From Acetobacter okinawensis (GTDB taxonomy: Bacteria > Pseudomonadota > Alphaproteobacteria > Acetobacterales > Acetobacteraceae): a DNA stretch of 64,000 nucleotides. Shown one piece after another: positions 1-64,000 of the stretch. Position numbers and translations under genes: made by a program. Within the stretch, counting starts at the first letter, position 1; each line of letters begins with the position of its first letter. The notes below the pieces were generated by a model that was given only the letters and a program-made list of their open reading frames with translations, did no database searches and was not told where the DNA came from. Location: contig NZ_JOPJ01000008.1 of NCBI RefSeq assembly GCF_002153655.1, positions 1-64,000 of the forward strand, written 5' to 3'.

Positions 1-24
1 CCGCCCGTTGAGGCGGGTTTTTTT
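1..24 (+). terminator. Rho-independent terminator of an off-window gene
   Basis: A GC stem (CCGCC at 1-5 pairs with GGCGG at 12-16, six-base loop) is followed directly by seven T residues (18-24). This is a standard intrinsic terminator on the + strand. The gene it ends lies left of the window. Confidence 0.85.
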
Positions 25-125
25 GTGACCGGAAAAGGGCGCAGGAAATGCAGTGGAAATAAATGGAAGCGAAATCCCGCGTAGTTCCGGGACGCAGACA
101 GCGCGCAGCCAGAGGGACAGGAAGC

Positions 126-254
126 GTGACTGTTCAGAAGATCAAGTTCGGAGTTCCGCAGATTCTGGTCGTCGTCTGCTTTGCGTTAATCTTTGTCCTG
201 TCCATCATATCAGGGATGGAAGCGATGGCTGACAGCCGGGGTATCTGTTGCTGA
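126..254 (+). CDS. Possible small single-pass membrane protein
   Basis: A 42-residue ORF from GTG 126, with an AGGAA Shine-Dalgarno-like sequence just upstream. An in-frame ATG at 63 would give 63 residues. The peptide has one hydrophobic stretch (PQILVVVCFALIFVLSIISG) preceded by basic residues, which would suit a membrane insert with the N-terminus inside. No family is recognised and no homologue is known to me. It could be a chance ORF between the terminator and the converging sensor kinase gene, so I hold it as doubtful. Confidence 0.3.
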   Translation: MTVQKIKFGVPQILVVVCFALIFVLSIISGMEAMADSRGICC

Positions 255-365
255 GCGGACAAGCTATCGGAGTTTTTGAAACATCATGGCAGCACAATGC
301 ATTTATTAATACATAGTGGCATTTGAGAAGGACGATCAGGGCGTTAACGGGCGACGTGCCATAGT

Positions 366-2336
366 TTATGGAGATGGCTGTTCTATCGGGAGACGCAAGG
401 TGAAGCTTGTGCCGGGGGAGCGAGGGTGCCACGCAATGGTTGCCGCCAGCATTTTTGCCCGCCAGTGAATATTATGGAGCCCGCGGCCAAGAGATGTCGG
501 CTGGGTTGGTATGAAATCAAGGCCGTCATCTTCAATACGGACAATAATATCATCGGGTTCAACCAAGGTTGAAATGGAAATATTTTGCGCTTGGGCATGT
601 TTGATAATGTTGGTGACAATTTCTTGTAGAATACGCAGGATATGAAGTGCTGCCGATGGCGTGAGCCATTGCATGGGCGGAACTGGCGTGACGCTCCAAT
701 GCAAAATCATTCCCTGTGCGTGGAGACGCGGTTCCAGCCGGAAGCGCAGGTTGGCTAGAAGGGCCAGTAAGTCGGCATCTACGGGTTCGAGAGAGTCTAC
801 TGTTAGTTTTAGGTCAGATAAGCAGTCGTTGAGCGTCTGGGCAATAAGGGTGTGGGGCGCCGCATTGTTGGTCATATGGATTGCACCGGTCAGGATCGAG
901 CCCAGGCCATCGTGCATATCGCGCATTAAGCGTTGGCGCTCTGCGCTTAAAACCTCAACCTGTTCTACCCGGCGGAGTTTGTCATAGCTGTTGCGCAGGG
1001 CCACCTCCTGCGCGTGTAGGCGTGTTTCCAACTGTATATTGGCATGTTCAGCTATGCTGAGCGCATCAATGTAGCGCCTGCACAAGATATAAAGACAGCT
1101 TAGGAACAGGTCCGGCACAACATAGGGTAAAAGGTATAAGTGATCGATACTGACCTTGTAGTCGGCCAACAGCATGTCATGCACCGCAACGGGAAACATG
1201 AGCATGTTCCAAAAGAGCAGGAGTATTCCAGAACGCGATCGGCGCTTCCACATTGCAAGCAGAAGGAGCGGCATGGTTGGAATGGAAAGAACAAAGCAGA
1301 AAATATAAGCTGACAATGCAAGTGCAGCAATATTGATGGAAGACTGGAACACGGGGGAGGTTGCCACGCTGCAGATCACCATGCCCCAGACCAGCAAGTG
1401 CCTGAGCCACGGGAACTCTACCTCAGCCAATCCACAGCAGAAGAGCCAGCCAACAACAATAAGCCAGCACATGGAATTGATTGTGGCCCAGCCAAACCAT
1501 GCCGCAGGAAAAATGCTGGGCTCAAGTGGCCCCATAAAATGTAGAATACGGACTGTATAAAGAAGTGCGGCAAAAACAAACAGAAGATAAAGACTACTAT
1601 TGGGGCGGGCAAAGGCGACAAAAAAAAGTATTATCCCCATGGAGAGCAGGATAACGGCTAAAATACCGGGTATTGTGCATTGTAATGCCAGCCGGGTCCG
1701 GTACCGCCATGATACGGCGTTATACTGGCCAACCCACGCCTGTGTAATGCCCGCCCCTCTTTGAGGTAAGGTATCCATACGCAGCAGCAAAGTAGAGGGG
1801 CCAGAGAAGGGAAGCTCCACCATGACAGGGCGATTGAAGCTGTTCCATATGAGGTCACCGTGGGAATACCAGAGCAGGTGCCCGTTTTGGTAAAGAGCAA
1901 GCCGTCCCTCGGTTTTCCAACGCGGAAGGTAGAAAACAAGGTCAGAGGTGTGTCGGTTCAGTGCGTCAGGCGGTGTGACAACAAATTTGTACCATGACGT
2001 AATAACCGGCGCATTGTTCTGGTCGGGTAGGGTACCGTTCCGTAGCGCGCTGGTGTGGGGGAGTGTCACCTGCTGCCAGTTGCCAGCAGGTCCATCAGGT
2101 GCAACGTTGTCTGGTGCTGGTATGGTCAAATCCACAGGGGCTTCCTGCTTCAAAAAGCCCGTGACCGTGAAGTGTTGAGCCCATGGAGGCTCCCCATTGG
2201 GTTGCGGTGTTGGGTGCACAGCGCGCGCGAGTATAAACAGGCATAACGCAAGTACCAGCAATGCTCCCAAAAGGAGCGCTGCACGTTTTAGGCGTATAAA
2301 AAGTTGTCGATTAATGGGGGTGGTAAAATATTTCAC
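366..2336 (-). CDS. 7TM sensor histidine kinase (HisKA_3/NarX-type)
   Basis: A 656-aa membrane sensor kinase. An N-terminal membrane anchor (about residues 18-40) is followed by an extracytoplasmic beta-rich domain, then about seven hydrophobic helices (roughly 220-410), the layout of 7TMR-DISM receptors. A coiled-coil linker leads to the dimerisation/phosphoacceptor box RDMHDGLG, whose His is the predicted phosphorylation site. The HATPase domain follows, with an N box (QEIVTNIIKHAQ), G1 (EDDGLDF) and G2 (GRGLHNI). The response regulator gene ends 12 bases upstream, so the two are one operon read leftward. The signal sensed is unknown. The pair lies divergent to the T6SS, so control of that locus is a reasonable but unproven guess. 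Confidence 0.9.
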   Translation of the reverse strand: MKYFTTPINRQLFIRLKRAALLLGALLVLALCLFILARAVHPTPQPNGEPPWAQHFTVTGFLKQEAPVDLTIPAPDNVAPDGPAGNWQQVTLPHTSALRNGTLPDQNNAPVITSWYKFVVTPPDALNRHTSDLVFYLPRWKTEGRLALYQNGHLLWYSHGDLIWNSFNRPVMVELPFSGPSTLLLRMDTLPQRGAGITQAWVGQYNAVSWRYRTRLALQCTIPGILAVILLSMGIILFFVAFARPNSSLYLLFVFAALLYTVRILHFMGPLEPSIFPAAWFGWATINSMCWLIVVGWLFCCGLAEVEFPWLRHLLVWGMVICSVATSPVFQSSINIAALALSAYIFCFVLSIPTMPLLLLAMWKRRSRSGILLLFWNMLMFPVAVHDMLLADYKVSIDHLYLLPYVVPDLFLSCLYILCRRYIDALSIAEHANIQLETRLHAQEVALRNSYDKLRRVEQVEVLSAERQRLMRDMHDGLGSILTGAIHMTNNAAPHTLIAQTLNDCLSDLKLTVDSLEPVDADLLALLANLRFRLEPRLHAQGMILHWSVTPVPPMQWLTPSAALHILRILQEIVTNIIKHAQAQNISISTLVEPDDIIVRIEDDGLDFIPTQPTSLGRGLHNIHWRAKMLAATIAWHPRSPGTSFTLRLPIEQPSP

Positions 2337-2348
2337 GGGCGTGGCTAA

Positions 2349-3008
2349 TCAGTTATCAAGCCAGCCAAGGCGTTGTGCTGTCGTCACGGCTTCAATACGG
2401 GTTTTGACGGCAAGTTTGTGATAGATGCGTCGGACGTGGGTGCGCACAGTGTGGGCCGAGACGGAAAGCTGCACCGCTATTTCTGGCGCGGTAAAGCCCT
2501 GCGACACTTTTTGCAGCACCTGCCGCTCGCGTTCCGACAAGGCTGTGCGGAGAGTTTCTTCAGGAGATGGAAGATATTGCCGAAAGCGCGAAAGAACATT
2601 GCGGGCGATCATGGGGCTGATTGGACTGCCGCCCTGACAAGCACAACGGATATTTTGGATCTGTTGTGTATAATCCCCATCCTTGATGATGTAGCCTGCG
2701 GCACCAGATGCAATAGCATCGATCACAGTCGTCTCATCTCCAAATGTGGTGCTCACAAGCACGGCACATTCGGGCCAGTAATGGGCCGATGCCCGCACAA
2801 CATCCAGCCCCGAGCCATCTGGCAAGCCGATGTCGGCCAGAAGTACGTTGGCACTCGGCCCCTTGAGCATGGCCATGCCTTCGTGGCGGGTGGTGGCGAA
2901 GGCATGTAACCTCATATCTGTTTCTAATGCGATGCAGGCGGCTATGGTGTTTCTGAAGGTTGGGTCATCTTCCAGCATAGCGACACGAATGTGTTCGGTG
3001 TTTTTCAT
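2349..3008 (-). CDS. NarL/LuxR-family response regulator
   Basis: A 219-aa response regulator. The receiver domain has the acidic pair in LEDDP, the phosphoacceptor Asp in VLLADIGLPDG, the conserved Thr in STTFGDE and the Lys in IIKDGD. A C-terminal LuxR-type HTH follows (LSERERQVLQKVSQG, then TVRTHVRRIYHKL). I place the start at ATG 3008; the in-frame ATG at 3035 adds nine residues not typical of the family. It is the first gene of a two-gene operon with the sensor kinase, which presumably phosphorylates it. It probably binds palindromic DNA, and the two similar boxes at 3090-3109 and 3400-3419 are candidates. Confidence 0.92.
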   Translation of the reverse strand: MKNTEHIRVAMLEDDPTFRNTIAACIALETDMRLHAFATTRHEGMAMLKGPSANVLLADIGLPDGSGLDVVRASAHYWPECAVLVSTTFGDETTVIDAIASGAAGYIIKDGDYTQQIQNIRCACQGGSPISPMIARNVLSRFRQYLPSPEETLRTALSERERQVLQKVSQGFTAPEIAVQLSVSAHTVRTHVRRIYHKLAVKTRIEAVTTAQRLGWLDN

Positions 3009-3089
3009 TTGATGTCTCCATGCCGACAAAAACATGCCTGAAGGGAAGCAGAGTTTTTGTCATAATATTGTCATGTCGAAATAGCATTC

Positions 3090-3109
3090 TGTCCTCAAAT
3101 CGGGGGACA
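3090..3109. promoter_or_regulatory. Candidate operator box 1 (imperfect palindrome)
   Basis: TGTCCTCAAATCGGGGGACA, with TGTCC/GGACA half-sites. It lies 82 bases upstream of the response regulator start. A second copy is at 3400-3419. Symmetry and duplication suggest a dimeric regulator, possibly the adjacent NarL-type response regulator (inference). Confidence 0.45.
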
Positions 3110-3399
3110 GACAGGCTGTGGGCATTGGCTTAAGCAGGGTATTTAAAGGGCTCGTTTTCCTTTTAAAATCATTGCAACGGCTGGGTTAGGGTGGTTCTTG
3201 CGTGGGATCAGGGATTTTTTCCAGGCTGCGGTTGCATGTTACTCTTACTTGAGTGGGCTTGTAAAATTTAGACGGCAGGTATGTGCGAGCGCAATGCATT
3301 CCTGAGGTTAAAAGCGGACTCGTAAGATTATTAATTTCATATGAAAATTGGGCATCGTTTCCCGATATTTCTTGCCTAAAATCCAAAGAAAAATCTTTT

Positions 3400-3419
3400 T
3401 GTCCCTAATTTGGGGGATA
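3400..3419. promoter_or_regulatory. Candidate operator box 2
   Basis: TGTCCCTAATTTGGGGGATA, matching box 1 at 15 of 20 positions. It lies 311 bases upstream of the tssH start, placing one copy near each of the divergent transcription units. Confidence 0.45.
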
Positions 3420-3729
3420 CACGACCCTCTCTGAACCATGCTCTGCTGAATAAATGCGCCAAAGTATGGAGCACCATATTTTGCGCAGGAAATTGCGGCT
3501 GCCTCACACATTTGGGTGAGTATCTGCTGTTTCGCTTGAATCCTGTGTTGCGGAGTGCGGGCTCCGCAAGGAGTAGGGGCATGAGGTCGAGAGATAAAAA
3601 TGCTTCGGTCGGAGCACTGCACTTTTGTGCGGCATCCTGTCAGCCGGGTTGTTGTTTTGTGCCGGTTTTTGCGGTGGCAACGGCAGGCCTGCCTTCCCTT
3701 GATGGCTCAGTAACGGATTGCGTGCTGCC

Positions 3730-6330
3730 GTGACAACTCTACGCTCATTGATCGCGCGCCTTTCCCCGCGCTGCCGTACCGCATTGGAGACTGCCGCAGC
3801 GCAAGCTCTTGCCCGCACGCATTTTTATATTGAGATAGAACATATTCTCGTAGCGCTGCTGGGTGCTGACGAGTCCGATCTTGTCGTAGTTTTGCAGCAC
3901 AACGGGGTGGATGTTTTGTCCTCCCTTGCCGGGCTGGAAAAAACGCTGGCGGGTCTGAAATCCGGCAATGTCAGGGCGCCAGGGTTATCGCCCGAGCTTG
4001 TTGGCTGGTTTGAAAAAGCCTGGCTTGCCGCATCGCTGGAAGAAGGGGGCGAGCAGGTCTGCTCGGGCCATTTGCTTCTGGCTGGCCTGAATGAAGGTTC
4101 TCTGCGGCCCCGGTTTTTGGAAATTTTTCCCGCGTGTGCGGGCATAAGCGTAGATACGATCCGCGAAGACGTTGCTCTTTGCAAAGGCGAGTGCCCAGTC
4201 AGTGGGGATGCGGACGTTGGTGCGCGTCCTGCCACCCCATCCTTTTCGCAGGACGCATTGCAGCGTTATTGCGTGGATCTGACGGAGAAAGCACGGCAGG
4301 GGCAGATTGACCCCATTGTCGGTCGTAGCGCAGAGATTGCTGAAACGATTGAGATCCTTGGCCGTCGCAGACAAAATAACCCGGTCTTGGTTGGGGAACC
4401 GGGGGTCGGCAAAACGGCTGTGGTCGAAGGGCTGGCGGCCTTGATCGCTAATGGCCACGTGATTGAGACATTACGTGGCGCACGCGTGTTGTCCCTTGAT
4501 CTGGGACTGTTGCAGGCTGGTGCGGGTGTTAAAGGGGAATTTGAAAAACGGTTGCGTGCCGTTATTGATGACGTTGTTGGCTCTCCCGTCCCGATTATTC
4601 TTTTTATTGATGAAGCGCACACCCTTATCGGTGCAGGGGGGCAGGCCGGTCAGAACGATGCTGCCAACCTGCTCAAACCCGCCTTGGCCCGTGGTGAGCT
4701 ACGCTGCATCGCTGCGACCACCTGGAGCGAATACAAAAAATATGTAGAAAAAGACGCAGCTTTGGCGCGGCGTTTTCAGGCTGTGCAAATTGGTCAGCCA
4801 GATGCAGAGGTGGCGCGTGCCATGCTGCGTTCGCTAGCACCCGTGCTGGAAAAGCACCATGGCGTCACGATTATAGAAGAAGCCCTGCACGCGGCTGTCA
4901 GCCTTTCTACGCGCTATATCGCCAGCCGTCAGCTTCCGGATAAGGCTGTCAGTTTGCTGGATACGGCCTGCTCACGTGTGGCTCAGAGCCAGGTCGGGCG
5001 TCCGGTTGTGCTGGAAAAGGCTTTGCAGCGGCGCGACATGCTCAGGCTGGAACAGTCCATGCTGGAGCAGGAGCAGCAGGTTGGGCTGGGCTCGGAGAAA
5101 GCGCGTAAGGATGTTGAGGAACGTCTGAGCCAGGCGGATGCCGAGTGTCCAGCGCTTGATGCCAGTTGGCAGCAGGAACTTGCCTTGGTGCAAGACATAA
5201 AAGCACTGCAGGACACGCTCAAAGACGCGGGAGAGGATGCCGGCACCGGGCAGGTGGCTCTACAGGATGCGTTGGCCAACCTTGTGGCGTTGCAGGGGGT
5301 GCGGCCTCTTGTTTTTCCGCTTGTGGACAAAAATGCCGTTGCTGCTGTGGTGGAGGAGTGGACCGGCGTGCCCGTAGGCCGCATGGCCGGGAGCGAACTT
5401 GAGGCACTTCTGGGCTTGAGTGAGCGCCTTCAGGCCCGTGTTCTGGGGCAGGATCACGCGCTTGAGGCAATAGCCAGAGTCATGTTGACCCAACGTGCCG
5501 GGTTGGCGGACCCGCGCAAGCCTGCCGGAGTGTTTTTGCTGGTTGGCACGTCTGGTGTGGGCAAAACGGAAACCGCTCTGGCTCTTGCCGAAGCCCTGTA
5601 TGGTGGCGAGCAGAATCTGACGGTTATCAACATGAGCGAGTTCAAGGAGGAGCATAAGGTATCACTCCTTATGGGAGCGCCTCCCGGCTATGTTGGCTAC
5701 GGTGAAGGCGGCATTTTGACCGAAGCCGTGCGTCGCAAGCCCTATTCTGTGATCTTGCTGGATGAGATGGAAAAAGCGCATCCGGGCGTGCAGGATGTTT
5801 TTTATCAGGTTTTTGATAAAGGGCAGATGAAGGATGGAGAAGGGCGGGACATAGATTTTAGAAATACCGTTATTCTCATGACGTCCAATGCTGGGTCCGA
5901 GAGCATTGCGCAAGCCTGCACCAACCGGGATGACCTGCCAGAGCAGGAGGAGTTGATAGAGCAGCTCCGGCCTGATCTGTTGCGCTGGTTCCGGCCTGCA
6001 TTTTTGGGGCGGTGCACAACTGTTGCGTACTATCCCTTGTCGGATACGCTGCTGCGCAAAATTATTGAGCTTAATTTTGAACGGATCCGCCGTCGTCTCT
6101 TAACCGCATGGAATGCAACGTTTTCTGTTTCCGAGGCGGTGGTTGATGCTTTGCTCCTGCGTTGCCACGAAGTGGAGAGTGGCGCGCGGGTTGTTGAATC
6201 CGTTCTCTCTCATACATTGCTGCCTGCCTTGTCCGAACGTGCTCTGGAGCGTCTGGTGTCTGGGCAGGAAATTCAATGTTTTGATGTGGGCGTGGGGGAA
6301 GATGGCGCTTTTACGTACGCTGTAACGTAA
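3730..6330 (+). CDS. tssH: T6SS sheath-recycling ATPase TssH (ClpV)
   Basis: An 866-aa double-AAA+ unfoldase of the ClpV family, which disassembles contracted TssB/TssC sheaths in the cytoplasm. An N-domain (about 1-150) has double-Clp-N repeats. AAA1 has Walker A GEPGVGKT (near residue 222) and Walker [13 protein letters not shown] coiled-coil middle region is followed by AAA2 with Walker A GTSGVGKT (near 606) and Walker [13 protein letters not shown], and a C-terminal ClpB-D2 small domain. Both ATPase sites look intact. I chose GTG 3730; TTG 3718 is an in-frame alternative adding four residues. No strong Shine-Dalgarno is visible. It heads the T6SS operon, with 33 bases to the next gene. 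Confidence 0.95.
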
Positions 6331-6363
6331 AGGCAGATCATTTATGGGCGTAGTGTAACAGTC

Positions 6364-8058
6364 ATGACAGAAAAATTTTCGCCTGTTTCTATCATTGTAA
6401 AAAATATCACCTCAGGTGAGAGAACTGTTACCTTTCGCCAGGATATTATCACAATCGGCCGTGCGCCAACATGCGATGTTGTTCTGCCTGATGCCGGACG
6501 CAATATCTCCAGCTATCATGCTGTTATTTTAAAAGTGGGTTCGAGCTACCTCCTGAAAGATACAAGTCGCAACGGCACACGGCGCGAAAACGGTTCCGTC
6601 ATGAGCAATGGCATGAGTGTTGCGTTGTCTGATGGAGATGAGTTTGAAATTATTGGTTACAAAATTGTTTTTCTGTCAAAAGAGCATACGGCAGAAGAGG
6701 TTATTGCGCCGCATAAAGTAGAGCCTTCCAAAGATATTAATACGTTGCTCAAGGACATTGTGGGGGCCGTGCCGCGTGCAGGCAAACCACAAACGCATCA
6801 TTTGCCATCAGAAAGTGTGGAGTTTCCAAAACTTCCGCATTTTGCCAACAAAACCACAACAGAAAAAGCCCCTCTGTTTTTTACCGCACCGCCGCAACCG
6901 CAGCCGGAAAGCGCGAACACGCAACCACCGGTGCTGGATGACTTTTTGGACGATAAACAGGGCACGGTTCCTCCTGTTGTCGTTCATGAAGACTTGCAGC
7001 TTCGGAAAAATACGCTGGTTTTTACGCCGGTGCCGGAAGAAGCTTGTCTACCAGTGTCCCATCAGAAGGCCCCGGCTCAGGGTGACAAGCAGGAATGTGT
7101 TGGGGTCCACTCTACAGATTATAATGTAAACACTCAGCGGTACCTTACGGATTTGGGTAATGCGCCGGACACCATGCGTTCCGTTGCTGCTGTGTGCCTG
7201 ACGTTACATTCTTTGTTTGAAAAAAAGAATGACAGTGAAAAAGGCATCTACTTTCCAGTTCTGCATCGTTTTTTACGGGGAGAAGCGGTGGAAGGGGAAG
7301 AGCTTGTAAAGGCCATTCAGGCAACGTGCGACCAAATTGTCAGCGATGAGCGCGCACGTCAGTCGGTTGTAATGGGAGCCTTCAGGAATGCTCTGGCGCT
7401 TGTGCGGCCCAAGAGCCTTAAATCACGGGCGAAGGGGGTGATGGGGAGCAGGCTTTTCCGTTCTGAAAAATCTATGTTGTGGGATTTTTTTGAAAAACAG
7501 GATAGCGAGATCATGGCTGTGGCTGAACAGGAGTTTATCCGTCAACTCCAGCATGAAGATCAGGCAGTAAAGACTGATCCCCCAAAAAGAACACCTCTTT
7601 TGCGGCGTGTTGTTGGTGTTGTTGTACCGCTGGCTCTGCTCTGTCATCTGGCAGGGTGTGGCGGCCCCTCTCCAACACGTCTGAATTTGACAATTCAGAC
7701 AACAGCGCAGGTAAACCCAAACAGTATCGGGCGTCCCTCTCCCGTGGTGATCCGCATTTTCAACCTTGCGAATGATGATGAGTTCCAGACCAGCAGTTTT
7801 GATGCGCTCTATAGAAATAATGCAAAGGGCGCTGATTCTTCCATTCTGGGTAGTGAAGAATACGAAATAGCCCCCGCTTCAAGCCGCCATATCAATATGG
7901 TGTTGCCAGAAGGGACAAAAAATTTCGGCATGATTGCAGCGTTCAGGCAAATCGATCATGCAACGTGGCGTCTGGTGGCGCCACTGCGCCTGCACAGAAA
8001 AAACAAAATAGATATTATTGTTGGTCCATCGACCATTCTTCTTAATAAAAAACGTTAA
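6364..8058 (+). CDS. FHA protein TagH fused to T6SS lipoprotein TssJ
   Basis: A 564-aa fusion. Residues about 1-115 are a forkhead-associated domain (phosphothreonine binding; GRAPTCDV near 36, SRNG near 75). A Pro-rich linker and a helical TagH-type C-terminal domain (about 255-410) follow. Then comes a basic/hydrophobic segment ending in the lipobox LAGC (Cys432). The last 133 residues have the beta-sandwich pattern of TssJ, the outer-membrane lipoprotein that joins TssM. tagH and tssJ are normally separate genes. An in-frame TTG at 7600 would give a classical lipoprotein signal (MRRVVGVVVPLALLCHLAGC), so a separate TssJ may be made by internal initiation, or signal peptidase II may cleave the fusion. 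No other tssJ is in the locus. Confidence 0.88.
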   Translation: MTEKFSPVSIIVKNITSGERTVTFRQDIITIGRAPTCDVVLPDAGRNISSYHAVILKVGSSYLLKDTSRNGTRRENGSVMSNGMSVALSDGDEFEIIGYKIVFLSKEHTAEEVIAPHKVEPSKDINTLLKDIVGAVPRAGKPQTHHLPSESVEFPKLPHFANKTTTEKAPLFFTAPPQPQPESANTQPPVLDDFLDDKQGTVPPVVVHEDLQLRKNTLVFTPVPEEACLPVSHQKAPAQGDKQECVGVHSTDYNVNTQRYLTDLGNAPDTMRSVAAVCLTLHSLFEKKNDSEKGIYFPVLHRFLRGEAVEGEELVKAIQATCDQIVSDERARQSVVMGAFRNALALVRPKSLKSRAKGVMGSRLFRSEKSMLWDFFEKQDSEIMAVAEQEFIRQLQHEDQAVKTDPPKRTPLLRRVVGVVVPLALLCHLAGCGGPSPTRLNLTIQTTAQVNPNSIGRPSPVVIRIFNLANDDEFQTSSFDALYRNNAKGADSSILGSEEYEIAPASSRHINMVLPEGTKNFGMIAAFRQIDHATWRLVAPLRLHRKNKIDIIVGPSTILLNKKR

Positions 8059-8082
8059 CCCCTCTGGATGTGTTGAATAAAT

Positions 8083-9405
8083 ATGCTCACAACAGCAAAA
8101 CCTCTCTGGTTCGAAGGACAGCTTATCCGTCCTCAGCATTTGCAGCAGTTATCCCGCTGGGTGGAAAATGATGGCATGTGCCGCCAGCGTCTGGCTGGAG
8201 AGGGGGCATGGGGCGTTTTTTCTCTGAGTATTGATGAAACACTGCTGCCTTTGGGAAAAGTCGGCCTGTCAAGCGGGTGTGTGGTTTTCCCCGATGGCAC
8301 TGTGGCTGAATTCCCAACAGGTCAATCGACACCAGAACCCGTGCAGATTACCCATGATATGGCCGATATGCTGGTATGGCTGTGTGTTGTGCTCCGAGGT
8401 GGCGACAGTAGCGAAACAGGGGAAGGGGGCAGACTTGCAGACACACAGGTCATGCTGCGTGATACTGCCGATGAGGGTTCTGTTGCGGACGTAAAGGTCG
8501 GGTATCCCAATATTTTCCTGATTGGGGGAGACACTGTTCCAGACAATTGTGTGGGTGTGCCCCTGTGCAGAATACAGAAATTAACGCCAGATGGCGCCAT
8601 AACACTGGACACACACTACGCCCCCCCCAGCCTGCGCACTGGGGCAGACCCTCTGTTCGCGCGTCTGGCGCGGGAGGTGCAGGGGATTTTAACAGGGCGT
8701 GCCAATATGCTGGCACGCAGGCTGGAGCCGTCCAAAGGGGGGTACGAAGTTTCGGACCTGGCTGATTTTGCACTTTTGCAACTGATCAACAGCATGGATC
8801 CGGTTTTTCACTGGTTTGCGCATGATCCGGACCGCAGACCGGTTGAATTGTATGAACATCTTCTCAAACTGGTTGCAGGGCTTGCAACCTTTGGGCGGCA
8901 AACACGCAGGCCACCAGAGCTGCCGTTGTGGTCATACCATAATCCGGGGCAGAGCCTGCACACATTGGTGGAACTGCTCAGGCTTTCTCTGGGGCAGTTG
9001 AGTGTTGACACGGCAATACCCATTCCGTTGGAAAACAGGGCTGTCGGGCTGTGGGTGGCAATGGTTGCAGACCGCACACTGTTTGATAATGCCCGGTTCA
9101 TCCTTATGGCGTCAGGGGCTCTTGACCCCGAACAACTGCGCCGTTTGCTGCCCGGAATGACCAAAATTGCGGCCGCAGAAAACATTCAGGAAATTATCAA
9201 CCTGCAACTTCCCGGTGTGCCACTTTCTCCCCTCCCGGTTGCCCCGCGTGAACTCCCGTACCGTTGGGGAACGGTCTATCTGGAGCTTGATCGGGCTTCG
9301 GCCATGTGGTCGCAGTTGCAAAGTTCGGCAGCACTTGTGGTGCATGTTGGTAGCGTCATACCGGACCTGAAGCTTGAACTCTGGGCCTTGAGGCAGAACG
9401 GATGA
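8083..9405 (+). CDS. tssK: T6SS baseplate protein TssK
   Basis: 440 aa, the usual TssK length. It opens with the family signature around WFEGQLIRPQHLQQ. TssK is a trimeric cytoplasmic baseplate component that joins the TssEFG wedge to the TssLM membrane complex. The gene follows the tagH-tssJ fusion by 24 bases and overlaps tssL by four bases (ATGA), a conserved tssK-tssL-tssM order. Confidence 0.95.
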   Translation: MLTTAKPLWFEGQLIRPQHLQQLSRWVENDGMCRQRLAGEGAWGVFSLSIDETLLPLGKVGLSSGCVVFPDGTVAEFPTGQSTPEPVQITHDMADMLVWLCVVLRGGDSSETGEGGRLADTQVMLRDTADEGSVADVKVGYPNIFLIGGDTVPDNCVGVPLCRIQKLTPDGAITLDTHYAPPSLRTGADPLFARLAREVQGILTGRANMLARRLEPSKGGYEVSDLADFALLQLINSMDPVFHWFAHDPDRRPVELYEHLLKLVAGLATFGRQTRRPPELPLWSYHNPGQSLHTLVELLRLSLGQLSVDTAIPIPLENRAVGLWVAMVADRTLFDNARFILMASGALDPEQLRRLLPGMTKIAAAENIQEIINLQLPGVPLSPLPVAPRELPYRWGTVYLELDRASAMWSQLQSSAALVVHVGSVIPDLKLELWALRQNG

Positions 9406-10220
9406 ATAAAAACCTGCCCCATTTCAGAGATGATGCGCCAGACAGTGTGGAAAGCACGGACGAGCAAACTGTTGCTTTGCACGTCTTCGGCTATGACGAG
9501 AGTGAGGCATTCGGCCGCCCTGCACCCGAATCTGTAACTCCGTTAACCCGTTGCGCATGGCCACTTTTGCAGGTTCTTGTTTATGTTGGGGCAGGGTGGA
9601 GCGGGCAGTCCCTCTCCATTTTCAAAACGCGCCTTATCGATATGATTCATCAGTTCGGGCGGCAGGCCGATCTGGCGGCCTGCTCGCCAGAGACTGTAAC
9701 GAATGTGCGTTATATGCTCTGCACAGCTCTGGACGAAGCCGTGATGCAGACCACCTGGGGCAACAATACGGTCTGGAGTGATCGTACTCTGCTGTCATGG
9801 TTTTATGACCAGACATGGGGGGGCGATAAAAGCTTCCAGATTATTGAGCGGGCTTTGCATGATGAACAGCGCGAAGTGCTGGAAGTGGCGTTGGAAATTC
9901 TCTTGCTGGGTTTTCAGGGACGCTTTCGTACGGAAAGAGATGGCTCAAGTCAGGTTCATCTTCTAACCGAAAAGATATTTCGGATACTGTACCCACCACC
10001 ATCAACCGGCTTTGGCAATTTTGCGCCCGAAGTGGTGGTTGCGGCGGAACGTAAGCGGTTAATCCGATATGTACCAATCTGGTGGTTTGTCGTGTTGAGC
10101 CTTGTTGTCCTGTTCGGGATGCTTGTCTGGTTTGGGGTGCATTTAAATCAGATCAATATGCATCTACAGCAAGAATTTAGCCAGATGGAAACAGGTATTC
10201 CTAATGGAGCAGGCAAGTGA
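9402..10220 (+). CDS. tssL: T6SS membrane protein TssL (DotU/IcmH)
   Basis: 272 aa. A cytoplasmic helical DotU domain (about 55-205, with the conserved LCTALDEAV and WGxxTVWS-like region) is followed by one transmembrane helix (about 225-250) and a short periplasmic tail. There is no OmpA/peptidoglycan-binding extension, so cell-wall anchoring must come from another protein. It is translationally coupled to tssK and tssM by four-base overlaps. Confidence 0.94.
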   Translation: MNKNLPHFRDDAPDSVESTDEQTVALHVFGYDESEAFGRPAPESVTPLTRCAWPLLQVLVYVGAGWSGQSLSIFKTRLIDMIHQFGRQADLAACSPETVTNVRYMLCTALDEAVMQTTWGNNTVWSDRTLLSWFYDQTWGGDKSFQIIERALHDEQREVLEVALEILLLGFQGRFRTERDGSSQVHLLTEKIFRILYPPPSTGFGNFAPEVVVAAERKRLIRYVPIWWFVVLSLVVLFGMLVWFGVHLNQINMHLQQEFSQMETGIPNGAGK

Positions 10221-13200
10221 AGGGGTATTACCGTATCATGCGCAGCCGCTGGATGTGGCTTGTTTTGTTGCTCCTTTGCATTGCGTCCGGCCTTGTCTGG
10301 TTTGGTGGCGTGCCACCGTATTTTTATATTCTAAAATCACTCTCCCCGGCGCAGAGGATTGTTATTATTGCGGCCTTGCTGTTGGTGTGGCCGGTTTTGG
10401 GCATAATTTTGTGGAGCGTGCGGCACTACCTGTCTGTGCGCATTTTACAAAAATTGATGCGTCTGACACGGGTAAATCAGACAGATATCGCATTTGATGT
10501 CGCGGGAACATTGTCATTTTCTGGCGTTGTGGACGCGGTTTTTCGTTTTTTGGATAAAGACCGCGATAACAAGGTACGCATCGAATATGATGAGATGCTG
10601 CCATGGATGCTTGTTATTGGGCCTTCTGACGCGGGTAAAGAAACACTCGTGGAAAATTGTGGCCTGCCAATGCATGTTGAAGAGCGCTTGACGGCGGCAG
10701 GCGTTGGCACATCCATGACGGATGGCCGCAAGTTATGGTTTGCGGACGATGGTGTTATTATCAAGCTTCCGGGTGCTGGGGTTGTCTCATCACAGGTTTC
10801 TCAAACCCCAGAATTATGGCGTAATTTTCTTGGCTTTTTGAAAGAAAGAAGACTACGCCGTCCATTGGATGCTATTGTGGTTGTGGTGGATGTCGAGCGC
10901 CTGATGACGACCGGTGCGCTGGATATTGCCGCGCAGATACGGCTGCGTCTGCGTGAGGCCTCCCGTCAACTCAGCTTTAGGCCACAGGTCTATATTGCTA
11001 TCTCCAAACTGGATTTATTAAGCGGGTTTGACGCCTATTTTTCCCGTTTGGATATGCGGCTGCAACAAAATGCCATGGGGGTTGTGCTGCCTTGGCCGCA
11101 TGTGCCGGGTGCATTCAATATTCTGCGCGAAAAACTGGATGCTCTTGGCCGTCGTTTTGTGGAGGAACTTCCTTACAGGCAGATGGAGGAGCGCGAAGTG
11201 GCGTTGCGCGCGCGTGCATCGCTTTTCCCATCCGACTTTTTGGATCTGAGTGCCCGCGTCCTCGCATTTTGCGGTGAGCTGATGCGTTGTGGCCCGCATG
11301 AAAAGCCGCTTTTTTTGCGTGGTGTTAACTTTGTGGCACATGCAAAAAGCCAGAGTGCCAGCGCAATGCCTTTCCAGATCAGAGGAAAGATTGGTGAAAA
11401 ACTGTCGCTTAATCCGCCAGAGCCTTTTATCTCAACACATCCCGGGACATTTTTCATGTCTGGGTTTTTCAGGGATATCCTGCTCGAAGAGGCCGGGTTA
11501 AGCGGGGTTAATAAAAAAGCGGAAAAGCGTCTTCTGGTCCGGTATCTGGCGGGGTATGGCGCAACGGCAGCGTTTGCCATGGTCGTGGGTGGTTTTATTA
11601 TCTCGGACTACCAGAGCAATCGCGCCAGATTAATTGCTTTTCAGGATGGCGTAAGGTTGCAAATCAGTTACTTGCGTAACTTGCCGTCTGAGCCACGGCT
11701 GGCTGACCTGTTGCCTTTGCTGGATACATCCCGTGCGAATACACGGCTTAAAAACCAAAACTATTTTGGTACGTTCTGGTTTTTCTATGACACGCAGCGT
11801 GAGGCCAAGGACGATTACCGTTGGATTCTGCTCCAAAGGTTCCTGCCTGTTTTTGCGCGCCACCTCAGAGAAGAACTCTCCAGTGCCGTGCAGGAAGGGG
11901 GGGATACCGAACTTGTCAGGAATGATCTGAAGTTATATCTGGAGCTGGGGCACAGGCAGTATTTTTCGGCACCAGATGTCCGGAAGTGGATTGTGGGTGA
12001 TGTCACACGGAAGCTTCTTTTCCAGACCCGTTTGACCAACGACACATTGGAGCATGTTAACGCTCTTATGCGTGTGCTGCCCCAAAGTATTGCGCTTGAT
12101 CCGGGTCTGATACGCGATGCCCGGGCCATGTTGAGGCGTGGCCTTACGGCTGAACAGATTTATGACCAGTTGCGAACTTTTGCGCTGAAAAGTGACCTGC
12201 CGTCTATTGATGTTGTGCAGGCACTTGGGCCGGAAGGCGCGCAACTGCTTATGATGCGTGCGCAGGCCGGCTTGCCAACAATTGTTCCTGCATTTTACAC
12301 GCGCCAGGGTTTTTACAGGATTTTCTTGCAATATGCGCCCCAGCTTGTGCAGCAGATGGGTGCTGATTCATGGGTCATGGGCAACGAGGAGGGGGATGGC
12401 GTCACCCCTAAAAAAGACAGTTTGCTGGCCAAGCTGTGTGCGATGTACACACGCGATTATATTCGGCAGTGGCAGGTTGTTATTGACCAGATCAATCTTC
12501 GCTCATTGACGGATGTAAACAGTGTTGTGTCCGCCCTTGAGATTTTTTCCGGGGCCCGCTCGCCACTCCTGCATCTTGTTCAGTTGATCAATACGCAAAC
12601 CTCCCTTCCCCTTACAAACGAGGCGGGTTCTACGCAAAGCACCTTGCAGGATGGTCTTGTCGCCGCAGCACAGGATGCCATGCCCGCATCGGCGCAGCCT
12701 TTGGCGCAGGCTGTTGTGTCCGCTACGCAAAAGGTCAAGGTGACGACCAACCCGCTTGACGGCATTGCATGGCCTGGTGTTGCCATTGCCGATGCGTTTA
12801 GTGCGTTGCAAGGTGTTGCTGCAGGGGGCGAAAAAGCAGGAGTTCTGCAAACTGTCCAAAGCCAGATGGCCAGTCTGTATGGAATGATGTTTGCCATTAT
12901 CTCGGCGGATGATCCGCCGGGTGCAGCGCTGAAGTTTGTGGGGGACATTGCATCCTGGCAACGTCCGGACCCATTGGTGACATTGCGCATACAAAGTGCC
13001 AGTCTGCCTGTACCTTTGAGCGATATTCTGTTGCGCTTGCGCACATCCATCTGGTCTTCCATGACCGATCTTGCGCATGACAAGCTGACAACATTGTGGA
13101 CAAACACAGTCCTGCAAGCATGTCAGGCGCAAATTGCAGAACGTTTTCCGTTTGTGAATGATCGTGTCAGTTCAGAAACACCAGATGTCGCTTTGGCCGA

Positions 13201-13807
13201 TTTTGTCAGCTTTTTTGGCAATGATGGCACCATGGAGCAGTTTGAAACCACGGTTCTTGCTCCGTTTACGTTGCCGCAACCTGACGGAACGCTTGGCCTG
13301 CGGCCAACGGTAACGGGGGACCTTATTTCCCAGCAGGCATTGGCGCAGATCAATCTGGCGCGGGCCATCCGTACCACGTTTTTCGGGCGTGATGGCATGT
13401 TGCGCCTTCACTTCTTCCTTGCTCCATCGTTTTTGGACGAGCGGGCCAAGGCTGCAATCATGACTGTGGGAACCGCCAGCATGATTTACCGGCATGATCC
13501 GCCACACCCGATCAGCATTGTGTGGCCGAGCCAACCTCAGGACACGGCAATGCCTGAATCTGGCGCGTCTTTGAGCCTTATCAGCATGTCCGGCAAAAAT
13601 GGCACCGTCTCTGCCTCTGGTGAGTGGGCGCCTTTCCGGCTGTTCAACCACATCAGCAAAACAACATCGACCGATAGCCGGGTTACAACATTCAGGTTTG
13701 AGGTTGATGGCCTTCGCTCGGACTGGACGCTGACTGCGGACCGGAACCCCAACCCGTTTATTATGGGCTCACGGTTCTGGAGTTTTCATTGTGAGCCACA
13801 TTTGTAA
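10217..13807 (+). CDS. tssM: T6SS membrane protein TssM (IcmF) with degenerate NTPase motifs
   Basis: 1196 aa. Two N-terminal transmembrane helices (about 8-30 and 45-68) flank a short loop. A cytoplasmic GTPase-like domain, a third helix (about 450-470) and a large periplasmic domain follow, the periplasmic part normally contacting TssJ. It starts at GTG 10217, overlapping tssL. The P-loop reads GPSDAGKE rather than the usual GPPGSGKT, so the Mg-coordinating Ser/Thr after Lys is replaced by Glu. The usual DTAGRY switch is replaced by KLPGAG. Nucleotide hydrolysis is therefore unlikely, although the scaffold role should remain. Confidence 0.95.
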   Translation: MKGYYRIMRSRWMWLVLLLLCIASGLVWFGGVPPYFYILKSLSPAQRIVIIAALLLVWPVLGIILWSVRHYLSVRILQKLMRLTRVNQTDIAFDVAGTLSFSGVVDAVFRFLDKDRDNKVRIEYDEMLPWMLVIGPSDAGKETLVENCGLPMHVEERLTAAGVGTSMTDGRKLWFADDGVIIKLPGAGVVSSQVSQTPELWRNFLGFLKERRLRRPLDAIVVVVDVERLMTTGALDIAAQIRLRLREASRQLSFRPQVYIAISKLDLLSGFDAYFSRLDMRLQQNAMGVVLPWPHVPGAFNILREKLDALGRRFVEELPYRQMEEREVALRARASLFPSDFLDLSARVLAFCGELMRCGPHEKPLFLRGVNFVAHAKSQSASAMPFQIRGKIGEKLSLNPPEPFISTHPGTFFMSGFFRDILLEEAGLSGVNKKAEKRLLVRYLAGYGATAAFAMVVGGFIISDYQSNRARLIAFQDGVRLQISYLRNLPSEPRLADLLPLLDTSRANTRLKNQNYFGTFWFFYDTQREAKDDYRWILLQRFLPVFARHLREELSSAVQEGGDTELVRNDLKLYLELGHRQYFSAPDVRKWIVGDVTRKLLFQTRLTNDTLEHVNALMRVLPQSIALDPGLIRDARAMLRRGLTAEQIYDQLRTFALKSDLPSIDVVQALGPEGAQLLMMRAQAGLPTIVPAFYTRQGFYRIFLQYAPQLVQQMGADSWVMGNEEGDGVTPKKDSLLAKLCAMYTRDYIRQWQVVIDQINLRSLTDVNSVVSALEIFSGARSPLLHLVQLINTQTSLPLTNEAGSTQSTLQDGLVAAAQDAMPASAQPLAQAVVSATQKVKVTTNPLDGIAWPGVAIADAFSALQGVAAGGEKAGVLQTVQSQMASLYGMMFAIISADDPPGAALKFVGDIASWQRPDPLVTLRIQSASLPVPLSDILLRLRTSIWSSMTDLAHDKLTTLWTNTVLQACQAQIAERFPFVNDRVSSETPDVALADFVSFFGNDGTMEQFETTVLAPFTLPQPDGTLGLRPTVTGDLISQQALAQINLARAIRTTFFGRDGMLRLHFFLAPSFLDERAKAAIMTVGTASMIYRHDPPHPISIVWPSQPQDTAMPESGASLSLISMSGKNGTVSASGEWAPFRLFNHISKTTSTDSRVTTFRFEVDGLRSDWTLTADRNPNPFIMGSRFWSFHCEPHL

Positions 13808-14640
13808 TGGCGCAGAGCATGGCAAAATACGCAATGGATGTTTCCCGCCGTTACCCGCTGCTGGCGGCCGTTGGGCGTGGCCAACAGGCGGCATTGTGGC
13901 GCACGCGGGATTTAGAAGGTTTTTCACTTTTCCCACTTGTTATCAAATCTCTACATCCCGCTCTGGCGGAGGACCGTGCGGCCCGGGCCATGTTCTGTCA
14001 GGAAGCCGAAGTCCTGTCGTGCAATGGGCAGGCATGGGGGCCAAGACTGTATGATCGACACACACAGATAAAATATCCTTTTTTTGTAAGGGAATATTCT
14101 GTCGGCGTTGCTTTTGCCCAGCTAGGAAAAAACGTGGCGCGTAAGCAGCAGTTAATGTGGCTGGCAGATGTTGCTCAGGCTCTTTCCTCCCTTCATGCTG
14201 GTGGCTGGGTCCATGGGGATATCAAACCGGCGAATATTATTTGCGGGCCGCATGGAAAAGCCCGGCTTGTTGATTTTGGCAGCGCATACAGGCGCTTTGA
14301 TATGGCGTTGGATGTGACCCCGTGGCGTGGCTGGCAGGTGCCCTTGTCGGGTTCCGTTGCGTATCAACCACCCGCAGACACGGCAGATGGTGCGGCATCT
14401 TATGACACGCGGCGTGACCTGTATGCGCTGGCTGTGATTGTGCATGAGGTGTGCACGGGGCGGCATCCGTTCCGCAATGGCCGGGAGCCAGAGGCACAGG
14501 CCCCGTTGGGCGTGTCTAAAGTGTTGTGGCGGCGTGTGCTTGCCGCCTTAACGCTCGACCCGGCCGTGCGCCGGAATGGCGCCGTATGGTTGATGGGTGG
14601 AAAAGACCGGTGGAGCTGGTCTTCAGGGAGGGCAGCGTAA
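13807..14640 (+). CDS. T6SS-associated Ser/Thr protein kinase (PpkA-like)
   Basis: 277 aa, a short soluble eukaryotic-type kinase. A glycine-rich loop (VGRGQQA), a VIK strand with the likely ATP-binding Lys, the catalytic loop HGDIKPANI and the metal-binding DFGSA are present, so it should be active. It has no transmembrane helix or sensor domain, unlike full-length PpkA. It overlaps the tssM stop (TAATG) and the tssA start. Its partner is probably the FHA domain of the TagH-TssJ fusion, which would read the phosphothreonine mark (known threonine phosphorylation pathway; inference here). No PppA phosphatase gene is visible. Confidence 0.88.
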   Translation: MAQSMAKYAMDVSRRYPLLAAVGRGQQAALWRTRDLEGFSLFPLVIKSLHPALAEDRAARAMFCQEAEVLSCNGQAWGPRLYDRHTQIKYPFFVREYSVGVAFAQLGKNVARKQQLMWLADVAQALSSLHAGGWVHGDIKPANIICGPHGKARLVDFGSAYRRFDMALDVTPWRGWQVPLSGSVAYQPPADTADGAASYDTRRDLYALAVIVHEVCTGRHPFRNGREPEAQAPLGVSKVLWRRVLAALTLDPAVRRNGAVWLMGGKDRWSWSSGRAA

Positions 14641-16364
14641 TGTCTATCCATGACCCACGGTTTCAAAAATTTCTGGCAGCATCAGGCTTAAAATCCAATC
14701 CTGAAGACGTGCGGAATGAGCCACTGTTTGACAGCCTGAGTGAGCGTATCATGCTGGTTGAACGGCAGGGGCCAACGGCCATTATATGGGCCGATCTTGC
14801 GCGCGATGCACTTGAACTGCTTTGTGAGCACTCACGCGATTTTAGTGTTGTCTGCTGGGGGGCTGTTGGTCTGGCGCGGAGCGAGGGGGCTTCGGGGCTG
14901 GCTTTGGGCCTTGCCATGGTTAGGCACATGGTTGAGGTGGAGTGGGAGGTATTTTTCCCGCCCATCCAGCGTATGCGCCAGCGCCGTGGTTCCGTCATGT
15001 GGCTGGTCACACAGCTTGCAAGGGTTTTGCCGCAATCCTTGGGGGATCATGCGCACAACCAAAGCGTGCAGTTGGCGGCAACTGAGGCGTTGGGCCTTGA
15101 TGGTGCCATTGGCGAAAAAATGCCCGATGCCCCGTCTTTGCGGGAATTGCTTGCCCCGCTTAAAGCTTTGGCGCGGGAGGTGGCCGAGCAGCAGTCCAAC
15201 ATTGCGGCAGATACACAGGAGGCCGCTGTACCTGACGCGCAGGAGGCGGCCCCAGATCAAACGGGAAGTGAACACCCCACTGCGCCAAGCGCTGTGGATG
15301 ATCAGACGCCACAGAGCGTGCAGCCCGTAGTCAATCCCCCGCCACTCACCACATCCGGCGGGCCGCCGGTCAAACAGGACATAGCCCCTTTGAACGCGCC
15401 AGACATGGCGGATTATGACGCGACGCATGATAATGTTGTGTCGCGGTGCCAGACCACCACGCGCGCTCTTGCTCTGGCATTTCTGGAGCGTGATCCAGCA
15501 GATTGGCGGGCTTATACATTGCTGGGCGCCATAACGTGGCTTGCCGTGACAGACCTGCCCGCGGCAGATGCCAAGGGGCAGACATTGCTCATGCTCCCGT
15601 CACAGACACGGCGGGATGATATTGCAGCCATGGAGGCCGTAGGCAATGGGCCGGAGCTTGTGGTGGCGCTGGCGCAGGTTTTGTCGGCCTCTGGTTTATT
15701 CTGGTTTGATGGGCATTTTAAGCTCTACCGCACCTTACACAATCTTGCCGCCAGTGATGCAAAAGGTGCTTGGAAAACCTGCTCGGATATTGTGGCAGGC
15801 AACGCACGGGCCTTTATTCGCCGGATGCCAGAAGTCCTGAACTTTTCTTTTCAGGATGGAACCCCCTTTGCTTCCGGCATGGCTCGTTCATGGTTGCTCC
15901 CCACGGAGCAGGCAGCAGATGCGGCAGAGGCATCCACGGCTACCTCCCAAGGTTCCAGCGCAGACGAGAGCGCGCAACGCGCCCGGGCGTTGCTGGAGGC
16001 GGGGGATGAGGACGGGGCTTTTGCCCTTCTGGCCGAACACGCCCGAATAGGGGAGGGGGGGAGAGAGCGGTTTAAGGCGCGCCTGCTTCTCTCGCGCTTA
16101 TGTCTTGATGTGGGACAATATGTTGTTGCGGCGGCCATGCTTGATGTCCTGATGGCAGAAGCAGATGCAAAAGCCCTCAGTGTCTGGGAGCCGCAGATGT
16201 GGAGCGAACTTAACCGGCAGCGTTACTGGTGCGCGGTTATGGCGCCCCCACAGGTGGAAACATCGTCCGAAAAAGCTGCAACGCAGGCGCTTACCGCATT
16301 GGCGCGGACAGACCCGGTGGATGCCATCCGGTTGGCGCGTGACAGAGAGGCGCGCAAAAAATAG
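14640..16364 (+). CDS. tssA: T6SS cap/baseplate protein TssA
   Basis: 574 aa from ATG 14640, which overlaps the kinase stop TAA by one base. The longer reading from 14526 lies inside the kinase gene and is unlikely. An N-terminal ImpA_N region (about 5-135) is followed by a Pro/Gln/Ala-rich linker (about 190-255) and a long C-terminal helical part (VasJ/ImpA-like). TssA primes assembly of the baseplate and tail and stabilises the distal end. Subtype cannot be fixed by eye. Confidence 0.88.
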   Translation: MSIHDPRFQKFLAASGLKSNPEDVRNEPLFDSLSERIMLVERQGPTAIIWADLARDALELLCEHSRDFSVVCWGAVGLARSEGASGLALGLAMVRHMVEVEWEVFFPPIQRMRQRRGSVMWLVTQLARVLPQSLGDHAHNQSVQLAATEALGLDGAIGEKMPDAPSLRELLAPLKALAREVAEQQSNIAADTQEAAVPDAQEAAPDQTGSEHPTAPSAVDDQTPQSVQPVVNPPPLTTSGGPPVKQDIAPLNAPDMADYDATHDNVVSRCQTTTRALALAFLERDPADWRAYTLLGAITWLAVTDLPAADAKGQTLLMLPSQTRRDDIAAMEAVGNGPELVVALAQVLSASGLFWFDGHFKLYRTLHNLAASDAKGAWKTCSDIVAGNARAFIRRMPEVLNFSFQDGTPFASGMARSWLLPTEQAADAAEASTATSQGSSADESAQRARALLEAGDEDGAFALLAEHARIGEGGRERFKARLLLSRLCLDVGQYVVAAAMLDVLMAEADAKALSVWEPQMWSELNRQRYWCAVMAPPQVETSSEKAATQALTALARTDPVDAIRLARDREARKK

Positions 16365-16409
16365 CTTATGTCATCACTGGAAAATCTTATTTTATAAAGG
16401 AACAGAACT

Positions 16410-16913
16410 ATGTCTCAGTCTTCGTCTGTCGCTCCGCGTGAGCGGATCAATATCCGTTACAAACCTGCCGTTGGTGATGCCAAAGAAGAACTGGAACTCC
16501 CCCATAAGCTGCTGATGGTTGGGGACTATACTTTGCGGCCCGATGATACGCCTCTCGAAGACAGGCAGCGTATTGACGTGAACAAAAACAACTTCAACGA
16601 CGTCATGCGCGCACAGAAGCTGCACCTTGACCTGAGTGTACCCAGCCATTTGCATGATGAGAGCGAAGGCGCTGCGAACCTGAGTGTGAGTCTGGATATT
16701 GCCACCTTGCGGGATATGGAGCCTGACAGCATTGCAAAGGCCGTGCCGGAGCTGAAAAAGCTGCTCGAACTGCGTCAGGCCTTGAGCGCACTTAAAGGGC
16801 CGCTGGGCAACATGGCCAGTTTCCGCAAGGCCATTGAGCGTATTCTTACGGATGAAGGTCTGCGTGAGAAGCTGCTTTCCGAAATCAGCACCGAAACAAA
16901 AGCAGGCGAATAA
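16410..16913 (+). CDS. tssB: T6SS sheath small subunit TssB (VipA)
   Basis: 167 aa with the typical TssB start (RERINIRYKPAVGDAKEELE, LPHKLLMVGDYT) and the DVNKNNFNDVM segment. It forms the contractile sheath with TssC, encoded 39 bases downstream. A Shine-Dalgarno AAGGA lies upstream. This is the most conserved gene pair of the system. Confidence 0.97.
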   Translation: MSQSSSVAPRERINIRYKPAVGDAKEELELPHKLLMVGDYTLRPDDTPLEDRQRIDVNKNNFNDVMRAQKLHLDLSVPSHLHDESEGAANLSVSLDIATLRDMEPDSIAKAVPELKKLLELRQALSALKGPLGNMASFRKAIERILTDEGLREKLLSEISTETKAGE

Positions 16914-16952
16914 GCCCCCTATTGGCCTGAGTGCATAAAGGAATATCTTATC

Positions 16953-18440
16953 ATGTCAGAAACAAATTCAGCTTCTCCTTCAGCCGTCACGGAGACAGGG
17001 GATAACGCGCTCTCTCTGCTGGATCAGGTGCTTGCAGAAACGCATCTTGCTCCGAGTGATGATGGTTATGAGGAAGCGCGTCTGGGTGTGGCAACATTTC
17101 TGGCCGAGGTGATCAAGTCCAATAATAACGACCAGCGCATTCAAATGTCGGCCGTGGACCAGATGATCGCGGTTATTGATTCAAAGCTGAGTGATCAGGT
17201 GAACGAGATCCTGCATCATGCGGACTTTCAGGCACTGGAATCAGCATGGCTTGGTCTTAAATTTGTTGTTGATAGAACAGACTTTAGACAGAACATTAAA
17301 ATTGAGCTTCTGAATGTTTCCAAATCCGATCTGATGGCGGATTTTGAGGATGCACCGGAGATTGTTCAGTCTGGCTTGTATCGTCATGTTTATATTGATG
17401 AGTTCGGCCAGTTTGGTGGTCAGCCATTTGCCGCAATGATTGCCAATTACAGCTTTAATCCGGGTCCGCAGGACGTCAAACTCATGCAGTATGGTGCAGC
17501 AGTTGGCGCTATGGCCCATGCGCCGTTTATTGCCTCCCCGTCTCCCGAGTTTTTTGGCGTCACCAGCTTTGAAGATGTGCCGAACCTCAAGGACCTGGAA
17601 TCCATTTTTGAAGGTCCAAAATACTCCAAGTGGAACAGCTTTCGCACCAGCGATGATGCACGCTATTTTGCAATGGTGTTGCCGCGCTTTTTGGGGCGGC
17701 TGCCATACGGGGCAGCAACAATTCCCGTGGAAGGTTTTGCCTTTGAAGAAGAAACAGATGGCAAAACGGAAAATTATCTCTGGTGCAATGCGGCATATGC
17801 CTTTGCAACACGCCTGAACGACAGTTTTGCGCAGTACCGCTGGGCTCCCAACATTGTAGGGCCGCAGAGCGGGGGCACGGTTGAAGACCTGCCCGTGCAC
17901 CATTTTGAAGCAATGGGCCAGACGGAAGTTAAAATTCCAACCGAAACGCTTATTTCGGACCGTAAGGAATTTGAGTTTGCAGAGCAGGGTTTTATTGCAC
18001 TGACCATGCGTAAGGGCAGTGACAATGCGGCCTTTTTCTCAGCCAATTCGGCACAGAAACCCAAGTTCTTTGGCACCACGCCAGAAAAAAAGCAGGCGGA
18101 ACTGAACTACCGTCTCTCCACCCAGCTGCCTTACATGTTTATTGTCAATCGGCTTGCCCACTACATTAAAGTGTTGCAGCGCGAGAACATCGGGAGTTGG
18201 AAGACCGCGCCGGAGCTTCAGACCGAGCTGAGCAACTGGTTGCGGCAGTATGTCTCCGATCAGGAAAACCCTTCTGCTGATGTGCGTAGCCGCAGACCCT
18301 TACGGAAGGCCGAAATTAACGTATCAGATGTGGAGGGTGAACCCGGTTGGTACCGAGTTTCTATGGCTATTCAACCGCATTTCAAATACATGGGTTCGGA
18401 CTTCACGCTTTCTCTCGTAGGAAAACTCGATAAATCCTGA
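16953..18440 (+). CDS. tssC: T6SS sheath large subunit TssC (VipB)
   Basis: 495 aa, full length for TssC. Recognisable segments include ALESAWLGLKFVVDRT, FGQFGGQPFAAMIANY and the C-terminal YKVSMAIQPHFKYMG-like end (here YRVSMAIQPHFKYMG). It assembles with TssB as the contractile sheath around the Hcp tube. A Shine-Dalgarno AAGGAA lies upstream. Confidence 0.97.
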   Translation: MSETNSASPSAVTETGDNALSLLDQVLAETHLAPSDDGYEEARLGVATFLAEVIKSNNNDQRIQMSAVDQMIAVIDSKLSDQVNEILHHADFQALESAWLGLKFVVDRTDFRQNIKIELLNVSKSDLMADFEDAPEIVQSGLYRHVYIDEFGQFGGQPFAAMIANYSFNPGPQDVKLMQYGAAVGAMAHAPFIASPSPEFFGVTSFEDVPNLKDLESIFEGPKYSKWNSFRTSDDARYFAMVLPRFLGRLPYGAATIPVEGFAFEEETDGKTENYLWCNAAYAFATRLNDSFAQYRWAPNIVGPQSGGTVEDLPVHHFEAMGQTEVKIPTETLISDRKEFEFAEQGFIALTMRKGSDNAAFFSANSAQKPKFFGTTPEKKQAELNYRLSTQLPYMFIVNRLAHYIKVLQRENIGSWKTAPELQTELSNWLRQYVSDQENPSADVRSRRPLRKAEINVSDVEGEPGWYRVSMAIQPHFKYMGSDFTLSLVGKLDKS

Positions 18441-18462
18441 GAAAGGCCCGGAGTATAGAGTA

Positions 18463-20073
18463 ATGACCGAAAAAAAAGCAGGCTTTGCCAGTCGCTTGTC
18501 CGCCATGATTGGCGCAATGGCGGCTGCGCGTGATCGGGATACGCTGGCACAGATATGTCTGGATGCGGCATGTTCCATTACAGGAGCCGGCTTTGGTTGT
18601 TTATGGGCATTGGATGCAAGCGGCCAGCACCTTGTGTTGGCCGCACGCTACCCCAGTGCGGGCTCTGCGGATGTTATTCCTTTGTATGATGGCAGTGATC
18701 TGAATATTGCCACACCCCATGTCTGGTCTCTTTTTACCGGCAACCCATTGGTGTCGCACGATGTACGCCAGCTTGCGGGCTTTGACCGCAAAAGACTGTT
18801 TGATATGGCGAACACTGTGTGTGAAACGGGCAGTGGTCTTATACTCTGCCCTTTGCGTGATAATAATGCGCTCAGTGTCGGTTTGCTGGAACTGCGCGAT
18901 ATGCGCAATGATGGTGGAACCTGCCTGAATGAGGCGGAACTGGCCGAACTGGAGCCGCAACTCAAATCTTTTGTGTATCCGGCAGGGATTATGATTGCAG
19001 CCAGTCGCTTGCAAAAACGTAATTATGAATTGCTGGCAGAATTAAACAGACACAACACAACCCTCGGTGATGAAAATCACCGTTTGCGGCAAGAGCAGGT
19101 GAGCATGGCCTCGCACGCTTGCGGCATTATTGCCAGTAGCGAAAACATGCGGCAGGTCCTGGAACTGGTCCTGCGTGTTAGTCAGAGCAATGTTCCGGTA
19201 CTGGTTCTGGGAGAAACCGGTGTTGGAAAGGATATGATTGTTCGCCTGCTGCACTCCATGAGTAAAAGGCGGGAAAACGCACTCATATCCCAAAACTGCG
19301 CCGTGCTTCCAGAGCTTGTTCTGGAAAATGAGATGTTCGGCTTTGTCCATGATGAGGAAATGGGGAGCAGGGCAATACGGCGGGGGCTGTTTGGGGCGGC
19401 AGACAAGGGGACATTATTTCTGGACAATATTGCGGACATGTCCTTGCCGTTACAGGCCAAGTTGTTACGGGTGCTCGAAGATGGTGAGATATGCCCTCCC
19501 GGAGCGGATCAGCCAGTACGGTGTGACGTGCGTCTTGTTGCGGCGTCGCATATTGATCTGGCGACCTGCGTGAGTGATGGGCGGTTCAGGGAAGATCTGT
19601 TTTACAGGATTGCAGGTTTTCCCATTCATGTCCCGCCCTTGCGTGAACGGGATGATGTGGAAAAACTGGCAGAACATTTTCTGGTCTGCTTCTGTCAGGA
19701 TCATCGGCGCTCGGGGTTGAGTTTTGCACCGGATGTTCTGGAATTTTTCCGTAACTACCGCTTTCCCGGCAATGTGCGTGAATTGCGGAATATGATCGAG
19801 CGCGCAGTTCTGCTGGCGGATAATGATGCGATGATTGACGTTGCAACCCTGCGTGCAGGGTGTTTGCAAGATACGCAGACAGTCCGTGAAAAAGACGCGG
19901 CCTTGACCATGACCCATAGGCAGAGCCTGTCTCAGTTTGAGTCCCTCAGGCTGGCCGAGGCTTTGCAGCAATGTGACCATAACCGCACAAAAACGGCAGA
20001 AATGCTTGGTATGTCGCGGCGTTCTTTACAGGAGAAAATTGTGCGTTACGGTCTGGATAATGTGGGCAAATGA
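18463..20073 (+). CDS. GAF/AAA+/Fis regulator resembling a sigma-54 activator but lacking GAFTGA
   Basis: 536 aa. A GAF-like sensor (about 15-175), a short coiled coil, an AAA+ domain (about 225-455) and a Fis-type HTH (about 490-530, TKTAEMLGMSRRSLQEKI) give the layout of VasH-like T6SS activators. Walker A (GETGVGKD) and the R-finger/sensor II region (FPGNVRELRN) are present. The sigma-54-contacting loop GAFTGA is replaced by DEEMGSRA. Walker B reads TLFLDN, so the catalytic Glu of the usual TLFLDE is Asn. It is unlikely to drive sigma-54 open complex formation. It may instead repress, bind DNA as a sensor, or act with another promoter form. It follows tssC by 22 bases. Confidence 0.88.
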   Translation: MTEKKAGFASRLSAMIGAMAAARDRDTLAQICLDAACSITGAGFGCLWALDASGQHLVLAARYPSAGSADVIPLYDGSDLNIATPHVWSLFTGNPLVSHDVRQLAGFDRKRLFDMANTVCETGSGLILCPLRDNNALSVGLLELRDMRNDGGTCLNEAELAELEPQLKSFVYPAGIMIAASRLQKRNYELLAELNRHNTTLGDENHRLRQEQVSMASHACGIIASSENMRQVLELVLRVSQSNVPVLVLGETGVGKDMIVRLLHSMSKRRENALISQNCAVLPELVLENEMFGFVHDEEMGSRAIRRGLFGAADKGTLFLDNIADMSLPLQAKLLRVLEDGEICPPGADQPVRCDVRLVAASHIDLATCVSDGRFREDLFYRIAGFPIHVPPLRERDDVEKLAEHFLVCFCQDHRRSGLSFAPDVLEFFRNYRFPGNVRELRNMIERAVLLADNDAMIDVATLRAGCLQDTQTVREKDAALTMTHRQSLSQFESLRLAEALQQCDHNRTKTAEMLGMSRRSLQEKIVRYGLDNVGK

Positions 20074-20861
20074 ACGGCATGTCCCTTTTTCATGCCCTTG
20101 CTATGGAAGATGCTTATAACCCGTGCCACGTAATCCTGTGTTTCTTCTATTGGGGGAATGCACAGGCATTTATCCACTGGGCTGGAGCCACTATTATAAG
20201 CGGCAAGAGCAAGTGTAATGACGCCATGATAATGATGCAGAAGCTGCGCCAGATAATGTGTGCCAGCACCAATGTTGCTTTGGGCATCCAAACGGTTGAT
20301 CAGGCCAAGGTCCCGGGCTGTGCCGGGCATAATCTGCATCAGCCCGATTGCGCCGCGCGGCGAATTGGCATTAACGTTAAAGCTGGATTCCACTTCAATG
20401 ACCGCACGGATCAGTTTGGGGTCAATCTGTTCCTTGTGGGCATAATACTCAATCATATCAGGAATTTTGGACATATAATCCATCAGACCATTTTCGTTCA
20501 GCAGTGGACAGCTCAAAATCTGCTGCCTGTCTCCTTGCATGTAGTGCAGCCATGCGGCTGCGCCGGAGGGCTGATAGAGAGGGGAATCCGGGTCCAGTAG
20601 CCATGAGGCAACAAATCGTATGGCATCAGGGTCGCCTGCATGCGCCGCATCGCAGAGTGCCAGCATGGCGTGGCGCATTTCGGTCTGGGTTCTGGCCTGC
20701 ATCTGCATGGAGAGCGCGTGTTGAAACAGGGTCTGAGCTTTGGGAAGGTTAGAGGCCTGAGCCGGTAAAGCGGAGTAGCCTATGGCAAAGGTTATAATTA
20801 AAAAAAGGGAATATTTAAAAATACGGTTTTTCTTTTCAAGACAGGTGGAGATGTGATCCAT
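20046..20861 (-). CDS. Exported lytic transglycosylase (SLT family), T6SS-embedded
   Basis: 271 aa from ATG 20861. The N-terminus has a charged start and a hydrophobic signal (about 20-36) ending in a likely AQA|S cleavage site. The SLT/Goose-lysozyme-like domain (about 140-260) has the catalytic Glu in IEVESSFNVNA, the SPRGAIGLMQIMPGTA motif and the LALAAYNSG motif. It should cut peptidoglycan in the periplasm, probably opening the wall for the T6SS envelope complex (inference from position). It is antisense within the cluster: its start codon overlaps the tssE start codon (CATG) and its 3' end overlaps the regulator gene by 28 bases. A start at 20939 would lie inside tssE. Confidence 0.9.
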   Translation of the reverse strand: MDHISTCLEKKNRIFKYSLFLIITFAIGYSALPAQASNLPKAQTLFQHALSMQMQARTQTEMRHAMLALCDAAHAGDPDAIRFVASWLLDPDSPLYQPSGAAAWLHYMQGDRQQILSCPLLNENGLMDYMSKIPDMIEYYAHKEQIDPKLIRAVIEVESSFNVNANSPRGAIGLMQIMPGTARDLGLINRLDAQSNIGAGTHYLAQLLHHYHGVITLALAAYNSGSSPVDKCLCIPPIEETQDYVARVISIFHSKGMKKGHAVHLPTLSRP

Positions 20862-21267
20862 GTTTGAGCAACGCTTTCTTTCACGCTTTGATAATAAGCA
20901 TACCATGGCGTCAGCATCCGGGCATAATGCAGATATCAAAAATGATATCTGCCGTCACCTGCATGACCTTCTGAATGTGCATAAGGGCAGTGTGCCTATC
21001 CGTCTTGATTATGGAATGATGGATATGAATGACGCTGTTGCATATTTTTCCGAAGCAATCGGGCTTTTTGAACAGGATATATGCCGCCAGATTATGGCTT
21101 TTGAGCCGAGGTTAAAGCATGTTCGTGTGAATTATATTGCGGATTCAGAGCAACCCAATCGGTTTTTGTTTACAATTTCGGCCATGCTGAACACGTCAGG
21201 CAATGCCGTTCCTGTAAAAGTCATGACCACCATCCGTGATGATGGCCGGGTCACGTTGTTGGTATAG
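20860..21267 (+). CDS. tssE: T6SS baseplate protein TssE (gp25-like)
   Basis: 135 aa with a gp25-like core (RLDYGMMDMND, then FEPRLKHVRVNY). TssE is a wedge component that starts sheath polymerisation. A Shine-Dalgarno GGTGGAG lies at 20845-20850. It is the first gene of the tssE-tssF-tssG block after the antisense transglycosylase, so it may have its own promoter inside that gene. Confidence 0.92.
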   Translation: MFEQRFLSRFDNKHTMASASGHNADIKNDICRHLHDLLNVHKGSVPIRLDYGMMDMNDAVAYFSEAIGLFEQDICRQIMAFEPRLKHVRVNYIADSEQPNRFLFTISAMLNTSGNAVPVKVMTTIRDDGRVTLLV

Positions 21268-21280
21268 GCGACCCAAGAGC

Positions 21281-23026
21281 ATGAACGAAAAATCTGATCA
21301 TCGTCGGTACTATGAGGATGAACTCGCTTATCTGCGTGATATGGGGGAAGTTTTTGCTCAGGCCAATCCAGATATTGCAGGCCTACTTTCTCGGCAGTCG
21401 CATGATCCCGATATTGAGCGTCTGTTCGAAGCATTTGCTTTTTTAACGGCTCGCCTGCGGCAACGTCTGGAGAGTGGTAATCCGGATTATTCCCATTCTC
21501 TGGTATCCGTGTTCTGCCCCGAGTATCTGCGGGCCATTCCGTCCCTGACCATGCTTGAATGTACGGCTGATCCGTCTGGCGAGGTTCTGGTTCTTCCTGC
21601 AAAAACAGAAATTCTGTCCCGCGCGATAGAAGGGGAGCAATGCCGCTTTAGAACATGCCGGGCACTCCCTGTTCTGCCTGCCAGTATTGATGCGGTGAGT
21701 TGGCAGGAGCGCAACCGCTCAACCCAACTGCAACTTACAGTCAATGTGAGTGCAGGCGAGGGGGCCAGAGTTCTGGCAGGTCGCAACCTGTCCCTTTTTC
21801 TGGATGGCGGGCGGGACCGGCGCATTGGCCGCCTGCTGCTGCAGGCTTTGCTCACAGATGTCAGCAGTATCAGCATTTCCAACGGGGAGCAGCAGATTCC
21901 GCTTTCTGGCAAACCAGTGCATGTTGGTTTTGACAATGACGGAGCTTTGCTGCCCTGGTCAGTGGGTACGGTGCCAGCGCTGCGCGTCATGCAGGAATAT
22001 CTGGCGTTTTCATCCGCATTTGTTGCCGTAACCTTGCCTGCGTTCCCTGATGACCTCAAGTTTTCAGAAAATACATGCACCATCACCATTACATTTTCCC
22101 GACGGATTAGTCTGCCTGCGTTGCCAGAACCAAACGACTTTCGGCTGAATTGTGTACCCGCCATTAATCTGTTTGAAGAAAAAGGCGAGCCAATCCGCCT
22201 GTCCGCGAACAGGTTGGAATACAGGGTACAGCCCAACAAAACGCAGGGCAGTAAAACACAGGTTTACGGAGTTCAAACTGCGCGCGGCATGAGTGCCAAT
22301 TCCCAAAAACTGATAGACTTTACGGTTTTTGGGCAGTTTGCACATTTGCGCACCAATCATTCGGGGCATTATTTTCAGGTCAGGGTCAAACCGAGTGTTG
22401 GGGGGGCGGGGCTGGATCACTGGCTCTCGTTCATTGACGGGCACGAGCAGTTGCTTTTGCCCTCGGTCAGTACGGTTTCCACCACGCTTTTGTGCACCAA
22501 CGGGGCGCGTGCTGCCTTTATACCGGCTGGCGGGCTTAACACCGTTGGCAGGGCTGTCCGATATGGCGGTGTTATTCGCAATATCATGCCCACAACATCG
22601 GAAATCCAACCGCCGCTTGATGAGAATATGATGTGGCGTCTGGTGTCCATGCTGGCGGGGAGTATGCAGCCGCTAGAACATATTACAGCACTTCGGGCCT
22701 TGATAGATACGCTGGACTTTGCCGCCTTGCAGGACGAGCAGGCGCGGTTACGCAAAATAAACCGCGCCACAGCACTGCGCGCCGTGCGTACCAGTGCCTT
22801 TGACGGCATGGTGCGTGGTTTTCCGGTAAGGGGGATACGCACCAGTCTGGAAATTGATGGTGCAGGCTTTTCCAGCCGGGGGGATGTGTATCTTTTTGGC
22901 TTGATGCTCAACACATTTTTCAAGCTCAGCAAGCCGGTGAACACCATCTGGCAGTTTGAACTCCATGATGTGAATGACAACTCGTCCATTCTCTTTCCTG
23001 TTAGTCAGGGTAGGAATTCTATCTGA
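21281..23026 (+). CDS. tssF: T6SS baseplate protein TssF
   Basis: 581 aa, beginning with the conserved RRYYEDELAYLRDMG and FAxxNPDIAGLLS-like segments. TssF forms the wedge with TssE and TssG. I chose ATG 21281 (CAAGAG upstream); the earlier in-frame ATG at 21236 lies inside tssE and adds non-conserved residues. Its stop overlaps the tssG start (TGATGG). Confidence 0.95.
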   Translation: MNEKSDHRRYYEDELAYLRDMGEVFAQANPDIAGLLSRQSHDPDIERLFEAFAFLTARLRQRLESGNPDYSHSLVSVFCPEYLRAIPSLTMLECTADPSGEVLVLPAKTEILSRAIEGEQCRFRTCRALPVLPASIDAVSWQERNRSTQLQLTVNVSAGEGARVLAGRNLSLFLDGGRDRRIGRLLLQALLTDVSSISISNGEQQIPLSGKPVHVGFDNDGALLPWSVGTVPALRVMQEYLAFSSAFVAVTLPAFPDDLKFSENTCTITITFSRRISLPALPEPNDFRLNCVPAINLFEEKGEPIRLSANRLEYRVQPNKTQGSKTQVYGVQTARGMSANSQKLIDFTVFGQFAHLRTNHSGHYFQVRVKPSVGGAGLDHWLSFIDGHEQLLLPSVSTVSTTLLCTNGARAAFIPAGGLNTVGRAVRYGGVIRNIMPTTSEIQPPLDENMMWRLVSMLAGSMQPLEHITALRALIDTLDFAALQDEQARLRKINRATALRAVRTSAFDGMVRGFPVRGIRTSLEIDGAGFSSRGDVYLFGLMLNTFFKLSKPVNTIWQFELHDVNDNSSILFPVSQGRNSI

Positions 23027-23997
23027 TGGCTGGATCAGCAACGCCGCCAATGGATAACGCGGAGGAATGGCGCGGGCGCTTACCCCCGGCAGGCCGCCTG
23101 AGCTTTGCGGTGCTGATGAATCTGGTGCAGCATATGCTGCCCGCTACGGATGGGCGGATGGGGCCTATCCTCCTGCGCTCAACGCGGTCATTGGGGTTTC
23201 CGGCTTCTGATATTACCGAGGTCAGGGAAAGCAGTGACGTGGGGCCGTTTGCTCTGGAAGCAGATATTGCTTTTATGGGCCTGTATGGACCGTCCTCTCC
23301 ACTCCCTACGTTCTGGACAGAGCGCGCGATCAGTGATGATGCCGGAGGAAAAGGTCTTAGAGACGTCCTTGACCTTTTTGGTCATATCAGTGCCGAAATT
23401 CTGTATCAGGGGTGGGTGCGGAGCAGGCCGCATGTCTTTTTTAACAGACATCGCCCGCAGGAGCTGGCTGCGCTGCTTTTGGCACCCGCCGGAATAGATG
23501 TTGACGCACTGGAACCCGAAGATTGTCAAAGGTTGCTACGAGCCGTGCCTCTGCTTCTGGCTCATGATCGTTCAGCGGTCATTCTGGAGCAGATTCTGAG
23601 TATCTGTCTGGATATACCCGTATGTATTGAAGAAGGGTGCCTGCGGTTTATAGAACTGGCGGAAGAAGCGCGGTTTACTCTGGGCACAACACAGGTCCGG
23701 CTGGGGCAAGGTTTAAGGCTTGGTACCCGTCTGGGCGATATTTCTACAACGATAGCCGTAGTACTTGGCCCCATGAGCCTTGAAAGCTTTGAGACCTTAT
23801 TGCAAGGCGGGCGCATGCGTCAGGTTCTATGTCGGCTTTTACGGCTTTTGCTGCGCGAGCCCTTGGCCTGTCGTATAGATCTGGTTCTTGCAAATGCGCA
23901 GGATGGAACATTCACACTGGGGAAAAGTCAGTTGGGCTGGACCAGTTGGGTCGTCCCCAAGGACGCAGTGCGGTGTCAGACAGGGTTTGCCCTTTAA
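23026..23997 (+). CDS. tssG: T6SS baseplate protein TssG
   Basis: 323 aa, normal length for TssG (VasB). It has the early FAVLMNLVQHML region, FLDLFGHIS-like segment (DVLDLFGHIS) and a C-terminal GTRLGD motif. It is translationally coupled to tssF and completes the TssKEFG baseplate set. A 7-bp hairpin follows at 24002-24021. Confidence 0.93.
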   Translation: MAGSATPPMDNAEEWRGRLPPAGRLSFAVLMNLVQHMLPATDGRMGPILLRSTRSLGFPASDITEVRESSDVGPFALEADIAFMGLYGPSSPLPTFWTERAISDDAGGKGLRDVLDLFGHISAEILYQGWVRSRPHVFFNRHRPQELAALLLAPAGIDVDALEPEDCQRLLRAVPLLLAHDRSAVILEQILSICLDIPVCIEEGCLRFIELAEEARFTLGTTQVRLGQGLRLGTRLGDISTTIAVVLGPMSLESFETLLQGGRMRQVLCRLLRLLLREPLACRIDLVLANAQDGTFTLGKSQLGWTSWVVPKDAVRCQTGFAL

Positions 23998-24001
23998 GGC
24001 A

Positions 24002-24021
24002 CTGTGCAGAAAATTGCACAG
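24002..24021 (+). other. RNA hairpin between tssG and hcp
   Basis: CTGTGCA (24002-24008) pairs perfectly with TGCACAG (24015-24021) around a six-base loop. No T-run follows, so it is not a clear intrinsic terminator. It could mark an mRNA processing or stability point upstream of hcp, whose product is needed in large excess. Confidence 0.5.
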
Positions 24022-24141
24022 CATCGGGAAAAAAAATCGCATTTTACAAACCATTCTACTGTCCTAGTCATTAAGCACAGAAGCTTGGCATAAAGGCCAA
24101 AAACAGTTTCTGGCATATAATGAATGAAGGATACTGCGGTT

Positions 24142-24654
24142 ATGTCTCAGCCTCTCTATGTCAAAATCACAGGTGCTACTCAGGGCGAAATTACCAAGGG
24201 CGCCTTCACGGCGGACAGTGTTGGTAATATTTATCAAGAAGGCCACGAAGACGAGGCTTTCTGTCAGTCCCTCACGTATCATGTCACTCTGCCGCGTGAC
24301 CCACAGAGCGGTCAGGTGACCGGGCAGCGTGTGCATATGCCTGCAAAACTGATTAAATACGTTGATAAATCTTCCCCCCTGCTGCTTTCCGCGATTGCTG
24401 CGGGCGAAGTACTGCAGATTGAAGCCACATTTTTCCGGACATCCACGCAAGGACGGCAGGAAAAATATTACACCGTCAAATTTACCGATGCCGTTGCCGT
24501 GGAATACAAGGCGCATACGCCACTTGCGCTGGAACCCAACAATGCCCCTTACCGGGATATGGATGAACTGGCCTTCACGTATCGTAAAATCGATGTAACG
24601 CACGATATTGCTGGCACGGCAGGGTCTGACGATTGGCGCAAACCCAAAGCCTAA
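24142..24654 (+). CDS. hcp: T6SS inner tube protein Hcp (TssD)
   Basis: 170 aa. It starts SQPLYVKITGATQGEITKG and has the HMPAKLIKYVDKSSP and SPLLLSAIAAGE segments typical of the Hcp family. Hexameric rings stack into the tube expelled by sheath contraction. I chose ATG 24142 with GAAGGA upstream; an ATG at 24124 is in frame but adds six atypical residues. A separate promoter is plausible because about 145 bases lie upstream. Confidence 0.95.
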   Translation: MSQPLYVKITGATQGEITKGAFTADSVGNIYQEGHEDEAFCQSLTYHVTLPRDPQSGQVTGQRVHMPAKLIKYVDKSSPLLLSAIAAGEVLQIEATFFRTSTQGRQEKYYTVKFTDAVAVEYKAHTPLALEPNNAPYRDMDELAFTYRKIDVTHDIAGTAGSDDWRKPKA

Positions 24655-24709
24655 AGCTTGGGTGACAGTGCATAGCCTGTAGCAGTATTGAGCAAAGTTC
24701 GAGAATAAC

Positions 24710-26965
24710 ATGACGCAAGCGGAAACAACTTCATCGGATGATTTGGTGTGGCTCAACTGTGTTGAGCCACTGGAGGACAAGGCAGGCCGCACACCGCATA
24801 GTGTGATGCTTCAATTGCCCAAAAAAGCGATCATTGCATCCGGTATTGATGATTCCGATAATAAAAAAAATAAAGCCAAACTCTTTCGTTTGACGATTTC
24901 CGAACAGGTCTCAGTGCCTTTTAGCGCCGAAGTGGATTTTTTTTCCTATTATCCTTTGGATATGGAAAAAATTCTGACAGGCGATAAAGGGCACACTGTT
25001 CGTGCTGTTATAGCGTTTTCTTCCATTCAGCCCGCTGGATCAGCAGAGCAGGCTAAAACGCAGCACTATATGAGCGGCTACCTAGCGGAACTTACAAGCC
25101 GTGGTATTGTTGTTGTATCTGAGAACAATCAAACAGATGATCTGTGCCGGTATTATTATCGCGCCCGTATAGCCTCTGTTCAGGAACTGCTGACACATTC
25201 CATGCGTCGATGCTGTTATGTCGGTGTGGATTTGAAGAATACCCAGACAGAAGAATCTTACCGCGAGATACAAGAGCAGGGCGACGCACAAAATAGCGCG
25301 GCAGGGGGAGGTTCTGGCACGTCGGATGCGGGCAAAGAGCAGAACTTGGGAACATTAAAAGAAGAGTTTAATGCGTTAACGCAGAAATCTCTCCAAAAAA
25401 GTCTGAATAATGATAGCATCGAAATGATGATTTCGTACTATTATTCTTTAATATCAGAAGAAAAAAGCAATATAAAAGCAGATGTGGATTTTTTATGGTT
25501 TGATGATAATAAATTTCGTCCATCTGTAAATATGGCAACGCAGTTTGATGAAACTGACGCCAATTTTTTGTCCCGGATGGGGTGCCGTTATGGTTATTAC
25601 TGGGTTGGTTACTTTCCCCCACTTGATGCTGAAAAAGACATAGAGCAGGATTCTGCAAAAGAATTTTATGAAAAAATCAGATTTACCAATTTATCACCAC
25701 AAAATCTTTCGAATAAAGAAATACCGGTATTTGAACTCTCTGTCGACCCACGTGGCAGTAAGCTAAACGGCGTTATTAAACTTGTGTCTGCTTCCAGGAA
25801 TGTACAGCAAAGCAAAGTAAAATTACAGAATTTGCGCGATATGTTTTTATCCATGTCTTCCCTTTTGATTATGGGAGGAAGTGAGGAACCTGTTGCTGAA
25901 GATGGTAGCGGCAAAGCTGAGCGAGACTATTTTGATTACTGGCGTTATAATGAAGAAATAAGTTTAACACTTCTGAGCGCAGCATGTATTGAGAATGCTG
26001 CTAACTTTATGAAGCAAAAATCAAAAAAAGATGCGAGCGTAGATGGTGAACATAAAAACCGTCCCATATCAGATGAGGAAATGGAGCAGTTAATAAAAGA
26101 GTCCAGAAGTGATATGGATAAAATAATTTCGGATGAATATAAGGCAAAAACACAATATATATGCGCTTTAAGGGAAAACGAGATTGATGCAAAATCTCTC
26201 GTTATAGAAGGTAAGCTCCTTATCTCCCCTTTTGCGGCGGAAAACTATACGCTCAAAGTTGGCCAGCCTTTTAAAATTTCTGTAGATACAAATAGTGATG
26301 ATGCTAATTTTCTAGGTAGTCTATTAGGCGATCAGTATGGTCATGCGTCTGATGAAAGTGGATTAACATTTGTTCCAATGCGAACAGAGTTAAAGCTGGT
26401 TTTTGTATTGCCAGAAGTGGCAGGCATACCGCTTAAGTTTAAGCCTGCAATGGAGCAGGGTTATTCAGAAAATTCATTGTCCATGACTGCACATGCCGTG
26501 ACTAAAAAAATGCAGGAGAACCCATTTTTTTGTTTGCCGCCTAATTTCAGGGATGTTTTCATTCCCGGTCTTATGCGCGCACAGGTTTGTGGTGGGGAGA
26601 ATGACGATGCTGTGCCAGTCATTGATAAATATGGGTATTATAAAATCAAATATCCGTTTCCTATTCATTTTCTTAATTCTACGTGTGATGAGGTGGGGGA
26701 AACATTGCCCGTGCCCCTGATTGCTTTTTCTGGTGGCTGCAAAACCAATGACAGCCCAGGATTGTATATTCCGCTGATTAATGGAACTGATGTCCTGGTT
26801 GCTTTTCAGGAGGGTAATCCAGATGCGCCATGTATTGTCGGCACAACTCCTGATATTGAAATTGGTGCGCAACAAAAAGCAATTTTTGCAAATGAAAGAC
26901 AAAGCATATTGCAAACCCACAGGGGGGTATCAATAAGAATGAACTACTCGAGAAAAAAAATATAG
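24710..26965 (+). CDS. T6SS spike protein VgrG (TssI) lacking the beta-helix needle
   Basis: 751 aa. The gp27-like base is recognisable (LFRLTISEQVSVPFSAEV near 50; QFDETDANFLSRMGCRYGYYW near 285) but carries a Gly/Ser-rich, charged insertion (about 185-250) and another around 400-490. The gp5 OB-fold follows (IDKYGYYKIKYPF, GLYIPLINGTDVLVAFQEGN, PDAPCIVG). The protein then stops about 40 residues later (QSILQTHRGVSIRM), just where the DUF2345/gp5-C needle normally begins. A needle-like sequence is instead at the C-terminus of the protein encoded at 27418-29514. Codon use becomes AT-richer from about 25.3 kb. Confidence 0.88.
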   Translation: MTQAETTSSDDLVWLNCVEPLEDKAGRTPHSVMLQLPKKAIIASGIDDSDNKKNKAKLFRLTISEQVSVPFSAEVDFFSYYPLDMEKILTGDKGHTVRAVIAFSSIQPAGSAEQAKTQHYMSGYLAELTSRGIVVVSENNQTDDLCRYYYRARIASVQELLTHSMRRCCYVGVDLKNTQTEESYREIQEQGDAQNSAAGGGSGTSDAGKEQNLGTLKEEFNALTQKSLQKSLNNDSIEMMISYYYSLISEEKSNIKADVDFLWFDDNKFRPSVNMATQFDETDANFLSRMGCRYGYYWVGYFPPLDAEKDIEQDSAKEFYEKIRFTNLSPQNLSNKEIPVFELSVDPRGSKLNGVIKLVSASRNVQQSKVKLQNLRDMFLSMSSLLIMGGSEEPVAEDGSGKAERDYFDYWRYNEEISLTLLSAACIENAANFMKQKSKKDASVDGEHKNRPISDEEMEQLIKESRSDMDKIISDEYKAKTQYICALRENEIDAKSLVIEGKLLISPFAAENYTLKVGQPFKISVDTNSDDANFLGSLLGDQYGHASDESGLTFVPMRTELKLVFVLPEVAGIPLKFKPAMEQGYSENSLSMTAHAVTKKMQENPFFCLPPNFRDVFIPGLMRAQVCGGENDDAVPVIDKYGYYKIKYPFPIHFLNSTCDEVGETLPVPLIAFSGGCKTNDSPGLYIPLINGTDVLVAFQEGNPDAPCIVGTTPDIEIGAQQKAIFANERQSILQTHRGVSIRMNYSRKKI

Positions 26966-27011
26966 GTGTTTATACTTATTGATCTTTATGTCTATGTTGT
27001 AGGAGTGTGCT

Positions 27012-27407
27012 ATGTCCAAACCTTTGCTAACAGGTAGTGAACTTAAATGTAGTTTTGGCGATACAACAAACCTGTTGTTTGTGACGCCTTTACCAATCTA
27101 CCCTACATGCGAGGGTAAACAGATTGCTCTAGACAACATGACCGTTCCTTATGTGAATATTAAAATGTTTGGTAAATGCAGCAGTCTAGTCAACCCACTG
27201 GTTGCATCTGCTACTGCGGCCGCTTCGGGAGTGCTCCAGCCGCAGGTCTGTACGCCAATGACAGTTGGTGCAAAGTGGGCGCCGGTTTCAACCGTTATGC
27301 GGTATGGTAATTGTTGTGTGGCTTTAACGACGAGTAAATGCAGGTGTATTTATCAGGGCGAGATATCTGTCATTAATCCTGTTCAAACACAAGTGACCAC
27401 CAAATAG
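27012..27407 (+). CDS. DUF4280 PAAR-like spike tip protein
   Basis: 131 aa. The pattern GSELKCSFGD near the start, MFGKCSS, NPLVASATAAASGVLQPQVC in the middle, and a Cys-rich end matches DUF4280, a PAAR-like family. Such proteins sharpen the VgrG tip and link cargo. About ten Cys could bind metal. It lies 46 bases after vgrG and 10 before the coiled-coil gene. With DUF2169 it forms a recognised cargo-loading neighbourhood. Confidence 0.85.
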   Translation: MSKPLLTGSELKCSFGDTTNLLFVTPLPIYPTCEGKQIALDNMTVPYVNIKMFGKCSSLVNPLVASATAAASGVLQPQVCTPMTVGAKWAPVSTVMRYGNCCVALTTSKCRCIYQGEISVINPVQTQVTTK

Positions 27408-27417
27408 AGGCAGAGTG

Positions 27418-29514
27418 ATGTCTGAAAATAATAAAAATGAAATAATACTTCCAGAAGTGGAAGATAGTTTTTCTATTTCTGTTCCTGTTCAGGAATCTCA
27501 TGGCAGTGCTCTGAGCTATGGGTATTATTTTCGTATGGGTATGCCTGACCCAAACGTAGAAGATAAACTGTCTTTGCCGAAAACAGGTGATTTAGGTAAG
27601 GAAATTAATAAATTTATACTTACCCCAGACGATAAAGAGGGGACAGAAAGTTATACAGAAAAATTTGGCGCATTACTCTATGCTTTAGATAAAGTTAATA
27701 TTGTATCTCCCAAAATAAATATGAGTGCAATGAATGTTGCAACAAAAGCATCACGGAATTTACAATACACATTTTTAAATGATAAGAAAAAAAACCGGGT
27801 TAGTAGCATAAAATACAGTACTCCCGGATTGGATTTTCGGTGGTCATTTGGGGCCGATGTAAAAATGGAAGCTGGGGCTAGTAAAAGTTTTGCACTTTCT
27901 GCCTCATCATCTACAAAATTAAGTACATCCTTGTCTTTGTCTGCCGCTATGGGGTTTGCCTGGAACCTTGCCGGTAAATTGAATTATTCATGGGGTTCAA
28001 ACCTTAAGAAAGTTCCGGGTGAATCTGATTCACAATCTGGAATAAGTAAGTATTTTTCTTTTACAACTGCCAGTAAAGATAATTGGTTTTTAAAAACCGG
28101 AAAGGATGCGAGGGAGCTTTCTGAGAATAAAACTATTATATCCGAGAAGTCTATAAAATTAATAGTTGATAAATTTGAGCCAAATATAGTAGAAGATGCA
28201 ATAATATTTAGGTATGCCAATACTTTAACGACTATTTTGGCTAGTTGCACATCTATTTTAGAGTTTGTGGTCTACACGAGCCTCCCTGTGTCTGTAAATA
28301 TTACTTCTGGAAGCAATGCGCGTTCACAAAGCGCAAATTCAAGCACAGAAAGGGCGGGTGCTTATGCAAAAAAAGCAGATGAAGAGGCCACAAAAGCAGA
28401 AAAAAATGGAGACAGCAATGCTGAGGCACTCAGAATAAAAGCTAATGAAAAAAAATCATACGTAAATGCGAAAAAAGCAGAAGAAAAAGCAACAAAATAT
28501 AAAAACAAAATGAATAAATCAGAAGGTGATGTAAAGAGAGTAGAGGATGAATTAGAAAAACTGGAAGAGGCAGAAAAAAAAGCTGAAGAAGAATCAAAAT
28601 CGCAAGATATAAAAGAACAAATAGCACTTGAAAAATTCAATGCGGCAGGAGGTAGAGCTTATACTCCAGAAGCTTGGGATAAGGATAAGCAACGTCAGAA
28701 AGCAGATTTAAAACGATCTGAATTAATTTCAGCGAGAAATAAAGTAAAAGAAAAAAAAGAGGAGTTGAACAGAAAGAAAGATGCTCTGCGTGAAAATAGA
28801 GACAATTATGATAAAGCAAAAGAAAATGCAGAGTCTCTAAAAGACAAAGGATACAATGAACAAAAAGAAAAAGAATACGATTTGGCTAATAAGAAAGAAT
28901 ATTATGCCCTTAAAGAGAAAGAAAAAGAAGATTTTAATTTTTCAGCAATAGAGCTCTCAGCTGCAGCCTCTGTTTTGCAAGCTACCTGTTTGGCTGTTTT
29001 GGCAATTTGTAGCACTCTACAGCAATCTTTTCGAGATAAAAAATATTCAGATCATCGGAAAAAATTAGATGAAGCAGCTTCAAAAGCACATCCAACAACT
29101 GGCATTGTCATAAATGAGGATAAAATTGAGATAATTAATGGAAAATCAAAAATTGAGGTTAAGGAAAATAAAATAGTAATTTCTGTAGGAAGTTCTCTCA
29201 TGACGCTTGATGACAAGGGTATTCATATTCAGGGTAGTAAATATACATGTAGTGCAACGGAAGTTATTACAATTTCTTCAGATAATATGATAAACATGAC
29301 TTCAGATAAGAATATTAATATCTCTAGTACTTCTGTTAAAGTAGCTGAAACAGGAAAAAAGGCTGAGAAGATTGATCTCGAAAAGTCTGCGTCTGCTGGC
29401 CAAACTATTGCTGATGTTGCCGAAGAGGCGCCTGGCTCAATGGACCAGCTGACTTCCAGTTCAAATGAGGCGACTGCTGGTGCAGCCAAATTGCAGCCCC
29501 CCTCAGGGGTATAA
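27418..29514 (+). CDS. Large coiled-coil protein with VgrG-type beta-helix tail; candidate T6SS effector or spike extension
   Basis: 698 aa, not recognised as a whole. Residues 1-about 260 are beta-rich and Ser-rich, with no known domain. A hydrophobic segment at about 270-295 is followed by a very long Lys/Glu-rich coiled coil (about 310-515) and a second hydrophobic segment (about 518-545). The region about 570-665 has repeated short strands (KIEIINGKSKIEVKENKI; DNMINMTSDKNINISSTSVK) like the DUF2345/gp5-C needle of VgrG. The start is ATG 27418, after GAGG; GTG 27415 is adjacent. The gene is strongly AT-rich compared with its surroundings, suggesting recent acquisition. Two membrane-like helices allow a pore-forming role, and the tail suggests it docks on the spike. 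No immunity gene is apparent. Confidence 0.65.
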   Translation: MSENNKNEIILPEVEDSFSISVPVQESHGSALSYGYYFRMGMPDPNVEDKLSLPKTGDLGKEINKFILTPDDKEGTESYTEKFGALLYALDKVNIVSPKINMSAMNVATKASRNLQYTFLNDKKKNRVSSIKYSTPGLDFRWSFGADVKMEAGASKSFALSASSSTKLSTSLSLSAAMGFAWNLAGKLNYSWGSNLKKVPGESDSQSGISKYFSFTTASKDNWFLKTGKDARELSENKTIISEKSIKLIVDKFEPNIVEDAIIFRYANTLTTILASCTSILEFVVYTSLPVSVNITSGSNARSQSANSSTERAGAYAKKADEEATKAEKNGDSNAEALRIKANEKKSYVNAKKAEEKATKYKNKMNKSEGDVKRVEDELEKLEEAEKKAEEESKSQDIKEQIALEKFNAAGGRAYTPEAWDKDKQRQKADLKRSELISARNKVKEKKEELNRKKDALRENRDNYDKAKENAESLKDKGYNEQKEKEYDLANKKEYYALKEKEKEDFNFSAIELSAAASVLQATCLAVLAICSTLQQSFRDKKYSDHRKKLDEAASKAHPTTGIVINEDKIEIINGKSKIEVKENKIVISVGSSLMTLDDKGIHIQGSKYTCSATEVITISSDNMINMTSDKNINISSTSVKVAETGKKAEKIDLEKSASAGQTIADVAEEAPGSMDQLTSSSNEATAGAAKLQPPSGV

Positions 29515-29577
29515 AAATATTCATACTTTTCATACTGTTATTTTTTTTGATCGTTCTGGTTTATTGGGTGAAATACA

Positions 29578-30924
29578 ATGAAAGTTATCAATGAAACACC
29601 ATGTAAGGTTACGGTTTTAGAGCGCAGCGCAGAAGATCAGCCGCCCGTTGTTATTGTCAAAGCGAGTTTTAACCTTATTCAGAATCTTCCTGCTCAACTG
29701 GCGGAGGATTGTTCTGATTTTTCTGCTGATTTACCTTATCAGGACGATATTGGGCGCAGTCTTGCTTGGTCAAATGACATGGAAAGATACAAGCCCAATT
29801 TTGATTTTCTTATTCTAGGATCTTTTTTTGCTCCGCAAGGCAACGCTCTGCCGCAATCCATGGTTGGCTTTCAGTTTGGCCCAATGGAAAAAAAAATGCG
29901 CATTATTGGTCCTCGCGTTGCAATGGTCGATGCCGAAGGGGAGTGGGAGGTGACGCCGCCAGCTCCGTTAGCTGAACTCCCTTTGCGTTGGGAGTTTAGT
30001 GCGGGGGGGCTGGATGACCCACGTAATCCGTTTGGCATGGGCATGGATGCGCAGCCCAGACCAGATAATTGCCCCGGAGCACTTTATACACTCCCGATGA
30101 TTGAGGGGGTAGATGATCCGCCATGGACCCCTGTACGCTCGGTTGAGCCTGTAAATATGGCACCAGAACCTGTTTTTTTTAATTCCAGACAAAAAAAAAT
30201 GGGAACAATAGACCGTCGCTGGATGTTGTTCCGTGCTCCGTTACCGCCTGTGGATTTTGACCCGAGTTCAGCCAATGCTGCACCTGAAGGGCAGCAGGCT
30301 GTGGGGGAGCCTTATGGTAACGAGGTGATGCGTTTTGCCAACATGCACCCTCAGCATCCTATTTTTGCTGCCTTATTACCCGAACAGATTCCTTTTGTTG
30401 CCGTGATCCCCGAAGGTGCGACACAGGCACAGGCTGTAGCGCTTAAGCTGGATACCATTGTTGCCCAGCCCGATCAGGAAAAGCTGACTATCTTATGGCG
30501 TGCTCCGTTGCCTGAGATAGAGAATAGAGACGATATAGAACTCCTTGTATGCGAAATGTGGCCTGTAGGTGGTAGCCGCCAACAGATGGCTGATGAATTT
30601 TTCACTAAAGTGGAAAAAGAAAAAAACGAACAATTAAGTCATGAAAAAATAGCAAAAGATAAAATCAATGAACAAATTAAAAAAAATCAGGAAGAACGCA
30701 TAAAGTCTGAGAACGAAAAAAATGTTGCAGAAGAACTTATTCTTAAAAAGAATATCGATGATATTTTGAAAGATATGGAAATTCCAGAAGATTTAAAAAA
30801 TACGGTCAGAAACGCGTCTGATACCGAAGGCATAATAGGTCCATTGGTCGAGCACGTGCAAGAATTGAAAGACGCATTGGATCGTGATTATGGGCATTTA
30901 TACAAGCCTTATTTGAAAGACTGA
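29578..30924 (+). CDS. DUF2169 T6SS cargo adaptor with coiled-coil extension
   Basis: 448 aa. Residues 1-about 340 match the DUF2169 pattern (INETPCKVTVLE, VIVKASFNL, DIGRSLAWSNDMERYKPN, MHPQHPIFAALLPEQ). This family is known as a T6SS adaptor that loads effectors onto VgrG/PAAR. Residues about 345-400 form a highly charged helix (Lys/Glu-rich) unlike the core, perhaps pairing with the coiled coil of the upstream protein. It ends the T6SS locus. The next gene, 258 bases on, is on the other strand. Confidence 0.85.
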   Translation: MKVINETPCKVTVLERSAEDQPPVVIVKASFNLIQNLPAQLAEDCSDFSADLPYQDDIGRSLAWSNDMERYKPNFDFLILGSFFAPQGNALPQSMVGFQFGPMEKKMRIIGPRVAMVDAEGEWEVTPPAPLAELPLRWEFSAGGLDDPRNPFGMGMDAQPRPDNCPGALYTLPMIEGVDDPPWTPVRSVEPVNMAPEPVFFNSRQKKMGTIDRRWMLFRAPLPPVDFDPSSANAAPEGQQAVGEPYGNEVMRFANMHPQHPIFAALLPEQIPFVAVIPEGATQAQAVALKLDTIVAQPDQEKLTILWRAPLPEIENRDDIELLVCEMWPVGGSRQQMADEFFTKVEKEKNEQLSHEKIAKDKINEQIKKNQEERIKSENEKNVAEELILKKNIDDILKDMEIPEDLKNTVRNASDTEGIIGPLVEHVQELKDALDRDYGHLYKPYLKD

Positions 30925-31030
30925 TGTTGGGTTAACGATTTTCTTTGATCGTGTAATAGGCTGCTCGGTACAGGTCAGGACAACTGTAGTGAGCAGCAAT
31001 TATTCTAACAGATCGCTTATGCGGGTATGA

Positions 31031-31066
31031 GAATAGGGAGTGATCTGAGTAGTCGCACTCCCATTC
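31031..31066. terminator. Hairpin between the T6SS end and the LysR gene
   Basis: GGGAGTG (31036-31042) pairs with CACTCCC (31056-31062), extended by GAAT/ATTC with one bulged A. It sits between convergent genes and could stop transcription in both directions, but there is no T-run on either side, so intrinsic termination is doubtful. Confidence 0.4.
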
Positions 31067-31154
31067 CTGCTGTTTGGGGGTATGTGTTGCTCTGACAGTG
31101 CGGCAGTATCTCTCCCCCAATGGGGCTTTTCCCTATGATGCGCACCACGTCTGG

Positions 31155-31168
31155 TGATTGTACAATCA
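31155..31168. other. 14-bp perfect palindrome
   Basis: TGATTGTACAATCA is a perfect palindrome 15 bases beyond the 3' end of the LysR gene. It may be a protein-binding site. Its place at a gene end is unexplained. Confidence 0.35.
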
Positions 31169-31182
31169 GGCAGATGAAAAGG

Positions 31183-32085
31183 TTAAGCTGTCCACGACTT
31201 TTGTTCATCTATAAAGCGCAGACATAAGGCAGCAGCGCTGGACATCAACCCTTTCCGGGCATGGCAGAGTGCGAGAGTGGTTGGACGCAAGCCGGGATCT
31301 GACAGTGGCACGAAACTTAAACGGCCCTCATCACGCGCCTGAGCGACATCAAGTTGGCTGAGGACAGAAACGCCGCTTCCCTGAGCAACCAGAGAGCGGA
31401 TTACGGCGATATTGTTGGATGACAGAGCAGAATTGATTTTCAGCCCGGTCGAGACTTCGAGCATGCGGAACTGCTCGGCAATCTCCAGCGGGTCAACTGG
31501 GCGTATGACATTTTCCTCCGAAAGCTGATTGAACCGAAGGGTTTTGGCGCTCTGCAATCTGTGCCCACGGGGCATGACCACGCCAAGCGGAATTTCGCGA
31601 AACGCACGCACGGTGATGTCCCGCGAGGACTGAGGGTTCAACAACAGCCCAAGGTCGCACGCACCCTGCGCAACGCTCTGCGCAATACTGTCGTTAGGTA
31701 GCACACAGATTTCGAGCGCGATGCCGGGGTAGCGGGCGTGCATTGTTGCAATAACACGGGGTAAAAAGCCGTGCGCCAGGGCCTCGATCACGGCCATGCG
31801 CACGGCTCCGCGGCGTAAACCCTCCAGATCGTCAATCTGCTCGCGTATCCTTGCAAAGTCCTTCCGCCAGTCGAGCGCACCCCGAAGGAGGAACTCGCCT
31901 GCCGAGGTCAGGCGCATGCCACTTGGCAGGCGGTTGAACAGTGGCACGCCCATATCTTCTTCCGCTGCCAGAATCTGGCGGTCGACCGCGGATGCTGAGA
32001 CATTCAGGTGCTCTGATGCCTTGCGGACAGAGCCCTGTCGGGCGACCTCGACAAAATAGATCAGCATTCGGGAGAAAGGCTGCAC
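31183..32085 (-). CDS. LysR-family transcriptional regulator
   Basis: 300 aa. An N-terminal winged HTH (about 1-60; FVEVARQGSVRKASEHLNVSASAVDRQI in two overlapping parts) is followed by a linker helix and a periplasmic-binding-like effector domain (about 90-295). It is divergent from the Rieske oxygenase-reductase operon, 114 bases away, so it probably controls that operon in response to its substrate (usual LysR arrangement; inference). AT-rich sequence with TGAT/ATCA dyads between the two genes could hold its sites. Confidence 0.93.
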   Translation of the reverse strand: MQPFSRMLIYFVEVARQGSVRKASEHLNVSASAVDRQILAAEEDMGVPLFNRLPSGMRLTSAGEFLLRGALDWRKDFARIREQIDDLEGLRRGAVRMAVIEALAHGFLPRVIATMHARYPGIALEICVLPNDSIAQSVAQGACDLGLLLNPQSSRDITVRAFREIPLGVVMPRGHRLQSAKTLRFNQLSEENVIRPVDPLEIAEQFRMLEVSTGLKINSALSSNNIAVIRSLVAQGSGVSVLSQLDVAQARDEGRLSFVPLSDPGLRPTTLALCHARKGLMSSAAALCLRFIDEQKSWTA

Positions 32086-32199
32086 TTCGAGCGTTCTCTT
32101 TTTCTCAATGATAAATCAAAAAAATGATGTTTGAAGTTTACACGGTCGGTCCGCATGCTTCCAGTCGCTCAGTAGCTTCTGCATAGGATGACCCGGCAC

Positions 32200-33261
32200 A
32201 TGACAACCCTTACAGTATCTGCCCCTTCGCTTGACCTGCCCAGAAACTGCACTTTTGACCCAGATGACTGGCGTATTCTCGCGCGGCAATGGTACGCTGT
32301 GGCCCTCATCCGAGATGTGGAGAAGGACGGCGTTGTTGGGGCGACCCTGCTGGATGAGCGGCTGGTTGTTTATAAGGTCGATGATGACATTGTCGTGGCG
32401 AACGAGTTGTGCACACATCGCGGTGTTCCGCTGACACTTGGCACGAACCGTGATTGCAAGGGTGTGCGCTGCCCCTATCACGGGCTTCAGTTCGGAAAGG
32501 GCGGTAAGTGCATTAAGGTACCCGCACATCCTGATAACGGTATTCCGAGCAAGCTGAACCTGAAATCCTACCCGGTTGTGCTGCGTTACGGGCTTGTATG
32601 GACGTGCCTGAGTCCCGGCGAGGAGGGGGCAATCGCCGATGTCCCCTTCATGCCGCACTGGGACGATGCGGGATTCCAGCAGATCAACTGCCCGGCCTTT
32701 GATATTGCGGGCTTTGCGGGGCGGCAGGTTGAAGGGTTTCTTGATGTCGCGCATTTTGCCTTTATTCACACCGAGACGTTTGCAGACCCGGACAACGCCC
32801 TTGTGCCGTCTTATGAGACCCGGCCGACAGCGGTTGGTTTTGAGGCGGAATATTACAGCACCGTTGGGAATTATCCGCATGGCAAGCAGGATGAAACACC
32901 CAAGGATTTTCTATGGCTGAGGCATTTTCGTGCGCATCTGCCTTTTACCGCCCATTTGACCGTTCATTTTCCCGAAGGGGGGCGTCTTTCCATCCTCAAT
33001 GCGGCCTCGCCGGTTTCAGCACGGAAAACGCGTCTGTTTGTCCCGATTGCCCGGAACTTTGATACGGATCGCCCTGTGCAGGAGGTCTATGACTTCAATC
33101 GCAAGGTTTTTGAAGAAGACGCCACAATGGTCGAACAACAAAAGCCGGAAAACCTGCCGCTTGATCCGCGTTTGGAAGCACATATCCCGGCGGATAGAAG
33201 CTCGATCAATTATCGCAGGGGCCTACGTGAGATGGGCCTTAGCCAGTTCTTTGTCGCCTGA
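32200..33261 (+). CDS. Rieske non-haem iron oxygenase, VanA/PobA-like alpha subunit
   Basis: 353 aa. The Rieske 2Fe-2S ligands are CTH near residue 68 and CPYH near 87. The catalytic domain holds the mononuclear iron motif D-x2-H-x4-H (LDVAHFAFIH). This is the terminal oxygenase of a two-component system, hydroxylating or O-demethylating an aromatic compound in the cytoplasm. The substrate cannot be read from the sequence. ATG 32200 has AGGA 11 bases upstream. ATG 32188 is in frame but too close to the same site. The reductase gene follows by 8 bases. Confidence 0.9.
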   Translation: MTTLTVSAPSLDLPRNCTFDPDDWRILARQWYAVALIRDVEKDGVVGATLLDERLVVYKVDDDIVVANELCTHRGVPLTLGTNRDCKGVRCPYHGLQFGKGGKCIKVPAHPDNGIPSKLNLKSYPVVLRYGLVWTCLSPGEEGAIADVPFMPHWDDAGFQQINCPAFDIAGFAGRQVEGFLDVAHFAFIHTETFADPDNALVPSYETRPTAVGFEAEYYSTVGNYPHGKQDETPKDFLWLRHFRAHLPFTAHLTVHFPEGGRLSILNAASPVSARKTRLFVPIARNFDTDRPVQEVYDFNRKVFEEDATMVEQQKPENLPLDPRLEAHIPADRSSINYRRGLREMGLSQFFVA

Positions 33262-33269
33262 TACCTGCC

Positions 33270-34226
33270 ATGGAACTGATCGTCTCGGCCATTCGCATCA
33301 ATGGTGACAACAACCTCGATATCGAACTGATCTGCCCAAAGGGTAATGACCTGCCCCCTTTTGCGCCGGGAGCACATATCGATGTCCGGACACCATCTGG
33401 TCAAATCAGGCAATATTCGCTCTGTGGTTCCCCCATGGAGCGGCGCGTGTATCGGATTTGTGTGCGCAGGGATGTGCGTTCGCAAGGTGGTTCTCTATCC
33501 CTTCATACTGACCTGCGGGTACGCGCGCAGGTCACGGTCTCGGAGCCACGCAACCTGTTCAAATTGCCCAATGCGCGGCGCTATCTTCTTTTTTCTGCGG
33601 GGATCGGCATTACGCCCATCATCACAATGGCGCGCTGGCTTGTCTCCAACGGCAGTCATGTTGAATGGTCGCATTACGAGGGATGCCGGTCATCTGTCGC
33701 TTTTCTTGACGAAGTGAGTTCAGGCACTTTAAAAAATGTGACAACGCTTTACCTCAGTGATGAAGGTGCCAGTTTTCGAAAATCTGTACCGGCAAACCTC
33801 CTGCAACCTGCCCCCGACACAGCCATTATTGCCTGCGGGCCTGAGGGTTTTCTCACGCTTTTGGAAAAACGTATGGCTGAAGCAGGGTGGTCCCCGACGC
33901 AGCTTTACAGCGAACGCTTTCGTGCGGCCCCTGCAGGTGCTTTGAGCAACACGGGCAAGGACGAGTTTGTTGTGCAGCTTGCATCGTCTGGTCAATGCTT
34001 CACTGTTGGGGCTGAGGATACGATCGCCCAGGTGCTGATGGAAAATGGTGTTCCCGTTGCACTGTCGTGCGAGCAGGGCATGTGTGGCGCGTGCCTTACC
34101 CGTGTTCTTGAAGGCGTGCCCGATCATAGGGACGTTGTACTCAGTGCCGCTGAACGTGAGGCATGTAATCAGATGGCAATCTGTTGTTCGCGCTCAAAAT
34201 CACCGCGGCTGGTTCTGGATATTTAA
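33270..34226 (+). CDS. PDR/VanB-type oxygenase reductase
   Basis: 318 aa. A flavin-binding barrel (RQYSLCGSP near 48) is followed by an NAD(P)H-binding domain (FSAGIGITPI near 108) and a C-terminal plant-type 2Fe-2S ferredoxin (CEQGMCGACLTRV, distal Cys in ICCS). It moves electrons from NAD(P)H to the adjacent Rieske oxygenase. The domain order FMN-NAD-2Fe2S is that of phthalate dioxygenase reductase and VanB. Confidence 0.92.
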   Translation: MELIVSAIRINGDNNLDIELICPKGNDLPPFAPGAHIDVRTPSGQIRQYSLCGSPMERRVYRICVRRDVRSQGGSLSLHTDLRVRAQVTVSEPRNLFKLPNARRYLLFSAGIGITPIITMARWLVSNGSHVEWSHYEGCRSSVAFLDEVSSGTLKNVTTLYLSDEGASFRKSVPANLLQPAPDTAIIACGPEGFLTLLEKRMAEAGWSPTQLYSERFRAAPAGALSNTGKDEFVVQLASSGQCFTVGAEDTIAQVLMENGVPVALSCEQGMCGACLTRVLEGVPDHRDVVLSAAEREACNQMAICCSRSKSPRLVLDI

Positions 34227-34362
34227 ACTTCTGCCGTATGTTTTGTGGAAAAAACATCCATTGCAGCGTTGATCCGCAAAGACCACACGACATGACATTC
34301 CGGCGTCAACATCTGCCATGAAGGCGTGAGCAAAAACGTAGCACTCCCGGCAGAGCGGGGCT

Positions 34363-34944
34363 TTATAACGTGGACGCATCACGCAGGAGGAGGCGGGCCA
34401 CCACGCCAGCGCGCGCACCCGGGCCGGGCGGTGCGAAGGCCTGCCCGGCAACAAATACGCCTTCCATGAGCAATACCAGGCCAGCCGCCAGAGCCTCATG
34501 GTCGGGGGCGTTCAGTAGTGCAACGCGCGAGGCAATCCAGTCGGCCATTGCCTGCTTCAGTCGTGCGGCCTCCCTGCGGACGGGGTGGTTGCGGTCGGGG
34601 AACTCTACAATTGCGTTTGTCAGCCCGCAGCCACGATAGGCCGGGTGGGAGGCCCGTTCAGCCAGACCGTCGAAATAGGTAAGGAGCTGGCCGCGCGGGT
34701 CGTCAGGGCAGGCGGCCTCGGCGTCCTCAAAGCGTGTGCGGCAGGTCCGGTAAAATTCATCAAGGTAAACCGCCGCCAAGCCGTCCTTGGACTCATAGGC
34801 GCGGTAGAGTGATGGCTTGGTAACGCCCGCGTTCTGCACGATCTCCTCAACACCAACACTGCGTATTCCGTTGCTATAGAACAGTTCGCGCGCTGAGATT
34901 CGAATACGTTCGGCGGCGCTGACGCCGGTGATGGGTCGCTTCAT
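34363..34944 (-). CDS. TetR-family transcriptional regulator
   Basis: 193 aa. An N-terminal HTH (AAERIRISARELFYSNGIRS; VTKPSLYRAYESKDGL) is followed by a helical ligand-binding domain. It is divergent from the MFS gene, 72 bases away. The intervening inverted repeat GACCGGTA/TACCGGTC is a likely operator, so it probably represses itself and the transporter. Confidence 0.93.
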   Translation of the reverse strand: MKRPITGVSAAERIRISARELFYSNGIRSVGVEEIVQNAGVTKPSLYRAYESKDGLAAVYLDEFYRTCRTRFEDAEAACPDDPRGQLLTYFDGLAERASHPAYRGCGLTNAIVEFPDRNHPVRREAARLKQAMADWIASRVALLNAPDHEALAAGLVLLMEGVFVAGQAFAPPGPGARAGVVARLLLRDASTL

Positions 34945-34971
34945 GGCATATTTCCGCTTGACGATGTTACC

Positions 34972-35010
34972 GACCGGTACCTACGCTGGGTATATTGTAA
35001 CTTACCGGTC
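34972..35010. promoter_or_regulatory. Inverted-repeat operator in the TetR/MFS intergenic region
   Basis: GACCGGTA (34972-34979) and TACCGGTC (35003-35010) are perfect 8-bp inverted arms separated by 23 bases. Their context also matches partly (TTACCGACCGGTA and ACTGACCGGTAA). It lies between the divergent tetR and MFS starts and overlaps where both promoters should be. Confidence 0.6.
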
Positions 35011-35016
35011 AGTCAT

Positions 35017-36297
35017 ATGAGCAGAAACCTTCACATCCGCAAGGGTGCCGTCTTTGTGGTCGTCGTGGCGCTCACTTTTCTTTCCCTGCTGGCATCGGCA
35101 GGCGTGCGCGCAACGCCCGGTGTTTTGATGATGCCTTTGCAAATGGAGTTGGGGTGGAGCCGGGCCACGGTCTCGTCGGTCGCAGCATTTGGTATTTTTC
35201 TTTACGGTTTTGTGGGGCCGTTCTCGGCGGCGCTGATGCAGTCAATCGGCATCCGGCGCACGCTGGTCGGCGCACTCCTGCTGATTGGTGCAGCATCCGG
35301 ACTTTCGCTGTTTATGGCAGTGCCGTGGCAATTTTTTCTCACATGGGGCCTGCTGACCGGTCTTGGCACGGGGGCGGTTGCCATGGTGCTGGGTGCTACG
35401 GTTGTTAATCGCTGGTTTGTGGCGCGTCGCGGCATGGTCATGGGTTTGCTTGCGGCGAGCACGGCCACGGGGTCGCTACTGTTCCTGCCCGTGCAGGCAT
35501 CCCTCGCGCAGACATATGGCTGGCGCGGCCCCATTGTTGCTGTGACGGTTGTGTGTTTGTGCCTTGCACCACTCGTGGCGTTGTTCCTGCCTGAGCACCC
35601 CGAGCGTCTGGGGCTGGTGCCGCATGGGGCGCAGGCAGGATATGCCCCTCCCGCGCGCCCATCGGGCCATCCGTTGCGCATTGCGGTATCGGCCTTGCGT
35701 GGAGCGATGGTGACGCGGGATTTCTGGCTGCTGTTCCTGACGTTCTTCGTGTGCGGGTTCACGACAAATGGGCTGATTGGCACGCATTTTATTGCAATCT
35801 GTGCCGACCACGGTGTTGGTGCGGTCCCGGCGGCGGGGTATCTTGCGCTCATGGGCTTTTTCGACCTGTTCGGCACGACTGCCTCGGGCTGGCTTACCGA
35901 CCGGGTGGATGCGCGGCGGTTACTTTTCGCCTATTACGGACTGCGCGGCCTGTCGCTGATGGCGCTGCCGTTTGTGGACTTTCACGGTGCAAGTCTGACT
36001 CTGTTCGGCGTGTTTTATGGTCTGGACTGGATTGCTACGGTGCCACCGACGTTGCGCCTTGCCAATGCAGCCTTTGGCGAGGCGCGTGCGCCGGTCGTAT
36101 TCGGGTGGATTGTGTTTGGCCACCAAATTGGCGCGGCCCTTGCCGCGTCGCTTGCGGGTGTGCTGCGGCAGGCACAGGGAAGCTACCGTGACATGCTGGT
36201 AATGGCCGGGTTTGCCGGTGTGGTCGCTGCGCTGATGGCCCTGCGGATCGGGCGGTCCCCAGCGCAGGGTGTTGCAGTTCTCCATCAGCAACCCTGA
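35017..36297 (+). CDS. MFS transporter
   Basis: 426 aa with about 12 hydrophobic helices. It has the MFS loop signature after helix 2 in diverged form (GIRRTLVG) and the matching one in the second half (SGWLTDRVDARRLL). The type resembles monocarboxylate/oxalate-formate antiporters. The substrate is unknown. It may export or import a compound sensed by the divergent TetR protein. Confidence 0.9.
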   Translation: MSRNLHIRKGAVFVVVVALTFLSLLASAGVRATPGVLMMPLQMELGWSRATVSSVAAFGIFLYGFVGPFSAALMQSIGIRRTLVGALLLIGAASGLSLFMAVPWQFFLTWGLLTGLGTGAVAMVLGATVVNRWFVARRGMVMGLLAASTATGSLLFLPVQASLAQTYGWRGPIVAVTVVCLCLAPLVALFLPEHPERLGLVPHGAQAGYAPPARPSGHPLRIAVSALRGAMVTRDFWLLFLTFFVCGFTTNGLIGTHFIAICADHGVGAVPAAGYLALMGFFDLFGTTASGWLTDRVDARRLLFAYYGLRGLSLMALPFVDFHGASLTLFGVFYGLDWIATVPPTLRLANAAFGEARAPVVFGWIVFGHQIGAALAASLAGVLRQAQGSYRDMLVMAGFAGVVAALMALRIGRSPAQGVAVLHQQP

Positions 36298-36668
36298 CCA
36301 CACTCTTTTTAAAAGCTCATGGGGGATTGGAAGAGTTTGGCAAAGTGCGCGCTGTTTGAATATCCAGCCTGCCCACCCGAATGTAGTGGTCGGTGCTGAT
36401 TTTTGCGGCCATGCTTATTGGAGGGGTAAAAACAAGCAAGGCCCACCAGAGGTGAGCCTTGCCCGTTGTATCGTTTGGCAATAACACCAGTAGCCGCTCA
36501 CTACTGTTTTACTACACAAGCGTAAAAGACCATATCCGGACTATAATTTCAAGAAAAATAATTGTGAAAATACAAGATATTTTATGGTGTTTTTAATTCC
36601 GTAATTTATTTTTGCATAGCTGTCCTCTGTTATTTTAAATTACGGTGCAGCAATGCCCGTTGCAGTGC
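36298..36668. other. Convergent intergenic region with two inverted repeats
   Basis: No gene is seen. A strong hairpin at 36436-36462 (GCAAGGC with GCCTTGC, inner CACC/GGTG, three-base loop) lies downstream of the MFS gene and probably ends its transcript, though the T-run is absent. CCGTAATTT (36599-36607) and AAATTACGG (36637-36645) form a second inverted repeat just beyond the 3' end of the TonB receptor gene. The stretch 36530-36640 is AT-rich. Confidence 0.5.
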
Positions 36669-39089
36669 TCAGTAGGTAAAGTTCATTCTGGCGCCGACAA
36701 AGCGGGGGTTGCCGGGGATGACGGAGTAGAAGGTCGATTGTGTCCCCCCTGACAGCCAATAGTGGCGGTCTGCAAGGTTCTGGCCGTAAACTGTTACGGA
36801 CCAATGCTGGTCGGGTGCGGCAAAAGTCAAAAAGCTGTTGACCAGAAAATAGGCGGGAGCACGGTAGTAACCACCCATGCCAATATATTGTGGTTGTGTC
36901 TGTGCGCCGCGGTAGCTGTAATCGACATCAAATGTCATCTGGTAGTTTTTAAGGAGCTTCCATGTGTAGGTGGCAGCACCGCTGAGTGTCAGGTTGGCCA
37001 GCCCCATGGATTGGTTGTTGTAGTTTGTGTTAACGGCGGTCCACTGGTGTGTCTGGTCATACAGTGCGGTGGTGGCGGATTTGTTAACCCCCTGATACTG
37101 GCTGTAAACACCGTGCTGGTAACCAAAGTTCTGGCTGAGCGTCATCCCCCGGAACGGGCGGACAAGCGTGTTGAATTCCGCACCATAAATATAGGAGCGC
37201 GGGGCGTTAACGTAAGCGCCCTGCACACCATAAACAGGCACCACAATGCTGCCGAGCATCTGCTGGTCGCGGTAGTCATTATAAAAACCGGCTGCGTTAA
37301 ACTGCACCTTGTCGTTGAAGAAGGAGGATTTGAAGCCCCCTTCGTAGGAGAGCACCTGCTCGGGTTTGAAGGGGCGCAACTGCTCGGGTGTGCTGGTCAT
37401 GTTGGCCGAAAAACCACCCGGTTTAAAGCCACGGCGGAAGTCCACATAGGTCATGAACTGTGGCGTAATCTGGTATTCAAGCCCGACACGGCCAGAAAAC
37501 TGGTTGGCCAGCGCACCGCTGGAGCCATAGGCTATGCTTTTGGTTGCGGCCGCGCCAGAGTAGGTGGTGCCAACAAGGTTGGTCAGGCGGCGGTCGTCCG
37601 ATTCATGGCTGATGGCGCCAATCAGGCGTAAACCCTTGATCAGCCGGTAGGAAAGCTGGGCAAACTGGTTGAAGGTCTGCTGTTCCTGCCCATAAGCGGT
37701 TTTGTAAAAATACAGGCCCTTGTCGGTTGCCGCATAGCGGGTGGACATGTCGTACCAGAAGTTATCGGACGTGCGGCCACGGTTGTAATACATGCCCACC
37801 AGCCACTGAAAGCGGTCCGCCGCATTGTTGGAGGACAGCTTGATCTCTTGCGAGAAGAAGTTGGTCTGGTTGTTACGGTACATATTGCCGTAAGCGCCAA
37901 CCGTATTTGTCTGGTCGGACAGTTCGTGCTCGTCCAGCATCTCATACGCGCTGAGGGTCGTCAGCTTTGCCCACGAAAAATCTTTGGTAAACCGCACATT
38001 GGCACCCCAGGACAGGTTGTTCTCACGCGGTTTCTGGTTTTTGTCGTTCACACCTATCATGTTGGCAAACTGTGGGCTGAGCCCCCAGTTGGTCTGCATG
38101 ATGTCCGTGTTGGGGCTAATGCCGTAGCTGTTGGTCATGATCGCACCTGCTGGGGCATCGGACTGGTCGGTTGTCCAGTGGCCGCCAAAGTCCAGGCGTG
38201 TTGTGTCATCAAGCTGCCAGCGGAGTTTGCCGCGCAATGCGCCAATATCGGCATTGCCAAAGCCCTGACCCTGACTGTTGTGCTGGAAGCCGCCCCCGGT
38301 CAGGGATTGCCCGGCAATACGGTAGGAGAGGGATTTGCCAATCGGGCCGGACAGGTAACCTTCCACCCGGTTGCGGCCATAGCTGGCAATATCTTCGGTA
38401 AGACCGGCATGGAAGGTGCGCGTGGGGTCAGCGGTGTGGAAGTTGATCTCGCCCCCCGTGGTGGTCTGCCCATGTGTAAAGCCGGACTGGCCGGGGTTTA
38501 CGGTCACCGTGTCCATGTCAAACATGATCCCCGATGTCATGACACTCACAGGCAGGGCCACGTCATCCAGATACGGCATGACCGAAGGTACGTTGTTTTG
38601 CGTCAGGTCGGCCATGCCCACGCCACGGAGGGAAAAGTTGAGCCCCGCCGAGCCGTTGGAGGGCTGAATGGTCAGGTTGGGGGCAACCCGGATCAGGTCG
38701 GTCATCTGCCGCACGTTGCGCTCGCGCAGTTCCTGCGCGGTTATGCGCGTAGCAGAATCCGGCACATGCTGCTGGTTGCGGAACGGGTCGCGCCTTGTGT
38801 GAACATCCACATTCTCACCATCCTTGGCGGAGAGCGAGCCCGTGCCGTGTTTGCGTGCGGCCCTGTGCTGTGTGGTGGCAGCCGCTTTGGCGTGCCCCGC
38901 ATGGGCCTGTGCGCCCGGTGCGCTCTGGGTTGCGGCGGCACTCTCCCCCACCCAGGACGTGGCCAGAGCCAGCGTGGAACACGACAGAAGCACTTTAAGC
39001 GGTACGGGGCGACGTGCAGGGCGCATAACTGTTGTCATCCGCGAGAAAAGTGGGAACGATTTGGACGAGAACTGAAAAAAACGGGACAT
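36669..39089 (-). CDS. TonB-dependent outer-membrane receptor
   Basis: 806 aa. A long N-terminal signal region (hydrophobic core LKVLLSCSTLALATSWVG about 32-48) is followed by a His/Ala-rich linker, a plug domain (about 105-230; TDLIRVAPNLTIQPSNG, FSLRGVGM) and a 22-strand barrel ending in the expected aromatic residue (MNFTY). It imports a scarce ligand across the outer membrane using TonB energy. Its start directly follows the dctA stop (TGAATG), so it is coupled to a dicarboxylate-type symporter. The ligand could therefore be an organic acid or its metal complex (inference). Confidence 0.93.
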   Translation of the reverse strand: MSRFFQFSSKSFPLFSRMTTVMRPARRPVPLKVLLSCSTLALATSWVGESAAATQSAPGAQAHAGHAKAAATTQHRAARKHGTGSLSAKDGENVDVHTRRDPFRNQQHVPDSATRITAQELRERNVRQMTDLIRVAPNLTIQPSNGSAGLNFSLRGVGMADLTQNNVPSVMPYLDDVALPVSVMTSGIMFDMDTVTVNPGQSGFTHGQTTTGGEINFHTADPTRTFHAGLTEDIASYGRNRVEGYLSGPIGKSLSYRIAGQSLTGGGFQHNSQGQGFGNADIGALRGKLRWQLDDTTRLDFGGHWTTDQSDAPAGAIMTNSYGISPNTDIMQTNWGLSPQFANMIGVNDKNQKPRENNLSWGANVRFTKDFSWAKLTTLSAYEMLDEHELSDQTNTVGAYGNMYRNNQTNFFSQEIKLSSNNAADRFQWLVGMYYNRGRTSDNFWYDMSTRYAATDKGLYFYKTAYGQEQQTFNQFAQLSYRLIKGLRLIGAISHESDDRRLTNLVGTTYSGAAATKSIAYGSSGALANQFSGRVGLEYQITPQFMTYVDFRRGFKPGGFSANMTSTPEQLRPFKPEQVLSYEGGFKSSFFNDKVQFNAAGFYNDYRDQQMLGSIVVPVYGVQGAYVNAPRSYIYGAEFNTLVRPFRGMTLSQNFGYQHGVYSQYQGVNKSATTALYDQTHQWTAVNTNYNNQSMGLANLTLSGAATYTWKLLKNYQMTFDVDYSYRGAQTQPQYIGMGGYYRAPAYFLVNSFLTFAAPDQHWSVTVYGQNLADRHYWLSGGTQSTFYSVIPGNPRFVGARMNFTY

Positions 39090-40409
39090 TCATTCACCCT
39101 CAGGGCTACCATGTTGAGCGATTTTTAAAACATGCTTGAGGTCTGCGGAGGTATCCGGAGAAGTGCTGCGATGGGATAGGATGGCCTGAACCGTGAGGTC
39201 ATCAATGTCGTTTTCCCATCTGGCGACAACACATGCGGCAACACAGTTGCCTGCAATATTGCCAAACGCTCGGGCGATACCGACAAACCAGTCGACCGAA
39301 ACCAGAAGAATAAGCCCAACACCGGGGATTTGCGGCACCATGGACAGTGTTGCGCTCAGAATAACAATGGCCATGCCCGGCACACCGTGGGCGCCCTTGG
39401 CCGTGAGCAGTGCGGTAATAATAACCGGCAGAAGCTGCCCCCAGCTGAGGGTGACATGGGCAACCTGTGTTAAAAACAGGATGGACAGACCAAGGTAGAG
39501 GGAGAGGGCATCAAGGTTAAAGGAATAACCGGCAGGAATAACAATACCGACTGTTCTGGACCCCAGCCCCATACGGATCAGTTTGCTCATGACTGACGGC
39601 AGCACCGCATCGGAGGATGTGGTGGCCAGCACAATCAGCATTTCCTCGCGCAGGTAACGCAGGAGAGAAAAAATGCTGATTTTGCCAAAAACTTTGAGCG
39701 TTATGCCAAGAATAACAAACACAAAAAACAGAACGGACAAAAAGTACAAGGCAAGGAACGCCAGCAGCGGCATCACCGAATACAGGCCGTAATGCGCAAT
39801 GGTGTAGCTGACCGCCCCAAACACGCCCACAGGGGCAAGGCGGATGATAAACCCCATGATCTGGAAAAAAAGACTGCCCAGTGCGTCAATCAGGCGCGCA
39901 ACCGGCTCAGCAGGCTTGCCCACCACCAGCATGGCGCAGCCAAAAATAATGGCGAACACCACAACCTGAATAATATCGTTGCGGCTGAAGGCATCGACCG
40001 GGTTAAGGGGCACCAGATGCAGGAAAAACTCCCCCACGCTACCCGCCCCATGCGTTGCGGGGTGTGGTGTGCCTGCCTGCTGGGCGGGTAGGGTAAAGCC
40101 TGCACCGGGCTGGAACACAAAAGCCACCAGCAGGCCAAAGCCAAGGGCAATGGATGTCATGGCCTCAAAATAGGTCAGGGCCTTTACGCCAAGCCGCCCG
40201 ACCGTGCCAAGGCTCTCGGCCCCGACAATGCCCTGCACCAGCACGCAGAAAATCAGCGGGGCCGCGATCATGGAGATCAGCTTGAGGAACAGGTCGCTCA
40301 GAACGCGGCAATCCTGTGCAAACTCGGGAAAAACAATGCCACACACGCCGCCCATAAGGGTCATCAGGACGATCTGCACGAACAAAAAGCGGCCGCTCAG
40401 GAGCTTCAT
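39090..40409 (-). CDS. Dicarboxylate/amino acid:cation symporter (DAACS, DctA/GltP-like)
   Basis: 439 aa with the DAACS fold: eight membrane helices and two re-entrant hairpins. Motifs include the Ser-rich HP1 (TTSSDAVLPSVMSKL) and the helix-7 NLDALSLYLGL region. It takes up C4-dicarboxylates or acidic amino acids with Na+ or H+ across the inner membrane. It is the first gene of an operon with the TonB receptor. Two GntR-type palindromes lie 70-125 bases upstream of its start. Confidence 0.92.
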   Translation of the reverse strand: MKLLSGRFLFVQIVLMTLMGGVCGIVFPEFAQDCRVLSDLFLKLISMIAAPLIFCVLVQGIVGAESLGTVGRLGVKALTYFEAMTSIALGFGLLVAFVFQPGAGFTLPAQQAGTPHPATHGAGSVGEFFLHLVPLNPVDAFSRNDIIQVVVFAIIFGCAMLVVGKPAEPVARLIDALGSLFFQIMGFIIRLAPVGVFGAVSYTIAHYGLYSVMPLLAFLALYFLSVLFFVFVILGITLKVFGKISIFSLLRYLREEMLIVLATTSSDAVLPSVMSKLIRMGLGSRTVGIVIPAGYSFNLDALSLYLGLSILFLTQVAHVTLSWGQLLPVIITALLTAKGAHGVPGMAIVILSATLSMVPQIPGVGLILLVSVDWFVGIARAFGNIAGNCVAACVVARWENDIDDLTVQAILSHRSTSPDTSADLKHVLKIAQHGSPEGE

Positions 40410-40895
40410 GAGTGTGGTTGTCCCTTAATAATAACGCTTTGGCGGGCGGGGTATGGGCCGGATTGGCAGGTGGTTTTTGTTGTATGCAAGCTGATCTGAT
40501 ATCGATACGTATACGGAATCATATCTTGCATACAAGGAAAAAATAATCCGATACCGGAATGGTCTGGGCCGGGATATGCTTTTTACCACAGCCGGGCCAG
40601 AGGACGGTTTTGAGTAAAGGCTTGATATAAATTGAGATTCCGATTTTATATCGAATAGGAAATGAACAAGAAAGCCAGATTTAAGGGGGCGTTGCTTTAT
40701 ATTAAAGATATTTCATCTCAGGCAGGTGGCGGGACCGTGTTGACATGTCCGCCTCTGGCTTCTTTTGTGTTTATGCGCACAGGGTAACAGGCAGGTCCGC
40801 AGCGGTGAGAGGAGCCGGAGGCAACGCCACCAGACTGCACACAAAACCCTGCCGCACCCGGACCCAGCCACCCAGGCCGATGATTGAGAAAGTTG
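40410..40895. promoter_or_regulatory. Divergent control region between the dctA-like gene and the GntR gene
   Basis: About 486 bases without a convincing gene. It contains the paired operator-like sites at 40480-40490 and 40525-40536 and an AT-rich tract around 40615-40720 that may hold the GntR gene promoter. Confidence 0.5.
40480..40536. promoter_or_regulatory. Pair of GntR-type palindromic operators
   Basis: TTGTATGCAAG (40480-40490) and CTTGCATACAAG (40525-40536) are exact inverted copies of an 11-bp unit, and each is itself nearly palindromic. They resemble FadR/VanR-subfamily sites (TTGTATACAA type). Between them is GATACGTATACGGAATC. They lie upstream of the dicarboxylate symporter start, consistent with repression by the adjacent GntR protein. 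Confidence 0.6.
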
Positions 40896-41630
40896 ATGGC
40901 GGAAACAAAAAAGCAAGATCACGGAGCCGGTGTGTCCCGCGCGTTGGATGATGACATTCATCATCAGGGGCTCATAGAAGACCGCATTATTTTTGCGGCC
41001 CTTTCGGGCTATATCGCACCGGGTGAGCGTCTGGGCGAAAAGGAAATGTCGGAAATCTTCAACGTGTCCCGCACCTTGGTGCGGGAGGCCATGATCCGTC
41101 TGCAGGCCCGTGGTATTGTGGAGGTGCTGCCCCGCCGGGGGTGGTTTGTTATTGAGCCAACGGTGGAAGAGGCCCGCCAGACCATAAACGCCCGCCGCGC
41201 GCTGGAGGTGGGCATGCTGGTCACGCTGGACAGGGTCTCCCCCGAGCAGATCGCAACCCTGCGCAAGCACGTCATGGCCGAGCGCGAGGCGCTGGAGCAG
41301 AATGACCGCGCCCGGCGGAGTTATCTTCTGGGCCATTTTCATGTCTGTCTGGCCGAGACAATTGGCAACGCTGTTTTGGGCTCTCTGTTACAGGACCTGA
41401 CAACACGCACGGTGCTGATTGCCGCCCTGTATCAATCGTCCCACGATGCGCATGAATCGTGCCATGAGCATGCTGATATTATAGACGCGCTGGAGAACGG
41501 AAACCCGGACGAGGCAGCCCGCCTGATGGACGTGCATTTGCGCCACGTTGAAAAAGCCCTGAACTACAGGGACATTACCGACCGCGTAAAAAACCTGCGT
41601 TCGGCCTTGCAGAACGGGCCAAAACAGTAA
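40896..41630 (+). CDS. GntR-family regulator with FCD domain
   Basis: 244 aa from ATG 40896, with GAGAAAG at a good Shine-Dalgarno distance. A winged HTH (about 30-95; GERLGEKEMSEIFNVSRTLV) is followed by an all-helical FCD ligand-binding domain with His residues near LGHFHVCL and HEHADIIDAL that usually bind metal. FCD regulators commonly sense carboxylic acids. It is divergent from the symporter-receptor operon and probably regulates it. It converges on the yegD-like gene with 9 bases between stops. Confidence 0.92.
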   Translation: MAETKKQDHGAGVSRALDDDIHHQGLIEDRIIFAALSGYIAPGERLGEKEMSEIFNVSRTLVREAMIRLQARGIVEVLPRRGWFVIEPTVEEARQTINARRALEVGMLVTLDRVSPEQIATLRKHVMAEREALEQNDRARRSYLLGHFHVCLAETIGNAVLGSLLQDLTTRTVLIAALYQSSHDAHESCHEHADIIDALENGNPDEAARLMDVHLRHVEKALNYRDITDRVKNLRSALQNGPKQ

Positions 41631-41639
41631 CCCACGGGC

Positions 41640-42917
41640 CTATGCGCCCGCCAGAGCCAGCCCTTCGGCTACGGAGACAAACTCCCCGCCCAGTTCCACC
41701 CTGTCTTCCCCAAAGCGGGAGGTAAACAGTGCGCGCACCGCAGGCACAAAGGATGTGCCGCCGGTCAGGAACACGCGGTCAATCTGCTCGGGGGCTAGTT
41801 CCGCCTCGCTCAGGGCTGCATCAATGCCTGCGCCAAGGCGGGCAATGTCGGGGGCGATCCAGCGTTCAAAATCCGCACGGTGGAGTGTGGTGTCAATCTC
41901 CAGCCCGGGCTGGGAGAAGTGCAGCCGCGCCGTGGGGCTGGAGGACAGCGCGCGCTTGGTGGCCGATACGGCGTTGTAGAGTTCCTGCCCACGCTGCTCA
42001 CGCACAAGCTCTATCAGGTTTTTCAGCTTGTCCGGTTCGGATGCGGTGCGGGCCACATCGGCTATCTCGTTCAGGATACGCGGCGTGCGCATGAGCGAGA
42101 GCCGGTGCCAGCGGCCCAGCGCGTGGTACCATTCAATCGGCACGGGCAGGGGTTCCCCGCCCATAATGCGGAATGTGCTCTCCCGCCCCAGAAAAGGGGC
42201 GACAACATTGTCAATAATCCGAAAATCAAACTGGTCTCCCGCCAGCCCCACGCCTGCATGGCCAAGGGGGCGGGTGGCGTTGTGGCTGCTCGGGTCAAAC
42301 CGCACGACCGAAAAATCGCTGGTGCCGCCGCCAAAGTCCCCCACAAGCACGGTGGCCGGGTGGTTCAGCCGCTGCATAAAGCGCCAGCCTGCGGCCTCTG
42401 GCTCCATCATGACATGGACATGCGCAAAGCCCGCCTGTGCAAAGGCTGCGCGCAGGCGTTCCTCGCCCAGCGCATCGTCCGCATTGTCGCCTACAAAATG
42501 GACTGGCCGGCCCACAGTGACATGGCATTGCGCGGGGGAGAGGCCGCCAAGGGCCATCAATTCCTGCAAAAAGGTGGCAATCAGGCTTTCCAGCGTCAGG
42601 CGCTGGCCGAACACCTGCGTCTCGCGGAAGCTGGCCTGCGCCAGATAGGACTTCATGGACATGATCAGCCGTGTTTCGGCCGGGTCGTCCAGATGGGCTT
42701 CTATGGCATGTGCGCCTACCGCACGGTGCGACACGCGCCGCCCCCCGTCCATCTCCTGCCATAGGGCGAGCAGCGTGCGGCATGTCTCGTTCGTGGTCGC
42801 GTCCGGGGTGGGGAAGTGGAGGGTCTGGATCGTACGATCCGGGCGCGCAATGACAATGACACTGTTGGTCGTGCCAAAATCAATACCAATACGGGTAGGG
42901 GCGGATAAGGAAGTCAT
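41640..42917 (-). CDS. Hsp70-family protein, YegD-like
   Basis: 425 aa from ATG 42917. The actin-like ATPase motifs are present: phosphate 1 (GIDFGTTNSVIVIA), phosphate 2 (VGDFGGGTSDFSVV) and adenosine (VFLTGGTSFVPAV). There is no substrate-binding domain, as in E. coli YegD. It lies 56 bases downstream of the YeeE/YedE pair, so it may be the last gene of the nanocompartment operon. A link to Fe-S or cysteine desulfurase function is only a guess. An upstream extension of the frame reads into the YedE gene and is unlikely. Confidence 0.9.
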   Translation of the reverse strand: MTSLSAPTRIGIDFGTTNSVIVIARPDRTIQTLHFPTPDATTNETCRTLLALWQEMDGGRRVSHRAVGAHAIEAHLDDPAETRLIMSMKSYLAQASFRETQVFGQRLTLESLIATFLQELMALGGLSPAQCHVTVGRPVHFVGDNADDALGEERLRAAFAQAGFAHVHVMMEPEAAGWRFMQRLNHPATVLVGDFGGGTSDFSVVRFDPSSHNATRPLGHAGVGLAGDQFDFRIIDNVVAPFLGRESTFRIMGGEPLPVPIEWYHALGRWHRLSLMRTPRILNEIADVARTASEPDKLKNLIELVREQRGQELYNAVSATKRALSSSPTARLHFSQPGLEIDTTLHRADFERWIAPDIARLGAGIDAALSEAELAPEQIDRVFLTGGTSFVPAVRALFTSRFGEDRVELGGEFVSVAEGLALAGA

Positions 42918-42973
42918 GACAAATGGAAAATACGGCGGGTGCGCCGTGCTGTCCATGCCCTGTGCGCCATATA

Positions 42974-43399
42974 TCAGGTGGTGCGGGTTATCTTCTGGCT
43001 TACCCAGCGCCCACCCAGCCAGCCAAGGGCTATGCAGGTGATGAGCACCACGGCTTTTACGCCATCCAGCCCAAGCAGCACCAGTGCGGGGCCGGGGCAG
43101 ACGCCGCTCAGCCCCCAGCCCGCACCAAACAGGACGGAGCCTGCAACCAGCCGCCCATCGGGGGGCCAGCGGCGGGGCCAGTGCAGCACCTGCCCGGCCA
43201 CAGTGTGCCCCCTGCGCCGCAACAGCCAGAAGCCGGGCAGGGTCATGGCCACCGCCCCACCCAGAACCCCGGCCAGAATGGGGTTCCAATGCCCCGATAT
43301 GTCCAGAAAGCCCAGAACATTAGCCGGGTCAGCCATACCGGACAGCCACAGCCCACCACCAAAAAGCAGCCCGCATGCAAACGCGATCAGGATTGTCAT
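42974..43399 (-). CDS. YeeE/YedE (DUF6691-type) sulfur transport subunit
   Basis: 141 aa, four hydrophobic helices. It starts at ATG 43399, overlapping the stop of the preceding YeeE gene (ATGA). It has the GMADPANVLGFLD motif early and GAGWGLSGVCPGPALV with a conserved Cys in the second half. This half-size family pairs with a YeeE partner to form a thiosulfate/sulfur-compound channel (family knowledge). Position after a cysteine desulfurase supports a sulfur role. Confidence 0.88.
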   Translation of the reverse strand: MTILIAFACGLLFGGGLWLSGMADPANVLGFLDISGHWNPILAGVLGGAVAMTLPGFWLLRRRGHTVAGQVLHWPRRWPPDGRLVAGSVLFGAGWGLSGVCPGPALVLLGLDGVKAVVLITCIALGWLGGRWVSQKITRTT

Positions 43400-43815
43400 A
43401 CCCCCCACCCCCACAGGCGGGAGAGCAGGACCGTGCCCACCGCAACACTCATAAAAATGGCAACAGCAATCAAGGAGCGGCCAGACCTGTTGCCCAGCCC
43501 GCAAACGCCATGCCCGCTGGTGCAGCCATTGGCCAGTGCTGTGCCAGCGCCAATCAGCAGCCCCGACGCCACAAGGCGGCCCCAGCCGGTCTGGGCAAAC
43601 AGGGGCGGCACCTCTGCCCCCAGCAGGCGGGCAAGGCCGCCGGTTGCCACCAGCCCTGCCAGCACACCCCACCGCCACCGTTGGGCAGGGTGGCGCAGGG
43701 CATTGCCCAGAATACCACTTACGCCCAGAATATGGCCTTCAAGCGCCATAAGGGCAACGGCGGCTGTGCCAATCAGCACGCCGCCGCCCAGTGCTGCCAG
43801 CCATGCCGCACTCAT
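43396..43815 (-). CDS. YeeE/YedE family sulfur transport subunit
   Basis: 139 aa, four hydrophobic helices, with the hallmark NGCTSGHGVCGLGNRSGRS, whose Cys residues relay sulfur in YeeE transporters. The gene starts three bases after the cysteine desulfurase stop and overlaps its partner by four bases. The two half-proteins together equal one full-length YeeE. Confidence 0.9.
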   Translation of the reverse strand: MSAAWLAALGGGVLIGTAAVALMALEGHILGVSGILGNALRHPAQRWRWGVLAGLVATGGLARLLGAEVPPLFAQTGWGRLVASGLLIGAGTALANGCTSGHGVCGLGNRSGRSLIAVAIFMSVAVGTVLLSRLWGWGV

Positions 43816-43818
43816 ACC

Positions 43819-45477
43819 CTAGCGCACCAGCCGCCCAAGGGCTGCCACCAGTGCATCCACATCGTCAAAGCTGTTATACAGGCCAAAGGATGCCCGTACC
43901 GTGGCCTCCACGCCAAACCGGCGCAGGGCTGGCTGGGCGCAGTGGTGGCCCGAGCGCGCGGCAATACCGTGCCGGTCAAGGTGTTTGGCAACATCGCTTA
44001 CGCTGTATCCGTCCACAATAAAGGAGAGCACGCTGGCCTTGGCCTGTGCGGTTCCAATAATACGCACTCCCGGTAGCCGGGTAAACAGCTCTGTTGCGTA
44101 GTCCAGCAGCGCATGTTCGTGCGCGGCAATGGCAGGCAGACCAATGCTCTGGAGGTAATCCACCGCAGCCCCCAGCCCTACGGCGCCAGCAATATCTGGC
44201 GTGCCAGCCTCAAACTTTTCTGGCAGGCCCTGGAACTCGGTATGTGCAAATGTGACATCGCGGATCATATGCCCACCGCCCTGCCACGGCGGCATGGCCT
44301 CCAGCAGGTGGCGTTTGCCATACAGGATGCCAATACCCGTTGGCCCGTAGATTTTGTGGCCCGAAAGAACCAGAAAATCCGCATCCAGTGCCGCCACGTT
44401 CAGGGGCAGGTGGGGGGAGGACTGGGCGGCATCTACCAGCACCGGCACCCCTGCCGCGTGCGAGAGCGCGATAATCTGCTCTATGGGGTTAATGGTGCCC
44501 AGCGCATTGGCCACATGCGTGACCGAGACAATTTTTGTGCGGCCGGAAAGGAGAGCCGCAAAATGGTCCAGCAGCAGTTCTCCCCGGTCATTGACCGGGG
44601 CAACCTTGAGCACCGCCCCTGTCTGGCGGGCCAGCAGCTGCCACGGCACAATATTGGCATGGTGCTCTATGGTGGTGATCAGAATTTCATCACCCGCGCC
44701 AATGTTGGCGCGGCCATAGCTTTGGGCCACAAGGTTTATGGCCTCTGTTGTGCCACGGACAAACACGATCTCCGCCGCCTCGCGCGCGCCAATAAAACGC
44801 TGGAGCTTGGTGCGGGCTCCTTCAAACGCATCGGTTGCGCGGGCGGCCAGCGTGTGGGCGGCACGGTGAATGTTGGAGTTGTCCCGCTCATAAAAAGCGG
44901 AGGTGGCATCTATAACGGCGCGGGGTTTCTGCGTTGTGGCGGCATTGTCCAGCCAGATCAGCTTATGGCCGTTCACGCGCTGGTGCAGGATGGGAAAATC
45001 CGCCTGAATGCGGGCAACGTCATACCCCCCCACACCGGGCCTTGCCGGGCTGTGGGCTGCGGCCTGTGCGGCGTCCGTGGCCACGGCTGAGTGGCGCAGA
45101 AAATACGGCACCGCCTGCTCAGGCCCGGCAGTGTGCGTGGCGGAGGGCAGGCCCGGCACGGCCGTTGCTGTGGGGGTGGCAGGGAGCGTGAACGCACCGC
45201 TAAAAAAGGGGGACGTGGCAGGCTCTTCCCACAGGGGGGGCTGCTCCTGCGTGGCATGTTGGGGAACCGGGTGCGTGGACCAGACAGGTTCGTAAATGGA
45301 GGCATCCGCACCAGAGGCAAAGGGTGTGTGCGCCTGCGCCCCTACGCCCTGTGCGGGCAGGGTAGGGTGTGGGGTGGCCGAAGCCACCCTTTGCCCCAGC
45401 ACATCCCGCAACGCCTGCTCTACTGCGCGCTGGTGGGCCAGACCCTGTGGGTCTGCTACTGTGTCAGGTGTAGTCAT
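43819..45477 (-). CDS. SufS-type cysteine desulfurase with disordered N-terminal cargo extension
   Basis: 552 aa. Residues about 152-552 are a group II cysteine desulfurase: the PLP Lys in LVLSGHKIYGPTG, the active-site Cys in ARSGHHCAQPAL and the HHAN motif. It removes sulfur from L-cysteine, giving alanine and a persulfide. The first 150 residues are rich in Ala, Pro, Thr and Ser, without predicted fold, and contain aromatic islands (ASIYEPVWS, PPLWEEP, SPFFSGAF, VPYFLRH). Such an extension is the known cargo-loading domain of encapsulated desulfurases. I chose ATG 45477, which overlaps the encapsulin 3' end by 14 bases; this tight coupling supports a shell-cargo pair. Confidence 0.93.
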   Translation of the reverse strand: MTTPDTVADPQGLAHQRAVEQALRDVLGQRVASATPHPTLPAQGVGAQAHTPFASGADASIYEPVWSTHPVPQHATQEQPPLWEEPATSPFFSGAFTLPATPTATAVPGLPSATHTAGPEQAVPYFLRHSAVATDAAQAAAHSPARPGVGGYDVARIQADFPILHQRVNGHKLIWLDNAATTQKPRAVIDATSAFYERDNSNIHRAAHTLAARATDAFEGARTKLQRFIGAREAAEIVFVRGTTEAINLVAQSYGRANIGAGDEILITTIEHHANIVPWQLLARQTGAVLKVAPVNDRGELLLDHFAALLSGRTKIVSVTHVANALGTINPIEQIIALSHAAGVPVLVDAAQSSPHLPLNVAALDADFLVLSGHKIYGPTGIGILYGKRHLLEAMPPWQGGGHMIRDVTFAHTEFQGLPEKFEAGTPDIAGAVGLGAAVDYLQSIGLPAIAAHEHALLDYATELFTRLPGVRIIGTAQAKASVLSFIVDGYSVSDVAKHLDRHGIAARSGHHCAQPALRRFGVEATVRASFGLYNSFDDVDALVAALGRLVR

Positions 45478-46828
45478 AATAGCTCCCGATCTGCACGTTA
45501 TCGAGCCGGGCAATAGCGTCTTCCACCAACACAGCGGCGGAGAAGTAGCGTGTAATCAGGTGCGATGCCACGGAGTGCTGGTCCGTGCCACTGTAACGGA
45601 CGGAAAGACCGGGTTCGACCTCGCCCGTGATCCCCGTATTGTGCAGGCCCACAACGCCCTGTTCTTCCTCGCCAACACGCAGGAGCAGGATGCTGGTCCG
45701 GCCATCGGGGGTGACGGGAATTTTGTCGGAAGGAACAAGCGGAATACCGCGCCACGTAATAAAGGGCGAGCCGAACAGCGTAATGGTCGGTGGCGGCACA
45801 CCACGGCGCGTGGCCTCCCGCCCAAAGGCCGCAATGGCTTTGGGGTGGGCAAGGAAAAAACCCGGTTTTTTCCACACTTTTGTCAGCAGTTCGTCCAGAT
45901 CATCAGGCGTGGGCGGGCCGCCGCGCGTGGGTACGCGCTGGGCAATTGCGGTCTCGTTCAGCAACCCGAATTCGGGGTTGTTGAGCAGTTCCCACTCCTC
46001 ACGCTCGCGGATAACGTCAATCACCACGCGCACCTGTTCGCGTAGCTGGTCAAACTCGTTGCTGTACAGGTCGGTAATGCGCGTATGGGTGCGCAGGACG
46101 GTCTGGATGGAGTGAATATAGTATTCGCGCGGGTGGTCCTGATAATCCACAAAAGTGGTGGGCAGTTTGGGCTCCCCATCCACACTGGACAGGACCTGAA
46201 TGGCGGCCTCTCCATACTGGTTGACGCCGGGCTGGCTGGTGGGGGTGAGCGCGCTTTGCAGCCACGGGCTACGCGCGACCTGCTCGGGGGAGAGGGTCAG
46301 CAGGGTGGTGGCGCCAACGGCCTGCAGGCCCTTGCCCTCTGGCCCGGCCGCCACAACAAAATGCTGCCCCGGCGCGGCAAACAGGTGGCGCACAAAGCGT
46401 GCGGCCCCGTTGCCTGTGCGCTGCTGCACCGCACCTGTGGCGACAAGGGCCAGAGTGTTCGCGGGCAGGGCAAATTCTGCGCCATCTGGCTGGGTGTGAC
46501 GTTCAAACTGGCCAGAAAGTTCCTGAAGCTGCGCTTCTGTGGCTTGCGAGAACCCGGGCAGGGCACGCAGGCTTTCGGGCACGGCATGTACGGTCGCACC
46601 TTCCCCTGTAAAGAGAACACCCCCAAAGCGGGAGGATACAAGGCGCCGCCGGTTAACACGGAAGACGCCGCCCCCCACATTGACCCACGGCAGCAGCAGA
46701 TGCAGCCAGCGCGGGCTGCGCTCAAGGTTTTGCACACGGGTGACATGGGCGGTGGAAAGCTGGCGGGCAGACAGGTTGCGGTCCAGCGCCGAGGCGCTGC
46801 TCACATGAACAGACTGTGATTCAGACAC
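45464..46828 (-). CDS. Family 2 encapsulin shell protein with cNMP-binding-like insert
   Basis: 454 aa from GTG 46828. The HK97-fold encapsulin core is clear: SPRWLHLLLPWVNV with FRVNRRR (about 38-62), then TTFVDYQDHPREYYIHSIQT, EEWELLNNPEFGLL, TRGGPPTPDDLDELL, FFLAHPKAIAAFGRE and ITRYFSAAVLVEDA. About 120 residues (roughly 80-200) lie between the N-arm and the TTFVDY segment. That insert has the Gly-spaced beta pattern of a cyclic-nucleotide-binding domain (LALVATGAVQQ, FAAPGQHFVVA). This is family 2B architecture. It self-assembles into a nanocompartment, presumably loaded with the desulfurase encoded next. Confidence 0.92.
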   Translation of the reverse strand: MSESQSVHVSSASALDRNLSARQLSTAHVTRVQNLERSPRWLHLLLPWVNVGGGVFRVNRRRLVSSRFGGVLFTGEGATVHAVPESLRALPGFSQATEAQLQELSGQFERHTQPDGAEFALPANTLALVATGAVQQRTGNGAARFVRHLFAAPGQHFVVAAGPEGKGLQAVGATTLLTLSPEQVARSPWLQSALTPTSQPGVNQYGEAAIQVLSSVDGEPKLPTTFVDYQDHPREYYIHSIQTVLRTHTRITDLYSNEFDQLREQVRVVIDVIREREEWELLNNPEFGLLNETAIAQRVPTRGGPPTPDDLDELLTKVWKKPGFFLAHPKAIAAFGREATRRGVPPPTITLFGSPFITWRGIPLVPSDKIPVTPDGRTSILLLRVGEEEQGVVGLHNTGITGEVEPGLSVRYSGTDQHSVASHLITRYFSAAVLVEDAIARLDNVQIGSYYDYT

Positions 46829-47067
46829 GGTAAATCGTCTTTCATATATTGGAAGTATTTAAAGGTCTTGTAATGGAAATGTTTTTTTCCGGCTCTGGTG
46901 GCCAATCAACATCGTTTTGTAAAAAGAACAGGAGAATACATGGTCATACTCCTTTTTAGCTTCGAATCAGATGGTCTGATTCGGTTTGCCTGTTCAGCCT
47001 AGCACCCATAAAAAGCAGGTCAACATTAAACTTTATGTCGGCGTTAAATATTTCATATCACTAAAAA

Positions 47068-47898
47068 TTATGGGTATATCAGGTAGTCAATGGAGGGAAA
47101 GGAGAGGTCCATTGTTAAAACAGGCCATGTGGTATGGCTGTTTATGTAGCGCGCAGGGTTGCCCGCCACAGCGGAGAACGCACGCACAGGTTTGACAACC
47201 ACAGCACCTGCGCCAATTTTGGCACCTTCTCCAATGTCTATGGGGCCAAGGACCTGCGTGCCCGGCCCCACCAGCGTGCCTTGCCCAACTGTGGGGTGGC
47301 GTTTGCCTGCCTGTTTGCCAGTGCCGCCCAGTGTGACATCACACATTATGGCAACATTGTTTTCCACCAATGCTGTTTCGCCAATAACAATGCCGCCGCC
47401 ATGGCCCAGAACAAGCCCGTGACCAAGGGTTGCCGCAGGGTGAATATCAATTCCTGTCACTTCGGATATGCGGCTTTGCAGGTATGATGCGCCCATGCGC
47501 TGTCCGTTTTGCCACAGTGCATGGGCCAGCCTGTATGCCTGCACGGCCAGAAAACCCTTGTTGTATAAAAAAAGTGCTGCGTAGTCGGTTTCTTCCGCGC
47601 TTCTGCTGTAATAGGCGTGCAGGTCCAGTGCCGCGCTGTTCAGGATGGCGGGAGCACCCTGCAAAAGATGGTGGCACGTTGCAAGCAGGGAGGCGGGGGG
47701 AATACTCAGGTCTCCCAGCCTGTGTGCAACAAGATGTGCAACCAGTGCGTCTGCCGTAGTGGGTGTGTGTGCCTGACCTGCAAGGGGGTAAGGTACTGCT
47801 TGGAGTTGCCGCAGCAGCGTGGCCCAGACCCGCTGGCTCCGCAGCGTGCTATCCGGGGTGGTGGCGCTCTGGTGCGGGCATAGCATTGTGTCTGCCAT
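47068..47898 (-). CDS. cysE: Serine O-acetyltransferase (CysE/EpsC-like)
   Basis: 276 aa from ATG 47898, with a GAGGGG ribosome-binding site. An N-terminal helical domain (about 10-140) is followed by a left-handed beta-helix of hexapeptide repeats (GIDIHPAATLGHGLVLGHG, IGETALVENNVAIM, GTLVGPGTQVLG, IGAGAVVVKP). The catalytic His/Asp region is in DIHPAATLGHG. It makes O-acetylserine for cysteine synthesis and so supplies the substrate pathway of the desulfurase. It is the first gene of the leftward operon, 239 bases before the encapsulin gene. Encapsulin-desulfurase loci commonly carry this gene. Confidence 0.93.
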   Translation of the reverse strand: MADTMLCPHQSATTPDSTLRSQRVWATLLRQLQAVPYPLAGQAHTPTTADALVAHLVAHRLGDLSIPPASLLATCHHLLQGAPAILNSAALDLHAYYSRSAEETDYAALFLYNKGFLAVQAYRLAHALWQNGQRMGASYLQSRISEVTGIDIHPAATLGHGLVLGHGGGIVIGETALVENNVAIMCDVTLGGTGKQAGKRHPTVGQGTLVGPGTQVLGPIDIGEGAKIGAGAVVVKPVRAFSAVAGNPARYINSHTTWPVLTMDLSFPSIDYLIYP

Positions 47899-47931
47899 GA
47901 TGCCCCTCTGGGAACAGTAGGGTGATTTTCT

Positions 47932-47949
47932 GGCTTGAGGTCTCAAGCC
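47932..47949. promoter_or_regulatory. Palindromic operator candidate upstream of cysE
   Basis: GGCTTGAG-GT-CTCAAGCC is an 18-base perfect dyad 34 bases upstream of the cysE start. The two-base centre is too small for an RNA loop, so a DNA-binding site is more likely. It would control the whole nanocompartment operon. Confidence 0.5.
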
Positions 47950-48364
47950 CCATGGGTGGGGGCGGAATGGTCTGACAGCCGCATACGGGTGCGCCGTAAA
48001 GGCCCCGTTGTGGCGGGCGGTGTGGATGCGGGATCAAATATGGTGGGGGAGTAGCCCGTGTCAGTCCGCAGTGGGGGTGCACGCCCGACATCGGGCTGGC
48101 AGGCACATGGGGTTGTGGAACATCATGGGGGCAAACCAGTCACACCGTTTGGGGGTGGCCCTTAGCTGGCAGGACCGTGTGGTCAATTTAGCGCGCCTGT
48201 ATGGTGTGTCAACATAAACACGCACAATTGCCCGCTATTTATGGATGCGAAATTACACTATATATTAATGTGATATTTGCGGCTCAGCGTCATGCACGTG
48301 CTGCATACCCCTTTGCATATGGTTATCGGGCTGGTTGTGGGGGCTTGAAACAGCACGGAGGGTC

Positions 48365-48392
48365 GTTTAATTCCGTCTGGATGGAATTAAAC
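48365..48392. promoter_or_regulatory. TetR operator palindrome
   Basis: GTTTAATTCC (48365-48374) and GGAATTAAAC (48383-48392) are perfect 10-bp arms around an 8-base centre, ending 15 bases before the tetR start. This is the usual place and form of an autorepressor site for the TetR protein. Confidence 0.7.
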
Positions 48393-48407
48393 GCCGCAAG
48401 GTAACGC

Positions 48408-48965
48408 ATGGCCCGCCCCAGAACCATAGACCGTGAAAAAGTGCTGACCTGTGCAGAACATCTTGTGCAGCGCAACGGTGCAACCGCACTGACGCTGGAC
48501 GCAGTCGCGCGGGAGGCGGGCATTACAAAGGGCGGGCTGCAATACTGCTTTGGCAGTAAGGACGACCTGATAGCCGCCCTGATTGAACGCTGGTTTTTGG
48601 TGTTTGACACGCATGTTGCACGCTGCCGTGGCGCGCTGAGCGGGCCTGCCGCTCTGGCCCGTGCGTATGTGCAGGCCTGTAGCCGCATGGATGATGCCGC
48701 GCGCGCACGGATGGTGGGTATGCTGGTGACCCTGCTCCAGTCACCCCGGCATCTGGCCCCGATCAAGGCGTGGTATGCGCGCTGGCTGGGGCAGGGGAGT
48801 GGCCATACCGTGGAAGCACGGCAGATACGCACAATGATTTTTGCAGCAGAAGGGGCTTTTTTTCTAAGAAGTCTCGGTTTTGTGGATATGCAGGATGCCC
48901 AATGGAACAGCGTTTTTGCCGATATTCAGAATATGGTCTTCCCCGACAAGGCCAGCCCCGCATAA
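48408..48965 (+). CDS. TetR-family transcriptional regulator
   Basis: 185 aa. HTH at about 10-55 (RNGATALTLDAVAREAGITK, GGLQYCFGSKDDL), then a C-terminal helical domain resembling TetR_C-type ligand domains of efflux or fatty-acid regulators. A perfect palindrome just upstream suggests autoregulation. The squalene-hopene cyclase gene starts 51 bases downstream in the same direction, so it may also affect hopanoid synthesis (inference). Confidence 0.93.
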   Translation: MARPRTIDREKVLTCAEHLVQRNGATALTLDAVAREAGITKGGLQYCFGSKDDLIAALIERWFLVFDTHVARCRGALSGPAALARAYVQACSRMDDAARARMVGMLVTLLQSPRHLAPIKAWYARWLGQGSGHTVEARQIRTMIFAAEGAFFLRSLGFVDMQDAQWNSVFADIQNMVFPDKASPA

Positions 48966-49016
48966 ACGCTGTGCCTTGCATGAATATACATTAAACAGGC
49001 GTTCAGGTATTGACGC

Positions 49017-51116
49017 ATGACAACAGTTTTCCATTCCCAGAAAGTGAAGGCGGCCGTGTCTGGTATAGTCTCTCCCCCTCCCTCCAATGCCTCCTCCACA
49101 CCATTTACGGGGCTGGGCAACAGTCTGGCCCACACGGTGGCCGCTGCCTGTGACTGGCTGATCGGGGAGCAGAAAGCCGATGGGCACTGGGTGGGGCCGG
49201 TGGCGTCCAATGCCTCCATGGAGGCGGAATGGTGCCTCGCCCTGTGGTATCTGGGGCTGGAGGACCATCCCCTGCGCCCCCGTCTGGGCAAAGCCCTGCT
49301 GCAGATGCAGCGTGAGGATGGGTCATGGGGCACCTACTGGGGTGCCGGCAATGGGGATATTAACGCCACGGTGGAGGCCTATGCCGCCCTGCGCTCGCTT
49401 GGCTACCCGGCAGACACCCCGGCCCTGAGCAAGGCCTGCGCATGGATCCTGCGTATGGGGGGGCTGCGCAATGTGCGCGTGTTTACCCGCTACTGGCTGG
49501 CCCTGATTGGGGAATGGCCATGGGAGCAGACCCCCAACCTGCCACCAGAGGTGATCTGGTTCCCCGACAAATTTGTTTTTTCCATCTATAATTTTGCACA
49601 ATGGGCGCGGGCCACACTGGTACCGCTGGCTATTCTGTCTGCCCGCAGGCCAAGCCGCCCCCTGCGCCCGCAGGACCGGCTGGATGCGCTTTTCCCCCAA
49701 GGGCGCGCGGCGTTTGATTACGTTTTGCCCAAAAAGGACGGGGTCGATCTGTGGTCGAGCTTTTTCCGCACCACTGACCGTGGGCTGCACTGGCTCCAGA
49801 CCAAATTCCTCAAGCGCAACACCGTGCGCGAGGCCGCCATCCGCCATATGCTGGAATGGATTATCCGCCATCAGGATGCCGATGGCGGATGGGGGGGCAT
49901 TCAGCCCCCATGGGTCTATGGCCTTATGGCGCTGCATGGGGAGGACTACCAGTTCCACCACCCGGTCATGGCCAAGGCCCTTGCCGCGCTGGATGATCCG
50001 GGCTGGCGGCAGGACCGGGGCGATGCCTCGTGGGTGCAGGCCACCAACAGCCCGGTGTGGGACACCATGCTGGCCCTTATGGCCCTGCATGACGCCAGTG
50101 CCGAGGAACGCTACACCCCGCAGATGGACAAGGCGCTGGACTGGCTGCTTGCGCGGCAGGTGCGCGTAAAAGGGGACTGGTCGATCAAGCTGCCTGATGT
50201 GGAACCGGGCGGCTGGGCGTTTGAATATGCCAACGACCGCTACCCCGATACGGACGATACGGCGGTGGCCCTTATCGCCCTGTCCTCCTGCCGTAATCGG
50301 GAGGAATGGAAGGCAAAAGGGGTTGAGGCCGCCATCAACCGGGGTGTGACATGGCTTATCGCCATGCAGAGCAGCTGTGGTGGCTGGGGCGCGTTTGATA
50401 AGGATAACAACCGCAGCCTTCTGTCCAAAATTCCGTTCTGTGACTTTGGGGAGGCGCTGGACCCTCCTTCGGTCGATGTGACCGCGCATGTGCTGGAGGC
50501 GTTTGGTCTGCTGGGTGTGCCGCGTAACACGCCCGCTCTCCAGCGTGGGCTTGCGTATATCCGCGCCGAGCAGGAGGCATCGGGCGCATGGTTCGGGCGG
50601 TGGGGCGTCAACTACCTGTATGGTACTGGTGCGGTGCTGCCTGCCCTTGCCGCTATTGGGGAGGATATGACCCAGCCCTACATTACCCGCGCGTGTGACT
50701 GGCTGATTGCCCACCAGCAGGAAAATGGCGGTTGGGGCGAAAGTTGCGCCTCTTATATGGATATTTCCTCCATCGGGCGGGGCACAACCACGCCCTCGCA
50801 AACCGCATGGGCGCTTATGGGGCTGATAGCGGCCAACCGGGCGCAGGACCATGCGGCCATTGCACGCGGCTGCCGTTACCTGATTGACCGGCAGGAAAGT
50901 GATGGAAGCTGGACGGAGGAGGAGTTCACCGGCACCGGCTTCCCCGGTTACGGGGTTGGGCAGACCATTAAGCTGGATGACCCGGCGGTTGCCAAACGGT
51001 TGCAGCAGGGGGCTGAACTCTCCCGCGCGTTTATGCTGCGCTACGACCTGTATCGCCAGTTTTTCCCGCTTATGGCGCTCAGCCGGGCGGCACGTATTAT
51101 GCCTGTTGGGGGGTAA
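49017..51116 (+). CDS. shc: Squalene-hopene cyclase
   Basis: 699 aa. It cyclises squalene to hopene and hopanol at the membrane, the key step in hopanoid synthesis. The catalytic acid motif is DTDDTA (near residue 410). QW repeats are spread along the chain (for example REDGSWGTYWG, DADGGWGGIQP, SSCGGWGAFDKD, QENGGWGESCASY, ESDGSWTEEEFTGTGFP), giving the two alpha-barrel domains of triterpene cyclases. Length is normal with a short N-terminal extension. Hopanoids are abundant in acetic acid bacteria and support acid and ethanol tolerance. Two hairpins, the second with a T-run, follow the gene. Confidence 0.97.
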   Translation: MTTVFHSQKVKAAVSGIVSPPPSNASSTPFTGLGNSLAHTVAAACDWLIGEQKADGHWVGPVASNASMEAEWCLALWYLGLEDHPLRPRLGKALLQMQREDGSWGTYWGAGNGDINATVEAYAALRSLGYPADTPALSKACAWILRMGGLRNVRVFTRYWLALIGEWPWEQTPNLPPEVIWFPDKFVFSIYNFAQWARATLVPLAILSARRPSRPLRPQDRLDALFPQGRAAFDYVLPKKDGVDLWSSFFRTTDRGLHWLQTKFLKRNTVREAAIRHMLEWIIRHQDADGGWGGIQPPWVYGLMALHGEDYQFHHPVMAKALAALDDPGWRQDRGDASWVQATNSPVWDTMLALMALHDASAEERYTPQMDKALDWLLARQVRVKGDWSIKLPDVEPGGWAFEYANDRYPDTDDTAVALIALSSCRNREEWKAKGVEAAINRGVTWLIAMQSSCGGWGAFDKDNNRSLLSKIPFCDFGEALDPPSVDVTAHVLEAFGLLGVPRNTPALQRGLAYIRAEQEASGAWFGRWGVNYLYGTGAVLPALAAIGEDMTQPYITRACDWLIAHQQENGGWGESCASYMDISSIGRGTTTPSQTAWALMGLIAANRAQDHAAIARGCRYLIDRQESDGSWTEEEFTGTGFPGYGVGQTIKLDDPAVAKRLQQGAELSRAFMLRYDLYRQFFPLMALSRAARIMPVGG

Positions 51117-51124
51117 GTCCCCAC

Positions 51125-51202
51125 CCTCTGCTACACCCTGCCGGGGTGTGGCAGAGGTGTCGTGCGCAGAGCAGGACAGCCGCCCGATAAGGGCGGTTTT
51201 TT
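51125..51202 (+). terminator. Tandem hairpins/terminator after squalene-hopene cyclase
   Basis: A first hairpin pairs CCTCTGC (51125-51131) with GCAGAGG (51151-51157), with an inner ACACCC/GGGTGT. A second is CCGCCC (51180-51185) with GGGCGG (51191-51196) followed by six T residues, a clear intrinsic terminator on the + strand. Confidence 0.85.
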
Positions 51203-51215
51203 CTTGCGAATCAAA

Positions 51216-51238
51216 ACGCGGACTAATATGGTCCGCGT
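51216..51238. promoter_or_regulatory. Palindromic operator abutting the Rrf2 start codon
   Basis: ACGCGGAC (51216-51223) and GTCCGCGT (51231-51238) are perfect 8-bp arms separated by TAATATG. The right arm touches the ATG at 51239, replacing any ribosome-binding site, so the message may be leaderless or poorly translated. It is probably the Rrf2 autoregulatory site. Confidence 0.6.
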
Positions 51239-51781
51239 ATGGCACTTTATGGCGCAAGCACCGAATATGTTCTGCACAGCCTGCTCTGGCTGGTGGACCA
51301 CCCCGAGCCGGTCAGCAGTCTGGACCTTGCCCAGATGCAGGGCATTCCCCCGGCCTTTATGGCCAAACTGCTCCCCCGGTTGGAAAAAGCAGGGCTGGTG
51401 CGTGCAGCAGAGGGTTTGCGCGGTGGCTACCAGCTTGCCCGCCCGGCAGGGCAGGTAAGCGTGCTGGACGTGGTGGAGGCGACCGAGGGGCGTAAAACAC
51501 TTTTCAACTGTCAGGAAATCAGGGGGCGTTGCGCTCTGTTTGGTCAAACTCCGCCAGAATGGGCGCAACGGGGGGTATGTAGCATTCATGCCGCCATGCT
51601 CCGCGCTGAGCAGGCCATGCGTGCCGAGCTTGCACAAACAACTTTGGCCGATCTGGCACAGGGTGTGCGTAACAAGGCCCCCACCGCGTTTGCAGATGAA
51701 GCCCGGCTCTGGTTTGAGGAACGGGCAAAGACCCGAAAAACCGGCAGGGTCAGGCAAAACAAACGCACGGCGGCCCCATAA
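51239..51781 (+). CDS. Rrf2-family regulator with three Cys
   Basis: 180 aa. An Rrf2 winged HTH (about 1-80; YVLHSLLWLVDHP, GYQLARPAGQVSVLDVVEA) is followed by a Cys cluster C-x6-C-x15-C (FNCQEIRGRC, GVCSIH). The spacing suggests Fe-S or redox sensing as in IscR/NsrR relatives but does not match one of them exactly. A basic C-terminal tail is unusual. It precedes a cupin and an SDR gene in the same direction, which may be its targets. Confidence 0.9.
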   Translation: MALYGASTEYVLHSLLWLVDHPEPVSSLDLAQMQGIPPAFMAKLLPRLEKAGLVRAAEGLRGGYQLARPAGQVSVLDVVEATEGRKTLFNCQEIRGRCALFGQTPPEWAQRGVCSIHAAMLRAEQAMRAELAQTTLADLAQGVRNKAPTAFADEARLWFEERAKTRKTGRVRQNKRTAAP

Positions 51782-51817
51782 TATCTGTTTCATCTTTTTT
51801 GCAAAAGAGCACGTATC

Positions 51818-52216
51818 ATGCGTTGTTTTTCATGTTTTGTGGCGCTGGCCCTGTGTCTGGGCACAGTGCCGGTGCAGGCTGCACCTCCCTCTGCGCGTGT
51901 GACGCCGCTGCTCAGCCACGCCCTGCCCGACCGTGCGGGGCAGGAAGGGAGCATGCTGGTGGTTGATTACCCACCCGGCGGTGCGGACCCGGTGCACCGG
52001 CACAACGCCTCGGTCTTTGTGTATGTGCTTATGGGCAGTGTGGTCATGCAGGTTGCAGGGGGTAAAGCTGTAACCTTGCATGCGGGACAAAGTTTTTTTG
52101 AAGGACCATCGGATGTGCATTTAATCGGGCGCAATGCCAGCACAACCGAGGCTGCGCGGTTTATCGCCTTTTTTGTCAAGGATCGGGGCGCACCCTTTGT
52201 GCTGCCCGCGCACTGA
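51818..52216 (+). CDS. Secreted small cupin protein
   Basis: 132 aa. A signal peptide (hydrophobic core FVALALCLGTVP, cleavage after VQA near residue 21) leads to one cupin barrel with the metal-binding His residues in PVHRHNASVFVYVLMG and a second motif around HAGQSFFEGPSDVH. A mononuclear metal site in the periplasm is likely. The substrate is unknown. It lies between the Rrf2 and SDR genes, 17 bases before the latter. Confidence 0.85.
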   Translation: MRCFSCFVALALCLGTVPVQAAPPSARVTPLLSHALPDRAGQEGSMLVVDYPPGGADPVHRHNASVFVYVLMGSVVMQVAGGKAVTLHAGQSFFEGPSDVHLIGRNASTTEAARFIAFFVKDRGAPFVLPAH

Positions 52217-52233
52217 AAAGCAGGGGAACAGGC

Positions 52234-53142
52234 ATGAAAATTCTTGTCGCCGGGGGCAGTGGTGCTCTGGGCTTACCCCTTATCGGGCTGTTGCGTCAGG
52301 CGGGGTATGATGTCTGGGGCATGGCGCACAGCGTGCGCGGGCAGGCCGCACTCAGCGCGCTGGGGGCCGGTGTGGTGCAGGGGAATGCGCTGGAACGCTC
52401 AGCCGTTTTTGCCATGATGGAGCGCCTGCGCCCCGATTGTGTGGTGGACCAGCTGACCTCCCTCCCCACCAGCCCGTTTGACCTGCCACACAGGTTGCCA
52501 GCCGATCGGGTTTTGCGCCTGCAAGGGGGTGGTAATCTGTTTGATGCGGCACGGGCTTGCTGTGTGGCGCGCTATATACAGCAATCCTGCGGGTTTTACC
52601 TGAATGGGGCAGGAGGGCTGGCGGAGGACACAGCAGCCCTTAAAACCACCGCTCCGGGGCATATGGGCGAGAGTGCGCGGATGTATACGGCCTTGGAAAA
52701 ACGCGTGATGTCTGCGCCCGATATACAAGGTACCGCACTGCGTTACGGCTTTTTTTATGGTCCGCGCACATGGTACTGGCCCGATGGGGCATTTACCACC
52801 CATATGCGTCAGGCCGAAGTGCCGCTGATTGGGGCCGGGGCGAGTGTGTTCTCCTTTATCCATGTGGAGGATGCCGCTCGGGCAACCCTGTCTGCACTCA
52901 GTGCGCCGCAGGGGGTGTACAATGTGGTGGATGACCAGCCTGTGCCAGTCCATGCGTGGCTCCCCGCCTATGCCCGCTGGGTTGGCGCGCCCGCCCCCCG
53001 GCAGATGACTGCGCAGGACGCCCGCGCCAGTCTGGGGGAGGAGAGCGTGTATTACCAGAATGCTCTGGATGGAGCATGCAACCACAAGGCGCGCGTCGTG
53101 CTGGGTTTTGCTCCGCGCAGGCAGCCATGGGGGGCTGCATAG
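52234..53142 (+). CDS. NAD-dependent epimerase/dehydratase (extended SDR)
   Basis: 302 aa. A Rossmann start with the nucleotide motif VAGGSGALGLPL (GxxGxxG) is followed by a catalytic-type region; the YxxxK motif is not clear, with YTALEK (near 151) the best match. Later strands resemble atypical SDRs (HVEDAARATLSALSAPQGVYNVVDD). It is likely an oxidoreductase or NmrA-like sensor. It probably shares a transcript with the cupin gene. Confidence 0.85.
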   Translation: MKILVAGGSGALGLPLIGLLRQAGYDVWGMAHSVRGQAALSALGAGVVQGNALERSAVFAMMERLRPDCVVDQLTSLPTSPFDLPHRLPADRVLRLQGGGNLFDAARACCVARYIQQSCGFYLNGAGGLAEDTAALKTTAPGHMGESARMYTALEKRVMSAPDIQGTALRYGFFYGPRTWYWPDGAFTTHMRQAEVPLIGAGASVFSFIHVEDAARATLSALSAPQGVYNVVDDQPVPVHAWLPAYARWVGAPAPRQMTAQDARASLGEESVYYQNALDGACNHKARVVLGFAPRRQPWGAA

Positions 53143-53252
53143 GGGCATGTCGTGCGTGCTGGCTTGTGGCGGGGGCAGTCTGCTACACCTTGGCCAGAAC
53201 CTGCTGCGCGGCGTATAATCGGGTATTGGGGAATGGCGCGGGACTGTAGGCT

Positions 53253-54188
53253 ATGCGGCTACCGGATTTTGAGGCATGGGCCATTTTTGCAAAAGTGGCC
53301 GAATTTGGCTCCTTTGCCCGTGCGGCAGAGGATGTGCAACTGTCCCGGCCTACGGTGTCCAAGGCGGTGGGGCGTCTGGAGCAGGCCCTTGGTGTGGCGC
53401 TGTTCCACCGGAACTCCCGCCACCTGTCCCTGACCCAGACCGGGCAGGCCCTGCTAGGCCACGCCAGCCGCATTGTGGCCGAAGCCCAGAATGCGGAGGG
53501 GCTGGCCCGTGGCGGTAAGCAGCGCCCGTCGGGCAGGGTGCGTGTGGCTGCCCCCATGACCTTTGGCATACGCCATCTGGCCCCGGTTCTGCCCGGATTT
53601 ATGGAGCAGTACCCCGATGTGGAACTGGATATAGATTTTAGCGATGCGGTGGTGGACCTTGTGGCGGAGGGCTATGATGTTGCACTCCGCATTGCCTCTT
53701 TGGCAGATTCGTCATTACGGGCGCGCAGCCTGTGCGCTTTTCGGCTACTGCTGGTGGCAGCCCCTGCATGGCTGGACCGGCACGGCCGCCCTGAGCACCC
53801 CCGCGCGCTGGAAGGGCATAAGGGGTTTGTCTATACCAACATGGCCATGCCGGGTGTGCTGCGGCTGAACCATGCGGCCACGGGTAAGGAGTTTGTGCTG
53901 ACCCAGAGCCCGGCGTTGAGAGCCGATAACTCGGAGGCGTTCCTCCCCGCGCTGGAGGCGGGGCTGGGGTATGGTCTGTTCCCCGAATTCATGGTCTGGG
54001 ACGGGCTGCGGAATGGGCGTCTGGAGTGCTTTTTGCCGCAGTGGCGTGCAGCCACCATAACCCTGTACCTTGTTACCCCCGCCAGCCCGCTGCGGCCCAT
54101 GCGGGTTACGGCCTTGCTGGATTATCTGGAAAAAGCTTTTGCCAACCCGCCATGGGCCAGTTGTGCGGGCGAGCCGGGGCAGGGCTGA
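53253..54188 (+). CDS. LysR-family transcriptional regulator
   Basis: 311 aa. The HTH (FAKVAEFGSFARAAEDVQLS, RPTVSKAVGRLEQALG) and a LysR substrate-binding domain (about 90-295) are clear. It lies 110 bases after the SDR gene, same strand, and converges on crcB. The target is unknown. Co-direction with the SDR rather than divergence is less usual for LysR regulators. Confidence 0.92.
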   Translation: MRLPDFEAWAIFAKVAEFGSFARAAEDVQLSRPTVSKAVGRLEQALGVALFHRNSRHLSLTQTGQALLGHASRIVAEAQNAEGLARGGKQRPSGRVRVAAPMTFGIRHLAPVLPGFMEQYPDVELDIDFSDAVVDLVAEGYDVALRIASLADSSLRARSLCAFRLLLVAAPAWLDRHGRPEHPRALEGHKGFVYTNMAMPGVLRLNHAATGKEFVLTQSPALRADNSEAFLPALEAGLGYGLFPEFMVWDGLRNGRLECFLPQWRAATITLYLVTPASPLRPMRVTALLDYLEKAFANPPWASCAGEPGQG

Positions 54189-54198
54189 TACCTCTGGG

Positions 54199-54612
54199 TT
54201 AATTCTCGCCCCCGTGGAGTGTGTTCACGGCCTGCGCCGCCAGATACCCGGCACTCACACTGAGCATGCACAGACCAACCGACAGGCCAATGTTGAGCAG
54301 GGCGCGCCCCGGAGCCCCGTTTTTGAGCAGGTCGAGCGTTTGCAGGCTAAAGGAGGAAAATGTGGTGTACCCGCCGCATAGCCCGACCATAAACACCAGC
54401 CTTCCGGTCTCGGACACGGGCAGGCGGCCCCCTGCTGCGGTCAAGGTGCCAAAAAACGCAATGGCGAACGAGCCGGAAACATTGATAAGAATTGTCCCCC
54501 ACGGCAGGACCTGGCTCCACCGCAGGGTTGCAAGCCCCACCCAGTAGCGCAGCAATGTACCCGCAGCCCCGGCAAGGCCGATAAGGAGGGAGGGAAGAAA
54601 AGAGCTGACCAT
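54199..54612 (-). CDS. crcB: Fluoride exporter CrcB/Fluc
   Basis: 137 aa, four membrane helices, with the Fluc signature GGYTTFSSFSLQT and the GTILINVSGSF segment that lines the pore. It forms a dual-topology dimer channel that releases fluoride from the cytoplasm. It follows the universal stress gene by 33 bases and both lie below a fluoride riboswitch, which fits the annotation. Confidence 0.95.
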   Translation of the reverse strand: MVSSFLPSLLIGLAGAAGTLLRYWVGLATLRWSQVLPWGTILINVSGSFAIAFFGTLTAAGGRLPVSETGRLVFMVGLCGGYTTFSSFSLQTLDLLKNGAPGRALLNIGLSVGLCMLSVSAGYLAAQAVNTLHGGEN

Positions 54613-54645
54613 AATAGAAAACCTGTTGTTCTGTAAGGGGTTTTG

Positions 54646-55464
54646 TTAGTGTTGGGTCAGTATGGGCCATGTGGCGCTGGCCAGCAGGTCCACTGTAGGG
54701 CCGCCAAACAGCCACTCCACAAAATGGGGCCTGCCATAAGCCCCCATAACCAGCAGGTCGGCCCCGGCCTGCGTGGCAAGGGTGCGGATTTGTGCGCCCA
54801 CACCACTGCCTGCAAGCGCAAACCGCTCCAGCGCAACGGCCACGCCGCTGGCGCGCAACTGGGCGAGCAATGCGGGGTCGGGGGCCGTGCCGGGCTGGTG
54901 CTCTCCCATAAGAATGGTGACCTGCTGTGCGGTTAGCAGCAGCGGCATGGCGCTGTGGACTGCACGCAGCAGGTTGGGGCTGTTCTGCCATGCCACAACC
55001 GGGTGCAGCCCAAGGCTGGCCTGTGCCACAGGCGGGGTGATGAGCACCGCTGCCTGCGTGGCGTACAGGGTGGTTGCAAAAATCTGCCGGGTGGCCTGTG
55101 TGCAATTGGGGTTTGCTGGGCCGAGGACAACAAAATCGGCCGTGCTGGCAACGGTCGGCAGGGTGGTGCGGATGTCCCCTGCCTGTTCCAGCCAGTGTGC
55201 GGGGGTGTTGTTGGGGAGAGTTGCCTGCCAGGGGGCAAAAATCTGGCGCAGGGTGCAGGCGTGGGCTGCGACCGACTGGGCAAAGCGGGCCTGCTGTGCG
55301 GGGTCTGGCAGACCTTCATCCGGGCTTTGAAAATCCGGGTCTATGGTGGGTATGGGGTGGAAGACGCAAAGATCGGCACCACCCAGCCGCTCGGCCAGTT
55401 GGCCAGCGGTGCTCAGGGTCCGGGCGGCGGACGGCACGTCATCAAGAACAGCAACAAGGCGCAT
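54646..55464 (-). CDS. Universal stress protein (tandem UspA-like)
   Basis: 272 aa from ATG 55464. It has an N-terminal Usp-like half (MRLVAVLDDVPSAARTLSTA) and a second half ending with the ATP-binding pattern G-x2-G-x9-G-(S/T) (MGAYGRPHFVEWLFGGPT). It lies between a fluoride riboswitch and crcB, so it is probably part of the fluoride response. Longer frames upstream run through the riboswitch and are rejected as starts. Confidence 0.88.
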   Translation of the reverse strand: MRLVAVLDDVPSAARTLSTAGQLAERLGGADLCVFHPIPTIDPDFQSPDEGLPDPAQQARFAQSVAAHACTLRQIFAPWQATLPNNTPAHWLEQAGDIRTTLPTVASTADFVVLGPANPNCTQATRQIFATTLYATQAAVLITPPVAQASLGLHPVVAWQNSPNLLRAVHSAMPLLLTAQQVTILMGEHQPGTAPDPALLAQLRASGVAVALERFALAGSGVGAQIRTLATQAGADLLVMGAYGRPHFVEWLFGGPTVDLLASATWPILTQH

Positions 55465-55605
55465 TGCATGGGGTTCCTGCCTGTGGGGGCAGTGGGGCGG
55501 GTTGGGCCGCACCACGCCCGAAGGGGTGGAGCTGCGCGGGGCGGTCTGCCGGGGTATGGAAAACATGGCTGTGGACACACTCCTCCCTCGCGCATGGTTT
55601 GCGGG

Positions 55606-55677
55606 GTAGGAATCATCAGCCAACAGGGCGGTTCGATTCTGGGTGACCAAAATCCGGCAGAGTCCATTGCCATTTCC
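55606..55677 (-). ncRNA. Fluoride riboswitch (crcB motif)
   Basis: Read on the minus strand, it starts GGAAATGGCA, has an enlarged variable segment, then AACCGCC-CTGTT-GGCTGATGA, and ends TTCCTAC. GGAA pairs with TTCC (P1) and GCC pairs with GGC (P3); these and the conserved linkers match the crcB-motif consensus (GGAGAUGGCA...AACCGCC...GGCUGAUGANUCCUAC). It is in the leader of the usp-crcB operon, exactly where fluoride control is expected. The loop after AUGGCA is longer than usual. Confidence 0.88.
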
Positions 55678-55739
55678 AGTATGGAGAGAACGCGGCAGGC
55701 AAGTCAATCCGGCTTGTGGGGCGGCGTAACAAAACATAT

Positions 55740-55770
55740 CCCGATATATCTTGACTCACGATATATCGGG
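55740..55770. promoter_or_regulatory. Palindromic PadR-type operator
   Basis: CCCGATATATC (55740-55750) and GATATATCGGG (55760-55770) are perfect 11-bp arms around TTGACTCAC. The spacer contains a good -35 (TTGACT, 55751-55756), with TATGTC (55774-55779) 17 bases later as a possible -10. Repressor binding would block the padR promoter. ATAT-rich dyads are typical of PadR family sites. Confidence 0.7.
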
Positions 55771-55785
55771 ACTTATGTCGGAATT

Positions 55786-56412
55786 ATGGAATACAGAAAA
55801 AACCATGCAGGTGGGCAAAGCTGTCATCGGCGTTTTGCCCCTGATGATCTGCCCCTTTTGCCTGCCGGCATGCGCTACCACGGCCATGACCACCACCGGG
55901 ATGACGCCCTTCACCACCGTGGTGGTGGCGGGCGGCGCGGTGGCCGCCACCGGCTGTTTGATTATGGGGAGATGCGCCTGCTCGTGCTGAGCCTGATCGG
56001 GCAGAAGCCGACCTACGGGTACGAACTGATCAAAACCATAGAAGACAAGTTTGCAGGCAGCTACACCCCCAGTCCGGGCGTGATTTACCCCACGCTCACA
56101 TGGCTGGAGGAGGCAGGCCATACCCGCCCCGCCGAGGATGCCGGGCGCAAGACCTACCATATCACCCCCGAGGGCGAGGCTTTTCTGGCCGTCAACCACG
56201 CGGCTCTGGCCGAAATTCTGGCCCGTGCGGCCAATGCCCCCATGCCCGAGCACGGCGGCCGGCGCAATGCGCCGGTCCCCATTGTGCGTGCGATGGAAAA
56301 CCTGAAAACCGCACTGCGCCTGCGGTTGCGCAATGGTGGGCTGGACCCGCAGGAGGCGGAAAAAATAGCCGCCCTGCTGGACGAGGCCGCCCGCGCGATC
56401 GGGCAGGATTAA
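55786..56412 (+). CDS. PadR-family regulator with His-rich N-terminus (NfeR/YqjI-like)
   Basis: 208 aa from ATG 55786; ATG 55870 is an in-frame alternative giving 180 aa. The N-terminal region contains a His cluster (MRYHGHDHHRDDALHHRG), likely to bind metal. A PadR winged HTH follows (RLLVLSLIGQKPTYGYELIK, SPGVIYPTLTWLEEAG) and a helical C-terminal region. E. coli YqjI (NfeR) is a metal-responsive PadR repressor with a His-rich N-terminus that controls the ferric reductase YqjH. Here the next gene is such a reductase, so the same pairing is inferred. Confidence 0.9.
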   Translation: MEYRKNHAGGQSCHRRFAPDDLPLLPAGMRYHGHDHHRDDALHHRGGGGRRGGRHRLFDYGEMRLLVLSLIGQKPTYGYELIKTIEDKFAGSYTPSPGVIYPTLTWLEEAGHTRPAEDAGRKTYHITPEGEAFLAVNHAALAEILARAANAPMPEHGGRRNAPVPIVRAMENLKTALRLRLRNGGLDPQEAEKIAALLDEAARAIGQD

Positions 56413-56483
56413 CCCCTTATTCTGGTAACAAGCCCCCAATGGCCCCCAGCGCGCCATAAATGCCCAGCAAGGAGCAGACAACC

Positions 56484-57314
56484 ATGCAACAACCCGGCGA
56501 TGAACAGGTTTGGCCGCCCGCGCCCACAATCGACCTTGTGCGCCACCCCTTGCGCAGGCGCAGCCTGAGTGTTGTGGCCGTGGCCCGCCTGACCCCGCAT
56601 ATGATCCGCATAACCTTTAGCGGTGCGGATTTGGAGGATTTTGCCAGCCCCGCACCGGATGATCACATTAAAATCTTTCTCCACGGGGCAGATGGGCAGG
56701 AGGTACGCCGGGACTACACCCCCCGCTCCTACAACCCGGCCAATGCCACGCTGGTGCTGGACTTTGTGGACCATCAGGCAGGCCCCGCCGCCGCATGGGC
56801 GCGTGCTGCCCGCGTGGGGGACCGGCTGGAGGTTGGAGGCCCCAAAGGCTCGCGGCTGATCAGGGGGGATGTCGCGCACTGGCTCCTTGTGGGGGACGAG
56901 ACAGCCTTGCCCGCCATTGGCCGTAGGGTGGAATCCCTGCCCGCAGGGGCGAGTGTTACCACCGTTGTGGCGGTGCCGGGACCGGAGGACGAGCAGGTGC
57001 TGGCAACCTCTGCCCAGCATAAGGCATACTGGGTGCACCGCCCCATGGAGCTGGCCGATCAGGCGCAGGCCATTGTGGCAGCTTTGGGCGAGGTGGCTAT
57101 TCCGGTGGGAACCTTTGTCTGGATCGGGGCGGAGGCCCATGTTGGCAGAGCCGTGCGGGATTATTTGCAGGATGTGCGCTGCGTACCGGCAGGCTGGATC
57201 AGGGCTGCGGGCTACTGGTCCATGGGGCAGACAGACGCCGCAGTCCGGGATGTGGAGGATGTTCCGGTGCCAAAAAGGCCAGAGCCACAGGTGCAGCCCC
57301 CCGTAATGGGCTGA
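56484..57314 (+). CDS. Siderophore-interacting protein/ferric reductase (YqjH/ViuB-like)
   Basis: 276 aa from ATG 56484, which has AAGGAG 10 bases upstream; ATG 56460 lies before that site. An FAD-binding barrel (about 30-130; RDYTPRSYN is the flavin motif) is followed by a siderophore-interacting NAD(P)-binding-like domain (LLVGDETALPAIGRR, FVWIGAEA). It reduces ferric chelates in the cytoplasm to release iron. It lies 71 bases after the PadR regulator in the same direction. Confidence 0.93.
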   Translation: MQQPGDEQVWPPAPTIDLVRHPLRRRSLSVVAVARLTPHMIRITFSGADLEDFASPAPDDHIKIFLHGADGQEVRRDYTPRSYNPANATLVLDFVDHQAGPAAAWARAARVGDRLEVGGPKGSRLIRGDVAHWLLVGDETALPAIGRRVESLPAGASVTTVVAVPGPEDEQVLATSAQHKAYWVHRPMELADQAQAIVAALGEVAIPVGTFVWIGAEAHVGRAVRDYLQDVRCVPAGWIRAAGYWSMGQTDAAVRDVEDVPVPKRPEPQVQPPVMG

Positions 57315-57460
57315 GGGCTGGCGCTGGCGTCAGGGTGGGTTTTTAGGTTGCCGGGTTGTGCGTTTGGGCGCACGTTTGATGCAGGGCGATATTGGGCCGC
57401 TGTGCTCTGCCCTGCCGCATATTGTGCACTGCGTCATCCACGGTTGAAGGAAAACAGACC

Positions 57461-57781
57461 ATGCCCCAGTATATTGCCATGAACCGTTTTCTGGTCACGC
57501 CGGAGAATGAGGAAGCTTTTCAGCGCCGATGGCTCGACCGCGAGGTTTTGCTGCAAAGTGTGCCCGGCTTTATCAGCTTCCAGTTTTTGCAAGGACCGCA
57601 AAAGGAGCAAGGCAGGCTTTATGCCTCCCACACCGTCTGGGCCTCGTACGAGGCTTTTGTGGGGTGGACCCAGTCCGAGCAGTTCCGTCAGGCCCATGCG
57701 GGGGCGGGGCAGGGCAAGGCCCTGACCGCAGGCCCGCCGGTGTTTGAGGGCTTTACCGTTTTGCAGGATGTGAGCGCCTGA
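57461..57781 (+). CDS. IsdG-like haem-degrading monooxygenase (ABM fold)
   Basis: 106 aa. A ferredoxin-like antibiotic biosynthesis monooxygenase fold. Asn8 (AMNRF), Trp69 (VGWTQS) and His79 (RQAHAG) match the Asn/Trp/His triad of staphylococcal IsdG at nearly the same spacing (7/67/77), so haem breakdown with iron release is likely. The start ATG 57461 follows GAAGG. It lies 146 bases after the ferric reductase, in line with an iron-recovery module. Confidence 0.85.
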   Translation: MPQYIAMNRFLVTPENEEAFQRRWLDREVLLQSVPGFISFQFLQGPQKEQGRLYASHTVWASYEAFVGWTQSEQFRQAHAGAGQGKALTAGPPVFEGFTVLQDVSA

Positions 57782-57812
57782 ACAGCCCGGCCCCCTGCCT
57801 GTTTGCTGTGGC

Positions 57813-58481
57813 CTAGTTGGTGTGCAGGCCGGTAGGGAGCGTGTCCCCCGCTTTTTCCCACGCATAATCCGCGTCCCAGACTTCCAGCAGTTCGTCCAGA
57901 TGGGCTGCACATAAAATGGCCAGTTTGGGCTCAAACGCGCGCCCGGCCTCCTGTTGCAGGATTTTGCGTACGGCCTCGGGTGTCCATGAGTGTTTGTAGT
58001 TCCGCTTGGACAGGCAGGCATCAATCGTGTCCGCCACGGAAATGACCTGCACCCAGAGCGGAATGTTCTGCCCCTTAAGCCCAAGCGGGTAGCCGGTGCC
58101 GTCCCACCGCTCATGGTGGAGCAGGGCCGCATCCATAACTTCCCGCGGGAAGTCATGCCGGTACCATTGCAGCACGCCCAGCCCGAGCAGCGGGTGCTTG
58201 CGAATGACGTTTTTTTCGTCCGGGGTCAGGGCGCGCGGGGCGTGCAGAATGTCCCGCCCGGTCAGTACCTTGCCCGTGTCATGCAGTTCTCCGGCAAGCT
58301 GGATAATGTCGGGGTCCAGCCCCAGCCCTGCAAGCCGGTTGATAAGAACAGCCAGCAACCCAACGCGACGACCATGCCCGTTCTGGATATTGCTCACACC
58401 CTGAATAAAGTCTTTGTGGGGGAGTGAGGGCGGGGGAAGCGTTCCGGCATCCCACGTGGGGGCGATGGTACAGTCAGGCAT
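57813..58481 (-). CDS. Stand-alone HD-GYP phosphodiesterase
   Basis: 222 aa from ATG 58481. The HD-GYP motifs are present: GELHDTGK (about 63-70) and HHERWDGTGYPLGLKG (about 120-135), with the following SVADTIDAC. There is no sensor or receiver domain. It should hydrolyse cyclic di-GMP. It lies downstream of the globin diguanylate cyclase on the same strand, giving an opposing enzyme pair, although 328 bases separate them. Confidence 0.9.
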   Translation of the reverse strand: MPDCTIAPTWDAGTLPPPSLPHKDFIQGVSNIQNGHGRRVGLLAVLINRLAGLGLDPDIIQLAGELHDTGKVLTGRDILHAPRALTPDEKNVIRKHPLLGLGVLQWYRHDFPREVMDAALLHHERWDGTGYPLGLKGQNIPLWVQVISVADTIDACLSKRNYKHSWTPEAVRKILQQEAGRAFEPKLAILCAAHLDELLEVWDADYAWEKAGDTLPTGLHTN

Positions 58482-58809
58482 ACATAGGTTACTCGTGGAA
58501 ACTGAATGGGATTTATTTAGTTTTCTTTGAACGATTTTATAAAAAATACAATTGGCCGTAAACTCAGAAAAAAAAATATTACCGATAAAACATGGCGTTT
58601 CTGCACTGCAATTGTTGCAATGCCAAAAAAATCCAGTTGTCATATGGAAAAAATGACAAGTAAATACGTGTGGTTAAGTTATTTTAAATCAAATGGTTAT
58701 AGAATGTCCCGCTACAGGGTGCTGCACGTAATGCTTATGCACCCTCCCCCGCGTAAGGGGGAGGTCGTAGTCCGGTTGGCTGATTTATTTGTAATATTAA
58801 GGGTGTTTT
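58482..58809. other. Intergenic region between the HD-GYP and diguanylate cyclase genes
   Basis: AT-rich, 328 bases. The only structure seen is a strong hairpin CCTCCCCC (58743-58750)/GGGGGAGG (58757-58764) downstream of the cyclase gene, which may terminate its leftward transcript. The HD-GYP gene promoter probably lies in 58490-58600. A possible + strand ORF here has no recognisable content. Confidence 0.4.
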
Positions 58810-60177
58810 TTAAGGGCTGTTGCGCGTGGTTACAATGCGGTTGCGCCCGTTATTCTTGGCTTTGTAAAGTGCCTCATCCGCCTGATGGATCAGCAGGCGG
58901 CTGTTTGTTTCACCCTCAAAAGAGGTCACACCACCCGATATGGTGACACTGACCTGATCATGGGAGGAGAGGGTCAAAGGCTGTTCGGCCAGAGCGCGGC
59001 GGATCCGCTCGGCGCTGGCCAGCCCGTCCGCCAGTGTGGTTTCGGTCAGGACGATCAAAAACTCTTCTCCGCCGTAGCGGAAGATAAAGTCGTTTGCGCG
59101 CACGTTGGCGGCAATGATTTCTGCAACAAAGCACAGCACTTCATCACCCACCAGATGACCAAAACGGTCATTGATTTTTTTGAAGTGGTCGATGTCGAGA
59201 ATAACAAGGCTGAACGGTTTTTCGTGCGTCAGGGCAAAGGTGATCTCGTTCTGGATCACCACGTCCAGGAACCGGCGGTTGAAAACCTTGGTCAGCGGGT
59301 CACGCCCGTTTTCCACTTCCTCCAGATGGCGGAAGACGCGCCCGATCAGAAAGGTCAGGTTGGTCACGGCCTTGTGGAGTTCGGTGGGGAATTCGGGTGG
59401 GATCAGGCCGCTTGCCTTGATCTCGCGGATTTTTACATCCACTGCGCGCACTTTTTGCTGGATTTCCTGCGCCTCATGCGTGCCTTTGAACAGGCTCATG
59501 CCCTTGTGGGTCAGCCACAGGCCAAACTCGGATTCCGCAATGGCGGGCAGGTCCTGCGCGTGGCCTTTGCACAGGCAGAAAAAAGCCTCCGTGCTCCAGC
59601 TCGAAAACGTGCTGATCTGTGTTTCTTTTTCGTAAGAGATATTGTGCCCAAGGGAGACCAGACGAAAAGCCTCATCACTTTCCACTTTCTTGCGGAAGTT
59701 GATGTCATAGGCCTTGATCATGAACTTGAAGGCAAAATCCATCATGCTGTTCAGGTAGATGATGGCGGCAATAATATCGTCCTTATTCGCTGTAGTTGCG
59801 CGAATTCCTTCAATAAGTGCCTGTTTTATAATGTACATTCCATACACGACAATGTCGGTCGGAATATCTAGTCTGGCATGGACCGTGCCGACCCGGCGCT
59901 GGAGTTCGCTCAGTTCTTCGGCCTGATCGGCCTCGGTGGAGAACAGGCTCTGGATCCATGCCAGCAGTTGAGGTCGCATTTTAACCTCAACAGTTTCCTT
60001 TTCCAAAAAAATGGCGGCGCGTTCGTGGTGGAACAGCGCATTGTAGAACAGGTCCACACAATGGACCCCGTAATCCTGCACCACGCTGCGCAGGATGTTG
60101 CGGACATGAACCGGGGTTGCGTTAATGGTCTCCTTCATCTGGTCGAGCGGAGATAACGTAATAAAGGCGGAAGACAT
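58810..60177 (-). CDS. Globin-coupled diguanylate cyclase (DosC/DgcO-like)
   Basis: 455 aa. Residues about 20-165 form a sensor globin with the proximal haem His in QRRVGTVHARL (His100, position as in E. coli DosC). A middle helical domain (about 170-285) and a GGDEF domain (about 290-450) follow. The active site is RYGGEEFLIVL, and an inhibitory I-site RAND precedes it. It makes cyclic di-GMP in response to oxygen. In acetic acid bacteria cyclic di-GMP controls surface polysaccharide and pellicle formation (inference). Confidence 0.93.
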   Translation of the reverse strand: MSSAFITLSPLDQMKETINATPVHVRNILRSVVQDYGVHCVDLFYNALFHHERAAIFLEKETVEVKMRPQLLAWIQSLFSTEADQAEELSELQRRVGTVHARLDIPTDIVVYGMYIIKQALIEGIRATTANKDDIIAAIIYLNSMMDFAFKFMIKAYDINFRKKVESDEAFRLVSLGHNISYEKETQISTFSSWSTEAFFCLCKGHAQDLPAIAESEFGLWLTHKGMSLFKGTHEAQEIQQKVRAVDVKIREIKASGLIPPEFPTELHKAVTNLTFLIGRVFRHLEEVENGRDPLTKVFNRRFLDVVIQNEITFALTHEKPFSLVILDIDHFKKINDRFGHLVGDEVLCFVAEIIAANVRANDFIFRYGGEEFLIVLTETTLADGLASAERIRRALAEQPLTLSSHDQVSVTISGGVTSFEGETNSRLLIHQADEALYKAKNNGRNRIVTTRNSP

Positions 60178-60503
60178 ATGTTAACGGAACCCTTTGATCG
60201 AACAATATAAAATATGACTTTCCGCGCAGTGCCAAAAACGCGGGGTAACAAGCATACCAGACTATGTGCGCGGGAGTATAACGCCAAGCACTGCTGGAAT
60301 AAAAGAGGCCATCGGGCGGTATTCATGCACGGCACAACCATTGTCTTTTTTATGGCTGTTGTCGCGGGGTCTATGCCGGTGGCGCAGTTATGGCATGTTT
60401 TTTGCGATAACACATTGAAAAAGGCGGGGAATGATTTTGTTTGATAATCATTCGCATAAACCCCTATAACCAGCCAGCACATGTAACCAAGGAGCCCTCC
60501 TGT
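60178..60503. promoter_or_regulatory. Divergent region with Fur-box-like site
   Basis: 326 bases between the diguanylate cyclase and the PiuC-like gene. GAATGAT (60429-60435) and ATCATTC (60447-60453) form an inverted repeat, and GATAATCATT at 60443-60452 exactly matches the core of the Fur consensus. Nothing else is recognised. Confidence 0.55.
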
Positions 60504-61187
60504 ATGCTGGTCCGTATTCCCAATGTTCTGAGCGCGGAGGATGTTGCCCGCTTCCGCCATATTCTGGAGCAGCAGAGCTGGGTGGACGGCAAGGTGACAG
60601 CGGGTGAGCAGTCGGCCAAAGCCAAATACAACCTCCAGATTCCGCAGGACAGCGACACAGCCCGGCAACTGGGCGAGCATATTCTGCAAGCACTGGGCCG
60701 CAACCCCATCTTCCATAGTGCCGCCCTGCCGCTGCGCGTGTACCCGCCGCTGTTCAACCGTTATGATGCGGGCATGCAGTTTGACATGCACGTGGACAAC
60801 GCAATCCGCCCGGTGCCGGGTACGGGGTTCCGCCTGCGCACGGATGTGTCATCCACCCTGTTCCTGAGTGACCCGGACGAGTACGATGGCGGCGAACTGG
60901 TTATTCAGGACACGTATGGCCAGCAGAGCGTCAAGCTCCCGGCGGGGGACATGGTGGTGTACCCTTCTACCAGCCTGCATGCGGTCAGCCCGGTCACGCG
61001 GGGGAGCCGCTGGGCGTCCTTTTTCTGGACACAGTCCATGATCCGGGAAGACACGCAGCGCGCCCTGCTCTACCAGTTTGACCAGTCGATTATGCAAACG
61101 CGTAAAGCCCTGCCCGATGACCACCCCGCCGTGCTGGGGCTGACGGCAACCTACCATAACCTGCTGCGTCAGTGGGCAGAGCTGTAA
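60504..61187 (+). CDS. Fe(II)/2-oxoglutarate-dependent PKHD-type hydroxylase (PiuC-like)
   Basis: 227 aa from ATG 60504, with AAGGAG upstream. The double-stranded beta-helix ligands are in [10 protein letters not shown] (His96, Asp98) and [10 protein letters not shown] (His about 159), with the 2-oxoglutarate Arg in TRGSRW. It has the [18 protein letters not shown] segment typical of PKHD/PiuC proteins, which often accompany siderophore receptors. A Fur-like site 50-75 bases upstream supports iron control. Confidence 0.92.
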
Positions 61188-61215
61188 GGGCGCTCTGCCT
61201 CTGCCCCGTGGTTGT

Positions 61216-61638
61216 CTAGCGCTCAGTTGGCGCCATGGCCTCGACCGTATGGTGCGGGGGGAGCAGGGGGCGAATACGCTGGTAGGCATCGGCCTCGGTT
61301 TCGTCCGGGGCTATGCCAAGCCAGTGGGGTTTGCGCCGGATGACCCAGTCCAGCATATGCGCGCATATTTTGCGGCACAGGGCAAAATCCTCCGCCAGCA
61401 GGGCAATGCCCAGCGGGAGCATCCATAACCCCAGAATGGGCAGGAAGGAGAACAGCCCCCCCACAATCAGCAGCATGCCAGCGGGCAGGCGCAACCATTT
61501 TTGTTGTGGCTCACGCAGCCAGAACAGCCACCCGCGTGTTTTGCCCGGAAGCTGAACAATCAGGAGCGCCATGCGGCGCTGGCGCAGATGTTCGGGGGGG
61601 AGGTTCTGCTCCGGAGCGGATGTGTGTGCGCTGGTCAT
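61216..61638 (-). CDS. Small inner-membrane protein (PGPGW-like)
   Basis: 140 aa from ATG 61638. A soluble N-terminal part precedes two adjacent hydrophobic helices (about 55-90; LRLPAGMLLIVGGLFSFLPI, LGLWMLPLGIALLAED) separated by a short turn. The helix pair resembles the putative transmembrane PGPGW family. Function unknown. The C-terminal 45 residues are charged and soluble. It converges with the PiuC-like gene. Confidence 0.7.
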   Translation of the reverse strand: MTSAHTSAPEQNLPPEHLRQRRMALLIVQLPGKTRGWLFWLREPQQKWLRLPAGMLLIVGGLFSFLPILGLWMLPLGIALLAEDFALCRKICAHMLDWVIRRKPHWLGIAPDETEADAYQRIRPLLPPHHTVEAMAPTER

Positions 61639-61707
61639 GTGTAAAATATGGGGTGCGGGGGGCATTTTGCAAAGATTATGGCCCGCCCGCACCCCGTTTT
61701 ATGCACG

Positions 61708-62970
61708 CTATGGTCTGTTTTTGGCCGGTACGGTCGGGCGCAGGGTCTGGAGTGAGGGGCCGCTGGCAATCAGCTGCATGTCTGCCGCCGGGTCTGGCGG
61801 GGTCAGGGCACGCAGTTCTTCCAACCCCTGATGGAACAGGCGCACGGCTATGTAGGGGCCATGTGCTGTGCGCCATAGCTCAAAGGCCAGCGTTGTGTTG
61901 GGGGCAGTGGGGTCTGGCTGGTCGGTAAAAGCCCAGTCCAGCCCGTACAGTGTGGCTAGCGCGTCCAGATTGGTGTCATGGCCAGAAAGGACAAGCAGGC
62001 GCGCCTGCGCCGTGGAGGCGGGCAGGCCCGGCGCTGCTTTGCCGGCAAGGGTATTTTGCACGGCTTGGGCCATGGCCGCACCTTTGTGGGCCGCCAGTGT
62101 GGGCAGGCGGCGGATCAGCCAGCTTTCCTGCGTATGGAGGGGAAAAACCTGCCAGATCAGGGGTGCGGGGGCCGTTTGGCCAAAAGGTTCGGCCTGTGCG
62201 GGCATGCCCTGCGCGTATTCCAGGAGCAGGTTTTCCGCCGCAGTGCCGCCTGTGGCAATGCCGCCTTCAAGGTGGGGTTTGTCTTTTTTCCACGCCAGCG
62301 TGGCAACATTGGCGCTCAGACAATGTGGGGTGTCGGTGGTGCAGGCGGTGGGGGCCAGCACAGCTTGCAGCGTGTTCAGCGCCTGCGTGACTGTGGGGGG
62401 CAGGGTGTGGGCGCGCTGTGCAAACTCATGCGCAATGGCGCTTTGCTCCTGCACACTCAGGGGGGTGGAAGAACCCGCAAAAATCGGGTCTTCCTGCCCA
62501 TCGGCCAGAGCGCGGGCATGCAGCCCGCAGCCGGGGGCCAGATGCGCGGCCCACAGGCTCCCGCTTTCTCGCGTGCGGTGGTCCTTGGCGTCGGACCATA
62601 TGGCAAGGCTGTCTGGCTGGGGGCAGCCGGTTTGGGGCAGCAGACCCGCATGCGTGTAGTGCGCGCGCACCATGCTGACCATCTGGGCCAGTGCCTGTTT
62701 GCCGTGCTCGGTCAGTTCTCCCGGCGGCACGGGCCATTGCGCCCACACATGGCCGGTCTGGGTTTGCAGGACCTGCGGGTCTTTGGTGGGGCTACGAATA
62801 CCGTGGCGGGCCAGCAGGACCACCCGCTCCAGTACTGCCCCGCCGGGGGGGAGGGCAGGTGGTGTGGTGGCTGCGGTGGCGGAGGGTGCCAGCGCTGGCG
62901 TGGCGGGGGCTGGTGCTGCAAGGGCGGGTGTTGCCACAAGCAGGGTGCAGAACAGGGCAAGATGTCTCAT
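61708..62970 (-). CDS. Histidine acid phosphatase (phytase/AppA-like), exported
   Basis: 420 aa. A signal peptide (LALFCTLLVATPALAAP) and an Ala/Pro-rich linker precede the catalytic motif ARHGIRSP (54-61), whose His is phosphorylated. The proton-donor motif is SGHDTN near 330. Six or more Cys outside the core suggest periplasmic disulfides. It should release phosphate from organic esters such as phytate or glucose 1-phosphate. Its start overlaps the stop of the TonB receptor gene (ATGA), so the two are made together. Confidence 0.92.
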   Translation of the reverse strand: MRHLALFCTLLVATPALAAPAPATPALAPSATAATTPPALPPGGAVLERVVLLARHGIRSPTKDPQVLQTQTGHVWAQWPVPPGELTEHGKQALAQMVSMVRAHYTHAGLLPQTGCPQPDSLAIWSDAKDHRTRESGSLWAAHLAPGCGLHARALADGQEDPIFAGSSTPLSVQEQSAIAHEFAQRAHTLPPTVTQALNTLQAVLAPTACTTDTPHCLSANVATLAWKKDKPHLEGGIATGGTAAENLLLEYAQGMPAQAEPFGQTAPAPLIWQVFPLHTQESWLIRRLPTLAAHKGAAMAQAVQNTLAGKAAPGLPASTAQARLLVLSGHDTNLDALATLYGLDWAFTDQPDPTAPNTTLAFELWRTAHGPYIAVRLFHQGLEELRALTPPDPAADMQLIASGPSLQTLRPTVPAKNRP

Positions 62971-64000
62971 GGCATGGTCACCGCAAGGTTGAAGAAGACG
63001 CTGCGTCCGGGGTTGCGCCAGTAAAGGGGGGTGCCATCGTAATTCTGGTTCCCCGCAAAGTTGCTGACAGAACGGTTGTTGAACAGGTTGCCAATTTTAA
63101 GGCTTGGCGTAATCTCGCGGAAAACGCTGCCAATATTATGGATGCGCCAGCCCATGGCAAGGTCGGCGGTTGTGTTGGAGCCAATTTTGTACTGGTTGGC
63201 AAACTGCGTGTTGCCAGCGGAGTTGGTGGTGCTGTCCAGCCCCCAGTGTTTGCCAACGTATTTGCCGATAATGGAAAAATACGCGCCTTTTTCGTTTTCA
63301 TACAGCAGGCCAAAGGAGGCCAGCATGTTGGGGCTGGAGGCAACGCTGACCTGTGTATGTTTGTATTTGGCGCTGTTTACGCTGTAATTGCCGTAAAGAG
63401 ACAGGCCATAGCCGATCACATATTGTGCCTCCAGCTCCAGCCCTTTGTAAATGGCGCCGCCACTGTTGACGTATGTGGTGGTGTTGCCAATGCTGGGCAC
63501 GTTAATTTGTGCAGCAGCAATGTAGTTTGAAAAATTGATGTAATAGGCATCTGCCGCCAGCATCCATTTTTTGTCCCGGTAAACGGAGCCGATCTGGTAG
63601 TTCATGGTGGTCTCTGGTTTGACATTGCCAACATTACCGACCTGAAAAACGGAAATGGGCGGGGCCAGAAAACCGCGGGCAACCTGCCCGTAAACACTCC
63701 ATTGCGAGAGAATGCGCTGGTTAATGGCAATGGAGGGCTGCCATGATTCAAAGGTCTGTGTGGCATCAAGCGGTTTTTTGGTGGATTTGTTCAGTGCCGC
63801 GTCATAATCGCGGTGGAAGTAGGAGTATTTGATCCCGGGCTTTATGGTCATGCCGCGCATGGGGTGTATGTCCAGCTCAAGGAAGGGCTGGAGCGTGGTG
63901 TTTGTATCGGTAATATTATAGCTGTAGGCGCTGCCCGTCTTGCCCGGAACAGGTATGCTCCCTTTGGAAAGGTCAACCGCGTAGCTGACACGCCTGTCCT
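62967..64000 (-). CDS. TonB-dependent receptor, C-terminal part (runs off the window)
   Basis: At least 344 codons of barrel sequence, with the frame open to base 64000. The strands alternate with Asn/Gly/Tyr-rich turns and include the typical TonB box 2-like ending region (WRIHNIGSVFREITPSLKIGN in two parts; NLFNNRSVSNF). The last strand is RSVFFNLAVTMP, lacking the usual terminal Phe/Trp, perhaps because of the overlap with the phosphatase gene. Plug and signal are outside the window. Coupling to a periplasmic phosphatase suggests a phosphorylated ligand (inference). Confidence 0.93.
   Translation of the reverse strand, partial: DRRVSYAVDLSKGSIPVPGKTGSAYSYNITDTNTTLQPFLELDIHPMRGMTIKPGIKYSYFHRDYDAALNKSTKKPLDATQTFESWQPSIAINQRILSQWSVYGQVARGFLAPPISVFQVGNVGNVKPETTMNYQIGSVYRDKKWMLAADAYYINFSNYIAAAQINVPSIGNTTTYVNSGGAIYKGLELEAQYVIGYGLSLYGNYSVNSAKYKHTQVSVASSPNMLASFGLLYENEKGAYFSIIGKYVGKHWGLDSTTNSAGNTQFANQYKIGSNTTADLAMGWRIHNIGSVFREITPSLKIGNLFNNRSVSNFAGNQNYDGTPLYWRNPGRSVFFNLAVTMP

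What the first reader, a model, noticed from the sequence alone, without database searches (positions are those of the whole stretch)
41640..47898. Sulfur nanocompartment operon: encapsulin, cysteine desulfurase, serine acetyltransferase, YeeE/YedE and Hsp70
The overlapping shell and cargo genes, an upstream O-acetylserine-forming enzyme and downstream sulfur channel genes suggest one pathway. Sulfur enters, cysteine is made, and sulfur is then mobilised inside a protein shell. The shell has a cyclic-nucleotide-binding-like insert (family 2B form). As I recall the published classes, cysteine desulfurase is best known with insert-free family 2A shells, so the pairing is noteworthy. The YeeE/YedE pair and YegD-like Hsp70 extend the usual gene set.
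Basis: partly seen in the sequence, partly recalled or inferred. Interest (0 to 1): 0.85.

Follow-up and report, generated by a model that had tools for sequence, protein, structure and literature searches.

The report
Cysteine-desulfurase encapsulin operon in Acetobacter
An acetic acid bacterium carries a protein-shell system of a known type that should package a sulfur-releasing enzyme; what looks new is a tiny cysteine-ending leader peptide in front of the shell gene and the decay of the shell's supposed nucleotide-sensing domain.

Summary
The genes are real and where stated. The shell is a family 2B encapsulin overlapping a SufS-type desulfurase cargo, with a second cysE upstream and a YeeE/DUF6691 pair downstream, in an Acetobacter close to A. 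okinawensis.

The headline novelty fails. Family 2B shells with cysteine desulfurase were counted in 2021 (199 operons, 9 phyla), with serine acetyltransferase an enriched accessory. The Hsp70 is a resident neighbour: found in none of 80 related loci as fetched, yet in 30 of 37 genus genomes without the shell.

Three things look unreported in the library searched. (1) A leader mini-ORF ending Arg-Cys(-Cys)-stop precedes the shell gene in 11 of 12 Acetobacter loci; shuffles give about 0.04%. (2) The 'cyclic-nucleotide' insert is decayed in Acetobacter (no Pfam match in 5 of 5, lost cassette residues, protein change 7-23 times faster than the body) and cleanly absent in Asaia prunellae, nested in the same clade. 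(3) A YeeE half lies in 43 of 80 related loci, keeping the cysteine expected from published work. Best reading: a sulfur-handling store, probably cysteine-responsive, not gated by cyclic nucleotides.

The parts
47068..47898 (-). cysE-type serine O-acetyltransferase (extra copy; a stronger one lies elsewhere in the genome)
   Evidence: PF06426, hexapeptide repeats; PRK11132 216 bits, under its cut-off of 397; second copy 332 bits on contig C1
46996..47023 (-). conserved promoter-like block TTGACC-N16-TAGGCT before the leader
   Evidence: conserved in the leader alignment; not called by the consensus scan, so only suggestive
46963..46983 (-). short inverted repeat CGAATCAG-ACCAT-CTGATTCG at the start of the leader
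   Evidence: kept in most of 7 close relatives but no covariation support
46906..46941 (-). leader mini-ORF MYSPVLFTKRC-stop with Shine-Dalgarno AAAAAGGAG
45464..46828 (-). family 2B encapsulin shell protein (HK97 body with insert)
   Evidence: NF041163 and PF19307; solved 2B relatives 9bje, 9bix, 9bhu and 2A relatives 8t6r, 6x8m
46226..46642 (-). decayed insert of the shell (about residues 63-201), derived from a cyclic-nucleotide-binding-like domain
43819..45477 (-). SufS-type cysteine desulfurase cargo with N-terminal extension (AVEQALRDVLGQ and PYFL stretches)
   Evidence: published motifs
43396..43815 (-). YeeE half (PmpA/YedE1-like by position; Cys98)
   Evidence: PF04143 C-terminal part, 15.2 bits, under the cut-off of 27; Cys98 invariant in 46 of 46 aligned relatives
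42974..43399 (-). DUF6691 half (PmpB/YedE2-like by position; Cys101)
   Evidence: PF20398 111.2 bits; Cys101 in 44 of 44 rows that cover it
41640..42917 (-). YegD-like Hsp70: resident neighbour, NOT counted as part of the system

Best explanation
This is a family 2B encapsulin of the cysteine-desulfurase type. Shown by sequence: shell, desulfurase cargo with a loading-type N-terminal extension, second cysE, YeeE/DUF6691 pair, and a conserved leader mini-ORF. Inferred from studied relatives: the HK97 body forms a small shell, the cargo is loaded by its disordered N-terminus, cysteine enters through pores and is split to alanine plus persulfide or zero-valent sulfur held inside; the extra CysE feeds cysteine synthesis, and the YeeE/DUF6691 pair brings in zero-valent sulfur. 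The insert is a relic of a ligand-binding domain and does not sense cyclic nucleotides. In Acetobacter the shell, cargo and transporter genes sit behind a dedicated leader whose ribosome must read Arg-Cys(-Cys)-stop, so translation of the leader probably reports cysteine supply to the genes downstream. The direction and physical means of that control are not shown. The Hsp70 is an unrelated neighbour.
For: Family models. Conserved block in Acetobacter; desulfurase in 78 of 80, cysE in 72, YeeE half in 43, DUF6691 in 42 of 80 related loci. Cargo motif [YF][YF]FL or PYFL in 76 of 79 desulfurases read. Published: the N-terminal domain loads the cargo and the shell raises its activity (passages of PMC8049743); S. 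elongatus shell and cargo rise on sulfur starvation; desulfurase encapsulins named as sulfur stores. Leader mini-ORF in 11 of 12 Acetobacter loci against 0.04% in shuffles, 10 of 10 named Acetobacter shell upstreams against 0 of 68 other shell upstreams, and not found elsewhere in 49 genus genomes by profile. Insert decay and absence in Asaia. YedE1E2 imports zero-valent sulfur and needs one Cys in each half (passages of PMC10812762); both Cys conserved here.
Against: No expression, binding or sulfur measurement exists for this system. The 2A-cargo model falls under its cut-off. RNA folding gives no attenuator: no terminator-like site, no covariation, fold energies like shuffles. One of 12 Acetobacter loci (G530) lacks the mini-ORF. 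The middle of the mini-ORF is variable. The insert still shows some purifying constraint (dN/dS about 0.16-0.29), so it may keep a structural role. YeeE/DUF6691 is not seen in 37-38 of 80 loci (some are cut by contig ends), its chance rate was not measured, and the window's YeeE half scores under the Pfam cut-off. The Asaia desulfurase lacks the PYFL motif.
Confidence: 0.6

Rival explanations
1. One reading: a cyclic-nucleotide-gated shell whose operon includes the Hsp70 as assembly or protection factor.
For: The insert shares origin with cyclic-nucleotide-binding-like inserts; the Hsp70 start lies 56 nt beyond DUF6691 on the same strand in the window and about 6.4 kb beyond it in three other Acetobacter.
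Against: Hsp70 in 0 of 80 related loci as fetched and in 30 of 37 shell-less genus genomes; shell-less G541 keeps tetR and Hsp70 6.6 kb apart. PF00027 absent in 5 of 5 Acetobacter shells. 2B inserts reported not to bind cyclic nucleotides.
Confidence: 0.05
2. The conserved CGATGTTG before the shell gene is a DNA or RNA site (operator, processing or small-RNA site) and the mini-ORF is incidental.
For: CGATGTTG is identical in 10 of 10 aligned leaders; a hairpin precedes it.
Against: Shine-Dalgarno, start and in-frame stop are kept; in three species the stop moves by one codon while Cys-Cys-stop is formed; A. suratthaniensis has an unrelated peptide with the same ending. No RNA structure support.
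Confidence: 0.2
3. YeeE/DUF6691 is a general sulfur-detoxification pair that only happens to lie near the shell.
For: A YeeE-YedE-PDO2 detoxification operon is known elsewhere (passage of PMC7315123); in Methylobacterium brachythecii (L116, the one locus examined) the pair sits beside a BLH-phosphatase-domain gene.
Against: In Acetobacter it directly follows the cargo gene (3-nt gap, then an overlap); near the shell it occurs in several arrangements (same strand downstream, divergent upstream, downstream on the other strand), and DUF6691 lies near one 2A shell (L064). Chance rate not measured.
Confidence: 0.25
4. The shell serves sulfur delivery or redox balance (iron-sulfur or thiol supply) and not storage.
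For: SufS-type cargo; Andreas and Giessen propose directed delivery to rhodaneses and redox homeostasis.
Against: Desulfurase encapsulins are named as sulfur stores in the 2025 paper. I did not look for a rhodanese in the Acetobacter loci.
Confidence: 0.25

Closest known systems
Family 2B encapsulin operons with cysteine desulfurase (Andreas and Giessen 2021, PMC8346489; annotated example Kitasatospora NZ_CP108290.1)
   Same: 2B shell overlapping a SufS-type desulfurase gene; serine acetyltransferase an enriched accessory of desulfurase operons.
   Different: Acetobacter insert no longer recognised by Pfam; cysteine-ending leader mini-ORF; YeeE/DUF6691 in line with the cargo gene.
SrpI-CyD family 2A encapsulin of Synechococcus elongatus (PMC8049743)
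   Same: Desulfurase cargo with N-terminal loading domain and YFL motif; serine acetyltransferase next to the shell gene; shell body about 59% identical.
   Different: No insert in SrpI; cysteine synthase and a rhodanese-like gene are neighbours there.
YedE1E2 / PmpAB zero-valent sulfur importer (PMC10812762, PMC11582611)
   Same: Two short halves matching the two ends of full-length YeeE, one conserved Cys each.
   Different: Placed in line with an encapsulin cargo gene; transport not tested.
Cysteine leader-peptide attenuators (mycobacterial poly-cysteine leaders: recalled, not in the library searched)
   Same: Cys codons in a short ORF before a sulfur-related operon.
   Different: One or two Cys codons directly before the stop; no terminator or alternative structure found.
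Family 1 linocin-type DyP encapsulin of acetic acid bacteria (PMC8776678, passages)
   Same: An encapsulin reported from Acetobacter.
   Different: Another shell family with a peroxidase cargo; the passages read do not mention this one.

Membership tests
Family 2 encapsulin | HK97-type SrpI-like shell body | tested here: met
   PF19307 360.4 bits, cut-off 22.8
Family 2 encapsulin | assembly into a closed shell | not testable with these tools
   needs expression and cryo-EM; structure prediction was off
Family 2B subtype | insert in the shell at the E-loop position | tested here: met
   NF041163 529.6 over cut-off 400; insert aligned with other 2B inserts
Family 2B subtype | insert recognisable as cNMP-binding domain (PF00027) | tested here: not met
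   no match at E<=5, in 5 of 5 Acetobacter shells; matches over cut-off in 5 of 5 other 2B shells. Homology still shown by profile. Membership in 2B rests on the insert's origin and the NCBI model.
Desulfurase-type cargo | SufS-like domain (PF00266) | tested here: met
   TIGR01979 over cut-off
Desulfurase-type cargo | N-terminal extension with the published motifs | tested here: met
   about 150-residue extension with AVPYFLRH and AVEQALRDVLGQ against AASPYYFLDG and LARLANEFFS; the second likeness is by eye only
Desulfurase-type cargo | NCBI 2A-cargo model NF041166 | tested here: not met
   765.8 against a cut-off of 800; the model is named for 2A cargo
YedE1E2 / PmpAB transporter | two halves, each with its conserved Cys | tested here: met
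   the YeeE half itself scores 15.2, under the PF04143 cut-off of 27
YedE1E2 / PmpAB transporter | transport of zero-valent sulfur | not testable with these tools
   needs an uptake assay
Cysteine leader-peptide attenuator | short ORF with Cys codons, conserved before the operon | tested here: met
Cysteine leader-peptide attenuator | terminator or alternative RNA structures downstream | tested here: not met
Cysteine leader-peptide attenuator | response to cysteine | not testable with these tools
   needs a reporter assay

The most novel reading that the evidence does not exclude
In Acetobacter, production of a sulfur nanocompartment is controlled by a dedicated cysteine-reading leader peptide ending Arg-Cys(-Cys)-stop, and this sensor goes with a shell whose ancestral ligand-binding insert has decayed (and was lost outright in Asaia prunellae): sensing at the gene in place of gating at the pore.
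Probability: 0.35. Interest if true: 0.7.

Novelty: new variant of a known kind. Interest (0 to 1): 0.45.

Why it matters
What the family 2B insert does is an open question in print. One clade offers a natural series around a shared shell body: a Pfam-recognisable insert (Methylobacterium, Xanthobacter), a decayed insert (Acetobacter) and none (Asaia prunellae). Comparing pores, loading and activity across the three would test the insert's role directly. The leader gives a simple, testable link from cysteine supply to encapsulin expression, and the transporter neighbours suggest where the sulfur comes from.

Tried and rejected
Viral contigs: 8 stretches matched a pattern, none encodes a relative of the shell. 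Rfam: no family at the locus at E<=1. A pairing of the mini-ORF end with the region before the shell start was tried and dropped: no covariation, broken in several species, folds like shuffles. Other copies of the leader: besides 10 shell loci (E<=3.1e-11) the next best match in 49 genus genomes has E 0.017; in 397 family genomes only the window's own is strong, the next best E 0.006 (that draw held few other shell genomes). A mini-ORF ending in VC lies about 350 nt before the sulfite-reductase gene; it was not compared across species and I draw nothing from it. Empty-site comparison: the 6.6 kb between tetR and Hsp70 in shell-less G541 has no blastn match to the DNA beyond the block in the window, A. 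syzygii or A. lovaniensis, so no exact insertion or deletion point was found. Whether 2B as a whole is a natural group: the unrooted tree does not decide it. PDB search with the YeeE half: one meaningless match at E 1.3. Paper search 'encapsulin' with 'thiosulfate': three papers, judged off topic from titles and abstract openings.
Full report
Observation. The genes exist as described, all on the minus strand: cysE-type acetyltransferase 47068-47898, shell 45464-46828, desulfurase 43819-45477 overlapping the shell gene by 14 nt, YeeE half 43396-43815, DUF6691 half 42974-43399, Hsp70 41640-42917. The shell passes the family 2B model (529.6, cut-off 400) and the desulfurase the SufS model. It is the only SrpI-like gene found in the genome. 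The window's genome shares its genus code with genomes whose contigs match named Acetobacter records; A. okinawensis is 98% identical over the shell. The species was not determined.

What is already known. Passages of Andreas and Giessen 2021 (PMC8346489) report 199 family 2B operons with cysteine desulfurase in 9 phyla and name serine O-acetyltransferases and rhodaneses as the most enriched accessories of desulfurase operons. RefSeq annotates the same pair in Kitasatospora. Passages of PMC12407261 state that the 2B insert does not bind cyclic nucleotides and that its function is unknown. Paper searches: 'encapsulin' with 'YeeE' gave no paper; 'encapsulin' with 'leader peptide' gave four, judged off topic from titles and abstract openings; 'encapsulin' with 'Acetobacter' gave two, one of which, in the passages read, describes another shell family with a peroxidase. 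Only open-licence papers are held, so this is weak evidence of absence.

Distribution. The SrpI-like shell is in 12 of 49 genus genomes and over the cut-off in 4 of 385 genomes sampled from the class, the window's included in both. A scan with seven shells found 116 relatives; the best 80 were kept: Acetobacter, Asaia prunellae, many Methylobacterium and Methylorubrum, Xanthobacter, Aquabacter, Aureimonas, Chelatococcus-like bacteria, a Beijerinckiaceae MAG and a Verrucomicrobia MAG. By tblastn at E<=1e-6, within flanks of at most 7 kb, these 80 hold a desulfurase in 78 (in the other two the contig ends close to the shell), cysE in 72, YeeE half in 43, DUF6691 in 42, Hsp70 in 0. Several loci are cut by contig ends, so absences are upper bounds; most of the 80 are Methylobacterium, so they are not independent.

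Hsp70. It is in 40 of 49 genus genomes: 10 of the 12 with the shell and 30 of the 37 without (recount 101). In shell-less G541 the order shc-tetR-6.6 kb-Hsp70 is kept. In A. syzygii, A. lovaniensis and A. fabarum it lies about 6.4 kb beyond DUF6691, outside the stretches counted above. In A. okinawensis it lies on another contig and matches in two pieces. So it is a resident flank that abuts the block in the window. The name shc (squalene-hopene cyclase) is recalled, not tested.

The insert. In the shell alignment the body is strongly conserved while the insert diverges, and Acetobacter lacks four residues where other 2B inserts have GDYFGDDDL or similar; that this is the nucleotide-binding cassette is recalled. 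PF00027 passes its cut-off in 5 of 5 non-Acetobacter 2B shells scanned and is absent at E<=5 in 5 of 5 Acetobacter shells. Against the window, insert dN is 6.9 to 22.9 times body dN in 10 of 11 comparisons (in the eleventh body dN is zero); in the five pairs with insert dS under 1, insert dN/dS is 0.16-0.29 and body dN/dS 0-0.04. So the insert is under weaker, but still purifying, constraint. Profile comparison confirms common origin with the recognisable inserts (99.2%, E 3.1e-19). In Asaia prunellae the shell is a clean 324-residue ORF without the insert. A body-only tree puts it beside the 12 Acetobacter shells (100/99) inside the 2B-desulfurase clade (99/99), which makes loss the simplest reading. 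One row of that clade (the Verrucomicrobia MAG) is cut off and its insert unknown. Asaia prunellae was the only near relative without the insert in 397 family genomes and rests on one draft assembly.

The leader. Between cysE and the shell gene lies a mini-ORF with a strong Shine-Dalgarno. It reads MYSPVLFTKRC in the window, the same or similar peptides (such as MYPTVLFTNRC and MYPILLFINRC) in six relatives, MVYPVR...RCC-type peptides in A. persici, A. orientalis and A. thailandicus (TTG start in the last), and an unrelated peptide ending DRC in A. suratthaniensis; G530 has none. A Shine-Dalgarno-preceded ORF of 6-40 codons ending RC or RCC occurs in 11 of 12 loci; dinucleotide shuffles (400 per locus) give 0.04% on average, and 1.1% for any ending in C. 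The 12 loci are related, so these are not 11 independent events; I count about three forms. In the 80 named loci 149 upstream regions were scanned (78 of shell genes, 71 of cysE): 10 of 10 Acetobacter shell upstreams, 0 of 68 other shell upstreams and 1 of 71 cysE upstreams had a mini-ORF ending in Cys. A sequence-only profile of the leader matches 10 of 49 genus genomes at E<=3.1e-11, all at shell loci; the next best match has E 0.017 (strict filters). It misses the two divergent shell loci, G530 and A. suratthaniensis. A looser DNA pattern matched 44 of 49 genomes, mostly by chance, and its list was cut. In the RCC species the stop has moved by one codon while Cys-Cys-stop is kept, which speaks for coding. 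RNA structure tests gave no support and no terminator-like site was found. So the peptide is the conserved object and the mechanism is open: ribosome stalling, translational coupling or Rho-dependent termination are all possible.

Transporter pair. Each half keeps one invariant cysteine (Cys98 in 46 of 46 aligned rows; Cys101 in 44 of 44 rows that cover it). Passages of PMC10812762 report that YedE1E2 of Cupriavidus imports zero-valent sulfur, works in one direction, and needs YedE1 Cys104 and YedE2 Cys101. Passages of PMC11582611 match PmpA and PmpB to the C- and N-terminal halves of full-length YeeE, which fits the Pfam positions found here, though the window's YeeE half scores under the Pfam cut-off. 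Transport by the window's pair is inferred.

Metabolic setting. The genome has a stronger cysE elsewhere (332 against 216 bits) and a gene cluster that reads as sulfate assimilation around a sulfite-reductase-type gene (most names read from sequence, not tested). So the operon's cysE is an extra copy and the system is unlikely to be the cell's only sulfur route.

Verdict. A new variant of a known kind.

Noticed in passing
L173:1011-1985 (Asaia prunellae): A shell of the 2B-desulfurase clade without its insert, in frame; the overlapping desulfurase also lacks the PYFL motif. By the published definition it would be filed as 2A although it nests in a 2B clade.
   Followed up: partly
L061 (G166:C1:487000-504000): A 0.63-Mb single-contig alphaproteobacterial genome (88% complete by the listing) keeps a 2B shell and a desulfurase on a very long branch; a store of sulfur in so reduced a genome would be odd.
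   Followed up: no
window 55600-55680 minus: Fluoride riboswitch, 42.9 bits over the gathering score of 34.
   Followed up: no
window about 24700-30900: Low-GC stretch (0.38-0.46 against mostly 0.50-0.65 around it) with large ORFs that look like VgrG and DUF2169-type secretion genes by eye (not tested against models).
   Followed up: no
L191:5291-5640 (own genome, contig C107): A mini-ORF ending PTVC lies before the sulfite-reductase-type gene; could be chance, not compared across species.
   Followed up: no
L116:4736-5173 (Methylobacterium brachythecii): A BLH-phosphatase-domain gene (PF04273) lies between the YeeE/DUF6691 pair and cysE-shell-desulfurase.
   Followed up: no
L064 (G076:C154): DUF6691 also lies just upstream of a 2A shell with desulfurase, next to two cysE-like matches.
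   Followed up: no
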